From Nannochloropsis salina CCMP1776 (Eukaryota; Sar; Eustigmatophyceae; Eustigmatales; Monodopsidaceae): DNA of 64,000 nt. This document shows positions 1 through 64,000 of the stretch, one piece after another (within the stretch, counting starts at the first letter, position 1; the number at the start of each line of letters is the position of its first letter). The stretch covers positions 864,340 to 928,339 of the forward strand of contig SDOX01000019.1 in the NCBI GenBank assembly GCA_004565275.1. The letters are read 5' to 3'. A program made the position numbers and the translations under genes. Below the pieces are notes generated by a model, which was not told the DNA's origin, did no database searches, and saw only the letters and a program-made list of their open reading frames with translations.

Positions 1-182
1 TGAAAATCGGCAAAAGCCAATCATCAAGCGTATCGGATGTCTATCAATATGGTTACGCGTCTATTAACATTAGTTTTTAATCACAATTCGAGGATTATTC
101 CCCGGCACACTAGTGATGTTGCCAGGCAAGCAGGTATCGTAGTGATGTTTTCAGACATATCCCGCGTTTCCTGAAGACCCTT

Positions 183-1382
183 CTAGGACTCTTTGCGGTA
201 GGTGCCGTGCAAGACATCCAAAAAACGAAATGGGAAGCCAAAATTGGCATTTGTGTACGAGTGATGGATATCGTGGAAGCGAGTATCATAAACCTGTCGT
301 GTATATGATGGTTTGGATGTTTATTAGCATCAACGTCAATGCCATACTGAGACGAAATGTTAATGAGTGATTTGGGAGCTAGAACACGATGAGGCCACAA
401 GTCTTCCATAAACTACAGTAAAGATCATCTGCAAGTACCTTTGCTATCTGAAACGCATTTTTTGGTGAGGATTTTGACCGTTAATCCTGACCATCCTCCA
501 CCTCTCTCTACCTCGACACTCACCCTCGGCAATCGGACATCGATCCCAGAATGGTCCAGGATCCCACACAAGCCGAGCAATGTCAAGTACACGGCAAAGG
601 AGAGCACATGCATGGGAAGCACCAAGGCAGGAGAGTAAAGAATGAAGTAGTAGCCCAACGCCTGTACATCAGGAGGAGCTTGAAGTGAGCACGCAAAACA
701 AAGGTAGTGCTGAATTGCTGGCCCTTACCTCCAAAGGAGCGATGTACATATCATCAAAAGGAGCCGGGGCTTTATAAAAGTGATGGTGTTTGTGGAATCG
801 CCGGTAGACGGGTCCATAATGCATCAAACGATGCCAGTAGTACTCCCATGCACTCTGCCATCCCAGACTCGCAACTACTAACCAAATCTCACCCAAGAGC
901 CACCAAATTACTTCCCTGTTCCCAAGTACATGCGGATGACCAGTCTTCAGTTGACTTCCAATGCCTCGCACTGTTCCTTCAGCCGTCAGGAGTGCGAAAA
1001 GCGACGCTATCATCAGGTTGAATGTCGCAAATAGCGCGTGCTGGGGGGCTCGGCCCTTTACTCCTCGTCGCCAGGGCCAGGGCACGTCCGCAAGATTCGC
1101 AAGCGCAAAAGAAATAAGGGTACTATTATTGACTGTTGAAGTTAGCTTGGAAGTTGATATCACCTGACGCTTTCTGCCTTCAGGGGATGCACCATAAATT
1201 GTGCCAGTCTCCCTCTTGTTGAAGTGTCCGGTATTGTGGGTCTGAATTTTCCAGCTTTCCGTTTCAGAACAGCGGCATTGGTAAAAGATTATGTAAAGTG
1301 CCGCATTCAAGGTAAGATAGCCCCAAAATATAATTAAGAAGGCAGCAACCGCGTAAGGAGAAAGTGGAAGCAAATATGACAT
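183..1382 (-). CDS. Fatty acid hydroxylase / sterol desaturase superfamily membrane enzyme
   Basis: Three exons (1382-729, 661-524, 293-183) join in phase 0 at GT-AG sites to give 300 residues. The eight-histidine di-iron signature is complete: HRLMH near residue 184, HKHHH near 197, and HDIHH near 271, the last visible only after splicing. The second junction gives 'PLEALGYY', a typical family sequence. Hydrophobic segments occur at the N-terminus, before the first His box and between the second and third boxes, so this is an integral membrane oxygenase, probably of the ER. The family (C-4 methylsterol oxidase, C-5 sterol desaturase, sphingoid-base and fatty-acid hydroxylases) uses O2 and a di-iron centre; the exact substrate cannot be told from sequence. 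The start is the first ATG, just before the first hydrophobic segment; an upstream in-frame extension lacks an ATG. Confidence 0.87.
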
Positions 1383-1760
1383 ACCCTTACGACGCCGCAA
1401 ACAACTCGGAGCAATGCGACCAAAGCGCAGAGCGATAAAGAAAGACTGGGCTATGCTCGTTTCTGGTGAGCTATTTAAACTCTGATAGGACAGCAATGGA
1501 GTAAGGGGGGTTAAGTGGACGGTTTTTCCAGGTTATTGCTGGCGTTTGGGCATTTTTTGTTCACCCAAGGTAGGTCAACCTCCTGGCTCTCGCGCGCCGC
1601 CCGCTCCTTGGTGCCGGTGATACCGCGAGGCGTTTGGCCATCCAGATGGGTTTAAAGCCACATACACACATGCCAAACATTCGCTTCTGCCTTATGGATG
1701 CAAAAATCGTAGAAGCAGTACCGCACGTGTGGAGTGATTGGCTTTACGAGTGTTGGAATC
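1383..1760. other. Intergenic, divergent 5' region
   Basis: This lies between the divergent hydroxylase (-) and bL36m (+) genes. It should hold both promoters. No conserved element is recognised by eye. Confidence 0.4.
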
Positions 1761-2222
1761 ATGCTAACTTTTGTTCAAAATGCTCATGGACCCCCGTACT
1801 CTGTGGCGGTACCCATTCTCCCCGAATGCACACGAAACCTCTACAGTCAGAGACGGGCAGTAATGAAGCTTCGAACCGCCCTGCGGCGATTGTGCACGTC
1901 CTGCTACATGGTGCGGCGGCAAGGCCGGCTTTTTGTTTACTGTAAGGCCAACCCGAGACACAAGCAACGTCAGGGGCGAGGACCGCGCCGCAAGCTCCAT
2001 TCTTCTAGCTCTGATGCGGCATTCCAGGATGCGCACATGTCCTGCAGCTGCAGCGAGCACGGTCAAGACACCACTTTTACCCTTTATAAGGAGGGTATAG
2101 GCAATCCATTGTGGCTGCAGCGGAAGGCTGGCCCTGTTGCGTCATTGCACGATTTGATGAATTCGATTTCCCCTGCTGTGCAGGCCTTTGTGAATAATAT
2201 ACGTGTCTTCTTCTCAAGATAG
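1761..2222 (+). CDS. MRPL36: Mitochondrial large-subunit ribosomal protein bL36m
   Basis: The core from an internal Met at 1863 reads like bacterial L36: MKLRTALRRLC, then a zinc-ribbon pattern CTSC...C...H ending in the typical 'NPRHKQRQG'. The family binds 23S-type rRNA at the base of the large subunit with one zinc ion (Cys3His), and all four ligands are present. The 34 residues before the core could be a mitochondrial presequence. Stramenopile plastids normally encode their own rpl36, so a nuclear copy is inferred to be mitochondrial. After the core about 75 further residues stay open, unlike the compact 38-residue bacterial protein; this may be a real extension or read past an unrecognised intron. 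The ATG at 1761 is the first in frame. Confidence 0.8.
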   Translation: MLTFVQNAHGPPYSVAVPILPECTRNLYSQRRAVMKLRTALRRLCTSCYMVRRQGRLFVYCKANPRHKQRQGRGPRRKLHSSSSDAAFQDAHMSCSCSEHGQDTTFTLYKEGIGNPLWLQRKAGPVASLHDLMNSISPAVQAFVNNIRVFFSR

Positions 2223-2661
2223 ACGCTGTACTTAGCACCAAAGAATATTTTGTGGTTGTTGACGAATCATAGCTGTGTTGTATTGATCATTTTTCTTTGG
2301 TAACGCTTGCGTGATCTCTCTAGTTTTAACCGTGTTGCATGAGCTGAACCTAGCAGGCCTTTTTTAGGCTTGACCACTTCTACTCAACCAATGTCTATAT
2401 TTTGACGTTACAACGCATACACACATATATATGTATATATATACTTTGCAGTATGCAGAGCCAACACATTAAAAACGCATTAATGACGGTGACACGGCAT
2501 GTAAAGAAACATGTTCAAAACTACAACAGACAAGATTTGATTTTTTCTATTGAGGCTCTACTTTTACACGCAAAACATGAGGGTTCTCCGTATGGGCTCC
2601 CTCACGAGTACCACTTCATTTCTACCATCTTCGTGGTCTCGATGTACATATCCCCTTCCTC
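2223..2661. other. Intergenic between convergent genes
   Basis: This is the 3' flank shared by bL36m (+) and MMS19 (-). It is AT-rich, with a short TA-rich microsatellite near 2423-2442. The ORFs that cross it are not conserved-looking. Confidence 0.4.
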
Positions 2662-5600
2662 TTACCTGTCCATGACCAGCCACTCATTGCGCACCTTGAC
2701 AGCCATCTGCCTCACCACTCGTTTCCGATCGTCCAGAGGAGCCAGCAGTCCCCGTGAAACCGATGTCCGATAAGGATGTAGCTTTGCGTATGGCAGGCGA
2801 GTTATTTCCAAGAGACTACCCAGAGCCAGAACGCGCAACCGGGCTGTGGGCAAGAAATGAGGGTCGGCAAGTGTACAGAGCTTGCAGAGGAGAGGGATCA
2901 CGGTGCTCAGGTGGGGCATGACCGCATCCAAAGATTCCTTCGCCAAAGCGACGAATGTCTCCGTGGCACGCGCTCGGAGGACCGCCGCGGCTTCCTCTTC
3001 TGTGTCCTTGTCGTCGTTGGCGCCCTCTCCCTTGCCACGCGTGGCGACACAAGACATGCCCTGCAAGACCACTCGCATGATAGGCTCCATGTCTTGCTGT
3101 ATGATCGGCGGGGGAAGCGACCCAAGCATGTTACAAAGTGCCAGCAGGGCGGCACTTTGTGCCTGAGGATGGGCGCGATGTCGCTCCACCGCCTCCCGCA
3201 ATCGCGTAAAGGACACGTTGTAGAGACGCTGTCGCCATAAAGGATTGACGCGAGCAGTGTTGAGACGTGCCGTCAGGAGTTGATTCGCCAGCGGGATAGG
3301 ACAAGAAAAGGTCGTCAAGGAAGAAAAGGAAGGCAGGCATTCCCGGGCTGCTCCCTCTGTCAAGGAAGAATCACGCAGGATAAGCCCGAAGCCTTCGCTT
3401 GCTCGGCGAGCCAACACCAGGCGAGCCGGAGTTGCTTCTTCCGCAATCTTGCCCTTCTCTGGAACTTCATTTCCCTCTAACATTGTACAGCCTGCTACGT
3501 CAATGAGCAAAGAGATGGCATCTTCCAAAGCACCCTTCGGGACGCACCGGAGGGCCAAAGCCTTGGCCAGCCACACGACAGATGACACATCTCTCGTGGC
3601 CGTGGCCAGACTCTCCTTGCTGCTGTGACTCTTTCTCTCCTCCGCTGCGAGGCGTTGCCGAAGTTGAGATAAAAGCGGTGCGACAAAGTCCTCCACGAAC
3701 CTGGGCTTCGCGGTCTTGTTGGCAATGAGAGCCACGCCCCACGAGGCCGGCGCGGGCCCTTCACTAGCCAATGGAGGATGGGCACGGCTATCATTAACCG
3801 AGGCAATGCTGGTACTCTCGGTGCGGTGTTCCACCACTCCCGGTCCCTCTGCATCTAGCAGCGTGAGGTTGACAAGGGCGGGAAGCAGGTCCTGCTCCAG
3901 ACCCAAAGAATCAAATATCGTGGAGTCTACATGTAGCGAGTTGAGTACTGTAAGCAGGATGGTCACAGCTTGCCCTTGAGACCGATGAGAAGACGGATCC
4001 AAGGGTTGGAATCCAGGAATTGAAAAGGTCGCTGCGTCTGGAGGGTCTGGATCTACAATACCAAAGTGGGAGGGAGTGCTGGTGGAGGTACGCACAAAGG
4101 GGGCAGCCGGAGAAGATGAGGGAGGGAAAGGGAAGAAGAAACGTAGAAGCCGTTCTGTCAGAAGATCTTGCGACCTACGGGACAAGGCCTCAGTAACGAC
4201 GCTCATCATACGCACTATTGCGTCTAGAGCAGCGTCATCCAAGATCTTTCCAGCAGCAGCCGACCCGAGCACACCCGTCAATAACCACCACAGCCAAGGG
4301 CCTCCCTCCGTTGCTACAGGTAGCAATGACTCATGCACACCCATAGCCTCCACTTGCCCCGGCTCCGCTTTTTTAGAGCTGGCTAGCTCAGGTAGGCCCA
4401 AAAGCCCTGGTAGAGCTGCCTGATTAATGGCGCTGGTGCGTACAAGGATGGCGGCCAGCGATGACAAGATGTGCCTGGCCTCCTCCTCAGTTCGGAGGGT
4501 CCACGACGTCCAACCACCCATATCCTTTCTGTGCTTGTCCTCGGCCGTGTCTGACATGTTCTGCGCAACTAACACACGAGCCAACAGGGACGGCACCACC
4601 GCCTCGAAGATTTCTGTCTGGTCCGCCAGAAATGCCAGGGCACCCAAACATCGATCTAGCTCAAGAGAATTGATCCCGCACTCCACGTTGCAATAGCCTT
4701 TGTTCGCAAGAGTACTGTCATCGGTTCGACCAGCACTCACGCCCTCTTTCCTGCTACGACGACTGCTCTGGCCCACGTCATTCGAGTCCAAATCCGCCCT
4801 TCCATTTCCATTCTCCTTCCCATGCGCTGTCGAAGCTGAAACGCCTCTTCCAGCTGCTGCCTCGTCCAGCCACTTCAAAAGCTCCGGTACGGTATGCTCA
4901 ACAAGTATTGCCCTAAGTTCCTGCCGCCGGGCGCTGAGGACCTTCAAGGCCTCTAACAGCGCCTGATCCAGGTTGCGATCGTAGGCAGGACCCACAGATC
5001 GCTCCTCCGCTTGGATCCGGTGCGTGAAAAGTACAACCAGCTCAGAGGCTTGGGCGGAAGTCAAAAGCTGCGAAGGAGAGCGAGTGGCGAGAGAAGCCAG
5101 TCCTTTCACTGCCAGGAGGGCGGGGCCCGAGGCTGGTGAGTTGAGACAGGCAAGAAACCTCCCGTGTAGGAGAGGAACGTACGGCGCCAGGGGGGGGCCG
5201 TGGGCACTGGCGGTGAAGTCCAGGTCTGGATCGACTGCTTCCACGAGATCAACCAACAAGAGCAAGGCTGCCTCCTGTCGTTCCCCCTCCCCTTCCACTA
5301 CCATCCGTCCTGGCTTGGCCTTCTTGCCCTCCGTGGCCAGTTGCAGGGCCCCCGGGACGATCGCTTTGAGGACAGCCGCGTAAGCTCGGGCGGACGCCCG
5401 CGCTACCGCCCCTAGGACTCGGGCACAAGCGCGCCCCTTCATGGAGTCAGGATTAGCCTTTACCTCGCTGGCTGCCTTACCCACGATATTGACCAGAAAT
5501 GTTTGCCAAGCTTTCTCCATCTCCGTGTCCGCCCGGTCCCCCCCTTTGTCCTGAGCCCGGCCACCGTCGCCCGCCCCGGCTTTTTCCGATCGTCCGCTCC

Positions 5601-6873
5601 CTTCCCCTTCCTTCGATTCCCGTGGATTGGCATAGGCCTTACTTCGCGACTTGCCTCCCGTAGTCCCCCCGCCGGCGTCCTCGAGGCAGGACAAATGTGC
5701 GGCCAGGGAACGACAGGTCTCCAAGGCCGCTGCCACCACCGGAGCTTCCGCGCACGATACAATCTCCTGGAACAAGGCCCCTGTGACGGAGGCGAGGTTA
5801 CCTAGCATTGCCCGCATGCCGATGGTTCGTGTTGCCACCTGCAGCGTGAGCAGGGCCTCCAGTTTGGCGGGGACATGGGTGGATGTGAGCTTGTCTACGA
5901 GCAGAGGCAGCAAGAACTCAGCCATGGACGGGCGCCGGGTCAGAGCCTCGCGCAAGGCGTGGCTCAGCACATCGGGGGTTATTCCATAGGGATCATTGGG
6001 GGGAGGGGTGAAGGTAATGGGAAAATAGCAGGCCGTGATGTCAAAGAGGGCCTCGATGTGTGCGTCCGAGGCCGCCGGGAAGATGACCTGCATCCTGCTG
6101 ATGATATTCAAGCACAGGATCAAACAGCGCGGATCCTTCTCGCCCTCTATGCACTCGATCACCCCCGTCACAAACTCGTCCTGCATGTCCAACAGACTGG
6201 CGGGCACGGCGGCGCCGCTGGTCGTGGCATTGCCCTCACCCTCCGTGTCCTCAGCCCCGTTCAGAGCTCCTATCATTTCGAACACGACCTCGAAAGTCCG
6301 TTGTCTGATGGTCTGTGTCATGGAAGGCACATACAGATGCTTGAATAAGCCACGCGCTATTATGCCTGCTTCCTTTTGCGAAGGTTCTTTGTGGTGCTGC
6401 AGCAAGGCGCGGATACCCAACAAGCTCCCTGCGACGGACGGGAAATCCTCCAGACGGCTCGAAAAAAATTCCACATAGTGGTGCACGGCCGCGTCAGTGA
6501 GCGGGAGACTCGGGAGACGATTCAGTACCTCCCCCAACAAAGTGGCAGACAGCGTGCGAACCGACGCTGCCTCGTTAGTGAGATAGGGCCCCATCTCGGC
6601 TACTAGATCCTCAAAGCGCTTACTTCGCTGCACGTGAAGGAGAATTGTGTTCAGATGCGCAACCGTGGCGTCTGGCGATGTGATATTTGAAGGCACTGCT
6701 TCCCCTTCTCCATTACCTGCAGCAGCAGCGTCAACGGCATTGCAATACGATGAGAGCGCTTCGGCAAAAGAGGAGGAGGTAGGAAAGGGTGGTGACGATG
6801 CCTCTTTGATGTTCTCTTTTGTACTTTCATAGCCTCCACCATCCACGGTAGAATTAAAAGTGAGACTAGCCAT
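2662..6873 (-). CDS. MMS19: MMS19, cytosolic iron-sulfur protein assembly/targeting component
   Basis: A single exon encodes 1,403 residues of all-helical HEAT repeats. Recognisable family blocks are an N-terminal region with 'YFPITFTPPPNDP' followed by 'MAEFLLPLLVDKL', which is the most conserved part of MMS19. The C-terminus reads 'LPYAKLHPYR...LDDRKRVVRQMAVKVRNEW', matching the family end. MMS19 works with CIAO1 and CIAO2B to deliver Fe-S clusters to nuclear DNA polymerases, XPD-type helicases and primase. Length is somewhat above the human protein (about 1,030), because of low-complexity inserts near residues 400-460 and 690-740. The ATG at 6873 has A at -3 and G at +4 and is preferred to an in-frame ATG at 6936. 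No intron is needed. Confidence 0.93.
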   Translation of the reverse strand: MASLTFNSTVDGGGYESTKENIKEASSPPFPTSSSFAEALSSYCNAVDAAAAGNGEGEAVPSNITSPDATVAHLNTILLHVQRSKRFEDLVAEMGPYLTNEAASVRTLSATLLGEVLNRLPSLPLTDAAVHHYVEFFSSRLEDFPSVAGSLLGIRALLQHHKEPSQKEAGIIARGLFKHLYVPSMTQTIRQRTFEVVFEMIGALNGAEDTEGEGNATTSGAAVPASLLDMQDEFVTGVIECIEGEKDPRCLILCLNIISRMQVIFPAASDAHIEALFDITACYFPITFTPPPNDPYGITPDVLSHALREALTRRPSMAEFLLPLLVDKLTSTHVPAKLEALLTLQVATRTIGMRAMLGNLASVTGALFQEIVSCAEAPVVAAALETCRSLAAHLSCLEDAGGGTTGGKSRSKAYANPRESKEGEGSGRSEKAGAGDGGRAQDKGGDRADTEMEKAWQTFLVNIVGKAASEVKANPDSMKGRACARVLGAVARASARAYAAVLKAIVPGALQLATEGKKAKPGRMVVEGEGERQEAALLLLVDLVEAVDPDLDFTASAHGPPLAPYVPLLHGRFLACLNSPASGPALLAVKGLASLATRSPSQLLTSAQASELVVLFTHRIQAEERSVGPAYDRNLDQALLEALKVLSARRQELRAILVEHTVPELLKWLDEAAAGRGVSASTAHGKENGNGRADLDSNDVGQSSRRSRKEGVSAGRTDDSTLANKGYCNVECGINSLELDRCLGALAFLADQTEIFEAVVPSLLARVLVAQNMSDTAEDKHRKDMGGWTSWTLRTEEEARHILSSLAAILVRTSAINQAALPGLLGLPELASSKKAEPGQVEAMGVHESLLPVATEGGPWLWWLLTGVLGSAAAGKILDDAALDAIVRMMSVVTEALSRRSQDLLTERLLRFFFPFPPSSSPAAPFVRTSTSTPSHFGIVDPDPPDAATFSIPGFQPLDPSSHRSQGQAVTILLTVLNSLHVDSTIFDSLGLEQDLLPALVNLTLLDAEGPGVVEHRTESTSIASVNDSRAHPPLASEGPAPASWGVALIANKTAKPRFVEDFVAPLLSQLRQRLAAEERKSHSSKESLATATRDVSSVVWLAKALALRCVPKGALEDAISLLIDVAGCTMLEGNEVPEKGKIAEEATPARLVLARRASEGFGLILRDSSLTEGAARECLPSFSSLTTFSCPIPLANQLLTARLNTARVNPLWRQRLYNVSFTRLREAVERHRAHPQAQSAALLALCNMLGSLPPPIIQQDMEPIMRVVLQGMSCVATRGKGEGANDDKDTEEEAAAVLRARATETFVALAKESLDAVMPHLSTVIPLLCKLCTLADPHFLPTARLRVLALGSLLEITRLPYAKLHPYRTSVSRGLLAPLDDRKRVVRQMAVKVRNEWLVMDR

Positions 6874-7412
6874 CCTATCACCTAAAAATTGTGTTCGATA
6901 AGAAAAAAAGTGCTGAGGATGAAGTAAAGAATGCATGCGATTGCACTGGGCGGTTCGCTAGCCACATGGGGGGGCTCGAGCCTGAGACAGGAGGTTAGAG
7001 CGAGAGATCCCGAAATTGACACGTTGTGGGACACCCACATGACCGCCTTTTCTACGTGGATGACGCGAGGTAGATTGCACACATTGAGTGGGGAGCTGCA
7101 TGTCCTGGCTGCGCCATCTCACCGCGAGCAGGCTTCCCCGACGAGGCGAGGCGATGTGGTAGTCATTCTCGCTAACAGCCGAAAAGCTGTAGCTCTTACG
7201 GAGTGCCTGAAGAAGGGTAGATCGAAGAGAGAAAGTACCTCCATTTTGTTCTCGACATGTGCTACTTGACCCAATCTGCCGCGTCGTATTGGGCTACATC
7301 TTCGTAAAATGTCGAGGCGCAAATTTGTAGTGATTTTGAGGAAAGGTCATTAAGAAGATAAGGTAGACGAAGGTGTGATAATCGAAATTAGGACTTCACA
7401 GCGTTCGAAATC
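6874..7412. other. Divergent promoter region
   Basis: The 5' regions of MMS19 (-) and the histone-fold gene (+) share this 0.5-kb space. Small ORFs here lack any recognisable similarity. No motif is called. Confidence 0.4.
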
Positions 7413-8012
7413 ATGCGTATTTACAGGCAAATAAAAAAGGCAGCAATGTCGCGCTCACCAGAAGTCCTGCAAACATCGAACTCAGCCCTGTCTGATGCTT
7501 CACCTTCGCAAGCACCTTCAGGGGCAGCAATCATGATGCCTACTGCTCCGGCATTGCCCGCAAGATCAATGAACACCCCAAATACGCAGACAGGCACCGA
7601 GGAGCGCAAGCTTGACACACCTGAAGAGCCAAAACCTTCCCCGCTTGCAGGCACGCCCGCATCTATGAAAGAAGAGGAGGCACCTGTTTCGTCGAAGAAA
7701 GCAAGGAATGCTCCGATTCCACCACTATCAACATCGAATGCTTACGTTACAGAGGACACCACGCTGGCAATACCAAGGGCGTCAATAAAGCGAATTATGA
7801 AGCTCGATCCAGACACAAAGCAATTGTCCCAAGATGCTATTATGGTGATGGCAAAAGCCACAGAGTTGTTTATCGACAAGCTAGCGAAGGCCTCGCATTC
7901 GATGGCCGTCACCAACAAACGAAAAACAATAAAGTACGAGGACATTGCCGATGCACGCTTTTCACAGAAAAACATGGAGTTCTTGGACGGTGTGGTTCCT
8001 CAAATTCCATAG
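7413..8012 (+). CDS. Histone-fold protein of the CHRAC1/POLE4 (Dpb3-like) family
   Basis: The ORF encodes 199 residues. The first ~110 are Pro/Ser/Thr-rich and disordered. The C-terminal ~85 form an NF-YC/H2A-type histone fold: 'IPRASIKRIMKLDPD' (helix 1), then a long helix with 'MAKATELFIDKLA', then 'KRKTIKYEDIADA' and 'FLDGVVPQIP'. The long helix and the ending resemble CHRAC1, and the 'KRKTI..EDI' loop resembles POLE4. These proteins pair with a second histone-fold partner and serve DNA polymerase epsilon or the CHRAC/ACF ISWI remodeler. Which of the two applies cannot be settled here. An ISWI-like SNF2 gene lies 14 kb away, but that proximity proves nothing. A second in-frame ATG at 7446 is also possible. 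Confidence 0.85.
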   Translation: MRIYRQIKKAAMSRSPEVLQTSNSALSDASPSQAPSGAAIMMPTAPALPARSMNTPNTQTGTEERKLDTPEEPKPSPLAGTPASMKEEEAPVSSKKARNAPIPPLSTSNAYVTEDTTLAIPRASIKRIMKLDPDTKQLSQDAIMVMAKATELFIDKLAKASHSMAVTNKRKTIKYEDIADARFSQKNMEFLDGVVPQIP

Positions 8013-8275
8013 AAAAGAAGGAAGCGAGGGCGGATGCAGCACAGCTTGTAAATAAAAAGCGAGGAATGTCACAACCAAGTACCCTTGCATTAGTCATTTG
8101 AGGCTCCATTGGCACAATATTTTTTTCTATTTTTCAAAGGTCTCTTTCATCGTTGCACCAATCATTAGAGACTCAAAAACTGCACGCATCACGCTTTGTG
8201 CACACAATGAAATGTACATCTTTGAAGCTGAGGACCTCGAACATCCCCAACCTCCGCCGGGCTTCATAAATGGCT

Positions 8276-10690
8276 TCAGCCCCCTGAGGGCGCCTCACCA
8301 GGTAATGTCACCGTTACTGCCCATGACGCCGAGCTAGCGGAGGCGGGGAGCAACAGGGCCGGCTTCCCTGTCTTCGTCTTGGCGGCCGCCTCCCCGGCGG
8401 GCGTAGCGGCGCGGGCTGCACCCAACTGCTCCTGGAAGCCTTCGACTTGGTCCCTGGTCTGCAGTTCTGCTTTGTACAACGCGTGGCTGGCAATTCCATC
8501 CTCCGCTTCGGCATGCATGCCCGCTGTTCGAATCTGAATCTCGGCCGTCCCCCCCCCCTCCATTAGATAGACGCCCGTGTGGAGGGACCGGTATCCGTTT
8601 GGCTTGGGTGCATCCACATAGTTTTTGTACCTCCCGGGCACCTCCTCCCACAGAGAGGCGACCACGGCATGCACTTGATGACACAGCCAGGCTTCCAGCT
8701 CGAGGCGGCTTGCTGATGGCAAGGGGGAGGAGAAGACAGGGGTCGCTCCCGCGGGACCCAGAGCCCTCTGTGTACCATCCGAGTTCCGGCCACCCACATT
8801 GCTACGCTTGCCGTGCCCCTCGGACGCGCCGTCCCCGAGAGCCACCGTAGTCGCCGTCGACCAGACAGGCAACGCCTTCCTTTTTCGAGCAAGCTGGCCG
8901 CGAAGGAACCTCCCACGGGGTCCGGTGCCCAAGGAGGGGAAGAGGATGACGCGCAGGCCCAGCATGTCATGGAGCTCCTCGGGCAGCTTGTCCTTCCGGT
9001 AGACCTTCTTGAACGCGGAAACGACCGATTTGACCCGGCCGTGGATCTCGTATCCCTCCAAGAAACGGCGGAGGCCTTGCACGTCGGCTTCGATCCTGGC
9101 CGCGATTTTTTTTTTCGCAATCACCAAGGCTACTTGACCCAAGTCCGCAAAGTTTTTGTGCCAAGAGGCGAAGCTTTCGTACGATTCAGGGAAGAGAGCC
9201 CGGTAGCTGAGTTCCTCCATCTCTTTCAAGCGGGAGCCCAGACCAAGGGCGGAGGCGACAGGGACGTACAGCTGAAGGCTCTCCAGGGCAAGGACGTGAC
9301 GGGCGTGCACAGGCATCCGGTATTGGTTCCGTAGCGCGTGGAGAAGGCCGGCCATGTGGACCACAAAAGCCCTGGCGTCGCTGTTCTCGTTCACCAGGTG
9401 CTGCCGAACCAGCTGCGCGTTGCGATGATCCAAGTCGAGCATGGTGTAGTACTCGCGCGGGTTGCGGCGATATTGCCGCGTCTCGGGCGGCGCCTGAAAG
9501 AGGCCTCCGAGACGGGTGCTGTCCCGGACGATCTGATGCACGACCGGTCCACATTGAGAGCGTACTACCGCCAGTTTCTCGGTCAGATCCTCCGAGTCTT
9601 CTGCATCCAAGCCCAGGAAATAGGTGGCGAGGGCAGCGAGGACGGTTTCCACGTCCGCCTCCAGCTCCAGGAGCACTTGCGTGGTCTCGATCACACGGTC
9701 CAGGTCCGCGAGGACTTGCTCCTCGTTTTTGTTGTCCGCCTCGGGTCCTGCTTCGGACGCATGCTCTTTTTGTGCCAAAAACTTGCGCAGCACCTCTGTC
9801 ATCGACAGGCCCTCCAACCTTCTGGCTGCAGCCCCCTGCCCGAAAGGGACAAGTGCCCCAGCCGTCTCCTCAGTGCTGCCGCCCTCCTCCTCGCTGATGT
9901 CCCTTCCTTCAAGCGATTTTAATCCCTGATCATCGTAACTGGCTGTGTACCACCGGAGAAATTCCTCGAAACTGAGTTGTCCGTCTCGATTCACGTCCGC
10001 TTGCTGGAAGCAGGCCTCGGCGCTCTGGGTGTTCAACACCTGGGACGGGTGATCAAACAAGGTACGAAAAAAGGCTAGCACCACGAGCTGCTGTTTCACC
10101 CTTTCTCGCTCTTCTGCACGTAGATACGCCATCCGATCCCCCCGCTGGATCTCATACCACACCAAATTCACCTCGCGCTGGAGCCTTACAGGAAGTTGCT
10201 GAGCTGCTTGCCCATCGTCATGCGTCGCACTGCTTAAACCCAATGCCGTTGTAAAAAGACCATTTGGTGGTCTAGTGGAGTGCCCCATGCCACTATCGCC
10301 TGGTGCTGATTTACCTCTGTGTCTCTTCTCATCGCGCGGCGTTGAGAATGCTCCTTGCCACAGCTCCTCCCCCTCCGAGACCCAGTCGGTCAGTTCTATT
10401 GTTATTTGATTTTGGAGCTCAGTCGCGTCTTCATCGTCCCGGACATCTTCATACTCATTACGACTGCCAGCCGTGGGTGCGGGTGTAACAGCTGCCTTTA
10501 TATTATGCAAGGTTGTCGGAGAGGAAAGGACCTTGTTGGCAGACGGCTGTCTTCTTCGCGGCGCGTGGTGGTGATGCCGTTCTAGGCTTTGAATGCTGCC
10601 AGATACCCACCCGTCAACCCTATATAAGGGAAGTATAAGCAGGAGGAGCTGCAGACTCCTTCTTAACTTTTTCTTACAATTGGTAACCAT
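8276..10690 (-). CDS. RelA/SpoT homolog (RSH) with EF-hand, probable plastid (p)ppGpp synthetase
   Basis: A single exon encodes 804 residues. The ATG at 10690 opens a basic, then Leu-rich signal-peptide-like segment, consistent with secondary-plastid targeting. The upstream in-frame extension has no ATG. A canonical EF-hand loop (DVNRDGQLSFEEF) lies near residues 228-240. A RelA-like pseudo-hydrolase region spans about 417-503 ('LQLYVPVASALGLG'). The synthetase domain runs from about 548 (GRVKSVVSAFKKV) through 'HDMLGLRVILFP' and 'YVDAPKPNGYRSLHT' to 'EIQIRT..MHAEAEDGIASHALYK' near 740. All synthetase hallmarks are present, interrupted by an ~80-residue low-complexity insert (about 585-668). 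The HD hydrolase motif HDxxED is not found, and the second site normally reading like 'ADRLHN' is 'AGLLHA'. It is therefore inferred to synthesise, not hydrolyse, (p)ppGpp, possibly under Ca2+ control as in plant CRSH. No TGS or ACT domain follows. Confidence 0.9.
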   Translation of the reverse strand: MVTNCKKKLRRSLQLLLLILPLYRVDGWVSGSIQSLERHHHHAPRRRQPSANKVLSSPTTLHNIKAAVTPAPTAGSRNEYEDVRDDEDATELQNQITIELTDWVSEGEELWQGAFSTPRDEKRHRGKSAPGDSGMGHSTRPPNGLFTTALGLSSATHDDGQAAQQLPVRLQREVNLVWYEIQRGDRMAYLRAEERERVKQQLVVLAFFRTLFDHPSQVLNTQSAEACFQQADVNRDGQLSFEEFLRWYTASYDDQGLKSLEGRDISEEEGGSTEETAGALVPFGQGAAARRLEGLSMTEVLRKFLAQKEHASEAGPEADNKNEEQVLADLDRVIETTQVLLELEADVETVLAALATYFLGLDAEDSEDLTEKLAVVRSQCGPVVHQIVRDSTRLGGLFQAPPETRQYRRNPREYYTMLDLDHRNAQLVRQHLVNENSDARAFVVHMAGLLHALRNQYRMPVHARHVLALESLQLYVPVASALGLGSRLKEMEELSYRALFPESYESFASWHKNFADLGQVALVIAKKKIAARIEADVQGLRRFLEGYEIHGRVKSVVSAFKKVYRKDKLPEELHDMLGLRVILFPSLGTGPRGRFLRGQLARKRKALPVWSTATTVALGDGASEGHGKRSNVGGRNSDGTQRALGPAGATPVFSSPLPSASRLELEAWLCHQVHAVVASLWEEVPGRYKNYVDAPKPNGYRSLHTGVYLMEGGGTAEIQIRTAGMHAEAEDGIASHALYKAELQTRDQVEGFQEQLGAARAATPAGEAAAKTKTGKPALLLPASASSASWAVTVTLPGEAPSGG

Positions 10691-12403
10691 GTTGCCTGAA
10701 GGTTGACGATCGGGAAGCTTCAAGCGTGCTGGGCTGCCCGCCGGGGCGGGAAACCCCAAGAGCTCTGCGGGCTGTCCCCAAGGTCTGTGTGTGCATAGAG
10801 TTATATATTGGTCCAAAATCGTCCGGTGACGGTGCGTCGTCAATTAAGTTCGATGTGAACGCTATCAGCACCAGGACGGTCGGGAAGCAGGGCGGAGTCA
10901 GCTGACCCGAGCTGACGCCATTTACTTGAGGGGTACGTGGAGGCAATGGGAGGATTAGCCCTCTGGACTGGCTGCTGGGACCAAGGATCATTTCATAAAT
11001 TGAAAACGCAAGCTAAATAAGTGTGAGGCTTTATGACGTGTGAAAGTTTTTATAGTATTGATAAGTGCCGAGTCTTTCTCATATGTTCGGAGCTTAGAAG
11101 TCGCAGGGGCCATGTCTTCCATCCTCCTGCATCAATTAAGCCTGCGAGGGAAAGTGAAAAATTAAAAAACTCAATATGCAGAAGGACGACGTACCCCTTC
11201 TCAACTGCAATTGTAAACTTTAATGAAATCTTTAAAAAAAAAGAAAACCCTAACCCTAACCGCTTCTCAACTGCAATTTTAAACTTTAATGAAATGGCAT
11301 CCCTTGATGAAAAATGAGGCTGGAATACGTCGGATTCCCACGAGTAAACTCATGACAAAGTCACCTTTTTTTCGGGGGGGGAGGGTGATCATTTGACTGA
11401 TGAAGCCTCGTCAAACTTTATGATCTCTTCTTTTTTGCTTCCCCATCAAAATTATACGATATCAAGTCTTTAATTTTGTAATGGTACCTCCATTCTATGA
11501 AAAATAGTCCGTTCGCTTTTCACTTTTAAGCAAGTTCTCTGCCAAGCAAACTGTTGAAGGTTCATATTCAACTGATTCGAGATTTTTTTCCTTGAACTTT
11601 TTTTGAATTTTACCGGAGGTCTACTCTCGAGCTAGGTTTTTACTGCTGCACAAAAGCCTGTGCTTTTTATTCAGCAAATGGCTACATAATGGAAAAAAGA
11701 CTTAAACTTCCAGTGGCGGGGAGAAACGCCCGAGTTGATACATAACAAGAGGCAGTTACATTTCGGAAAACTTTTAGTACAGGTGCAGATTAGGATAGGA
11801 CGATATGACTTGCATACTGTACAAACACTTGTCTCTCCGCTTCCCGCTAACTTCAAGTCTGAAGGCGTCATCAATTTTGAAAAACACCTCTCGTAGACTA
11901 ACAACTTTCTCGTTGGCCTCACTTATTTAGTCACTGGATTTTGCTGCAAATCACAAATAAAAACTACTTCAAATAAGTCTCGCAGCAGCTTGTGACTCCT
12001 CATTAGTAACACCTTAGATACTGATGATGACACTAATTACAAGATGTTCCCGTTCCACGCCACATTTCCCCACGTCTACAAATGTAGATCCGGAAGGCCA
12101 GCGCTTATTGTAGCCCTCTGATTTAGCAACACACGTAATCTCACATTCCTGCTGTCGAGGCAGGGGGAAGCATGTACTCAGTGTCCTCAGCCGACACAGA
12201 TAAGGTCCGTGCTCTCGCCCTTGCGTTTACATGTAAGTATAATGATCTAGTCCTCATTTTCCGTTCACTATCGAGAAGGATGCGATTTAGTCCATTTACT
12301 GCTTCAAAGGTTTAAAATCGAAAATTCGCCTTCCGGGAAACATGGCCCAACTCTGCACACTGCTTCAAAAATACCAAAAATTGCCTTGCACGATATACGC
12401 TGT
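10691..12403. other. Long non-coding-looking stretch
   Basis: About 1.7 kb upstream of the RSH gene, mostly AT-rich. Short ORFs (for example 11033-11317 and 11671-11922) lack homology or coding character. It contains the 33-bp direct repeat and telomere-like motif listed separately. No tRNA or structured RNA is recognised. Confidence 0.5.
11197..11295. repeat. 33-bp direct repeat flanking two CCCTAA telomere-like units
   Basis: Two copies of a 33-bp sequence beginning CTTCTCAACTGCAATT lie at 11197-11229 and 11263-11295 with one mismatch (period 66 bp). Between them, at 11248-11260, is CCCTAACCCTAAC, two units of the TTAGGG-type telomere repeat on the complementary strand. It looks like a small tandem duplication, or repair-associated insertion of telomere-like DNA. 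Confidence 0.75.
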
Positions 12404-13120
12404 TTATATTGATAATATCTTGGACTGGCCCTCCTGCGCATTGTAAAGGCGCTGCATCTCCTTTATCAGGTCATTAAACATGTCCGCCTCCCTTGCCTTC
12501 GAAAGAGACTTCGTCGCCCCTCTTCCCTGATCAGTGCAACAGTGATTTTCGCAATCTCGCTGCTCGTCCTCACCGATGTAGCTACCACTTAGGCTTGTAG
12601 CGGCGGTAGTTTTCGTGGAGGTGCCGCGAAACGTGCCCGGGCAGCCATTACCACTGATTGTCCTCCCAAAGCCCATTTGAAGCTCGTCGTAGGCAAGCGG
12701 AGCCACCCATGCAGGCACGCATGTCAAATGTTCGCAAGTGGTACTGCCTTCTTTGTCTTCCTCCTCACAAGGTTTTGGGAACTTCACGGTTATGATGTGC
12801 TTTGGTAGCGGGGCGGATTGAGGACTGACACTGGCATCTCCAGAGAGAGCCTCCAGTCGCTGGCAGGGCTGAAACGTGAGTGGTTTCAGAAAATGTTCAA
12901 AGGCTTTTGGACGTGTGTATGTTCGAATGGTGCTTGTGCTCATGGGTACATTCAGACGTTCTGCGAGTTGGTCGCTTGATGCCGAAGTCGACAAAAGCAC
13001 CCGATGGAACTTTTTCGACGGCTTCGGGGAGGAGCCCAAGCCCAACTCGACCAAATTACAGCTGCCATGACACCGTTTCATTGTTATATCGCTATTGTGT
13101 GGTATATTGTGGTCTGTCAT
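12404..13120 (-). CDS. Hypothetical protein, unrecognised
   Basis: The ORF encodes 238 residues from an ATG at 13120. I recognise no family. It is Ser/Thr- and Cys-containing with no signal peptide or membrane segment. The only structured-looking part is the C-terminal ~35 residues, an amphipathic helix-like stretch containing 'KEMQRLYNAQEGQ'. Other frames through the region are more interrupted, and composition is closer to flanking coding DNA than to the AT-rich gap before it. It may be a genuine lineage-specific gene or a chance ORF. Confidence 0.4.
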   Translation of the reverse strand: MTDHNIPHNSDITMKRCHGSCNLVELGLGSSPKPSKKFHRVLLSTSASSDQLAERLNVPMSTSTIRTYTRPKAFEHFLKPLTFQPCQRLEALSGDASVSPQSAPLPKHIITVKFPKPCEEEDKEGSTTCEHLTCVPAWVAPLAYDELQMGFGRTISGNGCPGTFRGTSTKTTAATSLSGSYIGEDEQRDCENHCCTDQGRGATKSLSKAREADMFNDLIKEMQRLYNAQEGQSKILSI

Positions 13121-14132
13121 GGGGGCACGGGGGACGAACGGGGGAAAACGTGAGCTTCAATGAAAAAGTCAAAGATCGTGACACGGCTCAAGACAAGTGC
13201 AACACTAAAAAGAAATCAAGTGCATGGGATGCACCTGGAAATGACAGGCTTGAGCAGCGTGCTGACAGTGACAAGCAATCAATGGGAGCCAACGCCTCTC
13301 ACAAGATGGGCACGCGATAAATAATCAAGATCAGGAGCGCGAGAAGTGAAGTTCATTCTACGTGGCAATGTTGAGTATGCTAGCAAGGCTGAATGACGCA
13401 AAAACACAGACACTTCGTCAAAGACAATTTTTGGAACAAAAGATTTGAGTTACACCGTATGACGTTAGATGATCAAGCCAAAGGAGGGAAATGGCTTGTC
13501 ACGGCGTGTTTGGTGCGCTCAGGTGGCCGTGAAATTCGAGGTCAAAGACAAGCGAGTTCCACGTCCATCTCGGGCTTTGCGCGACCTCAAGCGTCACACT
13601 CGGGGCCGTCGACGTGTGGCCGTCCAAGCTCAGCCCTTTGCCCCGGCGTCCAAACACTACCTATGGTACAATCACACCCACAAAAGTATGGGGCTTGGAT
13701 GTTCGCGACTAATGGTGGGTTCATGATTCGTTGGGCGGGCGGTGTCAGCGTCTGTTCGGATGGAACACGCCTGGCAGATTTTGCTCTCCTCTTGAAGCGG
13801 TGACGTGTCGTCGGTTCGGCCGTCTCTCGAGTGTCGACGTGGGAGAAGCATTGGGGATATTTTCCCGCGCAGGGTGGTAAAGAAAAGTAGGATGGGGCTC
13901 GTTTTTCGCGCATCCTTAAGGAGTTTGTTTTGGAATATTTTTCATGACGCCCTTCTTGCTACCGTGTTTTGCGTAAACGATGCCGGTCACACTCTACACA
14001 TCCCGTGATGTACTAGGGCACCTTACGAGCTTTTCTGTGACTCCCCGACTCTAGAGAGCTTTTGCACACTTGTCACTACTGAACTTGGGCATTCTATACA
14101 ATGAATTTTGCGCTTGTATGCAGCAATGCCTT
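13121..14132. other. Intergenic with ambiguous ORFs
   Basis: This lies between the orphan ORF and the 3' end of the orphan secretory gene. A 136-codon ORF (13393-13803, +) overlaps an 85-codon ORF in another frame and a 108-codon antisense ORF. None has recognisable homology, so no gene is called. Confidence 0.35.
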
Positions 14133-16262
14133 CTATTCCGAAAGAGACGGCCGTTCCTCTCCGACTGGTGGCAGCCCGTGCACCATACGATAGTTATATT
14201 CAACCTCAGCCATCAACTCTGCGAAATCGTCTACATCGTAAATTTCATTTAAGGCGCCCACTCTCTGGACAAGGAATCTCAACTCGGACGCGTCGAGCAT
14301 ATGATCTGGTTTAAAAAAGATTGGATGAATTTAAAGTGAGAAATCCACGTTCAGAATTGCACAGACATCGACTTCAAATTATTCATGAAGTGACTTGGTT
14401 GTTCCCAACCTTATTTTTTTTAGCTCGGCATAATCATAACTTCAACGCCTACTTCCCCACGCTACTTTTTTCGCATCTGAACCGGGCTCTTACCTTCTGT
14501 AATCTCGGCGATTCTCCCAAAATCCAGCTGTTGCATTAACGGGCTCTCCACACTGGTGCCGCTGGCTTCATGCAGCAAGAGGATTCCATCAAGTACATTG
14601 TCTTCTTTCAGACTCATGGTAAAGCTTTTGCGCTGCTGTTGCGCGGCTTTCTCAATTTGGCTTAGTTTCAGGATTATTTGCCAAGGCTCTTTCATCTTTT
14701 GTCGGGTAGCGTCGTCCACGGGGTTGTCAATCGAATTCGTCAGATAGGGCTCCGCATCCATCATCAGACCTGTCGCCGTGACGAGCACGTCCGTCACATT
14801 CACCCCTTCAAACGTAGATGCCAATCTGTTGGCGATAGCTGTCGCATTCTGGTACGCCTCAGTCGCTCCGGGTTCTAGAATTCCTTGAGCCTCCATGGCT
14901 TGTCTTGATAAAGTGATGAAGCGCGACGCTTCTGTGGCAAAGTCTCCGAAGGCGGTGTACAACTCAGGGGACGGCTCCACACCGATACGGCGCAGGGCGG
15001 CGTCCCCGAACGTGTCCCGAAATCGCACGAAGCCCTCTTTTCCCATGTCTTTCCCCATGGATTTGGCGACATTTTCAAGCAGGTTTTGTGCCGCCATCTC
15101 TCTTCCTAAGTTCTCCAGCTCCGCGTCAGAGGTTTTGGTCAAGTCAGGCACCTCCATGCCCAAGGCATGCGCATATTCCTGCAGCTCGACCCCCTGCAGT
15201 CCGTATTCTTTGCATGTCAAGAGTAGCTGGGTCGCCAGTTCTTGCCGTGTCGCCTCCTGCTCCGATTTGCTCAACGCCTCAAAGTCTTCAAAACTGTGAA
15301 CTTCGTCTTTGACGAACAAGTAATAGGAACGAGCAGCTGCAGTGCGTCGGAGAGCCTGCCCCATGGCTTTCATAGACTTATACATCGAACGCCGATCCGC
15401 CGCTAGTTGCACGCTTTTCTTTTCACAACCCAACAGCGTCCGTTCGCAAGCCCTGGGGTCTGTTCTGTCCGGCGTGGGAGCCGCGTTCCTGGGGTGGGCA
15501 GGCGGGCTAGCGCCGTCGTCAGTCATGTTAAAAGCGACGTGCTTGATTTCCTCGTCTTTTGTGTGAACCAAGTTTGGAGGATTTGCGTGGCGATCCGGGC
15601 TACAGGGGCAGCAACCGACATTGCTTTGGAGCCGGCGCTTAGGAGTTCCCGTGGTGCTTGTGGCCGTGGTCAGCTCGGACAGGTCGGCAGCCTCAAGTTT
15701 CTCGGCATGGACCGTTAGAACACCGGCATTAACCAATACCGCCACCACCCCTTGCACCGCATAAATTTCCTCGGGGGCATATCCCTTGCTCTCCAGCATG
15801 TCTCCTACCAGGAGCTCGGCAGTGATGGCAGGGTCTGTCTGTCGATTCACGGCGACATATTCGTCGCGCAGTCGGTTTAACTTGATTTGTGTGTAGTCCT
15901 GGGGAGATAAGGTACAAATGTTCATGAAAGACGGACAAAGCACATCATGGCTGAGACTATTGTTCTACGCAAAACAGGGAGTGGCATTACGTTTCAGAGG
16001 AGTGCCGACCCGTTAAACCCTTTCCCCTCTCTCGTTTTTGTCGCATAATGTCCCCGTCCAGCCCAGAAGTACTCATGCGCAGAAAACTGACCAGACCTTA
16101 TGAATTGTGTGCCCTTACCTTGTCTTCCGGCACGACCGGTACCTCAAACTCGCGCCACTGGTCGGGTACGACCTCTGCCGCGCCTGCCGCCGAGCCCTTC
16201 AATGTGACGGCAAGCAGAAAAAGCAATCCAACCAGCAAGGCAGGTGATACTGACAATGCCAT
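14133..16262 (-). CDS. Orphan secretory-pathway protein, three exons
   Basis: Exons 16262-16119, 15898-14494 and 14305-14133 splice cleanly at GT-AG sites (phases 0 and 1) to 573 residues. Exon 1 begins MALSVSPALLVGLLFLLAV and ends its hydrophobic stretch at a small-residue cleavage site (GSAAGAAE), a textbook signal peptide. The mature part is soluble, acidic and mostly helical with no further membrane segment. It carries a Ser/Pro-rich, Cys-containing loop around residues 140-190. Exon 3 adds 'LDASELRFLVQRVGALNEIY...', a helical, conserved-looking end. No ER-retention signal is visible (it ends RPSLSE). I do not recognise the family. Targeting to ER, vacuole, plastid or outside cannot be separated. 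Confidence 0.75.
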
Positions 16263-17076
16263 GCCCAACGTTGGAGCCTATCTTCTTGGTGATGAGAATT
16301 AAAAGGGGCATTACTGATTACTGAGACAGGTTCGCTTTATTATGTATCTGTACGATTTCAAGTGACTTACAGAATGCCCCAAAACCATGCAAATTAAGCA
16401 TAGCCCATTTTCCTTACATTCATTAAAAACCATTGACAAGCATGCGTAATACGTTCACACAATGCTCTACCTTGCCAAAAGCTTGAGTGCCCACCAAGTG
16501 AAAAGCCTGCAGGGATTGTCCAAGCACTCTTGTGTGTGACGACATGCTTAGCAGACGTGCTCGTATGGGCCAACCGGTTTTCTGACGTCAAGCCGAACAG
16601 CTGACTCGTCGTGCCCAAGAACTCGGCAGGGATACAAACTAGCACCGGCTCCCAGCGGACTAAAATTACCCGTCACAAGGCATGCACATATAACAGATTC
16701 ATAGGATGGTACCAGGCATTCCCTTTGGGCTTCAGTCCCTACTGGATGAAAAGCTTCGCTCCGAGGTACTTGATGCAAGATACTCATACTACTAGGGAAA
16801 AAATATTGTCTCGTTAACATATGAAGCTTCACGTCGCACCTCCCCGCGAAAAACATTTTACAGCAAGACACTCATTGAATTCACGCATAACACTAGATTT
16901 TTGATGCCGGCACTGCCTTTGTGTTTGGCCATGATGAATGTTTCATGCCGGGGCATAGACATTGCCTCGTCACACGAAAAGCCCTTCAAAAGGAGAGTGA
17001 TATATTTCTTTGTGATCATTTGTGGTCACTCCCAGGCACAACAAATCCTGCACAAGCTCGAGGCCTACTCGTAAAA
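16263..17076. other. Divergent 5' region
   Basis: This is the space between the orphan secretory gene (-) and the methyltransferase gene (+). It should contain both promoters. The reading frame of the downstream gene is open from about 16921, with an alternative ATG at 16945. Confidence 0.4.
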
Positions 17077-19131
17077 ATGGGAAGAGGCAGCAAATTAGAA
17101 ATGCGCTTACGAGACATTCTTGATATGGAGGAGGATGAAAATGAGAAGCTCGAGCATCTTGTAGAGCGCATGTGGCCATTGATAGGAAGGTACAGCTACC
17201 AGAGCCGAGAAGCGGGGATGTCGCAAATCATGTATATTATGGATGAAGTAGGTTCACGCTTTTGTGAAGTTTTGCCTCGACGCTCTTTGGGAATTTCAGC
17301 GGCTGATGATAAAAATCCAACGGAGGGGAAATCGGAAAACGAAAGCAACTCCGCTGCATTCCGGTGTGCGTTGATCTTCCACCCCGACACAAGAGAGGCA
17401 TTCACGGCCTTTTGGCCACGACGGGACGTTACTGAAGGTGAGATTGCAACTTGTGACAACCTTCCTCACGGCCAAGCAGCACGCTTAGCCCGTCTTCAGG
17501 TCTTAAGTAACGCTAGCGTCGACGACACTATGGAGGGGGAAGAGAGCGAAGAAAAGGAGGCCGGAGGGAAAATCTCGAGAAAGAGTATTGAAGCCTCTCA
17601 CCGTCTTCGCCAATTTCTTGAATCAGCCGGGTATTGTAATGTCCGACAAGTGAACTCGCTTTTGGGATTGGAGGAAACGTACGGGCGGCTACTTCCAGTA
17701 TGGGAGATCAGCGATCCCCGGTTACGTAACGCTTTTGTAACACAGCTTGCAGCAGCAGAGTCAAGGCTGAAATCCTCGGCCACCTCAGCCACAGAAGGGA
17801 CGGAGCTATGCCCCACTGGAGACTTCTCAATTCTGACTTTCCTCATCCGATTCTTTTTGATGGGTCTCCCTGCCTCTCGTGCCGATCTGCTCCGTCATAT
17901 TCCTGATCAAACCCTCCTGCAGCAATTGGATAACATCGGATTGCTTCTTGTAGAGGGCCCAGATGGCCCCTTCAATGATGCAAGCAGCAGGGATAAAACG
18001 CGTGTAAAGAGCCTCGTCCAGATCGTTCCAGTCCCCGTTGGGGACACGGTTTATGAGAATGACTGTGCCTTGTTGTTGACAGACTTCGCTCAAATAGGGG
18101 GCCTGGGTGAAGGTTTTGAACCAGTCATGTATGTGGGTCCAGATTCACTTGGCTTGGTGGCTGCCACGCTGGGCAGTCAGGAGAAAAACGGGGCCATGGC
18201 GCCCCGAAGGATACTGGATGTATGCGCCGGGTGCGGGGTGCAAGGGATTGCCGCCATGCTGCGCGCTCGGATGTATGGGCCGCCATGGGAAATGGGGCAG
18301 CAGCAGCAGTCAGGGAGTAAGGAGGCATTTCCCCACGAATTAATTCTTCTCGAACTCAACCCTCGAGCTGCCCGCTTTGCACATTTTAACGCGGCCCTTA
18401 ACCATTTGGAAGCAGTGACCTCCGTGGTCGTTGGGGACGTCAATACTGTACGCATCGCCGATTTGCCATGTCCTGTTTTTGACATAGTACTATCGAACCC
18501 ACCGTACATCCCTAATCCACAGCAAAGCGTCCCAAAGCTTCATCAATATGGAGATGGCGGGACAACGGGAGAGGAGGTAACTCAAGGAGTGGTGTCCTTG
18601 GCAGCTCAAGCTTTGTCGCGAAATCGAACAGGTGGGAGGCTTTACACAGTGGGAAACCTCACCAATGTCGACACACTTCCAGACCGGGTAGAGAGATGGT
18701 GGTGCGATGGCCTCCAATGCAGTACAAGAAATGAGGAGCAGCAGGGGCTGCAAATCAAAGCGTACCATGGCTTGAAGTGGTCCGCGGCAGAATATGCTGC
18801 TTTGGTTCATAATCATGCCCTCGGAGACACGGGTGCCTTGGCGCATGATTTATCAGCGAAGAAGTACAAGGAGGCTCTGGAGGCAACGGGCGTGCGAAAC
18901 GTGGCGAATGGCTTTGTCTTCGTCCGGTGTCCACCATTTAAGGGAGACAAGGCGCGCCGCATGAATTCTTCCGGGATGGAGTCCGATGCCGCTGCAACTA
19001 GCAGCATCACCAGTCAAGCATACACCAAAAATGTTATTGCTCTCCAGGACCAAGTCTGGCAAGTTTTGGCCATGGGAAAAGATCCCGAGGCAACCGAGAC
19101 GCGGCGAAGGCTCACAGAGCATTGGTTGTGA
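17077..19131 (+). CDS. Class I SAM-dependent methyltransferase, PrmC/MTS type
   Basis: The chosen ATG at 17077 (A at -3, G at +4) gives 684 residues; an in-frame ATG at 16945 would add 44. The catalytic domain lies at about residues 340-530. It contains the SAM-binding glycine motif 'DVCAGCGVQGIAA' near 380, an acidic 'LLELNPRAARFA' strand, and 'DIVLSNPPYIPNP' near 470. The NPPY motif is the mark of enzymes that methylate planar amide or amino nitrogens (PrmC/HemK, N6-adenine, 16S rRNA G1207 type). The first ~330 residues form a separate helical N-terminal region, as in bacterial 'methyltransferase small domain' proteins. A C-terminal ~150-residue extension follows. The substrate is unknown. 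No organelle-targeting sequence is obvious. Confidence 0.85.
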   Translation: MGRGSKLEMRLRDILDMEEDENEKLEHLVERMWPLIGRYSYQSREAGMSQIMYIMDEVGSRFCEVLPRRSLGISAADDKNPTEGKSENESNSAAFRCALIFHPDTREAFTAFWPRRDVTEGEIATCDNLPHGQAARLARLQVLSNASVDDTMEGEESEEKEAGGKISRKSIEASHRLRQFLESAGYCNVRQVNSLLGLEETYGRLLPVWEISDPRLRNAFVTQLAAAESRLKSSATSATEGTELCPTGDFSILTFLIRFFLMGLPASRADLLRHIPDQTLLQQLDNIGLLLVEGPDGPFNDASSRDKTRVKSLVQIVPVPVGDTVYENDCALLLTDFAQIGGLGEGFEPVMYVGPDSLGLVAATLGSQEKNGAMAPRRILDVCAGCGVQGIAAMLRARMYGPPWEMGQQQQSGSKEAFPHELILLELNPRAARFAHFNAALNHLEAVTSVVVGDVNTVRIADLPCPVFDIVLSNPPYIPNPQQSVPKLHQYGDGGTTGEEVTQGVVSLAAQALSRNRTGGRLYTVGNLTNVDTLPDRVERWWCDGLQCSTRNEEQQGLQIKAYHGLKWSAAEYAALVHNHALGDTGALAHDLSAKKYKEALEATGVRNVANGFVFVRCPPFKGDKARRMNSSGMESDAAATSSITSQAYTKNVIALQDQVWQVLAMGKDPEATETRRRLTEHWL

Positions 19132-19265
19132 AAGCATGAAAAAGCAAAGAAACAAATACGAGGAAAAACGAATCGTGGCACGACCATAGAACCTTTTTTA
19201 AAACTTTCTTATCTCATGAACACATACTTTCGTGCATAAATCTACAAGCATGCCCGTGTATGATC

Positions 19266-21101
19266 TTACTTGGGTGTGACGTCAATAATTACATCATCAA
19301 TGTCACCTCTCTTAACATTTCGCCGCCGCGACCCCTGTCTTCCACTCTGCGAGTTCACCACGACCTCTGCCTCCTCAACCGTCTTGGGAAAGTTGACCCG
19401 GGTGTCCCTTAGCGGATCAAGAGTGGGCGCGAGAATGCGGGTGTACCGATCAAAGTAAAGCGACTGCTTAATCAGCAAGCCGAACTGTCGAGGAAGCTTC
19501 AGCCCATTGCTACTCGCCACGTCCACAATCTCCAACAAAAGCCGGGTCACTTGGTCTTCGTCCACTGCAACCGACGCCGCGGCCGTTTGGGCCTCCATGT
19601 CCGCCACCACCACCACCTGAGGGTCCAAGGTGCGAACCCTCTCAAAAAGCGCCTCCAGATCAGCCGCAAGCTTCTCTTCGTCCACCGCCGCCGCCGTCGC
19701 CCCCATTCTTATGAGTCCCTGAGCGATTTGCTGATAATCCTGGCCCACGAATCCTTCTCCTACCTCTGTCACGGCCCTCCATGTCTCCGGAGAGAGGCGC
19801 CCCACGATCCCAAAGTCAATGAAGCCGACCCGGCCGTCCTCCAGGACGAGCAAGTTCCCACTGTGCACGTCGGCGTGAAAGCTCGGGCACAACACCACAG
19901 ACAGGCTCCACGTATTGAGGGCGGTAATTAGCGCTCCTTCGGGGTCGTCCGTGTACGCGCGAATGCCCTCCAAATCAATCAGACTGACGCCCCGCAGCCT
20001 CTCCATCGTCAGCACTTTCCGCGTGCTCAGCTCGGGGTACACCTTCGGACAGGTCGCCGCCGTCACGCCTGCTTGGTCCAAAAACATCCTGAATTCCTCT
20101 AGGTTCGCCTGTTCTTTGCTAAAATCTACCTCCTCCAGTATCGAAGACCGAATATCGGCCACAATGTCCCCCAAGGACGTTCGTGCCAAGTCCGGGGCCA
20201 AAGTTTCGATCAAGCGTGACGCCAGGTATATGAAGCCCAGGTCCGCTTTCAGGGTATCTGTCACCCCCGGTTTCAGCACTTTCAGAACCACTTCCTCCCC
20301 CGTGGCGCGAAGACGGGCCACGTGCACTTGCGCGATGGAGGCGCTGGCCAGGGGGACGGGGTCGATGAACTCGAATTTCTCCGTCAGGGCCTTGTCACCC
20401 CCCAACTCCGCGCTCAGGGTCTCCCGGACGACACTGTAGGGCACAGGTGCACTCTGATCGAGACACTTTTGAAACTCCAGGACGAATTCTTCGGGGAAGA
20501 GCGTCGGGCTGGAGGCAATAAATTGCCCTATCTGGACCCAGTGTACGTGGGAGGTTGAGAAAAAGGTGGGAAATTCGATAGCTTGAGGCTATTAATGCGA
20601 GTCATGCCCCGCCCGAATACACACCGTTTGGACAAGGAATGCCCGTCATGGGGGACGGCACATCACCGTCACCCACGCACCTCTTCCGCCTCCCACACTG
20701 TCCTCACGTACCTTGATGTAGGTTGCCCCCAGCCTCTCAAAGAGCTGACGCAACGACTTGGCCAATGCCGCGCGCGTGAACGGCGATCCTGCGCTGCCCC
20801 CTCCTTGTTGTTGCTGCTGCTGGTAATTGCGCAATTCCACAAGGACATCCCGTGCGGTCTCGCTGAAAGCCTTCGTAGCACTGAGCGTGCGCGCAAAACC
20901 AGCTCGAGGTCCTACCTCTCGAGCGACACGTAAAGATTCCTGAAGCAACGCTTGTCCACCATTGAATAGCTGCTGCAGACTGGGAAGTCCCACAGATGGG
21001 GCGGCGGCCGCGGCGCCAGAAGCGGGAGGTGGCCTCTCTGCGCTGCGGGTGGTCATAGTCAGTTGTGCCCTCCTCCACCTCTTGCTGTAAATGTTGTTCA
21101 T
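19266..21101 (-). CDS. ABC1/ADCK (UbiB) family atypical kinase
   Basis: Two exons (21101-20712 and 20531-19266) join in phase 0 to restore '[22 protein letters not shown]', the KxGQ block that defines the family, for 551 residues. Further hallmarks are the Ala-rich loop 'PLASASIAQVH' in place of a Gly loop, 'VVLKVLKPG' with the ATP lysine, 'ADVHSGNLL' and 'GFIDFGIVG' (metal-binding DFG). The sequence is closest by eye to cyanobacterial and plastid members, which act in quinone or lipid metabolism. The ATG at 21101 opens a basic stretch that could be an organelle presequence. The 5' end is uncertain: a further open frame lies upstream (21405-21715). Residues 85-95 contain a poly-Gln run. Confidence 0.85.
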
Positions 21102-21919
21102 TCTGCTACATGGTTGTGCCACAAAAGAGCACATGCTGACGCTGCAGCGTGCAGGGCAGGACAGCATGGCAAGGAGAGAGAAGAAGGTGACTAAGCTCCC
21201 CGGGCCTCCGATTGTTCTGCTTCGTCGAGTGCTTTGCGAAAGATGATGTTCTTGCTCCGTCCACCACAGAACGGGTTGCATCTCTCTGAACAAATGCGGG
21301 TTTGAAATACATGGTCAGCCGTTCGAGTAACATCCGTACGACACATGCAAGACGTGTGCTGCCTTCCCTTGCGGGAGGGCGGGGTACCGTGTCTCGGGTT
21401 GACGTGGTAACGATTTTACCATTTGTGTTGAGCCGGTCTCTTGTTCTCGGTACGCCGGACCCGCCCGCTGCCTGGTCCTTCCCCGCCTCGACCAATACGT
21501 CCACGGCCATCCAAAAAGCCTGGATCAAACGACGGAAATTGATAGAGGGATAGTCACAGAAGCGATTGTGTCGCCGGGCACGGTCGCGGCGGGACAGTTT
21601 GCCATTTAAAATCCCCTGTGATGTGCCATTTCCCTCCTCCAGTCTTTTTCGTGTTCGCTCCGCCCCCTGCGCGTACCCAGGCGAAGAACGAAAAGCCCAC
21701 CGGGCGCCAAATCAGATGACTTGCCCTCCTGGTGTGCGGAAAACCGGACACGACGCTACTTGTCTACCAAACAAGACATTTTCAATCCCAATGTCATCAT
21801 TCGCATACTGCCCCGCGCTTCTTGATGTCCTTGCGTATTCTCTTGCCCAGGACGACTTGTCATGGCACCGTCCGACTCCACACCTCCCCGTTCTTACCCA
21901 CCCTCACAGGTACATCGCC
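21102..21919. other. Divergent 5' region with an unexplained open frame
   Basis: This lies between the ABC1-type kinase (-) and the SNF2 gene (+). On the minus strand one frame stays open for about 100 codons (roughly 21715-21405, including RRLIQAFWMAVDVLVEAGK) but has no early ATG. It may be an upstream exon of the kinase, a separate small gene, or chance. Confidence 0.35.
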
Positions 21920-29349
<7,430 letters not shown>

Positions 29350-29740
29350 ACAGAAGGCAGATGGGAAGGAGCGTCAGGACGTGTTTAGGGTTCATGTAAT
29401 AATGGGTAGAAGCAGGAATGGCTCTCCGTGTTCTGAATATGTGTATTTTGTAGACGTGCTGTCAAAATTAGTCCCAAGTCAGCCTCTGAGTACAAATGAA
29501 AGGGCGACAGATTTCGAAATATCAGTCCGTGATTACATGTCTCCTCGACGGTCGGGAGGACGGGCAAAAGAAATAAAGCAGCGTGAAGCACCCAAATGCC
29601 CTCAACTTCGTTCAGTGCGCGGCCATCGACAAAAGAGGATTGGGGTTTCCCGGCCGCGCATGATTGTTGGGAGGCGGCGTCGGTTGTGTTGTGGTTATCG
29701 TTGATTTGCAGTCCTCTACAAAGTCTAGCGCTCCAAGCGC
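29350..29740. other. Intergenic between convergent genes
   Basis: These are the 3' flanks of the SNF2 gene (+) and Nup54 (-). A minus-strand ORF crosses it but overlaps Nup54 in another frame and has no recognisable homology. Confidence 0.4.
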
Positions 29741-30878
29741 TTACACGACCCCCCCCCTCCCTGCCCGGACCTCGTCTAGCTTCTCCTTGAGAAGCTCCAC
29801 CCCTTGACAATCCCTGCCCAAGGCTGTCGTCAAGAAATCTAGCCCTCCTTGCTGCTTTTCCAACGCCTGTTGCAACAGGTGAACGTCCTCGCTGGCCAGC
29901 TCGCATGTCAACTCTTGCCGGGGCTCCTCCCTTCGATCGAGTTCCTCCTCCTCCACCACGCCGCCCACTTCGTTCAAAGTCCGAATCGCACCTTCCAGCC
30001 GTCCTAGCATGCTCTCCAAGCGGTCTTTTGTTTGTTTTTCTTCCTGAGAAATAGGACGGTTCACCTGCCGGAGGACTTGCAGGCGCTGCAGTACCGCCAA
30101 GAACCTGTTGGTGAGCTCCATGTGCGCATCCCGACAACGCGCCAGTCTCTCTTTGGCAGCTCGTGCCTGGCTATACAAGGCTTTCACCCCTCCTCCCAGC
30201 CTTTCCACGTGCTCTTGCACTCGACGCATCTCTTCCTGCTGGCCCTTCAGCTTGGCCTCGATGGCGCTTCGATCTCTCAACTCGACTTCTCTGGGCACCC
30301 CCGTGCTCGTGTCGGTCACGCGGAAGGCAAATTTGTAGTCAACAACCCGAGAAGGCTGCTGCTGCGGCTGAAGGGAAGACGCCAACATTCCAAGCTGCGG
30401 TTGCTGTTGCTGCAGTGCTTGGGACGCTGGCTGGTCGTGAGGCAGGTAGGCCTCCCGAAGCATGTTTAGCTCCTGCTCCCAGAACTGTCGCTGCTGCAAT
30501 TGACGCTGCTGCTCCTGCTGTTGCGGTGTGGGGGCAGCGAATGGCATCCCGCCCATGCCTCCCATCGCTCCAGCGCCCACAGTGTTGGGACCCTGACCAG
30601 CTCCGGGAAGTCGTCCGACGCCCCCAATCCCGCCAAATCCCCCTCCCCCGCCGCCAAACGCACTGTTACCACCAAAAAGGCCAGGGGTTGGAGGCTTTTG
30701 TGCCGTTGTCCCTGTCGTCATTCCAAAGGGACTGGATGACGCGGCGGGCGTTCCAAAGAGGCCAGCTGTGGTACTGCCAGTACTGGCAGATGCAGAGGCT
30801 CCAAAGGGTTGGCGCGAGGCGGTTCCTGTTGTCGTCCCCGATGCATTAAGGCCAAAACCACCAAATAAAGAAGGCTGC

Positions 30879-30922
<44 letters not shown>

Positions 30923-31236
30923 TGGTTGACTAAGTCTACGTGTACAGGAATGGGGGATCAGCGTCGGGATGCTTCACAAAAAAGCAACTAACAGGAACGG
31001 TGACACAAGATGTTATGCTTCTTTATGACGCCCTACATCTTGTTCCAGTCTTGTTTTGCTTTTTTGGCACCTCACCTTCCGAATGCGGTTGTTGATCCAA
31101 AAGCCCCGGTGGCGGGAGCAGCGGCAGGCGTGCCGAATAGGGACGCAGGAGCAGGGGCTCCAAAAGAGCTGAAAGGCTTGGGCGTCTGGGAATTTTGTTG
31201 GGGCTGACTTGCCGTCCCAAAACCAGCAAAACTCAT
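29741..31236 (-). CDS. NUP54: Nucleoporin Nup54 (central FG channel subunit)
   Basis: Two exons (31236-31076 and 30929-29741) join in phase 2 to 449 residues (human Nup54 is about 507). Exon 1 is an FG-repeat start (MSFAGFGTASQPQQ, 'SSFGAP', 'SLFGTP', 'AFG'). Exon 2 opens with a poly-Gln run, then more FG/GLFG-type repeats ('SLFGGFGLN', 'GLFGTP', 'GLFGGN') and a Gly-rich stretch. From about residue 185 comes the conserved Nup54 alpha/beta plus helical domain: 'ALYSQARAAKERLARCRDAHMELTNRFLAVLQRLQVLR' is the family block (shown here only as orientation within 30063-30175). Nup54 forms the Nup62-Nup58-Nup54 coiled-coil trimer that lines the pore and carries part of the permeability barrier. A C-run just before the stop makes the last few residues uncertain. 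Confidence 0.88.
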
Positions 31237-31931
31237 CGGCCTAAAGTTGTGGGAAGAAGAAAATGTGACATGAACGGTCAAGTGAAGATCAAGTAAGACG
31301 GGAGACCACAGGAGGCAGAGGCGGGGCAAAGGGAGGACTGCTCATGGGTTACAGCATGCGCGTACAGCGAAAAAATGTGCTAGCGCGTAGACTATACGTT
31401 CCCCTGAGCGTGATTGGTGTGCGAAGCACCTGACACCGAACAAAGGACGTGTTTTTCCTGGCCCCTCTTGGCCGTGTGGCCGCCGATGGGGTCTGGCCTC
31501 CGCCTCGCTGAAGTCGAACCGAAACCACACCGAAAAGAAAGCCATGACCGATCCCACCAAAATATTGGGTTTAGCGCCCGATGCCAGCGAAACCGCACTA
31601 ATTACGCGCGCATCTTGCTCACTGTGTGGGCGAGGTACGCGTGGGGGATTCTGTTTCTTTTCTACTCCGTGACTTTAATGTTGTCACAGGTCTTCTAGCA
31701 TTGTGCCGAGGTTAAATAACGATCATCAAGCAGTTGCTTTAATTCCTGAGGGATCTAACCGCGACTTCCCCTTTTTTTGGGACCAGGTCCGGGCCTCCTA
31801 CATCATCACGTCCCTACAAAGACTGTATTCACTTTAGACGGAACGCGAGACCTGGGCGTCCCACTTGACGGTGAACTGTGTGAGAGACGTTGTCTCTGTA
31901 CCATTTGAGCTCACCTTCCTACTTGTCAAAC
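31237..31931. other. Divergent promoter region
   Basis: This is shared by Nup54 (-) and guanylate kinase (+). ORFs in both directions (31342-31698) are short and unconserved-looking. No element is called. Confidence 0.4.
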
Positions 31932-32945
31932 ATGGCCTCGTCCACTGCCCTGATGGAGGACAGGATGGAGAGGAGTCCGAATTCCGGCAGTCCTCCCGGC
32001 AACAGCCTTGAAGGCCAGCTGGAAAGTTTCAGCTTGTTGCCTCACAAGACGGAAGAAGAGAATGAGGAAACGGCGCAGACTGCCACGCCTGGGGTAAGCG
32101 ACATCCTCTCTGTGAGGGGGGAGACAAGTGAGAATACGCCAATGGGCACAAGTGGGCAATCGAAGAAGGGGATCGTGGACATGCTGTACAACAACAGGCC
32201 CAAGGAGTTAGAAACACGGCCTCGTTACATTGATGCACACCCGGAAGCCCGACTTGTCCTCCAAGCCTTCTTCAGCGCCGTGTTGGCGGAGGAGCCCGAG
32301 GATGTTTATGCCTTCGCCCGGCAGTACTTCCAACGAGTGAAGGTCCCGAAAGAAGAGCTCTTGCGACCTTTGGTGATATGTGGGCCATCGGGGGTAGGGA
32401 AAGGGACGCTGATGAACATGCTGTTTGAGGAGTTTGGAGGCTACTTCGGCTTCTCTGTGTCTCACACGACACGGGCACCGAGACCTGGAGAGGTGGAAGG
32501 CGTACACTACAATTTTACCTCAAGAGATGCCATGGAAGCGGCCATCGAGGAAGGGCGTTTCCTGGAATTTGCCCGAGTGCACACCAATTTGTACGGAACG
32601 AGCCTGGAGGCCGTGCGGCAAGTCCAGCGCGCGGGCAAAGTGTGTGTGCTCGACATCGACGTGCAAGGGGTGATGAAGGTAAAGGAAACCGACGTGAACC
32701 CCCACTACGTATTCATCGCCCCGCCATCCGTGGAGCATTTGGAGGCGAGGCTGCGAGGCCGGGGCACGGAGTCTGCGAAAGACATTGAGACACGGCTGGG
32801 GGCGGCGCGTGCGGAGATCGACTATGGCCTCGCGAAGGGAAACTTTGAGCATGTGGTCGTCAATGATACCTTGGAAAAGGCATATGCTGACTTGAAAACG
32901 ACATTGGTTGGATTCTATTCGCATTTGGCGGCTAAGACCGCTTGA
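31932..32945 (+). CDS. Guanylate kinase with RIIa-like N-terminal domain
   Basis: A single exon encodes 337 residues from the ATG at 31932. The C-terminal ~190 residues are a full guanylate kinase: P-loop 'GPSGVGKGT' near 152, GMP-binding 'SVSHTTRAPRPGEVEGVHY', 'FLEFARVHTNLYGTS', 'VLDIDVQG' and the lid arginines 'RLRGRGTE'. It phosphorylates GMP to GDP with ATP. Residues about 97-135 (HPEARLVLQAFFSAVLAEEP, then 'YAFARQYF') match the RIIa/Dpy-30-like dimerisation helix pair, ending in the usual 'FA..YF'. The first ~90 residues are Ser/Glu-rich and disordered. Guanylate kinases are normally ~200 residues, so the N-terminal domain is an addition that may dock the enzyme to an anchoring protein. 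Confidence 0.92.
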   Translation: MASSTALMEDRMERSPNSGSPPGNSLEGQLESFSLLPHKTEEENEETAQTATPGVSDILSVRGETSENTPMGTSGQSKKGIVDMLYNNRPKELETRPRYIDAHPEARLVLQAFFSAVLAEEPEDVYAFARQYFQRVKVPKEELLRPLVICGPSGVGKGTLMNMLFEEFGGYFGFSVSHTTRAPRPGEVEGVHYNFTSRDAMEAAIEEGRFLEFARVHTNLYGTSLEAVRQVQRAGKVCVLDIDVQGVMKVKETDVNPHYVFIAPPSVEHLEARLRGRGTESAKDIETRLGAARAEIDYGLAKGNFEHVVVNDTLEKAYADLKTTLVGFYSHLAAKTA

Positions 32946-33663
32946 AAAGAGAGAAGCGACGGCGTTATGCAGCGCCACTTGGATGTCTTCGGTATCTGAC
33001 AAGAGTTCAGTTTCTTCATGGAACAAATTCGGGGGAAAAATGGTAAGTGCACGCTTGATCGTGCCACTGTTCATGGTCTCATCCTTTGCAAAGACTATCA
33101 AATCATAGTGCCACGAATAGAGAGAAAGACTGCATATTCTCGGGTGTAGCCCTGCTTTTCGTGAAGAATAGCCTCAGGAATCGCACGTTGTTCAGTAGAT
33201 ACAGAAATATTTGGTAAGATTATTTAAAACAAGATCGCTTTAGATCTCCGCAAAAGTCAGGTCCGCGGGCTTGCATGTTACAATGGTCGCTTTGGCCCGA
33301 CTGGAGAACTAATTAAGTTCAAGGAAAGAAGATCTGAAAGATCTGGTAGACGAACCAGGCACTACATGGCAATATGCAGATTTAGCACATCTCTGCAGTC
33401 CGTTTAACCCTCTAGTGTCTGGGGTATTTAATTACATTGCTTTTAGCAGCCTGGGAGGTGGTTCCCCTCCCCTCTCCCCCCTCTTCCCCCTTTACCTCCA
33501 CGCCCTCCTCGCCCCTCCCTTCTCCCATCCCGCATATGACCTCCTCCGCGCTGTACATTCCTCGGCACGGGCGCGGCTGTTGGCGGTTTATCCCCCTCAA
33601 AGGCTCCGATAGGTCTCGCTTCCTGCACTGGCCTGAATTTACAGTCCACATTCATATCCTGCG
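32946..33663. other. Intergenic between convergent genes
   Basis: This is the 3' flank of guanylate kinase (+) and of the renalase-like gene (-). It includes a long pyrimidine-rich tract around 33463-33535. No gene or RNA is recognised. Confidence 0.4.
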
Positions 33664-35127
33664 TCAAGATCTGCCCCCCCCCCCCCCTTCGTGCAATATT
33701 TTTTTCGCCTTGTGATGGTCTGCGATATGCTTTGCTAGGGCTATTCCTGACCTGGCTGCCGCGGGTATCGAAGGGGCCAACATCCAATCCCCACACACTC
33801 CACACCCCGTGCTTGCCTGGAAGATGAAGGGTGTCTCCTCCGACACGTCTGCCACAGAGATCGGGTTCCCCGCTCCCCACAACTGTAAAGCGGAAGTGGA
33901 GACCTTGAAGGCCGCGTCGTATTCTTGTCCTTCCTTTCCCAACGCCAGGCGAAAAGCCTGTAACAAGAGACAGGTGACCTCTGCTGCTGTCTCAATGGGA
34001 ATATTCTCCTGGGGAACCTTGTGCTCTTCGGCAAAGGTTGGGGAAGAGACGATGACCCACGCCCTCCTTGTGCCCTCATTTTCTGGGCCCTTCTCCACGC
34101 TCTGCCCGAGCTTTGCCCCTTGGTCGGCCACCCAGGACAGAGCTGGCACCCCTTCCACAAAAGCGCCTTCCAAATTCGGTGTCGGCAGCGGCACAGGACC
34201 GTCTAACACCACCATGAGCACGTACAAGCTACACAGTTGCATGAACCGTGGAGTCGAGCCTCTGCGGAGGTTGGCGCCGAATTTGGTCTCCAAGAGACGG
34301 GCAACGGGCGCCAGTGCCGGTCCTGCAGATTTCATCAAGCGTGCCGCACATTTCCCATTGTGGGCGACTACAAGGTAGTCGAAGTCATCCAGTTCCTCTT
34401 GGTAGTGCCAGAGGCGCCATGTGCCGTCTTTGTTCTGCCTGGCCTTTGACACCCATTTAGGCCTGTCAATCTCGAGGTTTCTTGCCATGTAAGCCGGGAT
34501 GGCCCGCATGCCACCGCTTCCGATCAGTGCGCGAGGCTGCACTCCACCTGAGTCTGTGGCGCGGGGCGAAAAGACCCCGCCTCTGGAAAGGGTTCCAATG
34601 CGTTGGCTGTCCCATTCGCGGAGTATGCCGTCGCACTCCATCTCGCATACCCACTTGTTCCAGGTGTCAGAGGGGGAGGACGGGGAGGTGGAAACATAGG
34701 AGGACGGCGCACTCAGGAACTGAGCAGAGTGGTCAAAAAGCACTTGAGTTTTCCCACCGTCTACTTTGAGCATTTTGGATGAGCACCGCCCTCCAGGATG
34801 CAATCTGCCAGTGTCGAAAAGAAGAACGTCCATCCCGTGAGCTTGCAGCTCCTTCGCACAAGCCAGGCCCGAGATGCCTGCGCCGACAATGGCCACGCGG
34901 CCACTAGGAGAAGACTTTTTTCCGCCGGAAGCCACCATGCATAGATTAGACTTTTGGTATAATTGTGGGATAGTCAAGTGAGTCGAAAAATCTTTCTGTA
35001 CGACTCGCAATGCCGCTCCACGAGGCATACGATGGTATACAAAAGCTGCCGGAGTGGTGCTGCAAGGCGAGGAACTGACCGAGGCGAGAAGGACTATCAA
35101 AAGCGACAACTGTAGCAGCCGTACCAT
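33664..35127 (-). CDS. Renalase-like FAD-dependent amine oxidase/oxidoreductase, plastid-targeted
   Basis: A single exon encodes 487 residues from the ATG at 35127. The first ~28 residues are a signal peptide (MVRLLQLSLLIVLLASVSSS) followed by a Ser/Thr-rich stretch with 'PAAF', the bipartite plastid-targeting style of secondary algae. The dinucleotide-binding motif 'VAIVGAGISGLACAKELQ' lies near residue 78, followed by 'DTGRLHPGGRCSS', the second FAD contact typical of renalase-type flavoproteins. A C-terminal GD motif ('CGVCGDWM') ends the FAD fold. Plant and cyanobacterial homologs are annotated only as NAD(P)/FAD oxidoreductases, so the substrate is unknown. The coding end abuts a 14-base C run (33674-33687), so the last residues (Gly run, Arg, Ser) depend on its exact length. 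Confidence 0.87.
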   Translation of the reverse strand: MVRLLQLSLLIVLLASVSSSPCSTTPAAFVYHRMPRGAALRVVQKDFSTHLTIPQLYQKSNLCMVASGGKKSSPSGRVAIVGAGISGLACAKELQAHGMDVLLFDTGRLHPGGRCSSKMLKVDGGKTQVLFDHSAQFLSAPSSYVSTSPSSPSDTWNKWVCEMECDGILREWDSQRIGTLSRGGVFSPRATDSGGVQPRALIGSGGMRAIPAYMARNLEIDRPKWVSKARQNKDGTWRLWHYQEELDDFDYLVVAHNGKCAARLMKSAGPALAPVARLLETKFGANLRRGSTPRFMQLCSLYVLMVVLDGPVPLPTPNLEGAFVEGVPALSWVADQGAKLGQSVEKGPENEGTRRAWVIVSSPTFAEEHKVPQENIPIETAAEVTCLLLQAFRLALGKEGQEYDAAFKVSTSALQLWGAGNPISVADVSEETPFIFQASTGCGVCGDWMLAPSIPAAARSGIALAKHIADHHKAKKILHEGGGGGRS

Positions 35128-35829
35128 CAAAGTCGACCTCTTCCTCTTCTCCTAGTATGCGGGTAGTTTATTTTCGACGTTAGACGCTTGAACTCACGGC
35201 ATAGTCATTCTTCCTCGTAAGCTTCTGATGCTTCGAGTCACGTCTTGGCGACTCCCCCGATACCACCCTGGCGGGCGTTCCAGGTCGCTGACATGACTTC
35301 CTTCCCTCCCCAAAGCTGTCAAAGCTTCAAAACTCCTTGAACACATTTCTTCTATCATCACCCTACGCATTAGAATTAGCGTGTGTCGATGTATTGGCGG
35401 CTAGCTTTGCGTGTCGCATGACAGATGGACTTGGTCCCTCTGGCGCTACTTCGTCTTTGAAGTTCCTGGTGTCTAAACCCGCCCGGGCGTCGGCCGCACG
35501 GCATTTAGTTGCTATCGAGCTGCCTCACTGCGGGTAGACAGACGTTGCGTTGAGGACATTATAGACAGCCAACATATAACTTTCTATAGATAAATTTTTA
35601 GATCCTGCAGACGAGGGAAAGAAGTCACGTCTTTAGGAACAAATATAGGAAATGGGCCAGTGAGCTCAATCCGAGCTATGCGTGGTTAAATTTCAGTCAG
35701 TCAGTGTTTCGCGAGTCTTTCCTTAAAATTAAAGGCACCCTCTGGGGAAATGCTTCATTTAACACTTATATATCCTATTTAACGCAAAATGCAAACATAC
35801 CCCCATCGAAAGCACACGGTTGTTAAGGA
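35128..35829. other. Divergent 5' region
   Basis: This lies between the renalase-like gene (-) and the CRAL-TRIO gene (+), and becomes AT-rich toward the latter. A 66-codon ORF (35337-35537) has no support. Confidence 0.4.
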
Positions 35830-38102
35830 ATGGGGCAGGCGCAGACCTCATCCTTCGTTAGTCCGTTTGCCGCACCACCACTGATGCTAAATACAGACGA
35901 CCTGGTTCGCAATTGGATGACTGACGGAAACCATGACACAAGGTATCATTATCACGGTCAGTCTCGCAGCGAACGGCGTCGTTGTGGCTCGGACGGCGCG
36001 AAAGCTTCATCTACCTCGCCGCCTGTGGACAATGGCGTAACTGGTGTCATGGTCCCATGTGGTCCTCAAATCGAATCTCAGAAATACAAATTTGTCTCAA
36101 CCTCACCCGCTTTCATTTTAATGATGATACGGCACCAAAATGGAGAAGAGGTGATCCTTTCCCGCGAGGCTGTGCACGGTGCGACCAGCAGGGTGACGTA
36201 CTCGCGGCACCAGAAGGATATGGTCTTGGTTCTCAGCGACCGTCTAGCGGTCCATTTGCCCGCACGAGCAATTGCTACGAAAGCAGGCATGGGGGAAATG
36301 CTGTTCGTTTGGGAAGGTCGATCGCGAGCACGGGACCGGAGTACGGAAAGAAGAATCTGCAAACCCATGCATTCGAAGATGACGCTTCTTGCCCGCCCTG
36401 GTGGCCGCTCGCACGACTTTCTATGTGGCTTCCAGAATATCATCGTTACTGTGCCACCTTCTGTGCAGCTTCAGGCCGTGTTGCCCAGGGTGGCGAGCGA
36501 TTGGGAGGCATACCTGGCTCTTGTCCTTGTAAATATGGCCTGCTGGCATCGAGACTTGCCAGGCTTGACACTGCTTTTGTTGGGTATGCTGCTCGTTGCG
36601 GAGGCATTCATATGGCATACCATTCAGATTGTACTGGGCGAAGGAGGATGTGATCGGCAGCTCCTGCGTGCAGTGCCTTGGGATTGGGGGGTGATTACAG
36701 GAAGATGCCTGGTGCGCTGGCGCCGAGTAAGCTGCGCTTCACCGAGAATATCAAAAGACAGGCCTGCAATCACTACCAGGAGCGTGATGATAGAAGAAGA
36801 AATGGCAGTGTTCGGAGATGCTCAAGTGATTCTAGAAGAAATGCTTGACGTCGAGGAGACCGTTGAGCAGGTGGCCATGTCTGAAGAGGAGCTGGCTGTT
36901 TCCGTGATCCCGTTAGGAAATTCAGTGGCCCTCTCAGAGGCTTCTGCGCAAGAAACAGACCGAAGCATTTATGGATCGCAGCGTCAGGCCTCTGATAGCG
37001 TGATCGCCGCCAAGCATTGTTCTCGGTCAACTGATGCGACGGCGGCAACAGTCCACGAAGTTGAAGAGGCTGAAGTTTCAGCATGCCCCTTTGCCTGTCC
37101 ATTGGAATACTCAGAAAAAAATCCTTCTTCCTCTGAAATAGCCGCACCGAGAAGGAGGAGCATTGAGAACATCTCCCTCACATCCACAGATGTGAGTAGA
37201 CCGCCATTACCATTGCGGTACCTAACCGTAACAGGCAACAACGTAGCAAAAGCGCAGGCTAAATGGGCTGCCACCCTCAGGTGGCGCGCTGCGTATGCGG
37301 CAGACACAATCCTAGAAGTACCTCACACAAACTACGGCCTCATCAAGAAGCACTTTCCACAATTTGTGGCAGGCAGGAGCCGGAGTGGAAATCCCGTGGT
37401 AAGACGGGGAACGCAGGCGCTGTGCACCATCAAGCTCTCTCTCACTCCCCCCTGCTCTTCACTCAAATTTCCCCATAGTACTACGAAATGAGCACAAGGA
37501 TTGACGCCAGGGCTCTTACGTCCCAGGGCGTGAACGTGGACGAAATGATTCGGCATTATGTCTGGACTAACGAGTACATATACTCGCGGTGGGTTCCCGA
37601 TCCCGAAGGACAGATAATTTCCGTCGTGGACTTGTCGGGGTTATCTATAGGTGGTATGTCCACCCTTTCGCTTGAGTTCGTATCGAAGGCTTTGACATTG
37701 ATAGGGGCCCACTACCCCGCCCGTGCCCAGGCCATCCTCATCGTCAATGCCCCGATCTTCTTTTCGTATATCTGGAATCTCGTAAAGGGAGCCGCCGATG
37801 AATACACCAGCAAATCCTTGAGAGTTTATAGCCGTGCTGAATCCTTTGCGGCATTGTGCGAGTACATTGAGCCAGCTCAAATCCCAGTCGAATATGGAGG
37901 CACTTTAAAGTATGGTGCAACTAGAGGCATGAATGAGGAGCGCAAGCACGAGAGGCAACACAGCGTGCGGTGGACAAGCCCATTTGAAAAGGAAATGGGA
38001 GCACATGCCAACCGCATCATTCAATCAACGAAATGTGGCATCATGGGCTCAAATGATGACGAAAAGAAAATTGAAAGGAGACGCGTAGCCGGTGGGACGT
38101 AA
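35830..38102 (+). CDS. CRAL-TRIO (Sec14-like) lipid-binding protein with membrane-associated N-terminal region
   Basis: Two exons (35830-37398, 37479-38102) join in phase 0 to 730 residues. The junction restores 'SGNPV-YYEMSTRIDARAL', the start of the CRAL-TRIO fold. That domain occupies about residues 515-680: 'VVDLSGLSIGGM', 'HYPARAQAILIVNAPIFFSYIWNLV' (37710-37784), and the end 'YIEPAQIPVEYGGTL'. A CRAL-TRIO-N-like helical segment lies just before it. Sec14-like proteins carry phosphatidylinositol or other lipids between membranes. The ~450-residue N-terminal part is unlike usual Sec14 proteins. It has a beta-rich region to about residue 220, then one or two hydrophobic segments (about 230-270, 'LPGLTLLLLGMLLVAEAF') that may insert in a membrane, then an acidic linker. 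Confidence 0.87.
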
Positions 38103-39007
38103 CCAGCAAACAAAGGACAGTAGAGCATTTATTACGAAAGCAAGGATTGAGCGAATTGTCCTCATGTTTCTTCTTCAGATGAAAACTTCTCCGAAGGCGT
38201 ACTTTATGGAAACAAACCAAACTCATATAAATGAAGAGAAAATATACCAAAAAAGGCATTTAACTTGGATATTTCTCGGGAGCATTTTTTTTCCCGCTCG
38301 AATTCAAATTTCCGGTACGAGAATCATCACGCTCTCTCACGATCGGTGACTCAAGGACTGCATGTGTGCAGATTCGGAGGCTTGACGGCAAAGCTACTGG
38401 TGCGTGTCGGACGATGCAAGGTCAACCTGTGTTCAATCATCTTTTCTCACTTGCAAGGAAACACAGGGCTCTTTTGCGGCACTTTTGAGCCTCTCGTTGT
38501 GCTTACACAGCAGAATACATGCACATGCATATTCCTAGGGCCTCGCCGTGATCGAATACAAACCCCGCCGCGTAAATTAAGGAGTACTAACATTGCTCGG
38601 GCATGACAAGCGTGTGACAGGGATTGCAGCACTCAGCACCCACAACACACTGGAGATCTTGTCATTGCAAGGTCATTAAGTATTCCCAAAATCTATTACA
38701 TTTTGAATCGTCGAGGTACGTGTACGGGTAACCAAACGGGAGATTGAAAGGAAATTTTGTTTCCAGAACTTCGGAGAGGAGAGCTTTTGTCAATCTTGGT
38801 TCTCTTTAGCTCCATCAAATACCAACACGAAAGTTATGCTGAGATTATGGACGAGGAATTAGAAGTAAAAGAGGCTGAATTCGAAAAGAAAGTGCGAGAC
38901 TCACATCCTTTTCTACCTATCGCCACATCAGGGCTTACACGGCATGTGTACTGGCTAAACTGCCAGTGAAACAAATAATTACATTTTTTTAAATTCAAAT
39001 TCCAATC
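38103..39007. other. Intergenic, AT-rich
   Basis: About 0.9 kb between two same-strand genes. It presumably holds the 3' end of the CRAL-TRIO gene and the promoter of the IBTK-like gene. A 70-codon ORF at 38757-38969 lacks an upstream ATG and homology. Confidence 0.4.
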
Positions 39008-42000
39008 ATGTCAATAGCCTTGGACAAACCGATTGATGTGTGGGCGTCGGCTGAGGCAGATGACGTCGCTGCTTTGCGCACGCTCATGGGAGAAGGTGGG
39101 GGTAACGAGAATTTAGACATGTATGTGGACGAACGAGATGACCATGGCCGCACAGCTTTGCACGCGGCCTCTTCAAAGGGAGCGGAATCGGCGGTTCGAT
39201 TTCTCCTGAGCCGGGGAGCCAATCCGAACAAGGCGGATCGGGAAAGCCACTGGACATCTTTACACAGGGCGTTGTACCACGGCCATCTCCGCATTGCGCT
39301 TTTGCTTTTGCGTGCAGGAGCGGTATTGGGGGATGAGCTGACCCCATGGCAAGCTGGGCATCATTTGCGGGGCGGGAAGAACAACGGCAGCAGAAACAAT
39401 CAAACGACAACAAGAAGCTTCCTCGACAAGAAGGAAAGCAGCCAGAGCAGGAAGGATGGAGTGGACAAAGACGGTTTAACTCCGCTGTCTTTGCTTTCTT
39501 GGCGACTCCGCAAGCATCTGCAGGAGGCTGTACGAGAGAATAAGGGAGGGGACGTGGTGACGTTTGGAAAAGCGGATTTCCCGCTGGGTTACCCGCTCCC
39601 CAACACATCAAACGTGCAAAAACCGAGGCGTGTGGAGGCTTTGGCAGACGTGGCCGTGGTGGCCGTCGCCGCGGCAAGGCATCATTCTGTCGTTCTTGAT
39701 AAAGATGGTCGCGTCTTCACGTGGGGCCACGGTCGGGGGGGGCGCTTGGGACATGGGGACGAGAATCCTCAGATGTTTCCGAAGCTTGTAGCTGCATTGG
39801 ACGGGTTGCGCGTGGTCAAAATCGCAGCGGCCGAAAACCACACCGTGTGTGTGACAGATCAGGGCCTGGTTTTTTCCTGGGGCTCGGATCGCTTCGGGCA
39901 ACTCGGCGTGGGAGGGTCCTCGGCGGGGCAGGGCACGGCACGTCTCGTTCCCCGTCGTGTGGAGGCTTTGCGCCGCTGCATGGTTGCGGACGTCTCCGCC
40001 GGTGCCACACACACTGTGGCCGTCACGCGGGAAGGAGAGGTGTACACCTGGGGGGGAAACAAGAGCGGACAACTTGGGTACGAGGGCGTGGGGGCGATCG
40101 GGGATGGGGTGCCACGGATGGTGAGCTTGCTTTACCACAGAGCCAATGGCAAAGATCCTCGGCGTGCCATCCAAGTCTCCGCTGGCTGCAGTTGCACACT
40201 GGTGGTTGTGGCCGGCGCTGGACCATACGGCCCGAACAAAGTCTTTCAATTTGGGTACGGCTCTCATGTCCCCATACGCGTGGATTTCCGGCCGGCGGAA
40301 AAAGCTCAACGGGAGACGGGCAAGCGAAAGGGCCGAGGAGAAGGGCGGGGCAACAGTGGCAGCACTGGCAGCAAGGACATGTTTTGGGCAGCTCCAGGTG
40401 GCGCCTGTGGCGGGGCGCGGATCAACGTGGTTCAGGTCTCTGCGGGACGGCACCATAACGTCGCCCTTGCGAGCACAGGACTGGTTTTCACTTGGGGCCT
40501 GGGTGCCGACCAACTCGGGCTGGGGGTGGGTGGGGCGGGACAGGAGGAGGGCGGCGTCAGCCACACTACGTGCCCTCGCGTAGTGCACGGCATGGGCCAA
40601 GACCGGGGGGTCTTCGTGAGCGCCTCGGCGGGGCACACGTGCGTGGTGAGTGAGAACGGCGACCTTTACAGCTGGGGTTCCACGGACGGTAAGCAGGGCA
40701 TCCTGGGCCATGGCCATGGCAGCTGGCAACCCGTGCCGAAGCGCGTTGTCGGCCTCAAGCGTGGTGTGAAAGTCGCAGCAGGGCCAGAACATACCGTGGT
40801 GCTTCTGTTGGCGTCTTCTCCTGCGTTGCCTCATCCGCACGCAGCTCTCAGAGCTGTTCGATCGGAACTCGTGGCTGGCAAAAAGGTGTGCGAGGAAGGA
40901 GACGGAGAAGAGGAAGCTGACAGTCGATCATCTTCCCCGTTCTCTGACACCAGAAGCGAAGCGGACGGTAATCTCTTCGAGATCGATGATGTGGAGACTT
41001 TCAAGCCTCTCTCGCACGGTTCGGACGAAATGGGATCAAGCACGCAGATTGGCCATCCCGTGCCTGCCGTGCAGCCCAACCCTTCGCTGAAGGAGCTTTG
41101 TGAGCGGACCATTGCCGCCCAGGTCGATATGCGCAACGCCATTTCCGTCTTGGCTCACGCCGAGGCCTTGGACGCCAAGGACCTCGCAGGCTTCTGTGTT
41201 GAATTTGTGCAACGCAATCTGGACGGGATCTTGGTCGCCGGTCGTCCTGCCGACTTGGATTTCTTGTTGGAAGATGCTGCAGATGACGTCAACACGCTTT
41301 TCCAGGATGCGCCGAGCTCTCTTTCAGCAAACACGCCACATGCCAGCCAGCTTAAGGAGCAAAGCAGTGCCAGTGCAGGGGACGAAGCAACCGCGGCGCG
41401 ACCCAGCCCTGTGGCTGTGATGCTGGCCCGTGTCGAGCGAGGCCAAGATCCTACCTTGGAAGAGGCTCTGCGCTTAGAGCGTGGATTGAAGAAACGTATG
41501 ACTCAAGTAGTAGAGTTGGCGCGAATGGAGGCGGATGGCACAACTTTATCACCGGATCAAACACAGAAACTCTCCCGACGTTCCATTTTGGAGAAGGAAG
41601 CAATAGCACTTGTCCCCTTGTTGGCCAGGCTACGCATGAAAGATCAAGCGAGGACTGTTGGAGGGCGGGTTGATGGGAAAGGGATTGCCACAGAAGCGTC
41701 TTGCCTAGTGAAGGAGCAGAAAGGACCGTCCGGTGGGGAGCTGATTGGTGAACATCTACTGGTCTCAGGATTAAATCCTGATCAGCACGGATCTGTGTCG
41801 GCTTATGAGGAGAAAAGCTTTCTGACGCCGTCCCCGACCAAGGTTGTCTACAGCTGCGAAGCATGCCATGTGACGTGCGCAACGGAGAGCATCTGGCAAG
41901 ATCATATCAAGGGGAAAAGACACAGCAAGTGTCTGGCTAAGGCCAAAGCGGAGGCTGCCGCCAAGCAGGCCGTTGCAGAGGAAGAAACTGCCCGGGTGGA

Positions 42001-43426
42001 TATGGAAAACGACATGTGGCAACGTGGTGTAGGTCTTCCTCCTTCGCCACCGTGTCCTGCTTGGAAAGGGAGCAGTGGAGTGTTGAAAACCCCGCCACGG
42101 TCTGCAGAAGCGGACCCGACATCGGAAGCGACTCAGTGGGGGGCGCAGGTCGGGCCGGCCACTCCCCTCCTTACACCCCCATCGGGGGTGCTAGAACGGA
42201 GAAAAAGTTTTCGTGAGATTCTAGAAGAGGAAGAACGCCAGGCAGCGATGGTTGTCAAATCTGGACGGCGGCGTGGCATGTCGGTGTCTGATATGAACAG
42301 CAGCAGCGCTATCAACAATTCTTCTCATGGCAAGCCTTTGGGTCACACTATCAGCAGCCCATCAAGCTACGGCCGGCGCACCACTTCCAGTGCAAGCTCG
42401 AGTGGAAAAAACTACGCAGTGCTTCAGCCCCTTGTCCGCGGGGCAAATGTTGGAGGACATGGAGAAGAAAGGAAGGATGCGGGTGAAGGCACGCTCTTGT
42501 CCGCATATTTGAAACTCACTCCAAGTGCTCCGCGACCTGTGGCGCCCGCACTTTCTTCCGCCAGTAGATGGGCTAGCGGTCGTCAGAATGACGGCAGCGG
42601 TAGCGCCTCGAATGTGGATCATGTGAGCCGTGCGAGATCAGCAAGTGTGGGGTCCAGCATCTGCAAGGACGATCGCAAAGCGTCGGATGCCATGGATGGC
42701 TGCAATGACGATGCAGCCAATGGGTCATCCCCTACGCTGTCCGGGGCAACGTTCGAGGGTAGAAGTGTGACGACCCCAAGTTTCGAGGAAATCATGGCCG
42801 AGGAGGAGCGTAAGGCAGCTCTGGTGCGCTTTAGCGGTAACAACTGTCCGTGGTTCAGCGGACGGCGCGAGCGTTCAGACTCCTTTGAGGTGATCCAGAA
42901 GCAACAGCTTGAACAGGAGACTTTGAGAGAGGAGGAAGAAGCTCGAGCCATGGCCGAAGCTCTAGCTGTGGCCGCAGCAGAAGAGGAGAAAGAGCGGAAG
43001 CAAGCGAAAAAAGAGAAGCAAAGCCTGCGAAAGCAACGAAAGCAGGGCAAGGAGAAGCAAGGAAACCATCGGCAAAATATGCAAAAACAATATCCCCCCT
43101 TTTCGACCTCCGACAGACCCTCGTCATCTTGCAAGAAGAAGCAGCATCGAATAGATAAAGCATCCGAATCAAACGTAACGCACAATGTTCAAGGTCAAGG
43201 AGCTCAGGAGCCTGTAGATCGGGAAGATCTGGACGCGGATGCGATCTCCGATCAGCTGCGAACACCTCGATTTTGTGAAAAGGTTGAAGGCCACTGTATC
43301 GAGAAAAGTAGCGGCGGCCACATTCATGACATGTCGCGTGCCATGCAAAGCTGCAAGAGCAGCAACGGAAGAAAACGGCGCGGCGGAAGGGTGAAGATCC
43401 CCGGTGGGAGTCGTGCTGCAACTTGA
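39008..43426 (+). CDS. IBTK-like protein: ankyrin repeats, RCC1 repeats, U1-type zinc finger
   Basis: A single exon encodes 1,472 residues. In order: two ankyrin repeats (about 45-111, 'DDHGRTALHAASSKG', 'SHWTSLHRALYHGH'); RCC1 beta-propeller repeats (about 218-601, several 'vfsWG...GQLG' units); and a helical BACK-like segment (about 695-762, 'FCVEFVQRNLDGIL'). A C2H2 U1/matrin-type zinc finger follows (about 948-973, CEAC...HIKGKRH). Two copies of an F-x-E/R-I-x-x-EE motif ('SFREILEEEERQA', 'SFEEIMAEEERKA') come next, then a charged coiled coil near 1295-1358. Ankyrin plus RCC1 plus BACK plus the repeated F..I..EE motif is the layout of IBTK, a CUL3 substrate adaptor. No BTB domain is visible between the RCC1 and BACK-like parts, so CUL3 binding is doubtful. 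The nuclear role is unknown. Confidence 0.82.
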   Translation: MSIALDKPIDVWASAEADDVAALRTLMGEGGGNENLDMYVDERDDHGRTALHAASSKGAESAVRFLLSRGANPNKADRESHWTSLHRALYHGHLRIALLLLRAGAVLGDELTPWQAGHHLRGGKNNGSRNNQTTTRSFLDKKESSQSRKDGVDKDGLTPLSLLSWRLRKHLQEAVRENKGGDVVTFGKADFPLGYPLPNTSNVQKPRRVEALADVAVVAVAAARHHSVVLDKDGRVFTWGHGRGGRLGHGDENPQMFPKLVAALDGLRVVKIAAAENHTVCVTDQGLVFSWGSDRFGQLGVGGSSAGQGTARLVPRRVEALRRCMVADVSAGATHTVAVTREGEVYTWGGNKSGQLGYEGVGAIGDGVPRMVSLLYHRANGKDPRRAIQVSAGCSCTLVVVAGAGPYGPNKVFQFGYGSHVPIRVDFRPAEKAQRETGKRKGRGEGRGNSGSTGSKDMFWAAPGGACGGARINVVQVSAGRHHNVALASTGLVFTWGLGADQLGLGVGGAGQEEGGVSHTTCPRVVHGMGQDRGVFVSASAGHTCVVSENGDLYSWGSTDGKQGILGHGHGSWQPVPKRVVGLKRGVKVAAGPEHTVVLLLASSPALPHPHAALRAVRSELVAGKKVCEEGDGEEEADSRSSSPFSDTRSEADGNLFEIDDVETFKPLSHGSDEMGSSTQIGHPVPAVQPNPSLKELCERTIAAQVDMRNAISVLAHAEALDAKDLAGFCVEFVQRNLDGILVAGRPADLDFLLEDAADDVNTLFQDAPSSLSANTPHASQLKEQSSASAGDEATAARPSPVAVMLARVERGQDPTLEEALRLERGLKKRMTQVVELARMEADGTTLSPDQTQKLSRRSILEKEAIALVPLLARLRMKDQARTVGGRVDGKGIATEASCLVKEQKGPSGGELIGEHLLVSGLNPDQHGSVSAYEEKSFLTPSPTKVVYSCEACHVTCATESIWQDHIKGKRHSKCLAKAKAEAAAKQAVAEEETARVDMENDMWQRGVGLPPSPPCPAWKGSSGVLKTPPRSAEADPTSEATQWGAQVGPATPLLTPPSGVLERRKSFREILEEEERQAAMVVKSGRRRGMSVSDMNSSSAINNSSHGKPLGHTISSPSSYGRRTTSSASSSGKNYAVLQPLVRGANVGGHGEERKDAGEGTLLSAYLKLTPSAPRPVAPALSSASRWASGRQNDGSGSASNVDHVSRARSASVGSSICKDDRKASDAMDGCNDDAANGSSPTLSGATFEGRSVTTPSFEEIMAEEERKAALVRFSGNNCPWFSGRRERSDSFEVIQKQQLEQETLREEEEARAMAEALAVAAAEEEKERKQAKKEKQSLRKQRKQGKEKQGNHRQNMQKQYPPFSTSDRPSSSCKKKQHRIDKASESNVTHNVQGQGAQEPVDREDLDADAISDQLRTPRFCEKVEGHCIEKSSGGHIHDMSRAMQSCKSSNGRKRRGGRVKIPGGSRAAT

Positions 43427-44154
43427 ATTGCGAAACGAGTGCTTTCCATGCCATGTGGAAGAGGACGCACTAGAATGTAAATATTTACCTTTTTCCTTCT
43501 CCAGAAAGGAAATAACGTGATGATTGTGAAAATAGTGAAAACTTGATTGGTATTCATATTACAATGTGTGGCGTCTGTTCACAGGTATATTCAAAGAGAG
43601 TCGGCGGGCCGATGCGAAGAAATGATGTGATATTACAGCATTTTCGGTGAAAAGAGAACAAAAAGTCAGCTAGGCGAGCAAGAGATAAAAATGTTAGGAA
43701 ATAGCTGGAAAAGCAATACGTTCTGGTTTTAAATTAGACCCTCCCTATCCCTTTATATTCCTATCGATCTCTCCTCTTTCTTTGCACCCTTTCTGACGTC
43801 CGTCAGACTGTCAGCTCCTGAGTCCTCGCTTGAATCGCTCATTTAGGAAGGGTCTGTCGTCGACATGTGCCTGCCCTACTACGGAATTTGCATCTTGCCC
43901 TCCCCCTCAAACTCGTTCTGGTGTCTCGACCCCAATTCCGGCCCATACCTGTTCAGGACAACCTCCATGATACGATTCAAGGCGTCGTCTTGTGCTGCCA
44001 TTTTTTGCTCCTTTCTCCTATGGCATGCTGGTATTACGAGGCCTGGTTGTCCATAAACCGAGAGCTCCCCGTTCCCCCATCTCTTATGCGGTAGGTGTCA
44101 TAAGTACAAAGTACATCCCCTATGCTCCAGCAACTCCCCTTTCAAATTTCCCCC
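43427..44154. other. Intergenic between convergent genes
   Basis: These are the 3' flanks of the IBTK-like gene (+) and 6PGD (-). Small plus-strand ORFs at 43865-44094 run in competing frames without homology. Confidence 0.4.
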
Positions 44155-46082
44155 TCATTTCTCCTTCTCATGCCCCTTTGATGATAGCTCCCCAGCCGTT
44201 CTCTGAGTCGCGTCCCCGATATCCTTGTGCGAAGCCGTCCATGCGCAGTGGAACCACCCCTCCCGATCGATACGCTCGTACGTGTGCCCTCCAAAGAAAT
44301 CGCGTTGGGCCTGGGTAAGGTTCGCGGGAAGGCGAGCCTTTCGGTAGCTGTCAAAGTACCCGAGAGACGCCGAAAACGCAGGACATGCAATCCCGGAGGC
44401 CACGCACAGGGAGACGATACGACGCCACGACGCTTGCTTGCTGCAAAAAGGGGGGGAGGGGGGGAGGGGGAGTGCGTCAAATCGCACCATGGTACCCGAA
44501 ATTCTTGTGCATCCACACGTACACCGTGAGAGTCTGGCTTACCTATTCAATTCACCAGCGAAGTCGGGATCCACAAGTAAATTCGGCAATTCAACGTTCC
44601 TCGCGTACGCTGCACGTATCCTGTCCAAAAAACCTGCGCGGATGATGCAGCCTCCCTTCCAAATGCGAGCACACTCAGCCAGGTCCACCTTCCAATCAAA
44701 CTGATCCGAGGCTTCTCGAATCAAATTCATCCCTTGCGCATAAGATACGATTTTCGAGCAGTACAAGGCCTCCTTGCAATCCGAAATGATCTGCGCCCGG
44801 TCGATCGAAGGAATCTCTTTCGGTCCTTCCAAGACCGCCGAGGCCGCCACCCGCTCTTCCTTGCGCCCCGACAAATACCTGGCATCCAACGCGGCGGCCA
44901 TGGTGGTGGCGGGCACGTTCCGCTCAGCCGCCTCCTGAATGGTCCATCGTCCCGTGCCTTTCATCCCCGTCTTGTCCAGCACCTTGTCCACCACGTAGCC
45001 TTCCGAGGTGACGTCGTCTCTTTTCGCAAAAATCAGAGCGGTGATTTCGATCAAGTAGGACGCGAGCTCCGTCCGATTCCAGTCCATGAAGACGGCCGCC
45101 AGCTCGTCGTTGTTCAGGCCCGCGCAGGTCTTGAGAATTTCATAGGCCTCGGCAATCAGCTGCATGTCACCGTACTCAATCCCATTGTGCACCATTTTCA
45201 CGTAGTTCCCCGCACCGATCGGGCCCACGTACGTGGTGCAAGGCCCGTCGTCGACCTGAGCGGCTGCCTTGGTGATGATGGGCTCGATCAAATCGTAGGC
45301 CTCCCGGGGCCCCCCGGGCATCAAAGAAGGACCGTTACGCGCTCCTTCCTCACCCCCCGAGATGCCCATGCCCATGAACATGATCCCTTTGGGTGCAAGA
45401 GTCTCGGCGCGACGAAGGGAATTCGGAAACCACTCGTTGCCCCCGTCGATCAGGACGTCGCCTGCCTCCATGTATTGAGAGAGGAGCTCAATGGTCGCGT
45501 CTACCGGCTTGCCTGCCATGACGAGCAGAACAATTTTCCGGGGCTTTGCCAAGGACTTGACGAACTCTTCAGGCTGTTTGTGAAGAGCATGATGGTTGCG
45601 GGCGTAAGTGGGCATCACGAAGCCCAGAGGCGCAAGTTACCTTCAAATGCTGCGCCAGAGAAACACAACAAAAAAGGGAATTTGTGCGTATCACAAGGCA
45701 TTCAAATGTTGCGAATATCAAAGCAGGCGCATTACAGGCGATATTTCATCATTTTCCAACAAAGCGTACCTGTTTGTAGCCCTTCAAAGGCAGATTCCCT
45801 TCATCGACGGCGCGTTGAACGGTGGTGTCAACCTTTCCCGGGGATCTATTACATACTGAGACAGAAAAACCCTTTGATGCCATATTGAGGGCGAAATTTT
45901 GTCCCTGTATGTACAAGGGATGGAAAAATTGTAAAAATAGCCTCCCTTATCGCGGGGATGCGGCAAGACTTGAAATACATTGTGGTGCCTGAACAAGCGG
46001 TACTTTGGAAGTTGGGACAATCGACCTGACATACTCCATTACGTACCATGACGGCTAAGCCATAAAGGCCCACGTCGGCCAT
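44155..46082 (-). CDS. PGD: 6-phosphogluconate dehydrogenase, decarboxylating
   Basis: Four exons (46082-46047, 45904-45770, 45573-44543, 44440-44155) splice in frame to 495 residues, the usual eukaryotic size. Exon 1 is only 12 codons (MADVGLYGLAVM) and, with exon 2, restores the NADP-binding start 'GLAVM-GQNFALNMASKGFSV'. Other marks are 'VLIDGGNEWFPNSLRRAE', the substrate loop 'GMGISGGEEGARNGPSLMPGG', catalytic Lys in 'GAGNYVKMVHNGIEYGDMQ', and the C-terminal 'RDFFGGHTYERID' with the arginine and histidine of the partner active site. The enzyme oxidises 6-phosphogluconate to ribulose-5-phosphate, CO2 and NADPH in the oxidative pentose-phosphate pathway. No targeting peptide is seen, so this is the cytosolic type. 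It is divergent from the aminopeptidase gene. Confidence 0.97.
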
Positions 46083-46628
46083 TCTCGTAGCTGGTGATAG
46101 TATTGTCCTTGCTTACACTGCCTGTGTTAAGTTGTCGCGTACGGGTGGGAGAGAGAATCAGCAACCAGCACCAGGGCGATTGCCTCCGTGGGCTGTGCTA
46201 CAGTCCTCCACAAGAAGAAAATCGGGGTAATGTGCGTCGCAGTATTGTCATAAAGTAATCAAAAGGACATTCGCGACGCTACAAGCGCCCTTCCTCAAAT
46301 TGGAAAATGCCAGTCCAGGGCCTCAGAGCCGTCTTCCTGGAGTGTTCTTGTTCCTCTGGGCTCAGCGAGAAAGAGGAGAATTTGACCGCTTAGTCTCACA
46401 CTTTACATCCCAAGTCATGGACAAAGTGGGCTAGCCTACCCGTCGGCCGTGGATTCATGAGACATCAAGCTCCACAGTGTGGTCGGAAGACAGTGAGCGA
46501 TGAGCACAGGACAGGGTAGAAAGCAGAGGCAGGGCATTGCGGCAATGTGAAGCACGGGGTGCATGGAACAAAGTGGAGCGAAGGGGAAGGCGGGCAATTG
46601 AGAGAAGCGCGAGTGATGCGTTTTCAAT
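46083..46628. other. Divergent promoter region
   Basis: This is shared by 6PGD (-) and the M1 aminopeptidase (+). A minus-strand ORF at 46436-46801 overlaps the aminopeptidase start and is not credible. Confidence 0.4.
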
Positions 46629-48965
46629 ATGCAAAGTTCTGTGATGCTAACCTCGATCAAATCACATGACAGGGCACTTTCCATTCTTGCCACAACGATT
46701 AGTCGACTGATGGCTAATGAACCAGCTTCCGCTTCCTTGCACTCACCCGCCCCTGTGACTGATCGCGCCTCCAATGAGAAAGACTTGAATACCCTAAGCA
46801 ATTATGAAGCGATTAAATCCCAGCACTTGAGGCTGCATTGGAATGTTGACTTTGAGGAGAATGTTCTGGAGGGATGGGCGGAGCACACCATGGTGGTGCT
46901 GGAGCCCGGAGCCCCTGCAAGCAGGGCCATATTCGATACAAGTTCGGGTTTGCGTGTACACAAAGTAGAAGTGAATGGCTTGGAAGCTTCCTTCCATAAA
47001 GGAGTCTCCCATCCCGTTTTTGGGACACCTGTGGAGGTGTCACTTACGACGGTGGGTCTGCTGAGCAAGGGGGATGAGGTGGTGGTGCGCTTGCACTACG
47101 TCACTGCTCCCACGGCCTCAGCTTGCCAATGGCTACCACCTGCCCAAACCGCGGGTCAAAAGTTTCCGTACCTCTTCACGCAAAGTCAGGCTATCCACGC
47201 CCGGTCGATCTTTCCATGCCAAGACACCCCGGCCGTGAAAATGACGTACTCGGCACGGGTCCGTGTTCCACACTGGGCCACAGCGTTGATGAGTGCCTTA
47301 CGTCTGGAGGACATGGAATTCATGGAAGGAGACGGCCATCGGATGTACGTGTGGGACCAGCCTGTGCCGATTCCATCCTACTTAGTGGCCTTGGCTGTGG
47401 GCGAATTGGACAGTAGGGACATCAGCCCGCGCTGCCGCGTATGGGCGGAGCCGAGCGTGGTGGAAGCGGCTCGTTTCGAATTCGGCCAAACCGAAGAGTT
47501 CTTGCAGCATGCGGAGGCCTTGACTTTTGAGTATGCATGGAAACGCTACGACTTGCTGTGTCTGCCTCCGTCGTTTCCGTACGGGGGCATGGAGAACCCT
47601 TGCCTGACCTTCGCCACGCCCACCCTCTTAGCGGGAGACCGCAGCTTGGCCGACGTTGTCGCGCATGAGATCGCGCACAGTTGGACTGGGAACTTGGTGA
47701 CCAACACGACCTGGGAGCATTTCTACTTGAACGAGGGCTGGACCATGTGGCTCCAGCGGAAGATCATGGCGCGGATCCACGGAGACCCGCTCTTTTTTGA
47801 TTTGGACGCCGAATGGTTGGGATGGCCCCATTTGGAGGAGAGCATCGCGGCGTTCAAGGATCACCCGGGGTTGACGGCCTTAGTCCCCGACCTGAAAGAT
47901 GTGGATCCTGACGACGCCTTTTCCAGTGTACCGTACGAGAAAGGATTCACTCTTTTGTTGCGCTTGGAGAGGATAGTGGGCACGCCCGCTTTCGAGAAAT
48001 TCGCCAAGCACTACATCCGTTTGTACAAATACAAGACCGTGACCTCGGCTCAATTCAAGAGCACGCTTTTGGAGCACTTCGAGCATGATCCCCGCCTTGT
48101 TTGCTTGCCTTGGGACGAAATCTTCTATGCACCCGGCCTGCCATTGAAGCCTGCCTATGACACGGCGCGGCTCTCTTCTCCCTCACTAGCTCTGGCAGAT
48201 GCCTGGTACAAAAACAAGGGAGGGCTGGAGGCTGAGGCGCACAAGGAATTCATGGCGTGGTCCACTTTGCAGAAGCAGATTTTCTTAGAGTCGCTTCTAA
48301 AGCGGACAGAGGCAGAGGGACCCATGCCGGTGCCGGTGCTGGAGGCCATGGACCGTGAGTATCGGCTGACGTCAAGCAAAAACGCAGAAATCCGGTTTCG
48401 CTGGACCATGCTGTGTTTGCGGGCGGGCGCCAAGTTCATTGTTGCGAACGCTTTGGATTTCGTCACGTCTCAAGGAAGGATGAAGTTTACGAGACCTTTG
48501 TATAAAGAGCTGTACAAGGTGAGTGCGGACGATCGCGGGGATGGGTGACGTTAATAAGTGGAGAATGAAGACAGAAGAGGGCAACAAAGTTACTTGGTTG
48601 ATCGTTAACACGAGAAAGTCAACTGTGATCATTCCTCTCATCCATCTATGCAGAGCAAAATGGCAAAGGCCGTGGCCCTGGAGACTTTCAAAAAGAACGC
48701 CATGTTTTACCATCCCATTTGCCGAAAAATGGTTGCCGCGGATCTAGGGCTCTGCCTAGCCCCTGATGGTAGCCTCGAAGAGGGACCGACGAGTGGGGTT
48801 AAGGGTGGAGCATGGGCCGGAGACTTGGGTGCCAGGCAAAAGGGGAAAAGGACGTGGCTGCGAGCCCTTCGCCTGCCTCGGGAGGCCGTGATCGTCCTGG
48901 GCCTTGGAGTCACAGCCATGCTTGTTGTGGGAGCTGTTACTGTGGTACGGCACAAGCGAAAGTAA
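46629..48965 (+). CDS. M1 metallopeptidase, leukotriene-A4 hydrolase/aminopeptidase B family, with C-terminal membrane helix
   Basis: Two exons (46629-48518, 48654-48965) join in phase 0 to 733 residues. The exopeptidase motif 'PYGGMENPCLTF' lies near 319. The zinc site HEIAHSWTGNLVTN is near 345, with the third ligand Glu in 'LNEGWTMW'. The arginine- and lysine-containing C-terminal helical domain of LTA4H-type enzymes follows, ending across the intron ('LYKELYK-SKMAKAVALETFKKN', '...HPI..KMVAADLGL'). The family cleaves N-terminal residues; epoxide hydrolase activity cannot be assumed. Unlike known LTA4H, ~45 residues follow the normal end and contain one membrane helix (REAVIVLGLGVTAMLVVGAV) before a basic KR-rich tail. 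The first ~40 residues are also extra; an ATG at 46710 is an alternative start. Confidence 0.93.
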
Positions 48966-49634
48966 CCGCGAAATCCTACAAATGTTGCCTGGATGTTGCT
49001 AGTCTAAGCGAGACAAGAAAATGAAAATGAGAGGGAAGATCGCTCTTCGGCGGTTCGTCAGTTATTTTTTGTTCCTTAATTGTTCGCGCTGAAGTTTCGC
49101 ATGTTTACAGGTTGCTGCTGCTACTCAGAAAGTCGAAAGATGCCTTTTTAAATTTGTCCAAAATCACGGCATTTGTGGTAAAAACATCATTTACCTCATG
49201 GAAATGGCCTCCCACTGCGCGGTACTTTGCTCGTGCTACAGTATCTTTGTTCCAGTGAAATTCTCGTACGGTGATGACACGTATCAGTTTACATTACTCT
49301 ATCATCGCGTTCACCGCAATTAAATCTTTTCTTCTCTCTTGTGTGCGTGGGACTAGTCAGCGTGTTCCTCTCTGTGGGAGGACACAGGTCGTATCACTCT
49401 CGAAACCTGTCCTCATCATCTACAATCGATTGATGCGCAAAAGATACTGAGATATGCATGTAAAGCCGCCGACGTGGGCTAGGCCCTTGTCTCTCTTTCT
49501 GGAAGAAAAACGGTCGTTCGCGGCCCAATGCCAGATCCTGCTCCCTCTATTTTTGTCTGCATCTTTTATTATGCCAGCCTTAGGCAAAGCCGACCAACAC
49601 CTCCGCTGCCCTTGTTGGTTCCCTTTTACCAGTC
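48966..49634. other. Intergenic between convergent genes
   Basis: These are the 3' flanks of the aminopeptidase (+) and the ABCG transporter (-). Nothing coding or structured is recognised. Confidence 0.4.
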
Positions 49635-52295
49635 TTACAACGACACGCGTCGCAAACCCATAAATCCTAGGCCGATGAGAAGGAGCAGAAATCCGACGCA
49701 TATGACCAGGTTTCGAGCAAGCATGGAGGGAGCCAAGCCGACCAAAGCTAAATATTGGTCCCCTTTGCTTAAGCAGAAGGAGTTAAGAGGCGAACAGTCG
49801 GTGAACTCGAGCCCCGAAAAATGATTGATGGCCAGGGAGGAGAACACGTACTGGTAGAAAGAGGAGTAGTACATGAAACGCAGATAAGAAGGAATCTGCG
49901 GTAAGGGGAGCATGTAGCCGGAGAAAATAATCATGGGCATGAGAAGCGGGGTGAGAACCTCCTGTGTCCGCTTGAGGTCACTCGTGTATGTCCCGACGAT
50001 GAAGCCAAGGAAAGCTCCCATGCTGGCGGCGAGGGCGAGTACGAACAGGTAGACGAGAAACTTTCCCACGGTAAAATGGAGGCCCACCAAGAAGAAGACA
50101 AGAAGCGCCTGGAGAAGCTGATAGATGGATGCGAGGATAAGGGAAGAGGTGACGGTGGCCAGGTAGTAGGGCAGGAGGCGGTAGTACCCGTTGGAAAATT
50201 CTCGGAAGTGCAAAGCCCGGGTCAGCGGGAATTTCAGACCGACCGAGACGCAATTGTCGAAGATGGCGATGGTGGTGAGCATGATAAATACCCCCATGAT
50301 CGGAAAGACGGACCCCTTCTCGTGGATATCTTGCTGGAACCAGACCAAGCCGACCAAGAGTCCGATGCTGCCCTCCATCGCCACCCCGCTCATCATCTTC
50401 CCCTTGTCCTTGTAGCTGTCCTCCCAGAAACGACGAAGCAGCACCCAATATTGCTGCCAATTCGAGACATGGGCCGCCCGCCGCCCGTCTTGGGCATCGG
50501 CGGACCGGAGCCAAGAGCCTGTGGGGTCCCATGCGACAAGGGAGGGAGGATCCTTGACTGAGGCGCCTGCCTCCCCACCATCGGTGGCAAGCGCCGCAAA
50601 TGGGGTGGAAATAGCCGTCCGAATGGAGGGAATACAGTCGCTCTCCGCGGAGGCCGAAGCCGTATCGGCCGCGTCCGCGACGTGCGGAGGGGACGGAGGC
50701 TCCCTTAGAGGCGCGGCGTCGGCCCAGGCCGCGATCAGGGCGGGGCCCTCGGTCTGCATGACCCGCATGTAATAGTCTGCAGGCGAGTCGTACGTGGGCA
50801 CGCGGAACCCTCTGGCCGCGAAGTAGGGCATCACGTCGGGAACGGACCCTGCGTAAGCCAGACTACCTTTGACTAGAAAGCAGAGTTTTGAGAAAGAGCT
50901 GAAAATCTTGAAAGAGGGCTGGTGGATCGAGCACATGACGACTCGGCCGGGCTTTGCGAGGGCCTTCAGCAACGCACAGATGTCCTCCGCTGTCTTGCTG
51001 TCCAAGCCGCTGGTTGGTTCGTCCAGGAGGAGGACACTGGGAGGGGGAAGGGAAGGGAACGGGGGGGGGCAGGGCGTTTGAGAAGGCAGAGAGGGGTCCC
51101 AAGCCACCGGTTGAAGGTCGAACGGACAAGAAGGCGGGCAAGGCGAGGTGGGCACTAGCAGAGGAGGTCGGCGAACCGGGACCTCAGGCACCTACCTCGG
51201 ATTCACCAAAAGCTCCAAGCCTACCGAGACCCGGCGCCGCTGCCCGCCCGAGATGTCCTTCACCAGGACATCCTGACACTCCATGATCCCCAGATCCTCC
51301 AACACATCCCTCACCACTGCCTCCTTCTCCTCCGCGGGCCGGTCGTGCGGGAGGCGGAGCTGGGTGGAGAAACGCATCGTCTCACGGACAGTGAAACTCC
51401 CGAGCAAGACGTCCTCCTGGGGCACGAGGGAACACAGATACCGCCAGGCCCGATGAATCGCCTTGACCGGCGTCCCGTTCGCCAGCACCTGCCCCTGAAT
51501 CCTCCGCAAATACCGGTGATCGCCTTGGACGAGGCGGAGGAGGGTAGACTTGCCGCTCCCCGAGGGGCCCATGACCGCCACCAAGTGTCCGGGCTGGAAG
51601 CAGGCGTTCACGTCTCGAAGGATGGGGGCTTGTCTGGCACGCGTCTGCTCCGTCGAGTAGCCCACGTTGACCAAATCCACGCGCACGGGAAGTATGGGAG
51701 ACCTGGGGGCATGGGCCTTGGCTTCCAGGCTGGCACCGCAGTTTGAACCCTGGTCGAGGTCGTCCAGGGACAAGGAGGAGGCGGAGGAGGAGGCGGAGGA
51801 GGAGCAGGAGGCAGGAGTGTTGCTGGTGAGGGGTACCATTTCGAAGAGATCCTGTCGTCGTCGCTGCTGCTCTTGCTGGGACTGTTGGTGCTGCTGATAT
51901 TGTTGTTGCCGGTGAAGCGATCGCTGCTGGCTTGCTAGTGACTCCGGAAGCGATGCGTGTTCCATGTGCACTAGGTGCACTATCGTACCGCGCTCCAAAT
52001 GCTGCTGCACGTTGACGTCGCATACGCGGGCAGCAGGTGGCTCGCACAGACTCAAATCAGTGCCAATTTGCTCGGAGGGAAGTCGAGGCGGGGGGAAATG
52101 AGAATGGATCCCGGCGGTCCCCAGGCTTCCCGGGGTGGGAACACTCATGGTGGGGCTGCTACTTTCGCTCCTGACCGTGGCCGGTGTAGAGGGAGGGCAT
52201 GCGGAGAGAGCTCGGGCCGAAGAGGCGGTCCAGGCCATGGCGGCCTCGGTCCTGTCGGGAGACTGAGAGGGTGCTGCACCGGCTGACCACCCCAT
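49635..52295 (-). CDS. ABCG (White/WBC) half ABC transporter
   Basis: Two exons (52295-51196, 51036-49635) join in phase 2 to 833 residues, the splice falling just before Walker B. The nucleotide-binding domain comes first: Walker A 'GPSGSGKST' near 245, Q-loop 'VPQEDVLLG', signature 'SGGQRRRVSVG' near 350, and Walker B/D-loop 'LLLDEPTSGLDS' after the intron, then 'SIHQPS'. Six hydrophobic segments follow from about residue 575, with the ABC2-type 'LMPMIIFSGYMLPLPQIP'. The NBD-TMD order is that of ABCG half transporters, which dimerise to export lipids, sterols or hydrophobic compounds at the plasma membrane or vacuole. The ~200-residue N-terminus is Ser- and Gln-rich and disordered. The ATG at 52295 is the first in frame. 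The substrate is unknown. Confidence 0.93.
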
Positions 52296-53367
52296 CGCCG
52301 AGGATCGGAGCTAAATTAAAGACCACGCGTGGTCACGTAGGAAGGAGAGACGACTTCCACAACGTGCCTGTATGTAATGCCGTACTGAGGAAGACGTAGG
52401 GTCCTATCGGCGGGCACTAATGCCTCCTCGACGACTCCTTCTTCCCTCCAGCTGTGGCGAGAGGCCTAAACTGTCAAATGCGATAAGTGACAGGGGGATA
52501 GAAATGGAAGGGTAGTCGGACAAAGGAGAAAAAAATTACGCCGTGGTCACATCTTGATGTCCGGTACGTGTTAATCAATTGTCATCTGGAAGATGTGACA
52601 CGAATCGATCGCAGAGCTCTAAATTTTCGATTGATCCGAGACACCATAGCTATGACGAAAAAGGTGGGGGGGTCCGCCTCGGGAAGTGATAATTCTTGTC
52701 GCAGTTCAGAGTAGTGGTCGGAGACAAAACCAACCATCGTCAATGTGGGAAGCACCAAAACACAGCTCTCCCTTCCAGTTTCCACAAAAATGCCAGTGCA
52801 CGCAGAAGGAGGTGTGGCGCACGATTCCTGCGGAGGAAATCCGGCGGGCGGGTGTCTGCGCTCCTGTGGTTGGACATGCAATATGCGGTCAGCAAACACG
52901 ATCCAGCGACCTCCCCCCTCCATGACGTCACTACGGGCGCGCCCCGGGAAAACGGGCCCGTGGACGGCCTGACCGGGGACTCTGCCGCCTGATACGTGTG
53001 TTACGGTATGAGGATGCACTACAATTGGATTTTGGTTCAGTTTTAGATGCTTTGGTGGTTGGTTGTCGATCCAAGCGGCAAAGCCCGGAAGAAAGCAGAC
53101 GAGAAGAGCAATATGATGAAAAAGGCACCCTCTCAGCCCCGACCGACTTCGACTACCCTACCCTAGTCTGTGCGAAATACTGATTTGCTTACGCGTCATG
53201 AACAGGCCTGATATCAAGCGAAATCAAGATACTGTTTTGTACGACGCGTCAGGCTATTCCTGTGACGAAGGGTAGCCTCCCTCTGACAACGTTTGTTTTG
53301 GGGGAAGTCGCGCCCATCGTCATCAACTGTACGCCCCCAGGAACGGGGCAGGAACGATTCTTAGACC
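52296..53367. other. Intergenic with an unresolved minus-strand ORF
   Basis: About 1.1 kb between divergent ABCG (-) and COG8 (+). A minus-strand frame stays open from about 53165 to 52582 and begins with a hydrophobic, signal-like stretch (HHIALLVCFLPGFAAW) but has no ATG before it. It could be the 3' part of a small gene, but no homology is recognised. Confidence 0.35.
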
Positions 53368-55278
53368 ATGGCGGCCCCCAGTATAGCATCATCGCTCCAT
53401 AAAGAGCCTGAGCTCCTGCGACAAGAAGCAATACGCGTGCAGCAGACGCTTGAGGCACTATATCGCAGTCATTACACGACAATTATTGAGAATTACGAAT
53501 GTATGACCTTTATTCAGGAACGAGGAACGGAATTTCAAGCGGACTTGACTGCTCTGCAGGAGGAAGTAGGAGGTCTGAAAGAGGCGTGTGGCCCATTTAC
53601 TGCAGGCGCACAAGCCATCGTTGGGGATTTGAAAAGAAATCGACAGACTTTCCAGCATCACTTGCAGCTGGTGGAGCTGCTCGAAGTCCCACAAGTCATG
53701 GACGCGTGTCTTCGAAATGGGCTGTATGACGAGGCGGTGGAAATCGTCGCATTCGCTAACACACTAGAGCGTCGGCACTTGCGATCTCTGGAGCAGGCCG
53801 ACCCCTACCCCAACAGTAAAAGCAGAAGCATGTTCGACGGGGGGGGACGAGGTAAGCACACCGTCGTCATCGCGGGCCTGGTGCAGGAGCTGCGCGTCCT
53901 TCAAAGACAGTTGAGGGAAAGGCTTGTCTATCAGCTTCGGTTGCCCATCCAGCTACCACGGTGTCTGCAGATCATCTCCTGTCTGCGGAAGCTGGACGGC
54001 CTGGCTCTTGACGCCCGTTCCCTGGGGCTGCGGAAAAGGCAGCTCTCCCTCTCTGCTGCTCCGGCGACGGTCAATCGCGGCCGGATCGGGGCCGCACACG
54101 ATGTAAGCGGGCATGATGAGTTGGAGAAACAGTTGCAAACCGAGTTTCTGGATGCCCGGGATGCCTGGCTCCAGTCTGAGTTGGAGCAGGGCAGGAGCGG
54201 CACGTCCGGCGCCCGCGGGCACGGGGCCGGGGTCGCGGATCTGATGGCCATGATCGAGGCGAACAGGACGCATTGGTTTGAGATCACCACCCAGTTCCGC
54301 GCCATCTTCTTGGACGACGGGCTGGAGGCTTCCGGCTCGTCCTCGTCCACGCACTCGTCCTCCACCTCCCTCCTTCGCGGGCAGGACGGCCCCGGGGGGA
54401 GCAAGGTCCTCTCCGCCTGGTTGCTCCGACGTCTGGCCCTCTTCCTCGGCGAGTTGGAGAATAAGCTGGCGCACGTGACGGAAGGGGCCGTGCTCGCGGA
54501 CGTGATGGAGCAATGCCTCTTCTTCGCCGCCAGTATGGGCCGAATCGGAGGAGATTTCCGGGCCTCACTGGGTCCCGTTTTCTCGCAGGCTATCCTGGCC
54601 ATGGCCGACGCGCACTGGAGCGCGTCGAGGGTGGAATTGGAGGCGCTGTTGGAGCGTTGTGCGCGGGAAGGCACCATGCTTCGGGCACAACCTCGCCCAC
54701 ACAGGCAGTCCGGCAGCGGGTCGCACCCCTACCCCATGTGCTACTACGCCCCAGGAAGCACCGGGCCCAACCAACACGATGACAGGGACACGGCCCATCA
54801 CAGTGCCCAGCCGGATCCTGATACGAGCGCCTCCGAAAGCGACTTTCCAGCCCCTCCTTCCTCCATCCTTGCTTTCCCCCCCCTCGCCCAGTTCACGAAC
54901 CTGGTGTTGGTTTCCTATAACCAGCTTCGGCAATGCACGCCTTGGTCCCTGGTCGATGCCTTGCAAGCCTTGCTCGGGACCCGACTGCGCGAGGCCGCGG
55001 GTCTTCTGGTAAAGCACGAGGAACACTTGCAGCAATTGATTCGGGAGCACGACGAAGAGGCACAGGCCCCTCTTTCAGCCTTGACTGGTCAATACCGAGA
55101 CCTCAGGAGGGAGGCACGCGACGTTGTGTTCCCCTACGTGATCAGGTGTTTCGGGCGTATGGTGACAGGGGGAGGGGGAGGAGGAATGGGCAAGATGACA
55201 CGAGAAGGATGCCAAATAGAGGAGCTGGAAACAGAAATGCAGAAGGTCTGGAGCGCGCAGTCCCCGGAGCCCTGCTGA
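53368..55278 (+). CDS. COG8: Conserved oligomeric Golgi complex subunit 8 (Dor1 family)
   Basis: A single exon encodes 636 residues (human COG8 is 612). The N-terminal half carries the family blocks: 'QEAIRVQQTLEALYRSHY', 'LVELLEVPQVMDACLRNGLYDEAVEI', 'LPIQLPRCLQIISCLRKLD' and 'FLDARDAWLQSEL'. This is the helical Dor1 region that assembles with COG5-7 in lobe B of the COG tether, which acts in retrograde vesicle traffic within the Golgi. Two low-complexity inserts (around residues 325-355 and 455-510) interrupt the C-terminal half. The ATG at 53368 lies where homologs begin. No transmembrane segment is present, as expected for a peripheral complex. Confidence 0.93.
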   Translation: MAAPSIASSLHKEPELLRQEAIRVQQTLEALYRSHYTTIIENYECMTFIQERGTEFQADLTALQEEVGGLKEACGPFTAGAQAIVGDLKRNRQTFQHHLQLVELLEVPQVMDACLRNGLYDEAVEIVAFANTLERRHLRSLEQADPYPNSKSRSMFDGGGRGKHTVVIAGLVQELRVLQRQLRERLVYQLRLPIQLPRCLQIISCLRKLDGLALDARSLGLRKRQLSLSAAPATVNRGRIGAAHDVSGHDELEKQLQTEFLDARDAWLQSELEQGRSGTSGARGHGAGVADLMAMIEANRTHWFEITTQFRAIFLDDGLEASGSSSSTHSSSTSLLRGQDGPGGSKVLSAWLLRRLALFLGELENKLAHVTEGAVLADVMEQCLFFAASMGRIGGDFRASLGPVFSQAILAMADAHWSASRVELEALLERCAREGTMLRAQPRPHRQSGSGSHPYPMCYYAPGSTGPNQHDDRDTAHHSAQPDPDTSASESDFPAPPSSILAFPPLAQFTNLVLVSYNQLRQCTPWSLVDALQALLGTRLREAAGLLVKHEEHLQQLIREHDEEAQAPLSALTGQYRDLRREARDVVFPYVIRCFGRMVTGGGGGGMGKMTREGCQIEELETEMQKVWSAQSPEPC

Positions 55279-55665
55279 GCACGCGGACCGCGGCCATAGG
55301 CCCGAGTGACGATGCCAGTAGGCTCAAGACCACCTTGACGCCATTGTTTGTGGACACGTTGGATTGAATGCATTGGATGGAAAGGTGGTCGAGGAGGTGA
55401 ATATCTTTGTCGGATAAGATGTCTCATCGATTGAGCAATGGTAAAATCCGTTCACCGCAAAAGTAAAATTCCTGCACCATGTAGCTTTGCTTGCTCAGTT
55501 TTTACCGGCGATCGTCCGCGACTTAAGCAGGCCTAAGGGTTTAATCTTCCTCCTTTTCGTGTAAACTGCCTTTCATACAATTTATTACATAGGCGTCGGC
55601 GTCCCCTCTTTCGCTCAACATAGACTGACTCCTCTCTCCTCTCTTGATCCAGCTCCTCCACGACG
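55279..55665. other. Intergenic between convergent genes
   Basis: This is the 3' flank of COG8 (+) and the four-helix membrane protein gene (-). Nothing recognised. Confidence 0.4.
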
Positions 55666-56506
55666 TCATCGCACATTTCGACTTCGCAAGTCTGTCTTTC
55701 CCGGGGGACTTATTGAACGATAAGCAGACTTGTGTGCCAACTCTTTGATCACGCAAAAGTTCGTCATGACCGTGGAGACCGCCGACACCAGAAAGAACCA
55801 CCACGAGAAGCCAAAATGGATTTTACTCCTGCCCGAGGTCAAGTCCTGTGCGCGCAGCTCGTCTTGCACAGAAGACCAAACGACCAGCATCAGGATGGCG
55901 CAGATGAGGTGGGAAGTAGTGAGCGCCATGCATGCGTACTCGGCCGAGAAACCTGCTCGGTAGGCTGTGCGACATTCCACGATCAGCATGCCTAGGACGG
56001 CGGCGACCTCCAAGGCGACAGTGGCCACCGCCAATGCCCGAGCAAGGACAAGGAGGTGGCACTGGTCCGTCGTGTCGTCGTGATTGCACCAGTTGTAATC
56101 AAAAGAAAGGCGAACAGTCGACGAGGCCGAAGTCATGACCGAGCTCCACTGCCACAGGCCCCAGAAGTCATCGATGAGAACCTCACTCCTGCAATATGTC
56201 AAAGCAGACGAGTTCATTAGTGGAGAAATACGCAGACCAAATGTAGTACATGTGAAAGTGGGGCGGCAGGAGGTTTTATTACACGGCAGTGTTTACCCGA
56301 CGCACGTACCAGAGTGTAGTGTGGGTGGTCAGTCGGCTCCAATCCCGAGAAAATACAGCTACAACCAGCAAAGCCGTGCTCAACATGGGAATCAAAAGCG
56401 CTAGGTAACATGTTGCGGGCCAGGATGTCAATGAAGATACGTAAAGAGTCGAGGGATATGGACATTCGTTTTCCATCCAGGTTGGACAGTCTATCGAAAA
56501 GCGCAT
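55666..56506 (-). CDS. Four-transmembrane-helix protein, unrecognised family
   Basis: Two exons (56506-56310, 56188-55666) join in phase 2 to 239 residues. The junction rebuilds a Trp codon giving 'TTLWSEVLIDDFWGLWQW'. Four hydrophobic helices are clear: CYLALLIPMLSTALLVVAVF near the N-terminus; 'LARALAVATVALEVAAVLG'; 'MALTTSHLICAILMLVVW'; and 'WWFFLVSAVSTVMTNFCVI'. A longer loop between helices 1 and 2 has the pattern W-x-LW..C....C (FWGLWQW ... NWC ... QCH). Four helices with a W/C-containing first loop recall the claudin/PMP22-type fold, but this is only a topological resemblance. The C-terminus is short, basic and cytosolic-looking. The start is an ATG with little sequence before helix 1. 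Confidence 0.72.
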
Positions 56507-56792
56507 TTAACACACTTACCGCACTCCCTCCACATTTGCCACCCTTGAGTGTCGCCGTAGTACAAAGCAGCGGGCATCTGGTTTGGTCGTTATGAATAAG
56601 TAAGCATAGCTTCGTACGGTCTTGCCGTGTCGAGGTTCAAGGAACGGATAAACAACCGAGACCAAGCGAAGCGCGATATGCGTGCTTAAGGAAAGGCAAT
56701 ACCGCGATAGCCCCGTCTTGAGCAATTCATCAAAAACTGAGTCCAAACAACACAGATCTCAATCCGCATGCAACATTGTCGAGGCAATATTT

Positions 56793-57680
56793 ATGGCAAG
56801 AAAAGAGAAGGATACTAGCGCGAGACGAACGACGCAAGTTTTCAGTCTCCCTCTACTCGTACTGCTACTCAGCCGGCTCCCCCTCGCGTGCACGTTTAGC
56901 ACTCCCACAAGCAGCAGCGCCATCGGCATAAATCATGGCGATGTGCTAAAAACTCTAAATAATGCCGCCACTATCCCCCTGATCGATCGAGTCCCGACTT
57001 TTCGGTTTTATCAAGGTGGTTTGTGCCAACTGCAGGTATCAGGGCGAGGCGGCTTGGCCGAGTGCCGGGCCCGCCTGCATGTGGCGATCTCTACCCTGCT
57101 TAACAACAAAACATCGTCCAAACAAAATGAACGTGAAGAAATTCTCCATGAAGAGAACGGAGTCTCTCAAAGATGTTTAGTGGCTGGTATCGTGGAAATC
57201 GAGTCACTTCAGATGTTGGAGGGTATTCTTGAGAAGCAGCGAGTGCAGCAAAGTAGTACGGCGCAGAGTGTTTTAAGTGGTAGCAATTTGAATGATGACG
57301 TGTTACTAGTCAATTTCTATGGCAGATCTTGCAAGCAGTGTGCGGAACTCGGGCCTTTGTATGATACGCTGCCCTTCGTCTACAGGGACAAGAGCCTGAG
57401 ATTCGGACGAGCAGACGTCACAAACTTTCCCACACTTGTTGTTCCACCACCACCACCCCAAAATTTTGCCAGTTTGGATCGAAGTCAAAACATTGAAGAT
57501 CGTTTGGAGGGCTGCCCGCGCTGTGGGGGGGGGGGCTTCGTCGTTTGTACAGAATGTAATGGACAGGGACACCTGATACGAAGTGTAGGCGGGCACACGG
57601 TTGCAGACGTGTGTATGACCTGCGTAGGTCAAAGAAAAATCCCCTGTCCACAGTGCGGCGGGAAATGTTACTTGTGCTGA
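56793..57680 (+). CDS. Plastid-targeted thioredoxin-like protein with C-terminal DnaJ-type zinc finger
   Basis: A single exon encodes 295 residues from the ATG at 56793. A signal peptide (basic start, then 'VFSLPLLVLLLSRLPLACTF') and a Ser/Thr-rich stretch suggest secondary-plastid import. A thioredoxin-like fold follows: 'VLLVNFYGRSCKQC' with a CxxC redox pair at about 180/183 and 'RADVTNFPTLVV' with the cis-Pro. The last 55 residues hold four CxxC units in DnaJ zinc-finger order (CPRCGGGG, CTECNGQG, CMTCVGQR, CPQCGGKC), as in BSD2- and LQY1-like chaperones. The frame passes an 11-base G run (57525-57535) and stays in register with the zinc motif on both sides. A redox/chaperone role for plastid proteins is inferred. 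It is divergent from the four-helix gene, 0.29 kb apart. Confidence 0.85.
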   Translation: MARKEKDTSARRTTQVFSLPLLVLLLSRLPLACTFSTPTSSSAIGINHGDVLKTLNNAATIPLIDRVPTFRFYQGGLCQLQVSGRGGLAECRARLHVAISTLLNNKTSSKQNEREEILHEENGVSQRCLVAGIVEIESLQMLEGILEKQRVQQSSTAQSVLSGSNLNDDVLLVNFYGRSCKQCAELGPLYDTLPFVYRDKSLRFGRADVTNFPTLVVPPPPPQNFASLDRSQNIEDRLEGCPRCGGGGFVVCTECNGQGHLIRSVGGHTVADVCMTCVGQRKIPCPQCGGKCYLC

Positions 57681-58613
57681 TGTACAGACAATTGCATTGC
57701 GAATACGTGGAGAAATATAGAAAAGCAATATACGTAATGGAGAGGTCATAAGAATTTGTACTCGCTTTTTACCCATAAAATCACGCACGTTTGTAAGATT
57801 GGGCGTGAACATTAGCAATGCTTCTAAGACGATTCTTCATGCTATCACTGCTGTCTTATCGAGCTTTAAATACTATATTACTAATATGTACGATATATCA
57901 TAACTGTAAGAATATCGTCTGTATTTTCAACTATATATCCTCTTCGTAAGATACAAGAAAGCAGCAGCATCGTTTTGAATCTCTACAAGACCTGTAGCTT
58001 GATCAAAATTCAGTGTTGTCGCCAGAATTTTTTAAACAGCAAATTAGCCTTCGTTTTTCTTGGTGGTGACGTATGTGTCCGTAGCAACATTCCCTGCAAT
58101 GTAAGCCAACTCTTCTTTTATCATTTGCGCTGATTATAAGACTGACGATGCCTATGTAAAATACCTTGATAATTTAAAATTTTCCATCAAACTATTTTCC
58201 AACAGTTCTTCCAAAAAAGAACTCATAAACTTCTTTTAAAGAAAAGAAAAAGTCCGTTGGGCTGTCGTAATTCTTCCCCAAGTAACGGTCGGTTGGGGAG
58301 GCAAACGTGCGACCGTTTTGATTTGAGGTTGCAGCTGTATGCTATTTAACTCCCCGCCGATAATTCATCTTCTGTCCTACGTTCATCTTTGTCATAACAA
58401 CAACGTCAAGATCCATCTTGTCTTGATGACTAAGTCTTCATGTTGCCTATTCTGTCTCCGACTCGCCTCTCACGATGCTATGTGACCGGGCCCATTCCAC
58501 CTCGACATGCGTTCTATCTTATGTTCATTTCATGCTTTCTCAAAACCCAGGCAATAGAACCAATGACGAGTAACACGCTGTAATATACATTGCTCCCAAT
58601 AAGTTTGTCCACG
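57681..58613. other. Intergenic, AT-rich
   Basis: About 0.9 kb between same-strand genes. It has several A/T runs and no credible ORF, RNA or repeat. Confidence 0.45.
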
Positions 58614-61058
58614 ATGACCTCTGAACAGCAGCCGCCTTCATTCGTTCATTCGCGATATATTTTAGTGGACAACGACAGACTAATAAGCCGCAGTGAGGAA
58701 AATCACGGGGAAGCCAGTTCTCTTGAGTGCACGCAAGATGAATATCAAAGCTTGGTTGGAAACTTGTCAACATATGTGAAAGAGTATCTTAAAGCTCGTT
58801 TTAACCTCGTTCAGCAATGGATTCCACCTCCTTGTGACGATGGCACGGCGGCCAGGTGTGACATATTGGTCTCGGCCGAGTGGCAGACGGCCGCAAAGCT
58901 TTTGATCATTTTGCAAAACAATGTAGGCTCTCAACTGGGAATATGGAGTCGTTCCATATGCGTGAGCAAAGGTCTCAGGGCAGGTTCCACGCTTTCATTC
59001 TTGGAGAAGGCGTACGAAGCAGGGTACGCTGTCGTCATCTGTAATCCGAACCTCAATTCAGTCACGGTGGACGGGGGGAAAGTAGCAATTCCCGGTTCAT
59101 CCTTTCCTGAAGAACATGCTTTATATGTCTATGAGAACTATGTTGCTTCTTCCAAAGCACAACATGTATTCTTGTTTGGATACGGTAACGGGGCGATGCT
59201 GTGCAAAGAGATGCTTCAACGCCAGCTTGTGAGGTGTCAGCAGCAAAACGGAGAAGTAAATCGTATCGCCGGTATTGCTACGGTAGAGGCCAGTCAAATC
59301 TTACAAGAGGATGATTCGACGGACGTGAAAGCATTTCTGGGTGCATACGCAGTGGATTGGGAGTCCTCGCTCCGACTACCGCCCGGCCATGCCATCCCGA
59401 AGACCCGATTACGCTTAGGCGTGGCACAGGTGCTCTCTGTGGGCACTCCAGCAACACATGGGGATGCCATGGCAGCCAGTACAGCCTGGAGTGTCGTGGC
59501 AGCCTCGGACTCCGTTTTCCGTTTCTTCCAATTTTGCCTGGAGGACGCCCTCCAGCATCCTCCACCTCCCAATCTACCCTCTCCCTCAACACCTGCATCG
59601 AAGCCTACGATTGTCCACAACTCTAGCGACTCTCCGAAAGGCCGTCTTCTCATTCCCTTTATTTCTCGCGTCAGCAAATCTGGTAGGTCTAGCAATACGT
59701 GCGGCAGTCCCCGCGTCTCGGTGCCTGTGAGCAACCGAGGCCACCTCTTCGCCGTAGCCGAAGCAGCTTATTGTGGCGTTCCCGTACCCCAACCACCCAA
59801 CGATCGGTCCTCAGCTGGCCAATTGGCGGATTCTGTGGCACCCACCAGCTTCTCGTCTCCATCCCGTGCACGAGAGGATGATCATCGTCTAGCAAGCAGC
59901 ACTTTTTTCCGTCGGCTCCGGCGGATGGTTTCCAGTGGCTTGAGTTTCAATCGGACATCCTCGTCCGAGCGCGGTGCCCCCTTGTCACCTGGGGGCATGG
60001 ATTTAGAAAGGGCCTTGAGCAGCGACGGTGGTGATTGTCGGACTTTTGCTCTGACAGAGAGGCTTGGGATTGGAGACTTCGACCTGCTCAAGGTTGTGGG
60101 AAAGGGGGCTTTCGGAAAAGTCATGCTGGTGAAGAAGAAGAGCCGAGAGCATGGCGCGGGCAGAATCTACGCCATGAAAGTGTTAAACAAGGACACTATA
60201 GTCAAAAAGGGACAAATTGAGCACACAATGTCAGAGCGAGCCATTCTCTGTCAGATTCGTCACCCGTTTATTGTCCGTCTCCGATATGCCTTCCAGAACC
60301 AAACGAGTTTGTACCTGGTCACAGACTACTACACAGGGGGGTCACTTTTCTACCATTTACGGAAAAATGGATCCTTTGCTGAATCTCGCGCCAAATTTTA
60401 CGCTGCAGAGCTTTTGCTGGCACTCGAACACCTACACGAGCAGTTCATTATTTACAGGGACCTGAAGCTCGAGAACATTTTGATGGACTCAGAGGGGCAT
60501 ATAGCCTTGACTGATTTCGGTCTCTCGAAACAAAATGTCCGAAGTCAAGCCTGTGCAACGACATTTTGCGGCACAGCTGAGTATTTGGCTCCAGAATTGC
60601 TGCGAGGGAAGCCTTACGGGGCACCGGTTGATTGGTGGAGTTTTGGCATTCTACTGTTTGAAATGATGGACGGTCGGACTCCATTTTACAACAGCAACAG
60701 GAAATATATGTTCCATTGCATCGTTCACGTAAGGCCAACATTTCCGGCACACTTCTCAAAGGCGGCAAAGTCATTGATATTTGGGCTTCTGGAGCCAAAT
60801 CCCGCCCGGCGCCCTGGGCCAGCTCGCATCAAATCACACGCATTTTTCGCTGATATTGACTTTGAAAGGCTTTATCAGAAGAAGATTACACCCCCTTTTA
60901 ACCCGCGCGTCAAAAATGCAATGGACACCAAATTTGTGCCCAGCAACTACCATAAGCTTCCGCCCAAGGAATCTGTGACAGAGCCTACGGGCGCTGGGGT
61001 GTGCGCCGCGGCGGATTTTAAAGCTTTTACTTACCACGGAGAAGGTCATCTGGGCTAA
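58614..61058 (+). CDS. Arb2-domain / AGC-family protein kinase fusion
   Basis: A single exon encodes 814 residues from the ATG at 58614. Residues about 40-310 match the Arb2/FAM172 alpha/beta-hydrolase-like domain: 'LGIWSRSICVSKGLRAGST', 'EKAYEAGYAVVICNPN', 'FPEEHALYVYENYVASSKAQ' and a late 'SVFRFFQFCL'. Where that family has a Ser elbow (HSYGG-like), this protein has 'FGYGNGAM', with no Ser. A disordered Pro/Ser linker leads to a complete AGC kinase: Gly loop 'GKGAFGKV' near 490, 'YAMKVL', catalytic 'YRDLKLEN' near 614, 'DFGLSK', T-loop 'TTFCGTAEYLAPE' near 649, and C-tail hydrophobic motif FKAFTY near 801. The kinase resembles the Akt/S6K/PDK1-regulated group. Arb2 proteins are linked to Argonaute and heterochromatin factors. 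No PH domain is present. Confidence 0.93.
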   Translation: MTSEQQPPSFVHSRYILVDNDRLISRSEENHGEASSLECTQDEYQSLVGNLSTYVKEYLKARFNLVQQWIPPPCDDGTAARCDILVSAEWQTAAKLLIILQNNVGSQLGIWSRSICVSKGLRAGSTLSFLEKAYEAGYAVVICNPNLNSVTVDGGKVAIPGSSFPEEHALYVYENYVASSKAQHVFLFGYGNGAMLCKEMLQRQLVRCQQQNGEVNRIAGIATVEASQILQEDDSTDVKAFLGAYAVDWESSLRLPPGHAIPKTRLRLGVAQVLSVGTPATHGDAMAASTAWSVVAASDSVFRFFQFCLEDALQHPPPPNLPSPSTPASKPTIVHNSSDSPKGRLLIPFISRVSKSGRSSNTCGSPRVSVPVSNRGHLFAVAEAAYCGVPVPQPPNDRSSAGQLADSVAPTSFSSPSRAREDDHRLASSTFFRRLRRMVSSGLSFNRTSSSERGAPLSPGGMDLERALSSDGGDCRTFALTERLGIGDFDLLKVVGKGAFGKVMLVKKKSREHGAGRIYAMKVLNKDTIVKKGQIEHTMSERAILCQIRHPFIVRLRYAFQNQTSLYLVTDYYTGGSLFYHLRKNGSFAESRAKFYAAELLLALEHLHEQFIIYRDLKLENILMDSEGHIALTDFGLSKQNVRSQACATTFCGTAEYLAPELLRGKPYGAPVDWWSFGILLFEMMDGRTPFYNSNRKYMFHCIVHVRPTFPAHFSKAAKSLIFGLLEPNPARRPGPARIKSHAFFADIDFERLYQKKITPPFNPRVKNAMDTKFVPSNYHKLPPKESVTEPTGAGVCAAADFKAFTYHGEGHLG

Positions 61059-61550
61059 GATTGAGCCCTGAACATTTAGTGTCCCATGTAGTATCGAAAA
61101 TTCCGCCAAATTAATTCAAAGATCCAAAGAAGACGGTGCATGTTGCGAATTTGTCTTGCTTAGGAGGGCCTGCGGGTTGTTTGGCCGGGAGGTTAGCCGT
61201 TACTCCGTTGCCCGAATTTTTGAATTTCTTTCCTGAGAGCAGTTAAGGTGAAGGCGGGCGATGGACAATCACATCAGTCAAACCCGACCGCCCCGATGCC
61301 TCCGTGCGGCGGGCCTCCGGAATGTGATAGGTGACATTTTCCATGTGGCAGGCATGATTTTCTGCTGTTCCGAAGCCGAAAGAGTCTGTCACCTTATCAC
61401 CTTGTTGCCTGTAGAGACTACTTCGTCCTCGGCCCATCACCTTTCATCATAATCCGTAATACCTGCGCCCTCATACCCACATACTCGCAATCTATGTTAG
61501 GAGGGAAAATCTGGCAATACTGGGATTATTCCCTATTAAATATATTTTTC
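61059..61550. other. Intergenic
   Basis: This lies between the kinase gene and the channel gene, both (+). A 63-codon ORF at 61261-61452 is unsupported. The channel frame is open from an alternative ATG at 61494. Confidence 0.4.
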
Positions 61551-64000
61551 ATGTGGTCAAGCCATGAAGCTGGACACTCCGAAGTTCCCATTCGCGGTGG
61601 CTCTTCGGGACATGCAGTCGCGGAGGGCCTGACACCAGGCCTAGAGAGTGAAGGGGATGACTGCATATCATCCTTACCTGTCTCCAGTGATGGACCGGGC
61701 ACTCCGAATGGTTCTCACAGCGACGCAACCAATAGCAACACTTCTCCTTCACATGCCCCGGGACGACCATGGACACTACCTGCCGTCGACGGCCGTGCTC
61801 CCCGTCGCCGCGCTATGCCGGCCTCCACCTCCCAAGCTCCTCCCCGCGTGATGGTTCATCCTTTCGGCGTATTTCCTCCACAGGAAGATTCTGCTGAGGT
61901 CTGGGCCATCCGTCCCCGAGCAGGGAGTGGGAGGACGTCCCTAGGTCGCCGGCGTCGGTATGATTCGTACGTGAGTACGTTGGACCTGGACGACTTAAGA
62001 GAGCTCGATGACGAGCTCTTGCGCCGGGCAATTGGCGGGGAAGGCGACATCCCCGAGGAGGAAAATGAAAATGGAGAAGATGAAAGTCTCGGAACTCCCA
62101 GAAGGGCGGGCACCGGAACAGAGTCGGTACACTCGTGTCCACGGCGGGAGCGGAGGGAGGAGGACGGTGTGGAGAATGCTTGGTCAAGCAGTCAAAGGGG
62201 TAGCACAGGGTCGCACCATCGGCGGGAACGACTTTGTGATGAGATCAGCGGGCCTCAGGAGCGGAGAAGCCACCGTCAAGGCTTGGGGCGTCGGGCTCAT
62301 GTAGACTTGGCGGGTGCACGACCCTGTCGTGGGATTGACCATAATGCTAATGATAGCAGAGACTGCCGCACGCGCCACAGCATGCCGCATTTTCAACAGC
62401 AACCGAATATACACGCACAATCAGGACATAAACAACGGATGCCCGCTGTAAATCCCAATCGCTTGAGCGTATCTCAACAGCACTCTCCCTTCCGACCCCA
62501 CCGGGACAGCATCAGTCGCGGTGCGCCTCCCCCGAACCCGACATTTTACGACCCGAAAATGGGCGCCCTCCCACCCGCAGCGCCGAATGACAACGGTCCG
62601 TACGAGGAAGGTGCAAGGACGCCGCCAGTGTCTTATCGGCACTCGTCCTCCCGTCCTGCCCTGGAGGGTGGGATTCCGCAATTGCCCTGTGTCCAAGGAA
62701 GCACTAGCAACTCGCGCCTCTCCCGCCGTTCATCCTTGCGGCAGACCAGTGATGCAGCGGATGGGTACGGTGCGAGCTCGTACAGGAATAGTCGTCGTGA
62801 CAGCCGCATGAGCTTCGGCATAGGCTGGTTGTACGACCACGAGGATAGAAAGGAGGGAGGCGGAGAAAGGGGAGGAGGGGGTGGCAACGAGGGGAGTAGG
62901 CCGCCCTCTGCTTCTGGCCGTCGACCCAACAAGCGCACCCTTCTCCATTGGTTGGACCAGCGGCTTCCACATATGTCTGACGAGCACCGCATCGCCCGCG
63001 CGTCCTTGTACTTAAGTGACGCCATCGACACTCGGCCTGTGCGCATGCGTAACGGGGGCACTGGAAACTTATTCGCCTACCGTCTCTTAAAACGCACCGG
63101 CTGGTTGTGGATAATGCAAATTCTTGCCGTCGTCCATTTGCTTCTGGCCCTCTGGGAGCCTCCCCGGGCGTTGCCCGACTCGGCGCAATACCATGACTCT
63201 ATCTCCAGGCACACGCTTACAGGGGCGGCGTCCACTGCCAGGCATCTTCTCGGTCTGGAACTGGTTCTTGTCCTTCTCTTCTCCTTGGACTTGTGTTTAG
63301 AGATCTATGCCTTGGGCGTGGGGGCCTTTTTTGGGATGAACGCCCCTCCGCGTGTATTGGAGAACACTGGAAGCCGCAGTGGATTACAAGCCAAGCTATG
63401 GGGTCAATTCCGTTTGTTCTTGGTCATCCTCTTCTTCGCGGATATCTGCGCGGCATTGGACAGTCACAACGAAAGCCCTCGCTTTTCCCGGCCCTTGCGC
63501 CCTCTCTACCTCATCTGTCTCTCCGAGACCCTGAAACGCTGGAGCAGCCTTCTTCTTCGGCTTTTGGGCCAGCTACGGGATGTCGCCCTGGGCACAGGAA
63601 TTTTCCTTGGACTTTTCTCACTACTCGGCCTCATCCTCTTCAGCGAAACTGGTTATTATGCGGCCTCCATTCCTTATCTGAATTTTGACGATTTTTTGAA
63701 CTCCTTCCTGGCGCTCTACGTGCTTATGACCACGCAAAATTTCGGTGCCCTGCTGAACCCCGCCTACACTGCCAACCCTCAAGGGTCTTCGCCCCTATAC
63801 TTCTTTTTCTTCATGGCTTTCGTCCTCATCGTCGTTCTATTCCTCGCCCACTTAGCTTTGCCTCGGGTCTTCTGGGTGTACCAGAATTTCCAACGCCGAC
63901 AAGCCTACGAGAGTCGGATCCTGGAACGCCTCGCCCTTTTGATGACGTTTCGGTGTCTGGACCCGCAGCGACGCGGGTGGATCGATGTCACTTCCTTCCG
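61551..64000 (+). CDS. Two-pore-channel-like voltage-gated cation channel, 5' part (runs off window)
   Basis: The frame is open from the ATG at 61551 to the window end, 816 codons without a stop. The first ~500 residues are disordered, Ser/Arg-rich and cytosolic. A complete first six-helix repeat follows: S1 'LLKRTGWLWIMQILAVVHLL', S2 'LELVLVLLFSLDLCLEIYAL', S3 'FRLFLVILFFADICAAL', S4 with 'RPLRPLYLICLSETLKR', S5 'GTGIFLGLFSLLGLILF', a pore loop 'LYVLMTTQNFGALLNPAY', and S6 'LYFFFFMAFVLIVVLFLAHL'. The pore 'TTxNF...PAY' is the two-pore-channel (TPC) form. After S6 an EF-hand-like 'DPQRRGWIDVTSF' begins, matching the Ca2+-binding linker of plant TPC1. The family passes Na+ or Ca2+ across vacuolar or endosomal membranes. 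The second repeat would lie beyond the window. Confidence 0.88.
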   Translation, partial: MWSSHEAGHSEVPIRGGSSGHAVAEGLTPGLESEGDDCISSLPVSSDGPGTPNGSHSDATNSNTSPSHAPGRPWTLPAVDGRAPRRRAMPASTSQAPPRVMVHPFGVFPPQEDSAEVWAIRPRAGSGRTSLGRRRRYDSYVSTLDLDDLRELDDELLRRAIGGEGDIPEEENENGEDESLGTPRRAGTGTESVHSCPRRERREEDGVENAWSSSQRGSTGSHHRRERLCDEISGPQERRSHRQGLGRRAHVDLAGARPCRGIDHNANDSRDCRTRHSMPHFQQQPNIHAQSGHKQRMPAVNPNRLSVSQQHSPFRPHRDSISRGAPPPNPTFYDPKMGALPPAAPNDNGPYEEGARTPPVSYRHSSSRPALEGGIPQLPCVQGSTSNSRLSRRSSLRQTSDAADGYGASSYRNSRRDSRMSFGIGWLYDHEDRKEGGGERGGGGGNEGSRPPSASGRRPNKRTLLHWLDQRLPHMSDEHRIARASLYLSDAIDTRPVRMRNGGTGNLFAYRLLKRTGWLWIMQILAVVHLLLALWEPPRALPDSAQYHDSISRHTLTGAASTARHLLGLELVLVLLFSLDLCLEIYALGVGAFFGMNAPPRVLENTGSRSGLQAKLWGQFRLFLVILFFADICAALDSHNESPRFSRPLRPLYLICLSETLKRWSSLLLRLLGQLRDVALGTGIFLGLFSLLGLILFSETGYYAASIPYLNFDDFLNSFLALYVLMTTQNFGALLNPAYTANPQGSSPLYFFFFMAFVLIVVLFLAHLALPRVFWVYQNFQRRQAYESRILERLALLMTFRCLDPQRRGWIDVTSF

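Follow-up and report, generated by a model that had tools for sequence, protein, structure and literature searches.

The open reading frame at 58614–61058 of the window (the whole 64,000-nucleotide stretch analysed here, from Nannochloropsis salina CCMP1776) raises two questions: whether an Arb2 domain and an AGC protein kinase are indeed encoded as one protein, and what an Arb2 domain would do for a kinase.

One frame, two domains

The plus-strand frame runs uninterrupted for 814 codons from an ATG at 58614 to a stop at 61056–61058, and the ORF listing opens the same frame upstream, at TTG 58590. Pfam places two domains on this chain, Arb2 (PF22749, residues 76–249, 73.6 bits, cut-off 26.8) and Pkinase (PF00069, residues 491–745, 242.6 bits, cut-off 31.7), separated by a long linker:

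58614–61058, plus strand: Arb2–AGC kinase coding frame, 814 amino acids plus stop (frame, identical protein P0002 and two-domain proteins)
58647–59561, plus strand: Arb2 domain, residues 12–316, with the PF22749 match at 58839–59360 (Pfam, predicted model and solved folds)
59562–60074, plus strand: linker, residues 317–487, mostly of low confidence in the full-length model
60084–60848, plus strand: AGC protein kinase domain, residues 491–745 (Pfam match; GKGAFG, AMK, YRDLKLEN and DFGLSK present)

The PF22749 score agrees with the original prediction of a FAM172-type Arb2 domain. The older Arb2 model named in that prediction, PF09757, reached 24.8 bits, just below its cut-off of 26.6, and an HDAC-type Arb2 domain was rejected on this ground; the deacetylase domain PF00850 was absent from the Pfam scan of the window protein.

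A frame of this kind might also be two adjoining genes read as one, with a start or an intron hidden within the linker. The linker is 171 residues long with partly low identity between related species, and a gene model from another source (P0123) stops past the Arb2 part. Against this, P0123 ends in a stretch that its relatives do not share, and both domains lie on one chain in at least 22 further proteins (P0003–P0024), counted among the best 120 of 253 listed after 7990 candidates had been scored in a search that scores only proteins having exact words in common with the query. They include N. oceanica P0006 (67% identity to the window protein over the full length), Pinguiococcus pyrenoidosus P0010, Aphanomyces invadans P0023, A. 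stellatus P0024 and an MMETSP transcript labelled complete (P0014). An identical 814-residue protein (P0002) comes from a separate source, on a 3083-base contig. A second search with an Arb2-plus-linker profile returned 13 proteins, four of them new (P0122–P0125); P0122, from an Ochromonadaceae strain, stops just within the kinase start, and both P0122 and P0125 extend into the first kinase residues. P0122, P0123 and P0125 are apparently truncated or misread gene models of this fusion. The frame did not arise by chance joining, since P0002 is identical and at least 22 other proteins have both domains. Judged from these comparisons, the Arb2–AGC kinase is a real, single and conserved gene, as originally predicted, and its close relatives P0003–P0007 are single-chain proteins rather than pairs of separate genes. 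A two-gene artefact was rejected on the strength of the two-domain proteins and the complete-labelled transcript, and we give this reading almost no credence.

Two neighbouring plus-strand frames were also recorded in the window. The frame at 61494–63998, which continues past the end of the window, matches Ion_trans at 74.7 bits and is a probable ion channel, and that at 56682–57680 has a sub-threshold thioredoxin match (21.4 versus 23.5 bits) and, towards its C terminus, a series of CxxCxG-like motifs that presumably resembles DnaJ-type zinc fingers.

A conserved hydrolase fold without its triad

The Arb2 part is predicted with high confidence (pLDDT 89.6, pTM 0.89). Since sequence searches against solved structures gave only Clr3 at E 0.5 (one protein) and Hda1 at 0.063 (profile), we turned to fold comparison, in which the Arb2 domains of Clr3 and Hda1 were the top solved matches; GID1, a hydrolase-fold hormone receptor, was also among the matches. 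The Arb2 tree was built from 56 of 64 rows, eight fragments or near copies having been removed by hand. It unites its 22 fusions in a single clade (100/100), apart from kinase-free FAM172-type proteins, and within this clade the Aphanomyces pair is separated from the remaining 20 fusions at 98/88. Aligned with the kinase-free proteins, the window copy departs from them at three active-site positions:

59178–59192, plus strand: nucleophile elbow G189-Y-G-N-G193, with Gly191 (59184–59186) at the catalytic Ser position (alignment)
59286–59288, plus strand: Glu225, at the presumed catalytic Asp position of kinase-free Arb2 proteins (alignment)
59436–59447, plus strand: loop S275-V-G-T278, where kinase-free relatives read S-A-G-x-x-x-His (alignment)

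The elbow sits in the model at the turn between the strand 184–191 and the helix 193–210, and Gly191 confirms the replacement of the Ser, read earlier as GYGNG. Among kinase-free rows the elbow Ser is present in 39/39, the Asp in 38/39 and the His at a fixed offset in 36/38 (one row being too short). Fusion rows carry Gly for Ser in 24/25 and Glu for Asp in 25/25, and the His is absent from all 25, one of which (P0123) has its foreign end at this position. The oxyanion loop differs as well, with majority letters GSG-x-VRAGQW in kinase-free proteins versus N-x-x-GSQ-x-GIWSRS in fusions. The loss is not special to the window copy: in addition to the other fusions, the Arb2 domain of HDACs is described as lacking the triad in an earlier paper (PMC11878206).

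An active hydrolase was rejected on the triad loss. Enzymatic activity of the Arb2 part through other residues would be a highly improbable alternative. One fusion, P0019, has an elbow Ser (GYSHG), and the window copy has a His (H282) one residue beyond the usual offset; on the other side, in P0019 too the Asp is replaced by Glu and the usual offset lacks a His, the remaining 24 rows have an elbow Gly, and the shifted His is missing from N. oceanica P0006. P0019 (1219 residues), the sole fusion with an elbow Ser among the 25 rows, lies on a long branch beside eustigmatophyte-type rows in the Arb2 tree, and its Ser may therefore be secondary.

The pocket has lost its triad without decaying. Gly105, Gly109, Ser112, Arg113, Gly193, Glu225, Ser275 and Gly277 are invariant in the 22/22 fusion rows examined, and at two of these positions, Gly105 and Glu225, the catalytic form has another residue. 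Across 22 of the 25 fusions (without P0003, P0005 and P0123), mean entropy was 0.96 bits in the active-site loops (34 columns) versus 1.87 in the other 251 columns; 0/20000 permutations were as extreme, a figure to be taken as a guide only because the loops were picked after the alignment had been viewed. Kinase-free proteins gave 0.80 versus 2.15 in the same comparison. A decayed Arb2 domain was thus ruled out by the conserved pocket loops, and the pattern fits a site rebuilt for binding. Since the catalytic Ser is gone, the Arb2 part is probably a binding rather than a catalytic module, which lends sequence-level support to that part of the original prediction. The domain offers an example of a hydrolase-fold pocket in which the triad was lost and conservation kept.

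The same observations bear on a more specific alternative, to which we assign a rather low probability: a hydrolase fold turned sensor, whose altered pocket would be a receptor for a small molecule, metabolite or peptide, like the hydrolase-fold hormone receptors, with the ligand directly setting the activity of the AGC kinase. The eight invariant residues of a pocket that is not decaying and the appearance of GID1 among the fold matches speak for it. If true, this would be a soluble one-piece receptor kinase predating the oomycete/ochrophyte split.

Kinase, linker and possible regulation

Among solved kinases, the top relatives (best 60 of 2693 matches shown) were AKT (308 bits), SGK1 (292), RSK (286), PKC (270), S6K (266) and PKA (262). 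The AGC features are all present in the window copy, namely the Gly loop, Lys, catalytic Asp, DFG, T-loop Thr and hydrophobic motif; together with PF00069 and the solved relatives, they substantiate the claim of a complete AGC kinase. Two motifs are of regulatory type:

60558–60575, plus strand: activation-loop motif TTFCGT, with presumed PDK1 site Thr650 (60561–60563) (motif conservation)
61017–61034, plus strand: C-terminal hydrophobic motif FKAFTY, with presumed TORC2-type site Thr806 (61029–61031) (motif conservation)

The Gly loop, Lys and [YF]RDLK occur in 23/23 fusion rows (P0001, P0003–P0024), and DFGLSK and TFCGT in 21/23, P0011 and P0012 ending or diverging earlier. The hydrophobic motif, written as [FY]xxF[ST][YF], was found in 17/23; the six rows without it are short or diverging models (P0011, P0012, P0016, P0017, P0018 and P0022). 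A PDK1-type T-loop and a TORC2-type hydrophobic motif are thus both found in the window kinase, in line with the PDK1/TOR-type phosphorylation originally suggested, and phosphorylation of the Arb2–AGC kinase by PDK1 and TORC2 appears likely by analogy with AGC kinases in general. The same genome contains kinase hits with an adjacent PH_3 domain (contig C36, 136725–138206) in frames of equal 788-residue length, probably PDK1, and TOR (FRB) and Rictor domains were also found in it.

The linker is largely low-confidence in the full-length model (pLDDT 77.6, pTM 0.52), residues 321–371 and 398–481 falling below pLDDT 50, and it holds two elements:

59736–59774, plus strand: short helix, residues 375–387 (model; blocks 371–380 and 381–390 at pLDDT 84 and 96)
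59904–59936, plus strand: basic-hydrophobic motif FFRRLRRMVSS, residues 431–441 (look-alikes in the alignment)

Identity to N. oceanica P0006 is 69% in the Arb2 part, 86% in the kinase, 37% at linker residues 317–370 and 25% at 391–428, in a table that, like alignment A1, leaves out some near copies. Look-alikes of the basic-hydrophobic motif were seen in 20/25 rows (among P0001, P0003–P0024, P0122 and P0125) with a pattern written after viewing the alignment and used with no control; three rows are without it, and for the two Aphanomyces proteins the match fell on the end of the Arb2 domain. As a guess, this motif could serve in membrane contact or docking.

Taken together, these features make it reasonably probable that the protein is an AGC kinase of the PDK1/TORC2-controlled type, regulated through a non-catalytic Arb2 domain that serves in binding or dimerisation. 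An intact-looking kinase of the AKT/SGK/S6K type would be switched on through the PDK1-type activation-loop Thr and the C-terminal hydrophobic-motif Thr. The Arb2 domain, a FAM172-type alpha/beta-hydrolase fold with its triad lost, would occupy the place of AKT's PH domain and act as a protein-binding and/or dimerisation module, positioning the kinase on partners or bringing two kinases together, and the long flexible linker, with its helix and basic-hydrophobic motif, would join the two. We infer dimerisation or partner binding for the Arb2 domain.

Mammalian FAM172A homodimerises and binds AGO2 (PMC10205598), and its interaction with AGO2 suits a different possibility: the Arb2 domain would have kept the function it has in FAM172/Arb2 and recruit the kinase to complexes of the Argonaute, small-RNA or chromatin kind, thereby connecting TORC2/PDK1 signalling to gene silencing. 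In a six-frame, exon-by-exon search of the window's own genome (26.5 Mb, 103 contigs), no second Arb2 domain was found by PF22749, PF09757 or the kinase-free protein P0132: PF22749 gave one match, PF09757 none, and P0132 matched only the window gene. The blank for PF09757 is weak evidence, as this model also gave no match in control genomes and missed the window gene itself. The window fusion is thus the only Arb2-type domain detected in its genome, which also has one Piwi/Argonaute-type locus, one RdRP and several deacetylase-type loci. Nevertheless, the pocket and neighbouring loops differ from those of kinase-free FAM172-type proteins, and the fusion clade is set apart from them at 100/100. 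A link of the Arb2 kinase to Argonaute or heterochromatin, which the original prediction had raised, is possible, although the silencing-type loci of this genome lend it no direct support and we regard this explanation as unlikely. Because the six-frame search found one Arb2 protein and one Argonaute-type locus, knocking out this one gene could show whether its Arb2 module has a role in small-RNA silencing.

Descent and relation to known systems

By taxonomy, N. oceanica belongs to Eustigmatophyceae, Pinguiococcus to Pinguiophyceae, A. stellatus to Oomycota and the Ochromonadaceae strain to Ochromonadales, where the Arb2 domain and the kinase start are present (P0122). In the kinase tree of 39 rows, including a long-branched kinase from the same genome, the fusions grouped at 72/21; after removal of ten long or distant rows, they grouped at 100/98 in the remaining 29. 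The Aphanomyces proteins, which represent the oomycetes here, group with the algal fusions in both the Arb2 and the kinase trees, in support of common descent. The simplest account would be a single fusion before the oomycete/ochrophyte split, followed by descent; formally, transfer between oomycetes and ochrophytes is an alternative route. Spread by viruses was considered as well: among 73 matching stretches of viral contigs there was one locus (L032), with a 26% kinase match, in a scan that says little on Arb2 because only kinase patterns were used. Among kinase-free Arb2 proteins, P0144 carries PF00515 and P0133 carries PF00627, which we take to be TPR and UBA domains, respectively; Arb2 may have other domain partners too.

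The architecture has a precedent, contrary to the initial statement that no kinase fusion was known. A 2010 study of the Phytophthora kinome described PITG_06776, an AGC kinase of P. infestans that bears Arb2 at its N terminus (PMC3019232), and the Arb2–AGC architecture has therefore been known since then. That study gives orthologues for P. ramorum, P. sojae and H. arabidopsidis and none for apicomplexans, ciliates or diatoms, states that Arb2 is on no other known protein kinase, and in its Table 2 puts the number of Arb2 proteins among AGC kinases at two (PMC3019232). Among the literature matches listed, titles and abstract openings held no further report of an Arb2–kinase fusion, and neither an algal occurrence nor the full triad loss of the fusion was found in print. 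With the architecture already known from oomycetes, what this analysis adds is its occurrence in ochrophyte algae, the single Arb2 clade and the full triad loss. A brief oomycete report thereby becomes a conserved stramenopile signalling protein that is accessible in an alga.

PITG_06776 resembles the window protein in that an Arb2 domain precedes the AGC kinase; it differs in being an oomycete report, whereas the fusion here is found in Eustigmatophyceae and Pinguiophyceae, and the two were compared by description, with Aphanomyces as stand-ins. The Arb2 domains of the class II HDACs Clr3 and Hda1 (PF09757) are the top solved folds and are likewise described without the triad (PMC11878206), but the window protein has no deacetylase domain and scores below the PF09757 cut-off. 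FAM172A/ARB2A and the kinase-free Arb2 proteins (PF22749) belong to the same domain family with a conserved core; in contrast to the fusions, whose Arb2 domains form their own clade, they mostly keep the Ser/Asp/His triad and have no kinase domain listed. Animal AKT carries a PH domain. With the AKT/SGK/S6K-type AGC kinases the window protein shares the kinase motifs, the T-loop and the hydrophobic motif, whereas its N-terminal module is an Arb2 domain in place of PH or PX.
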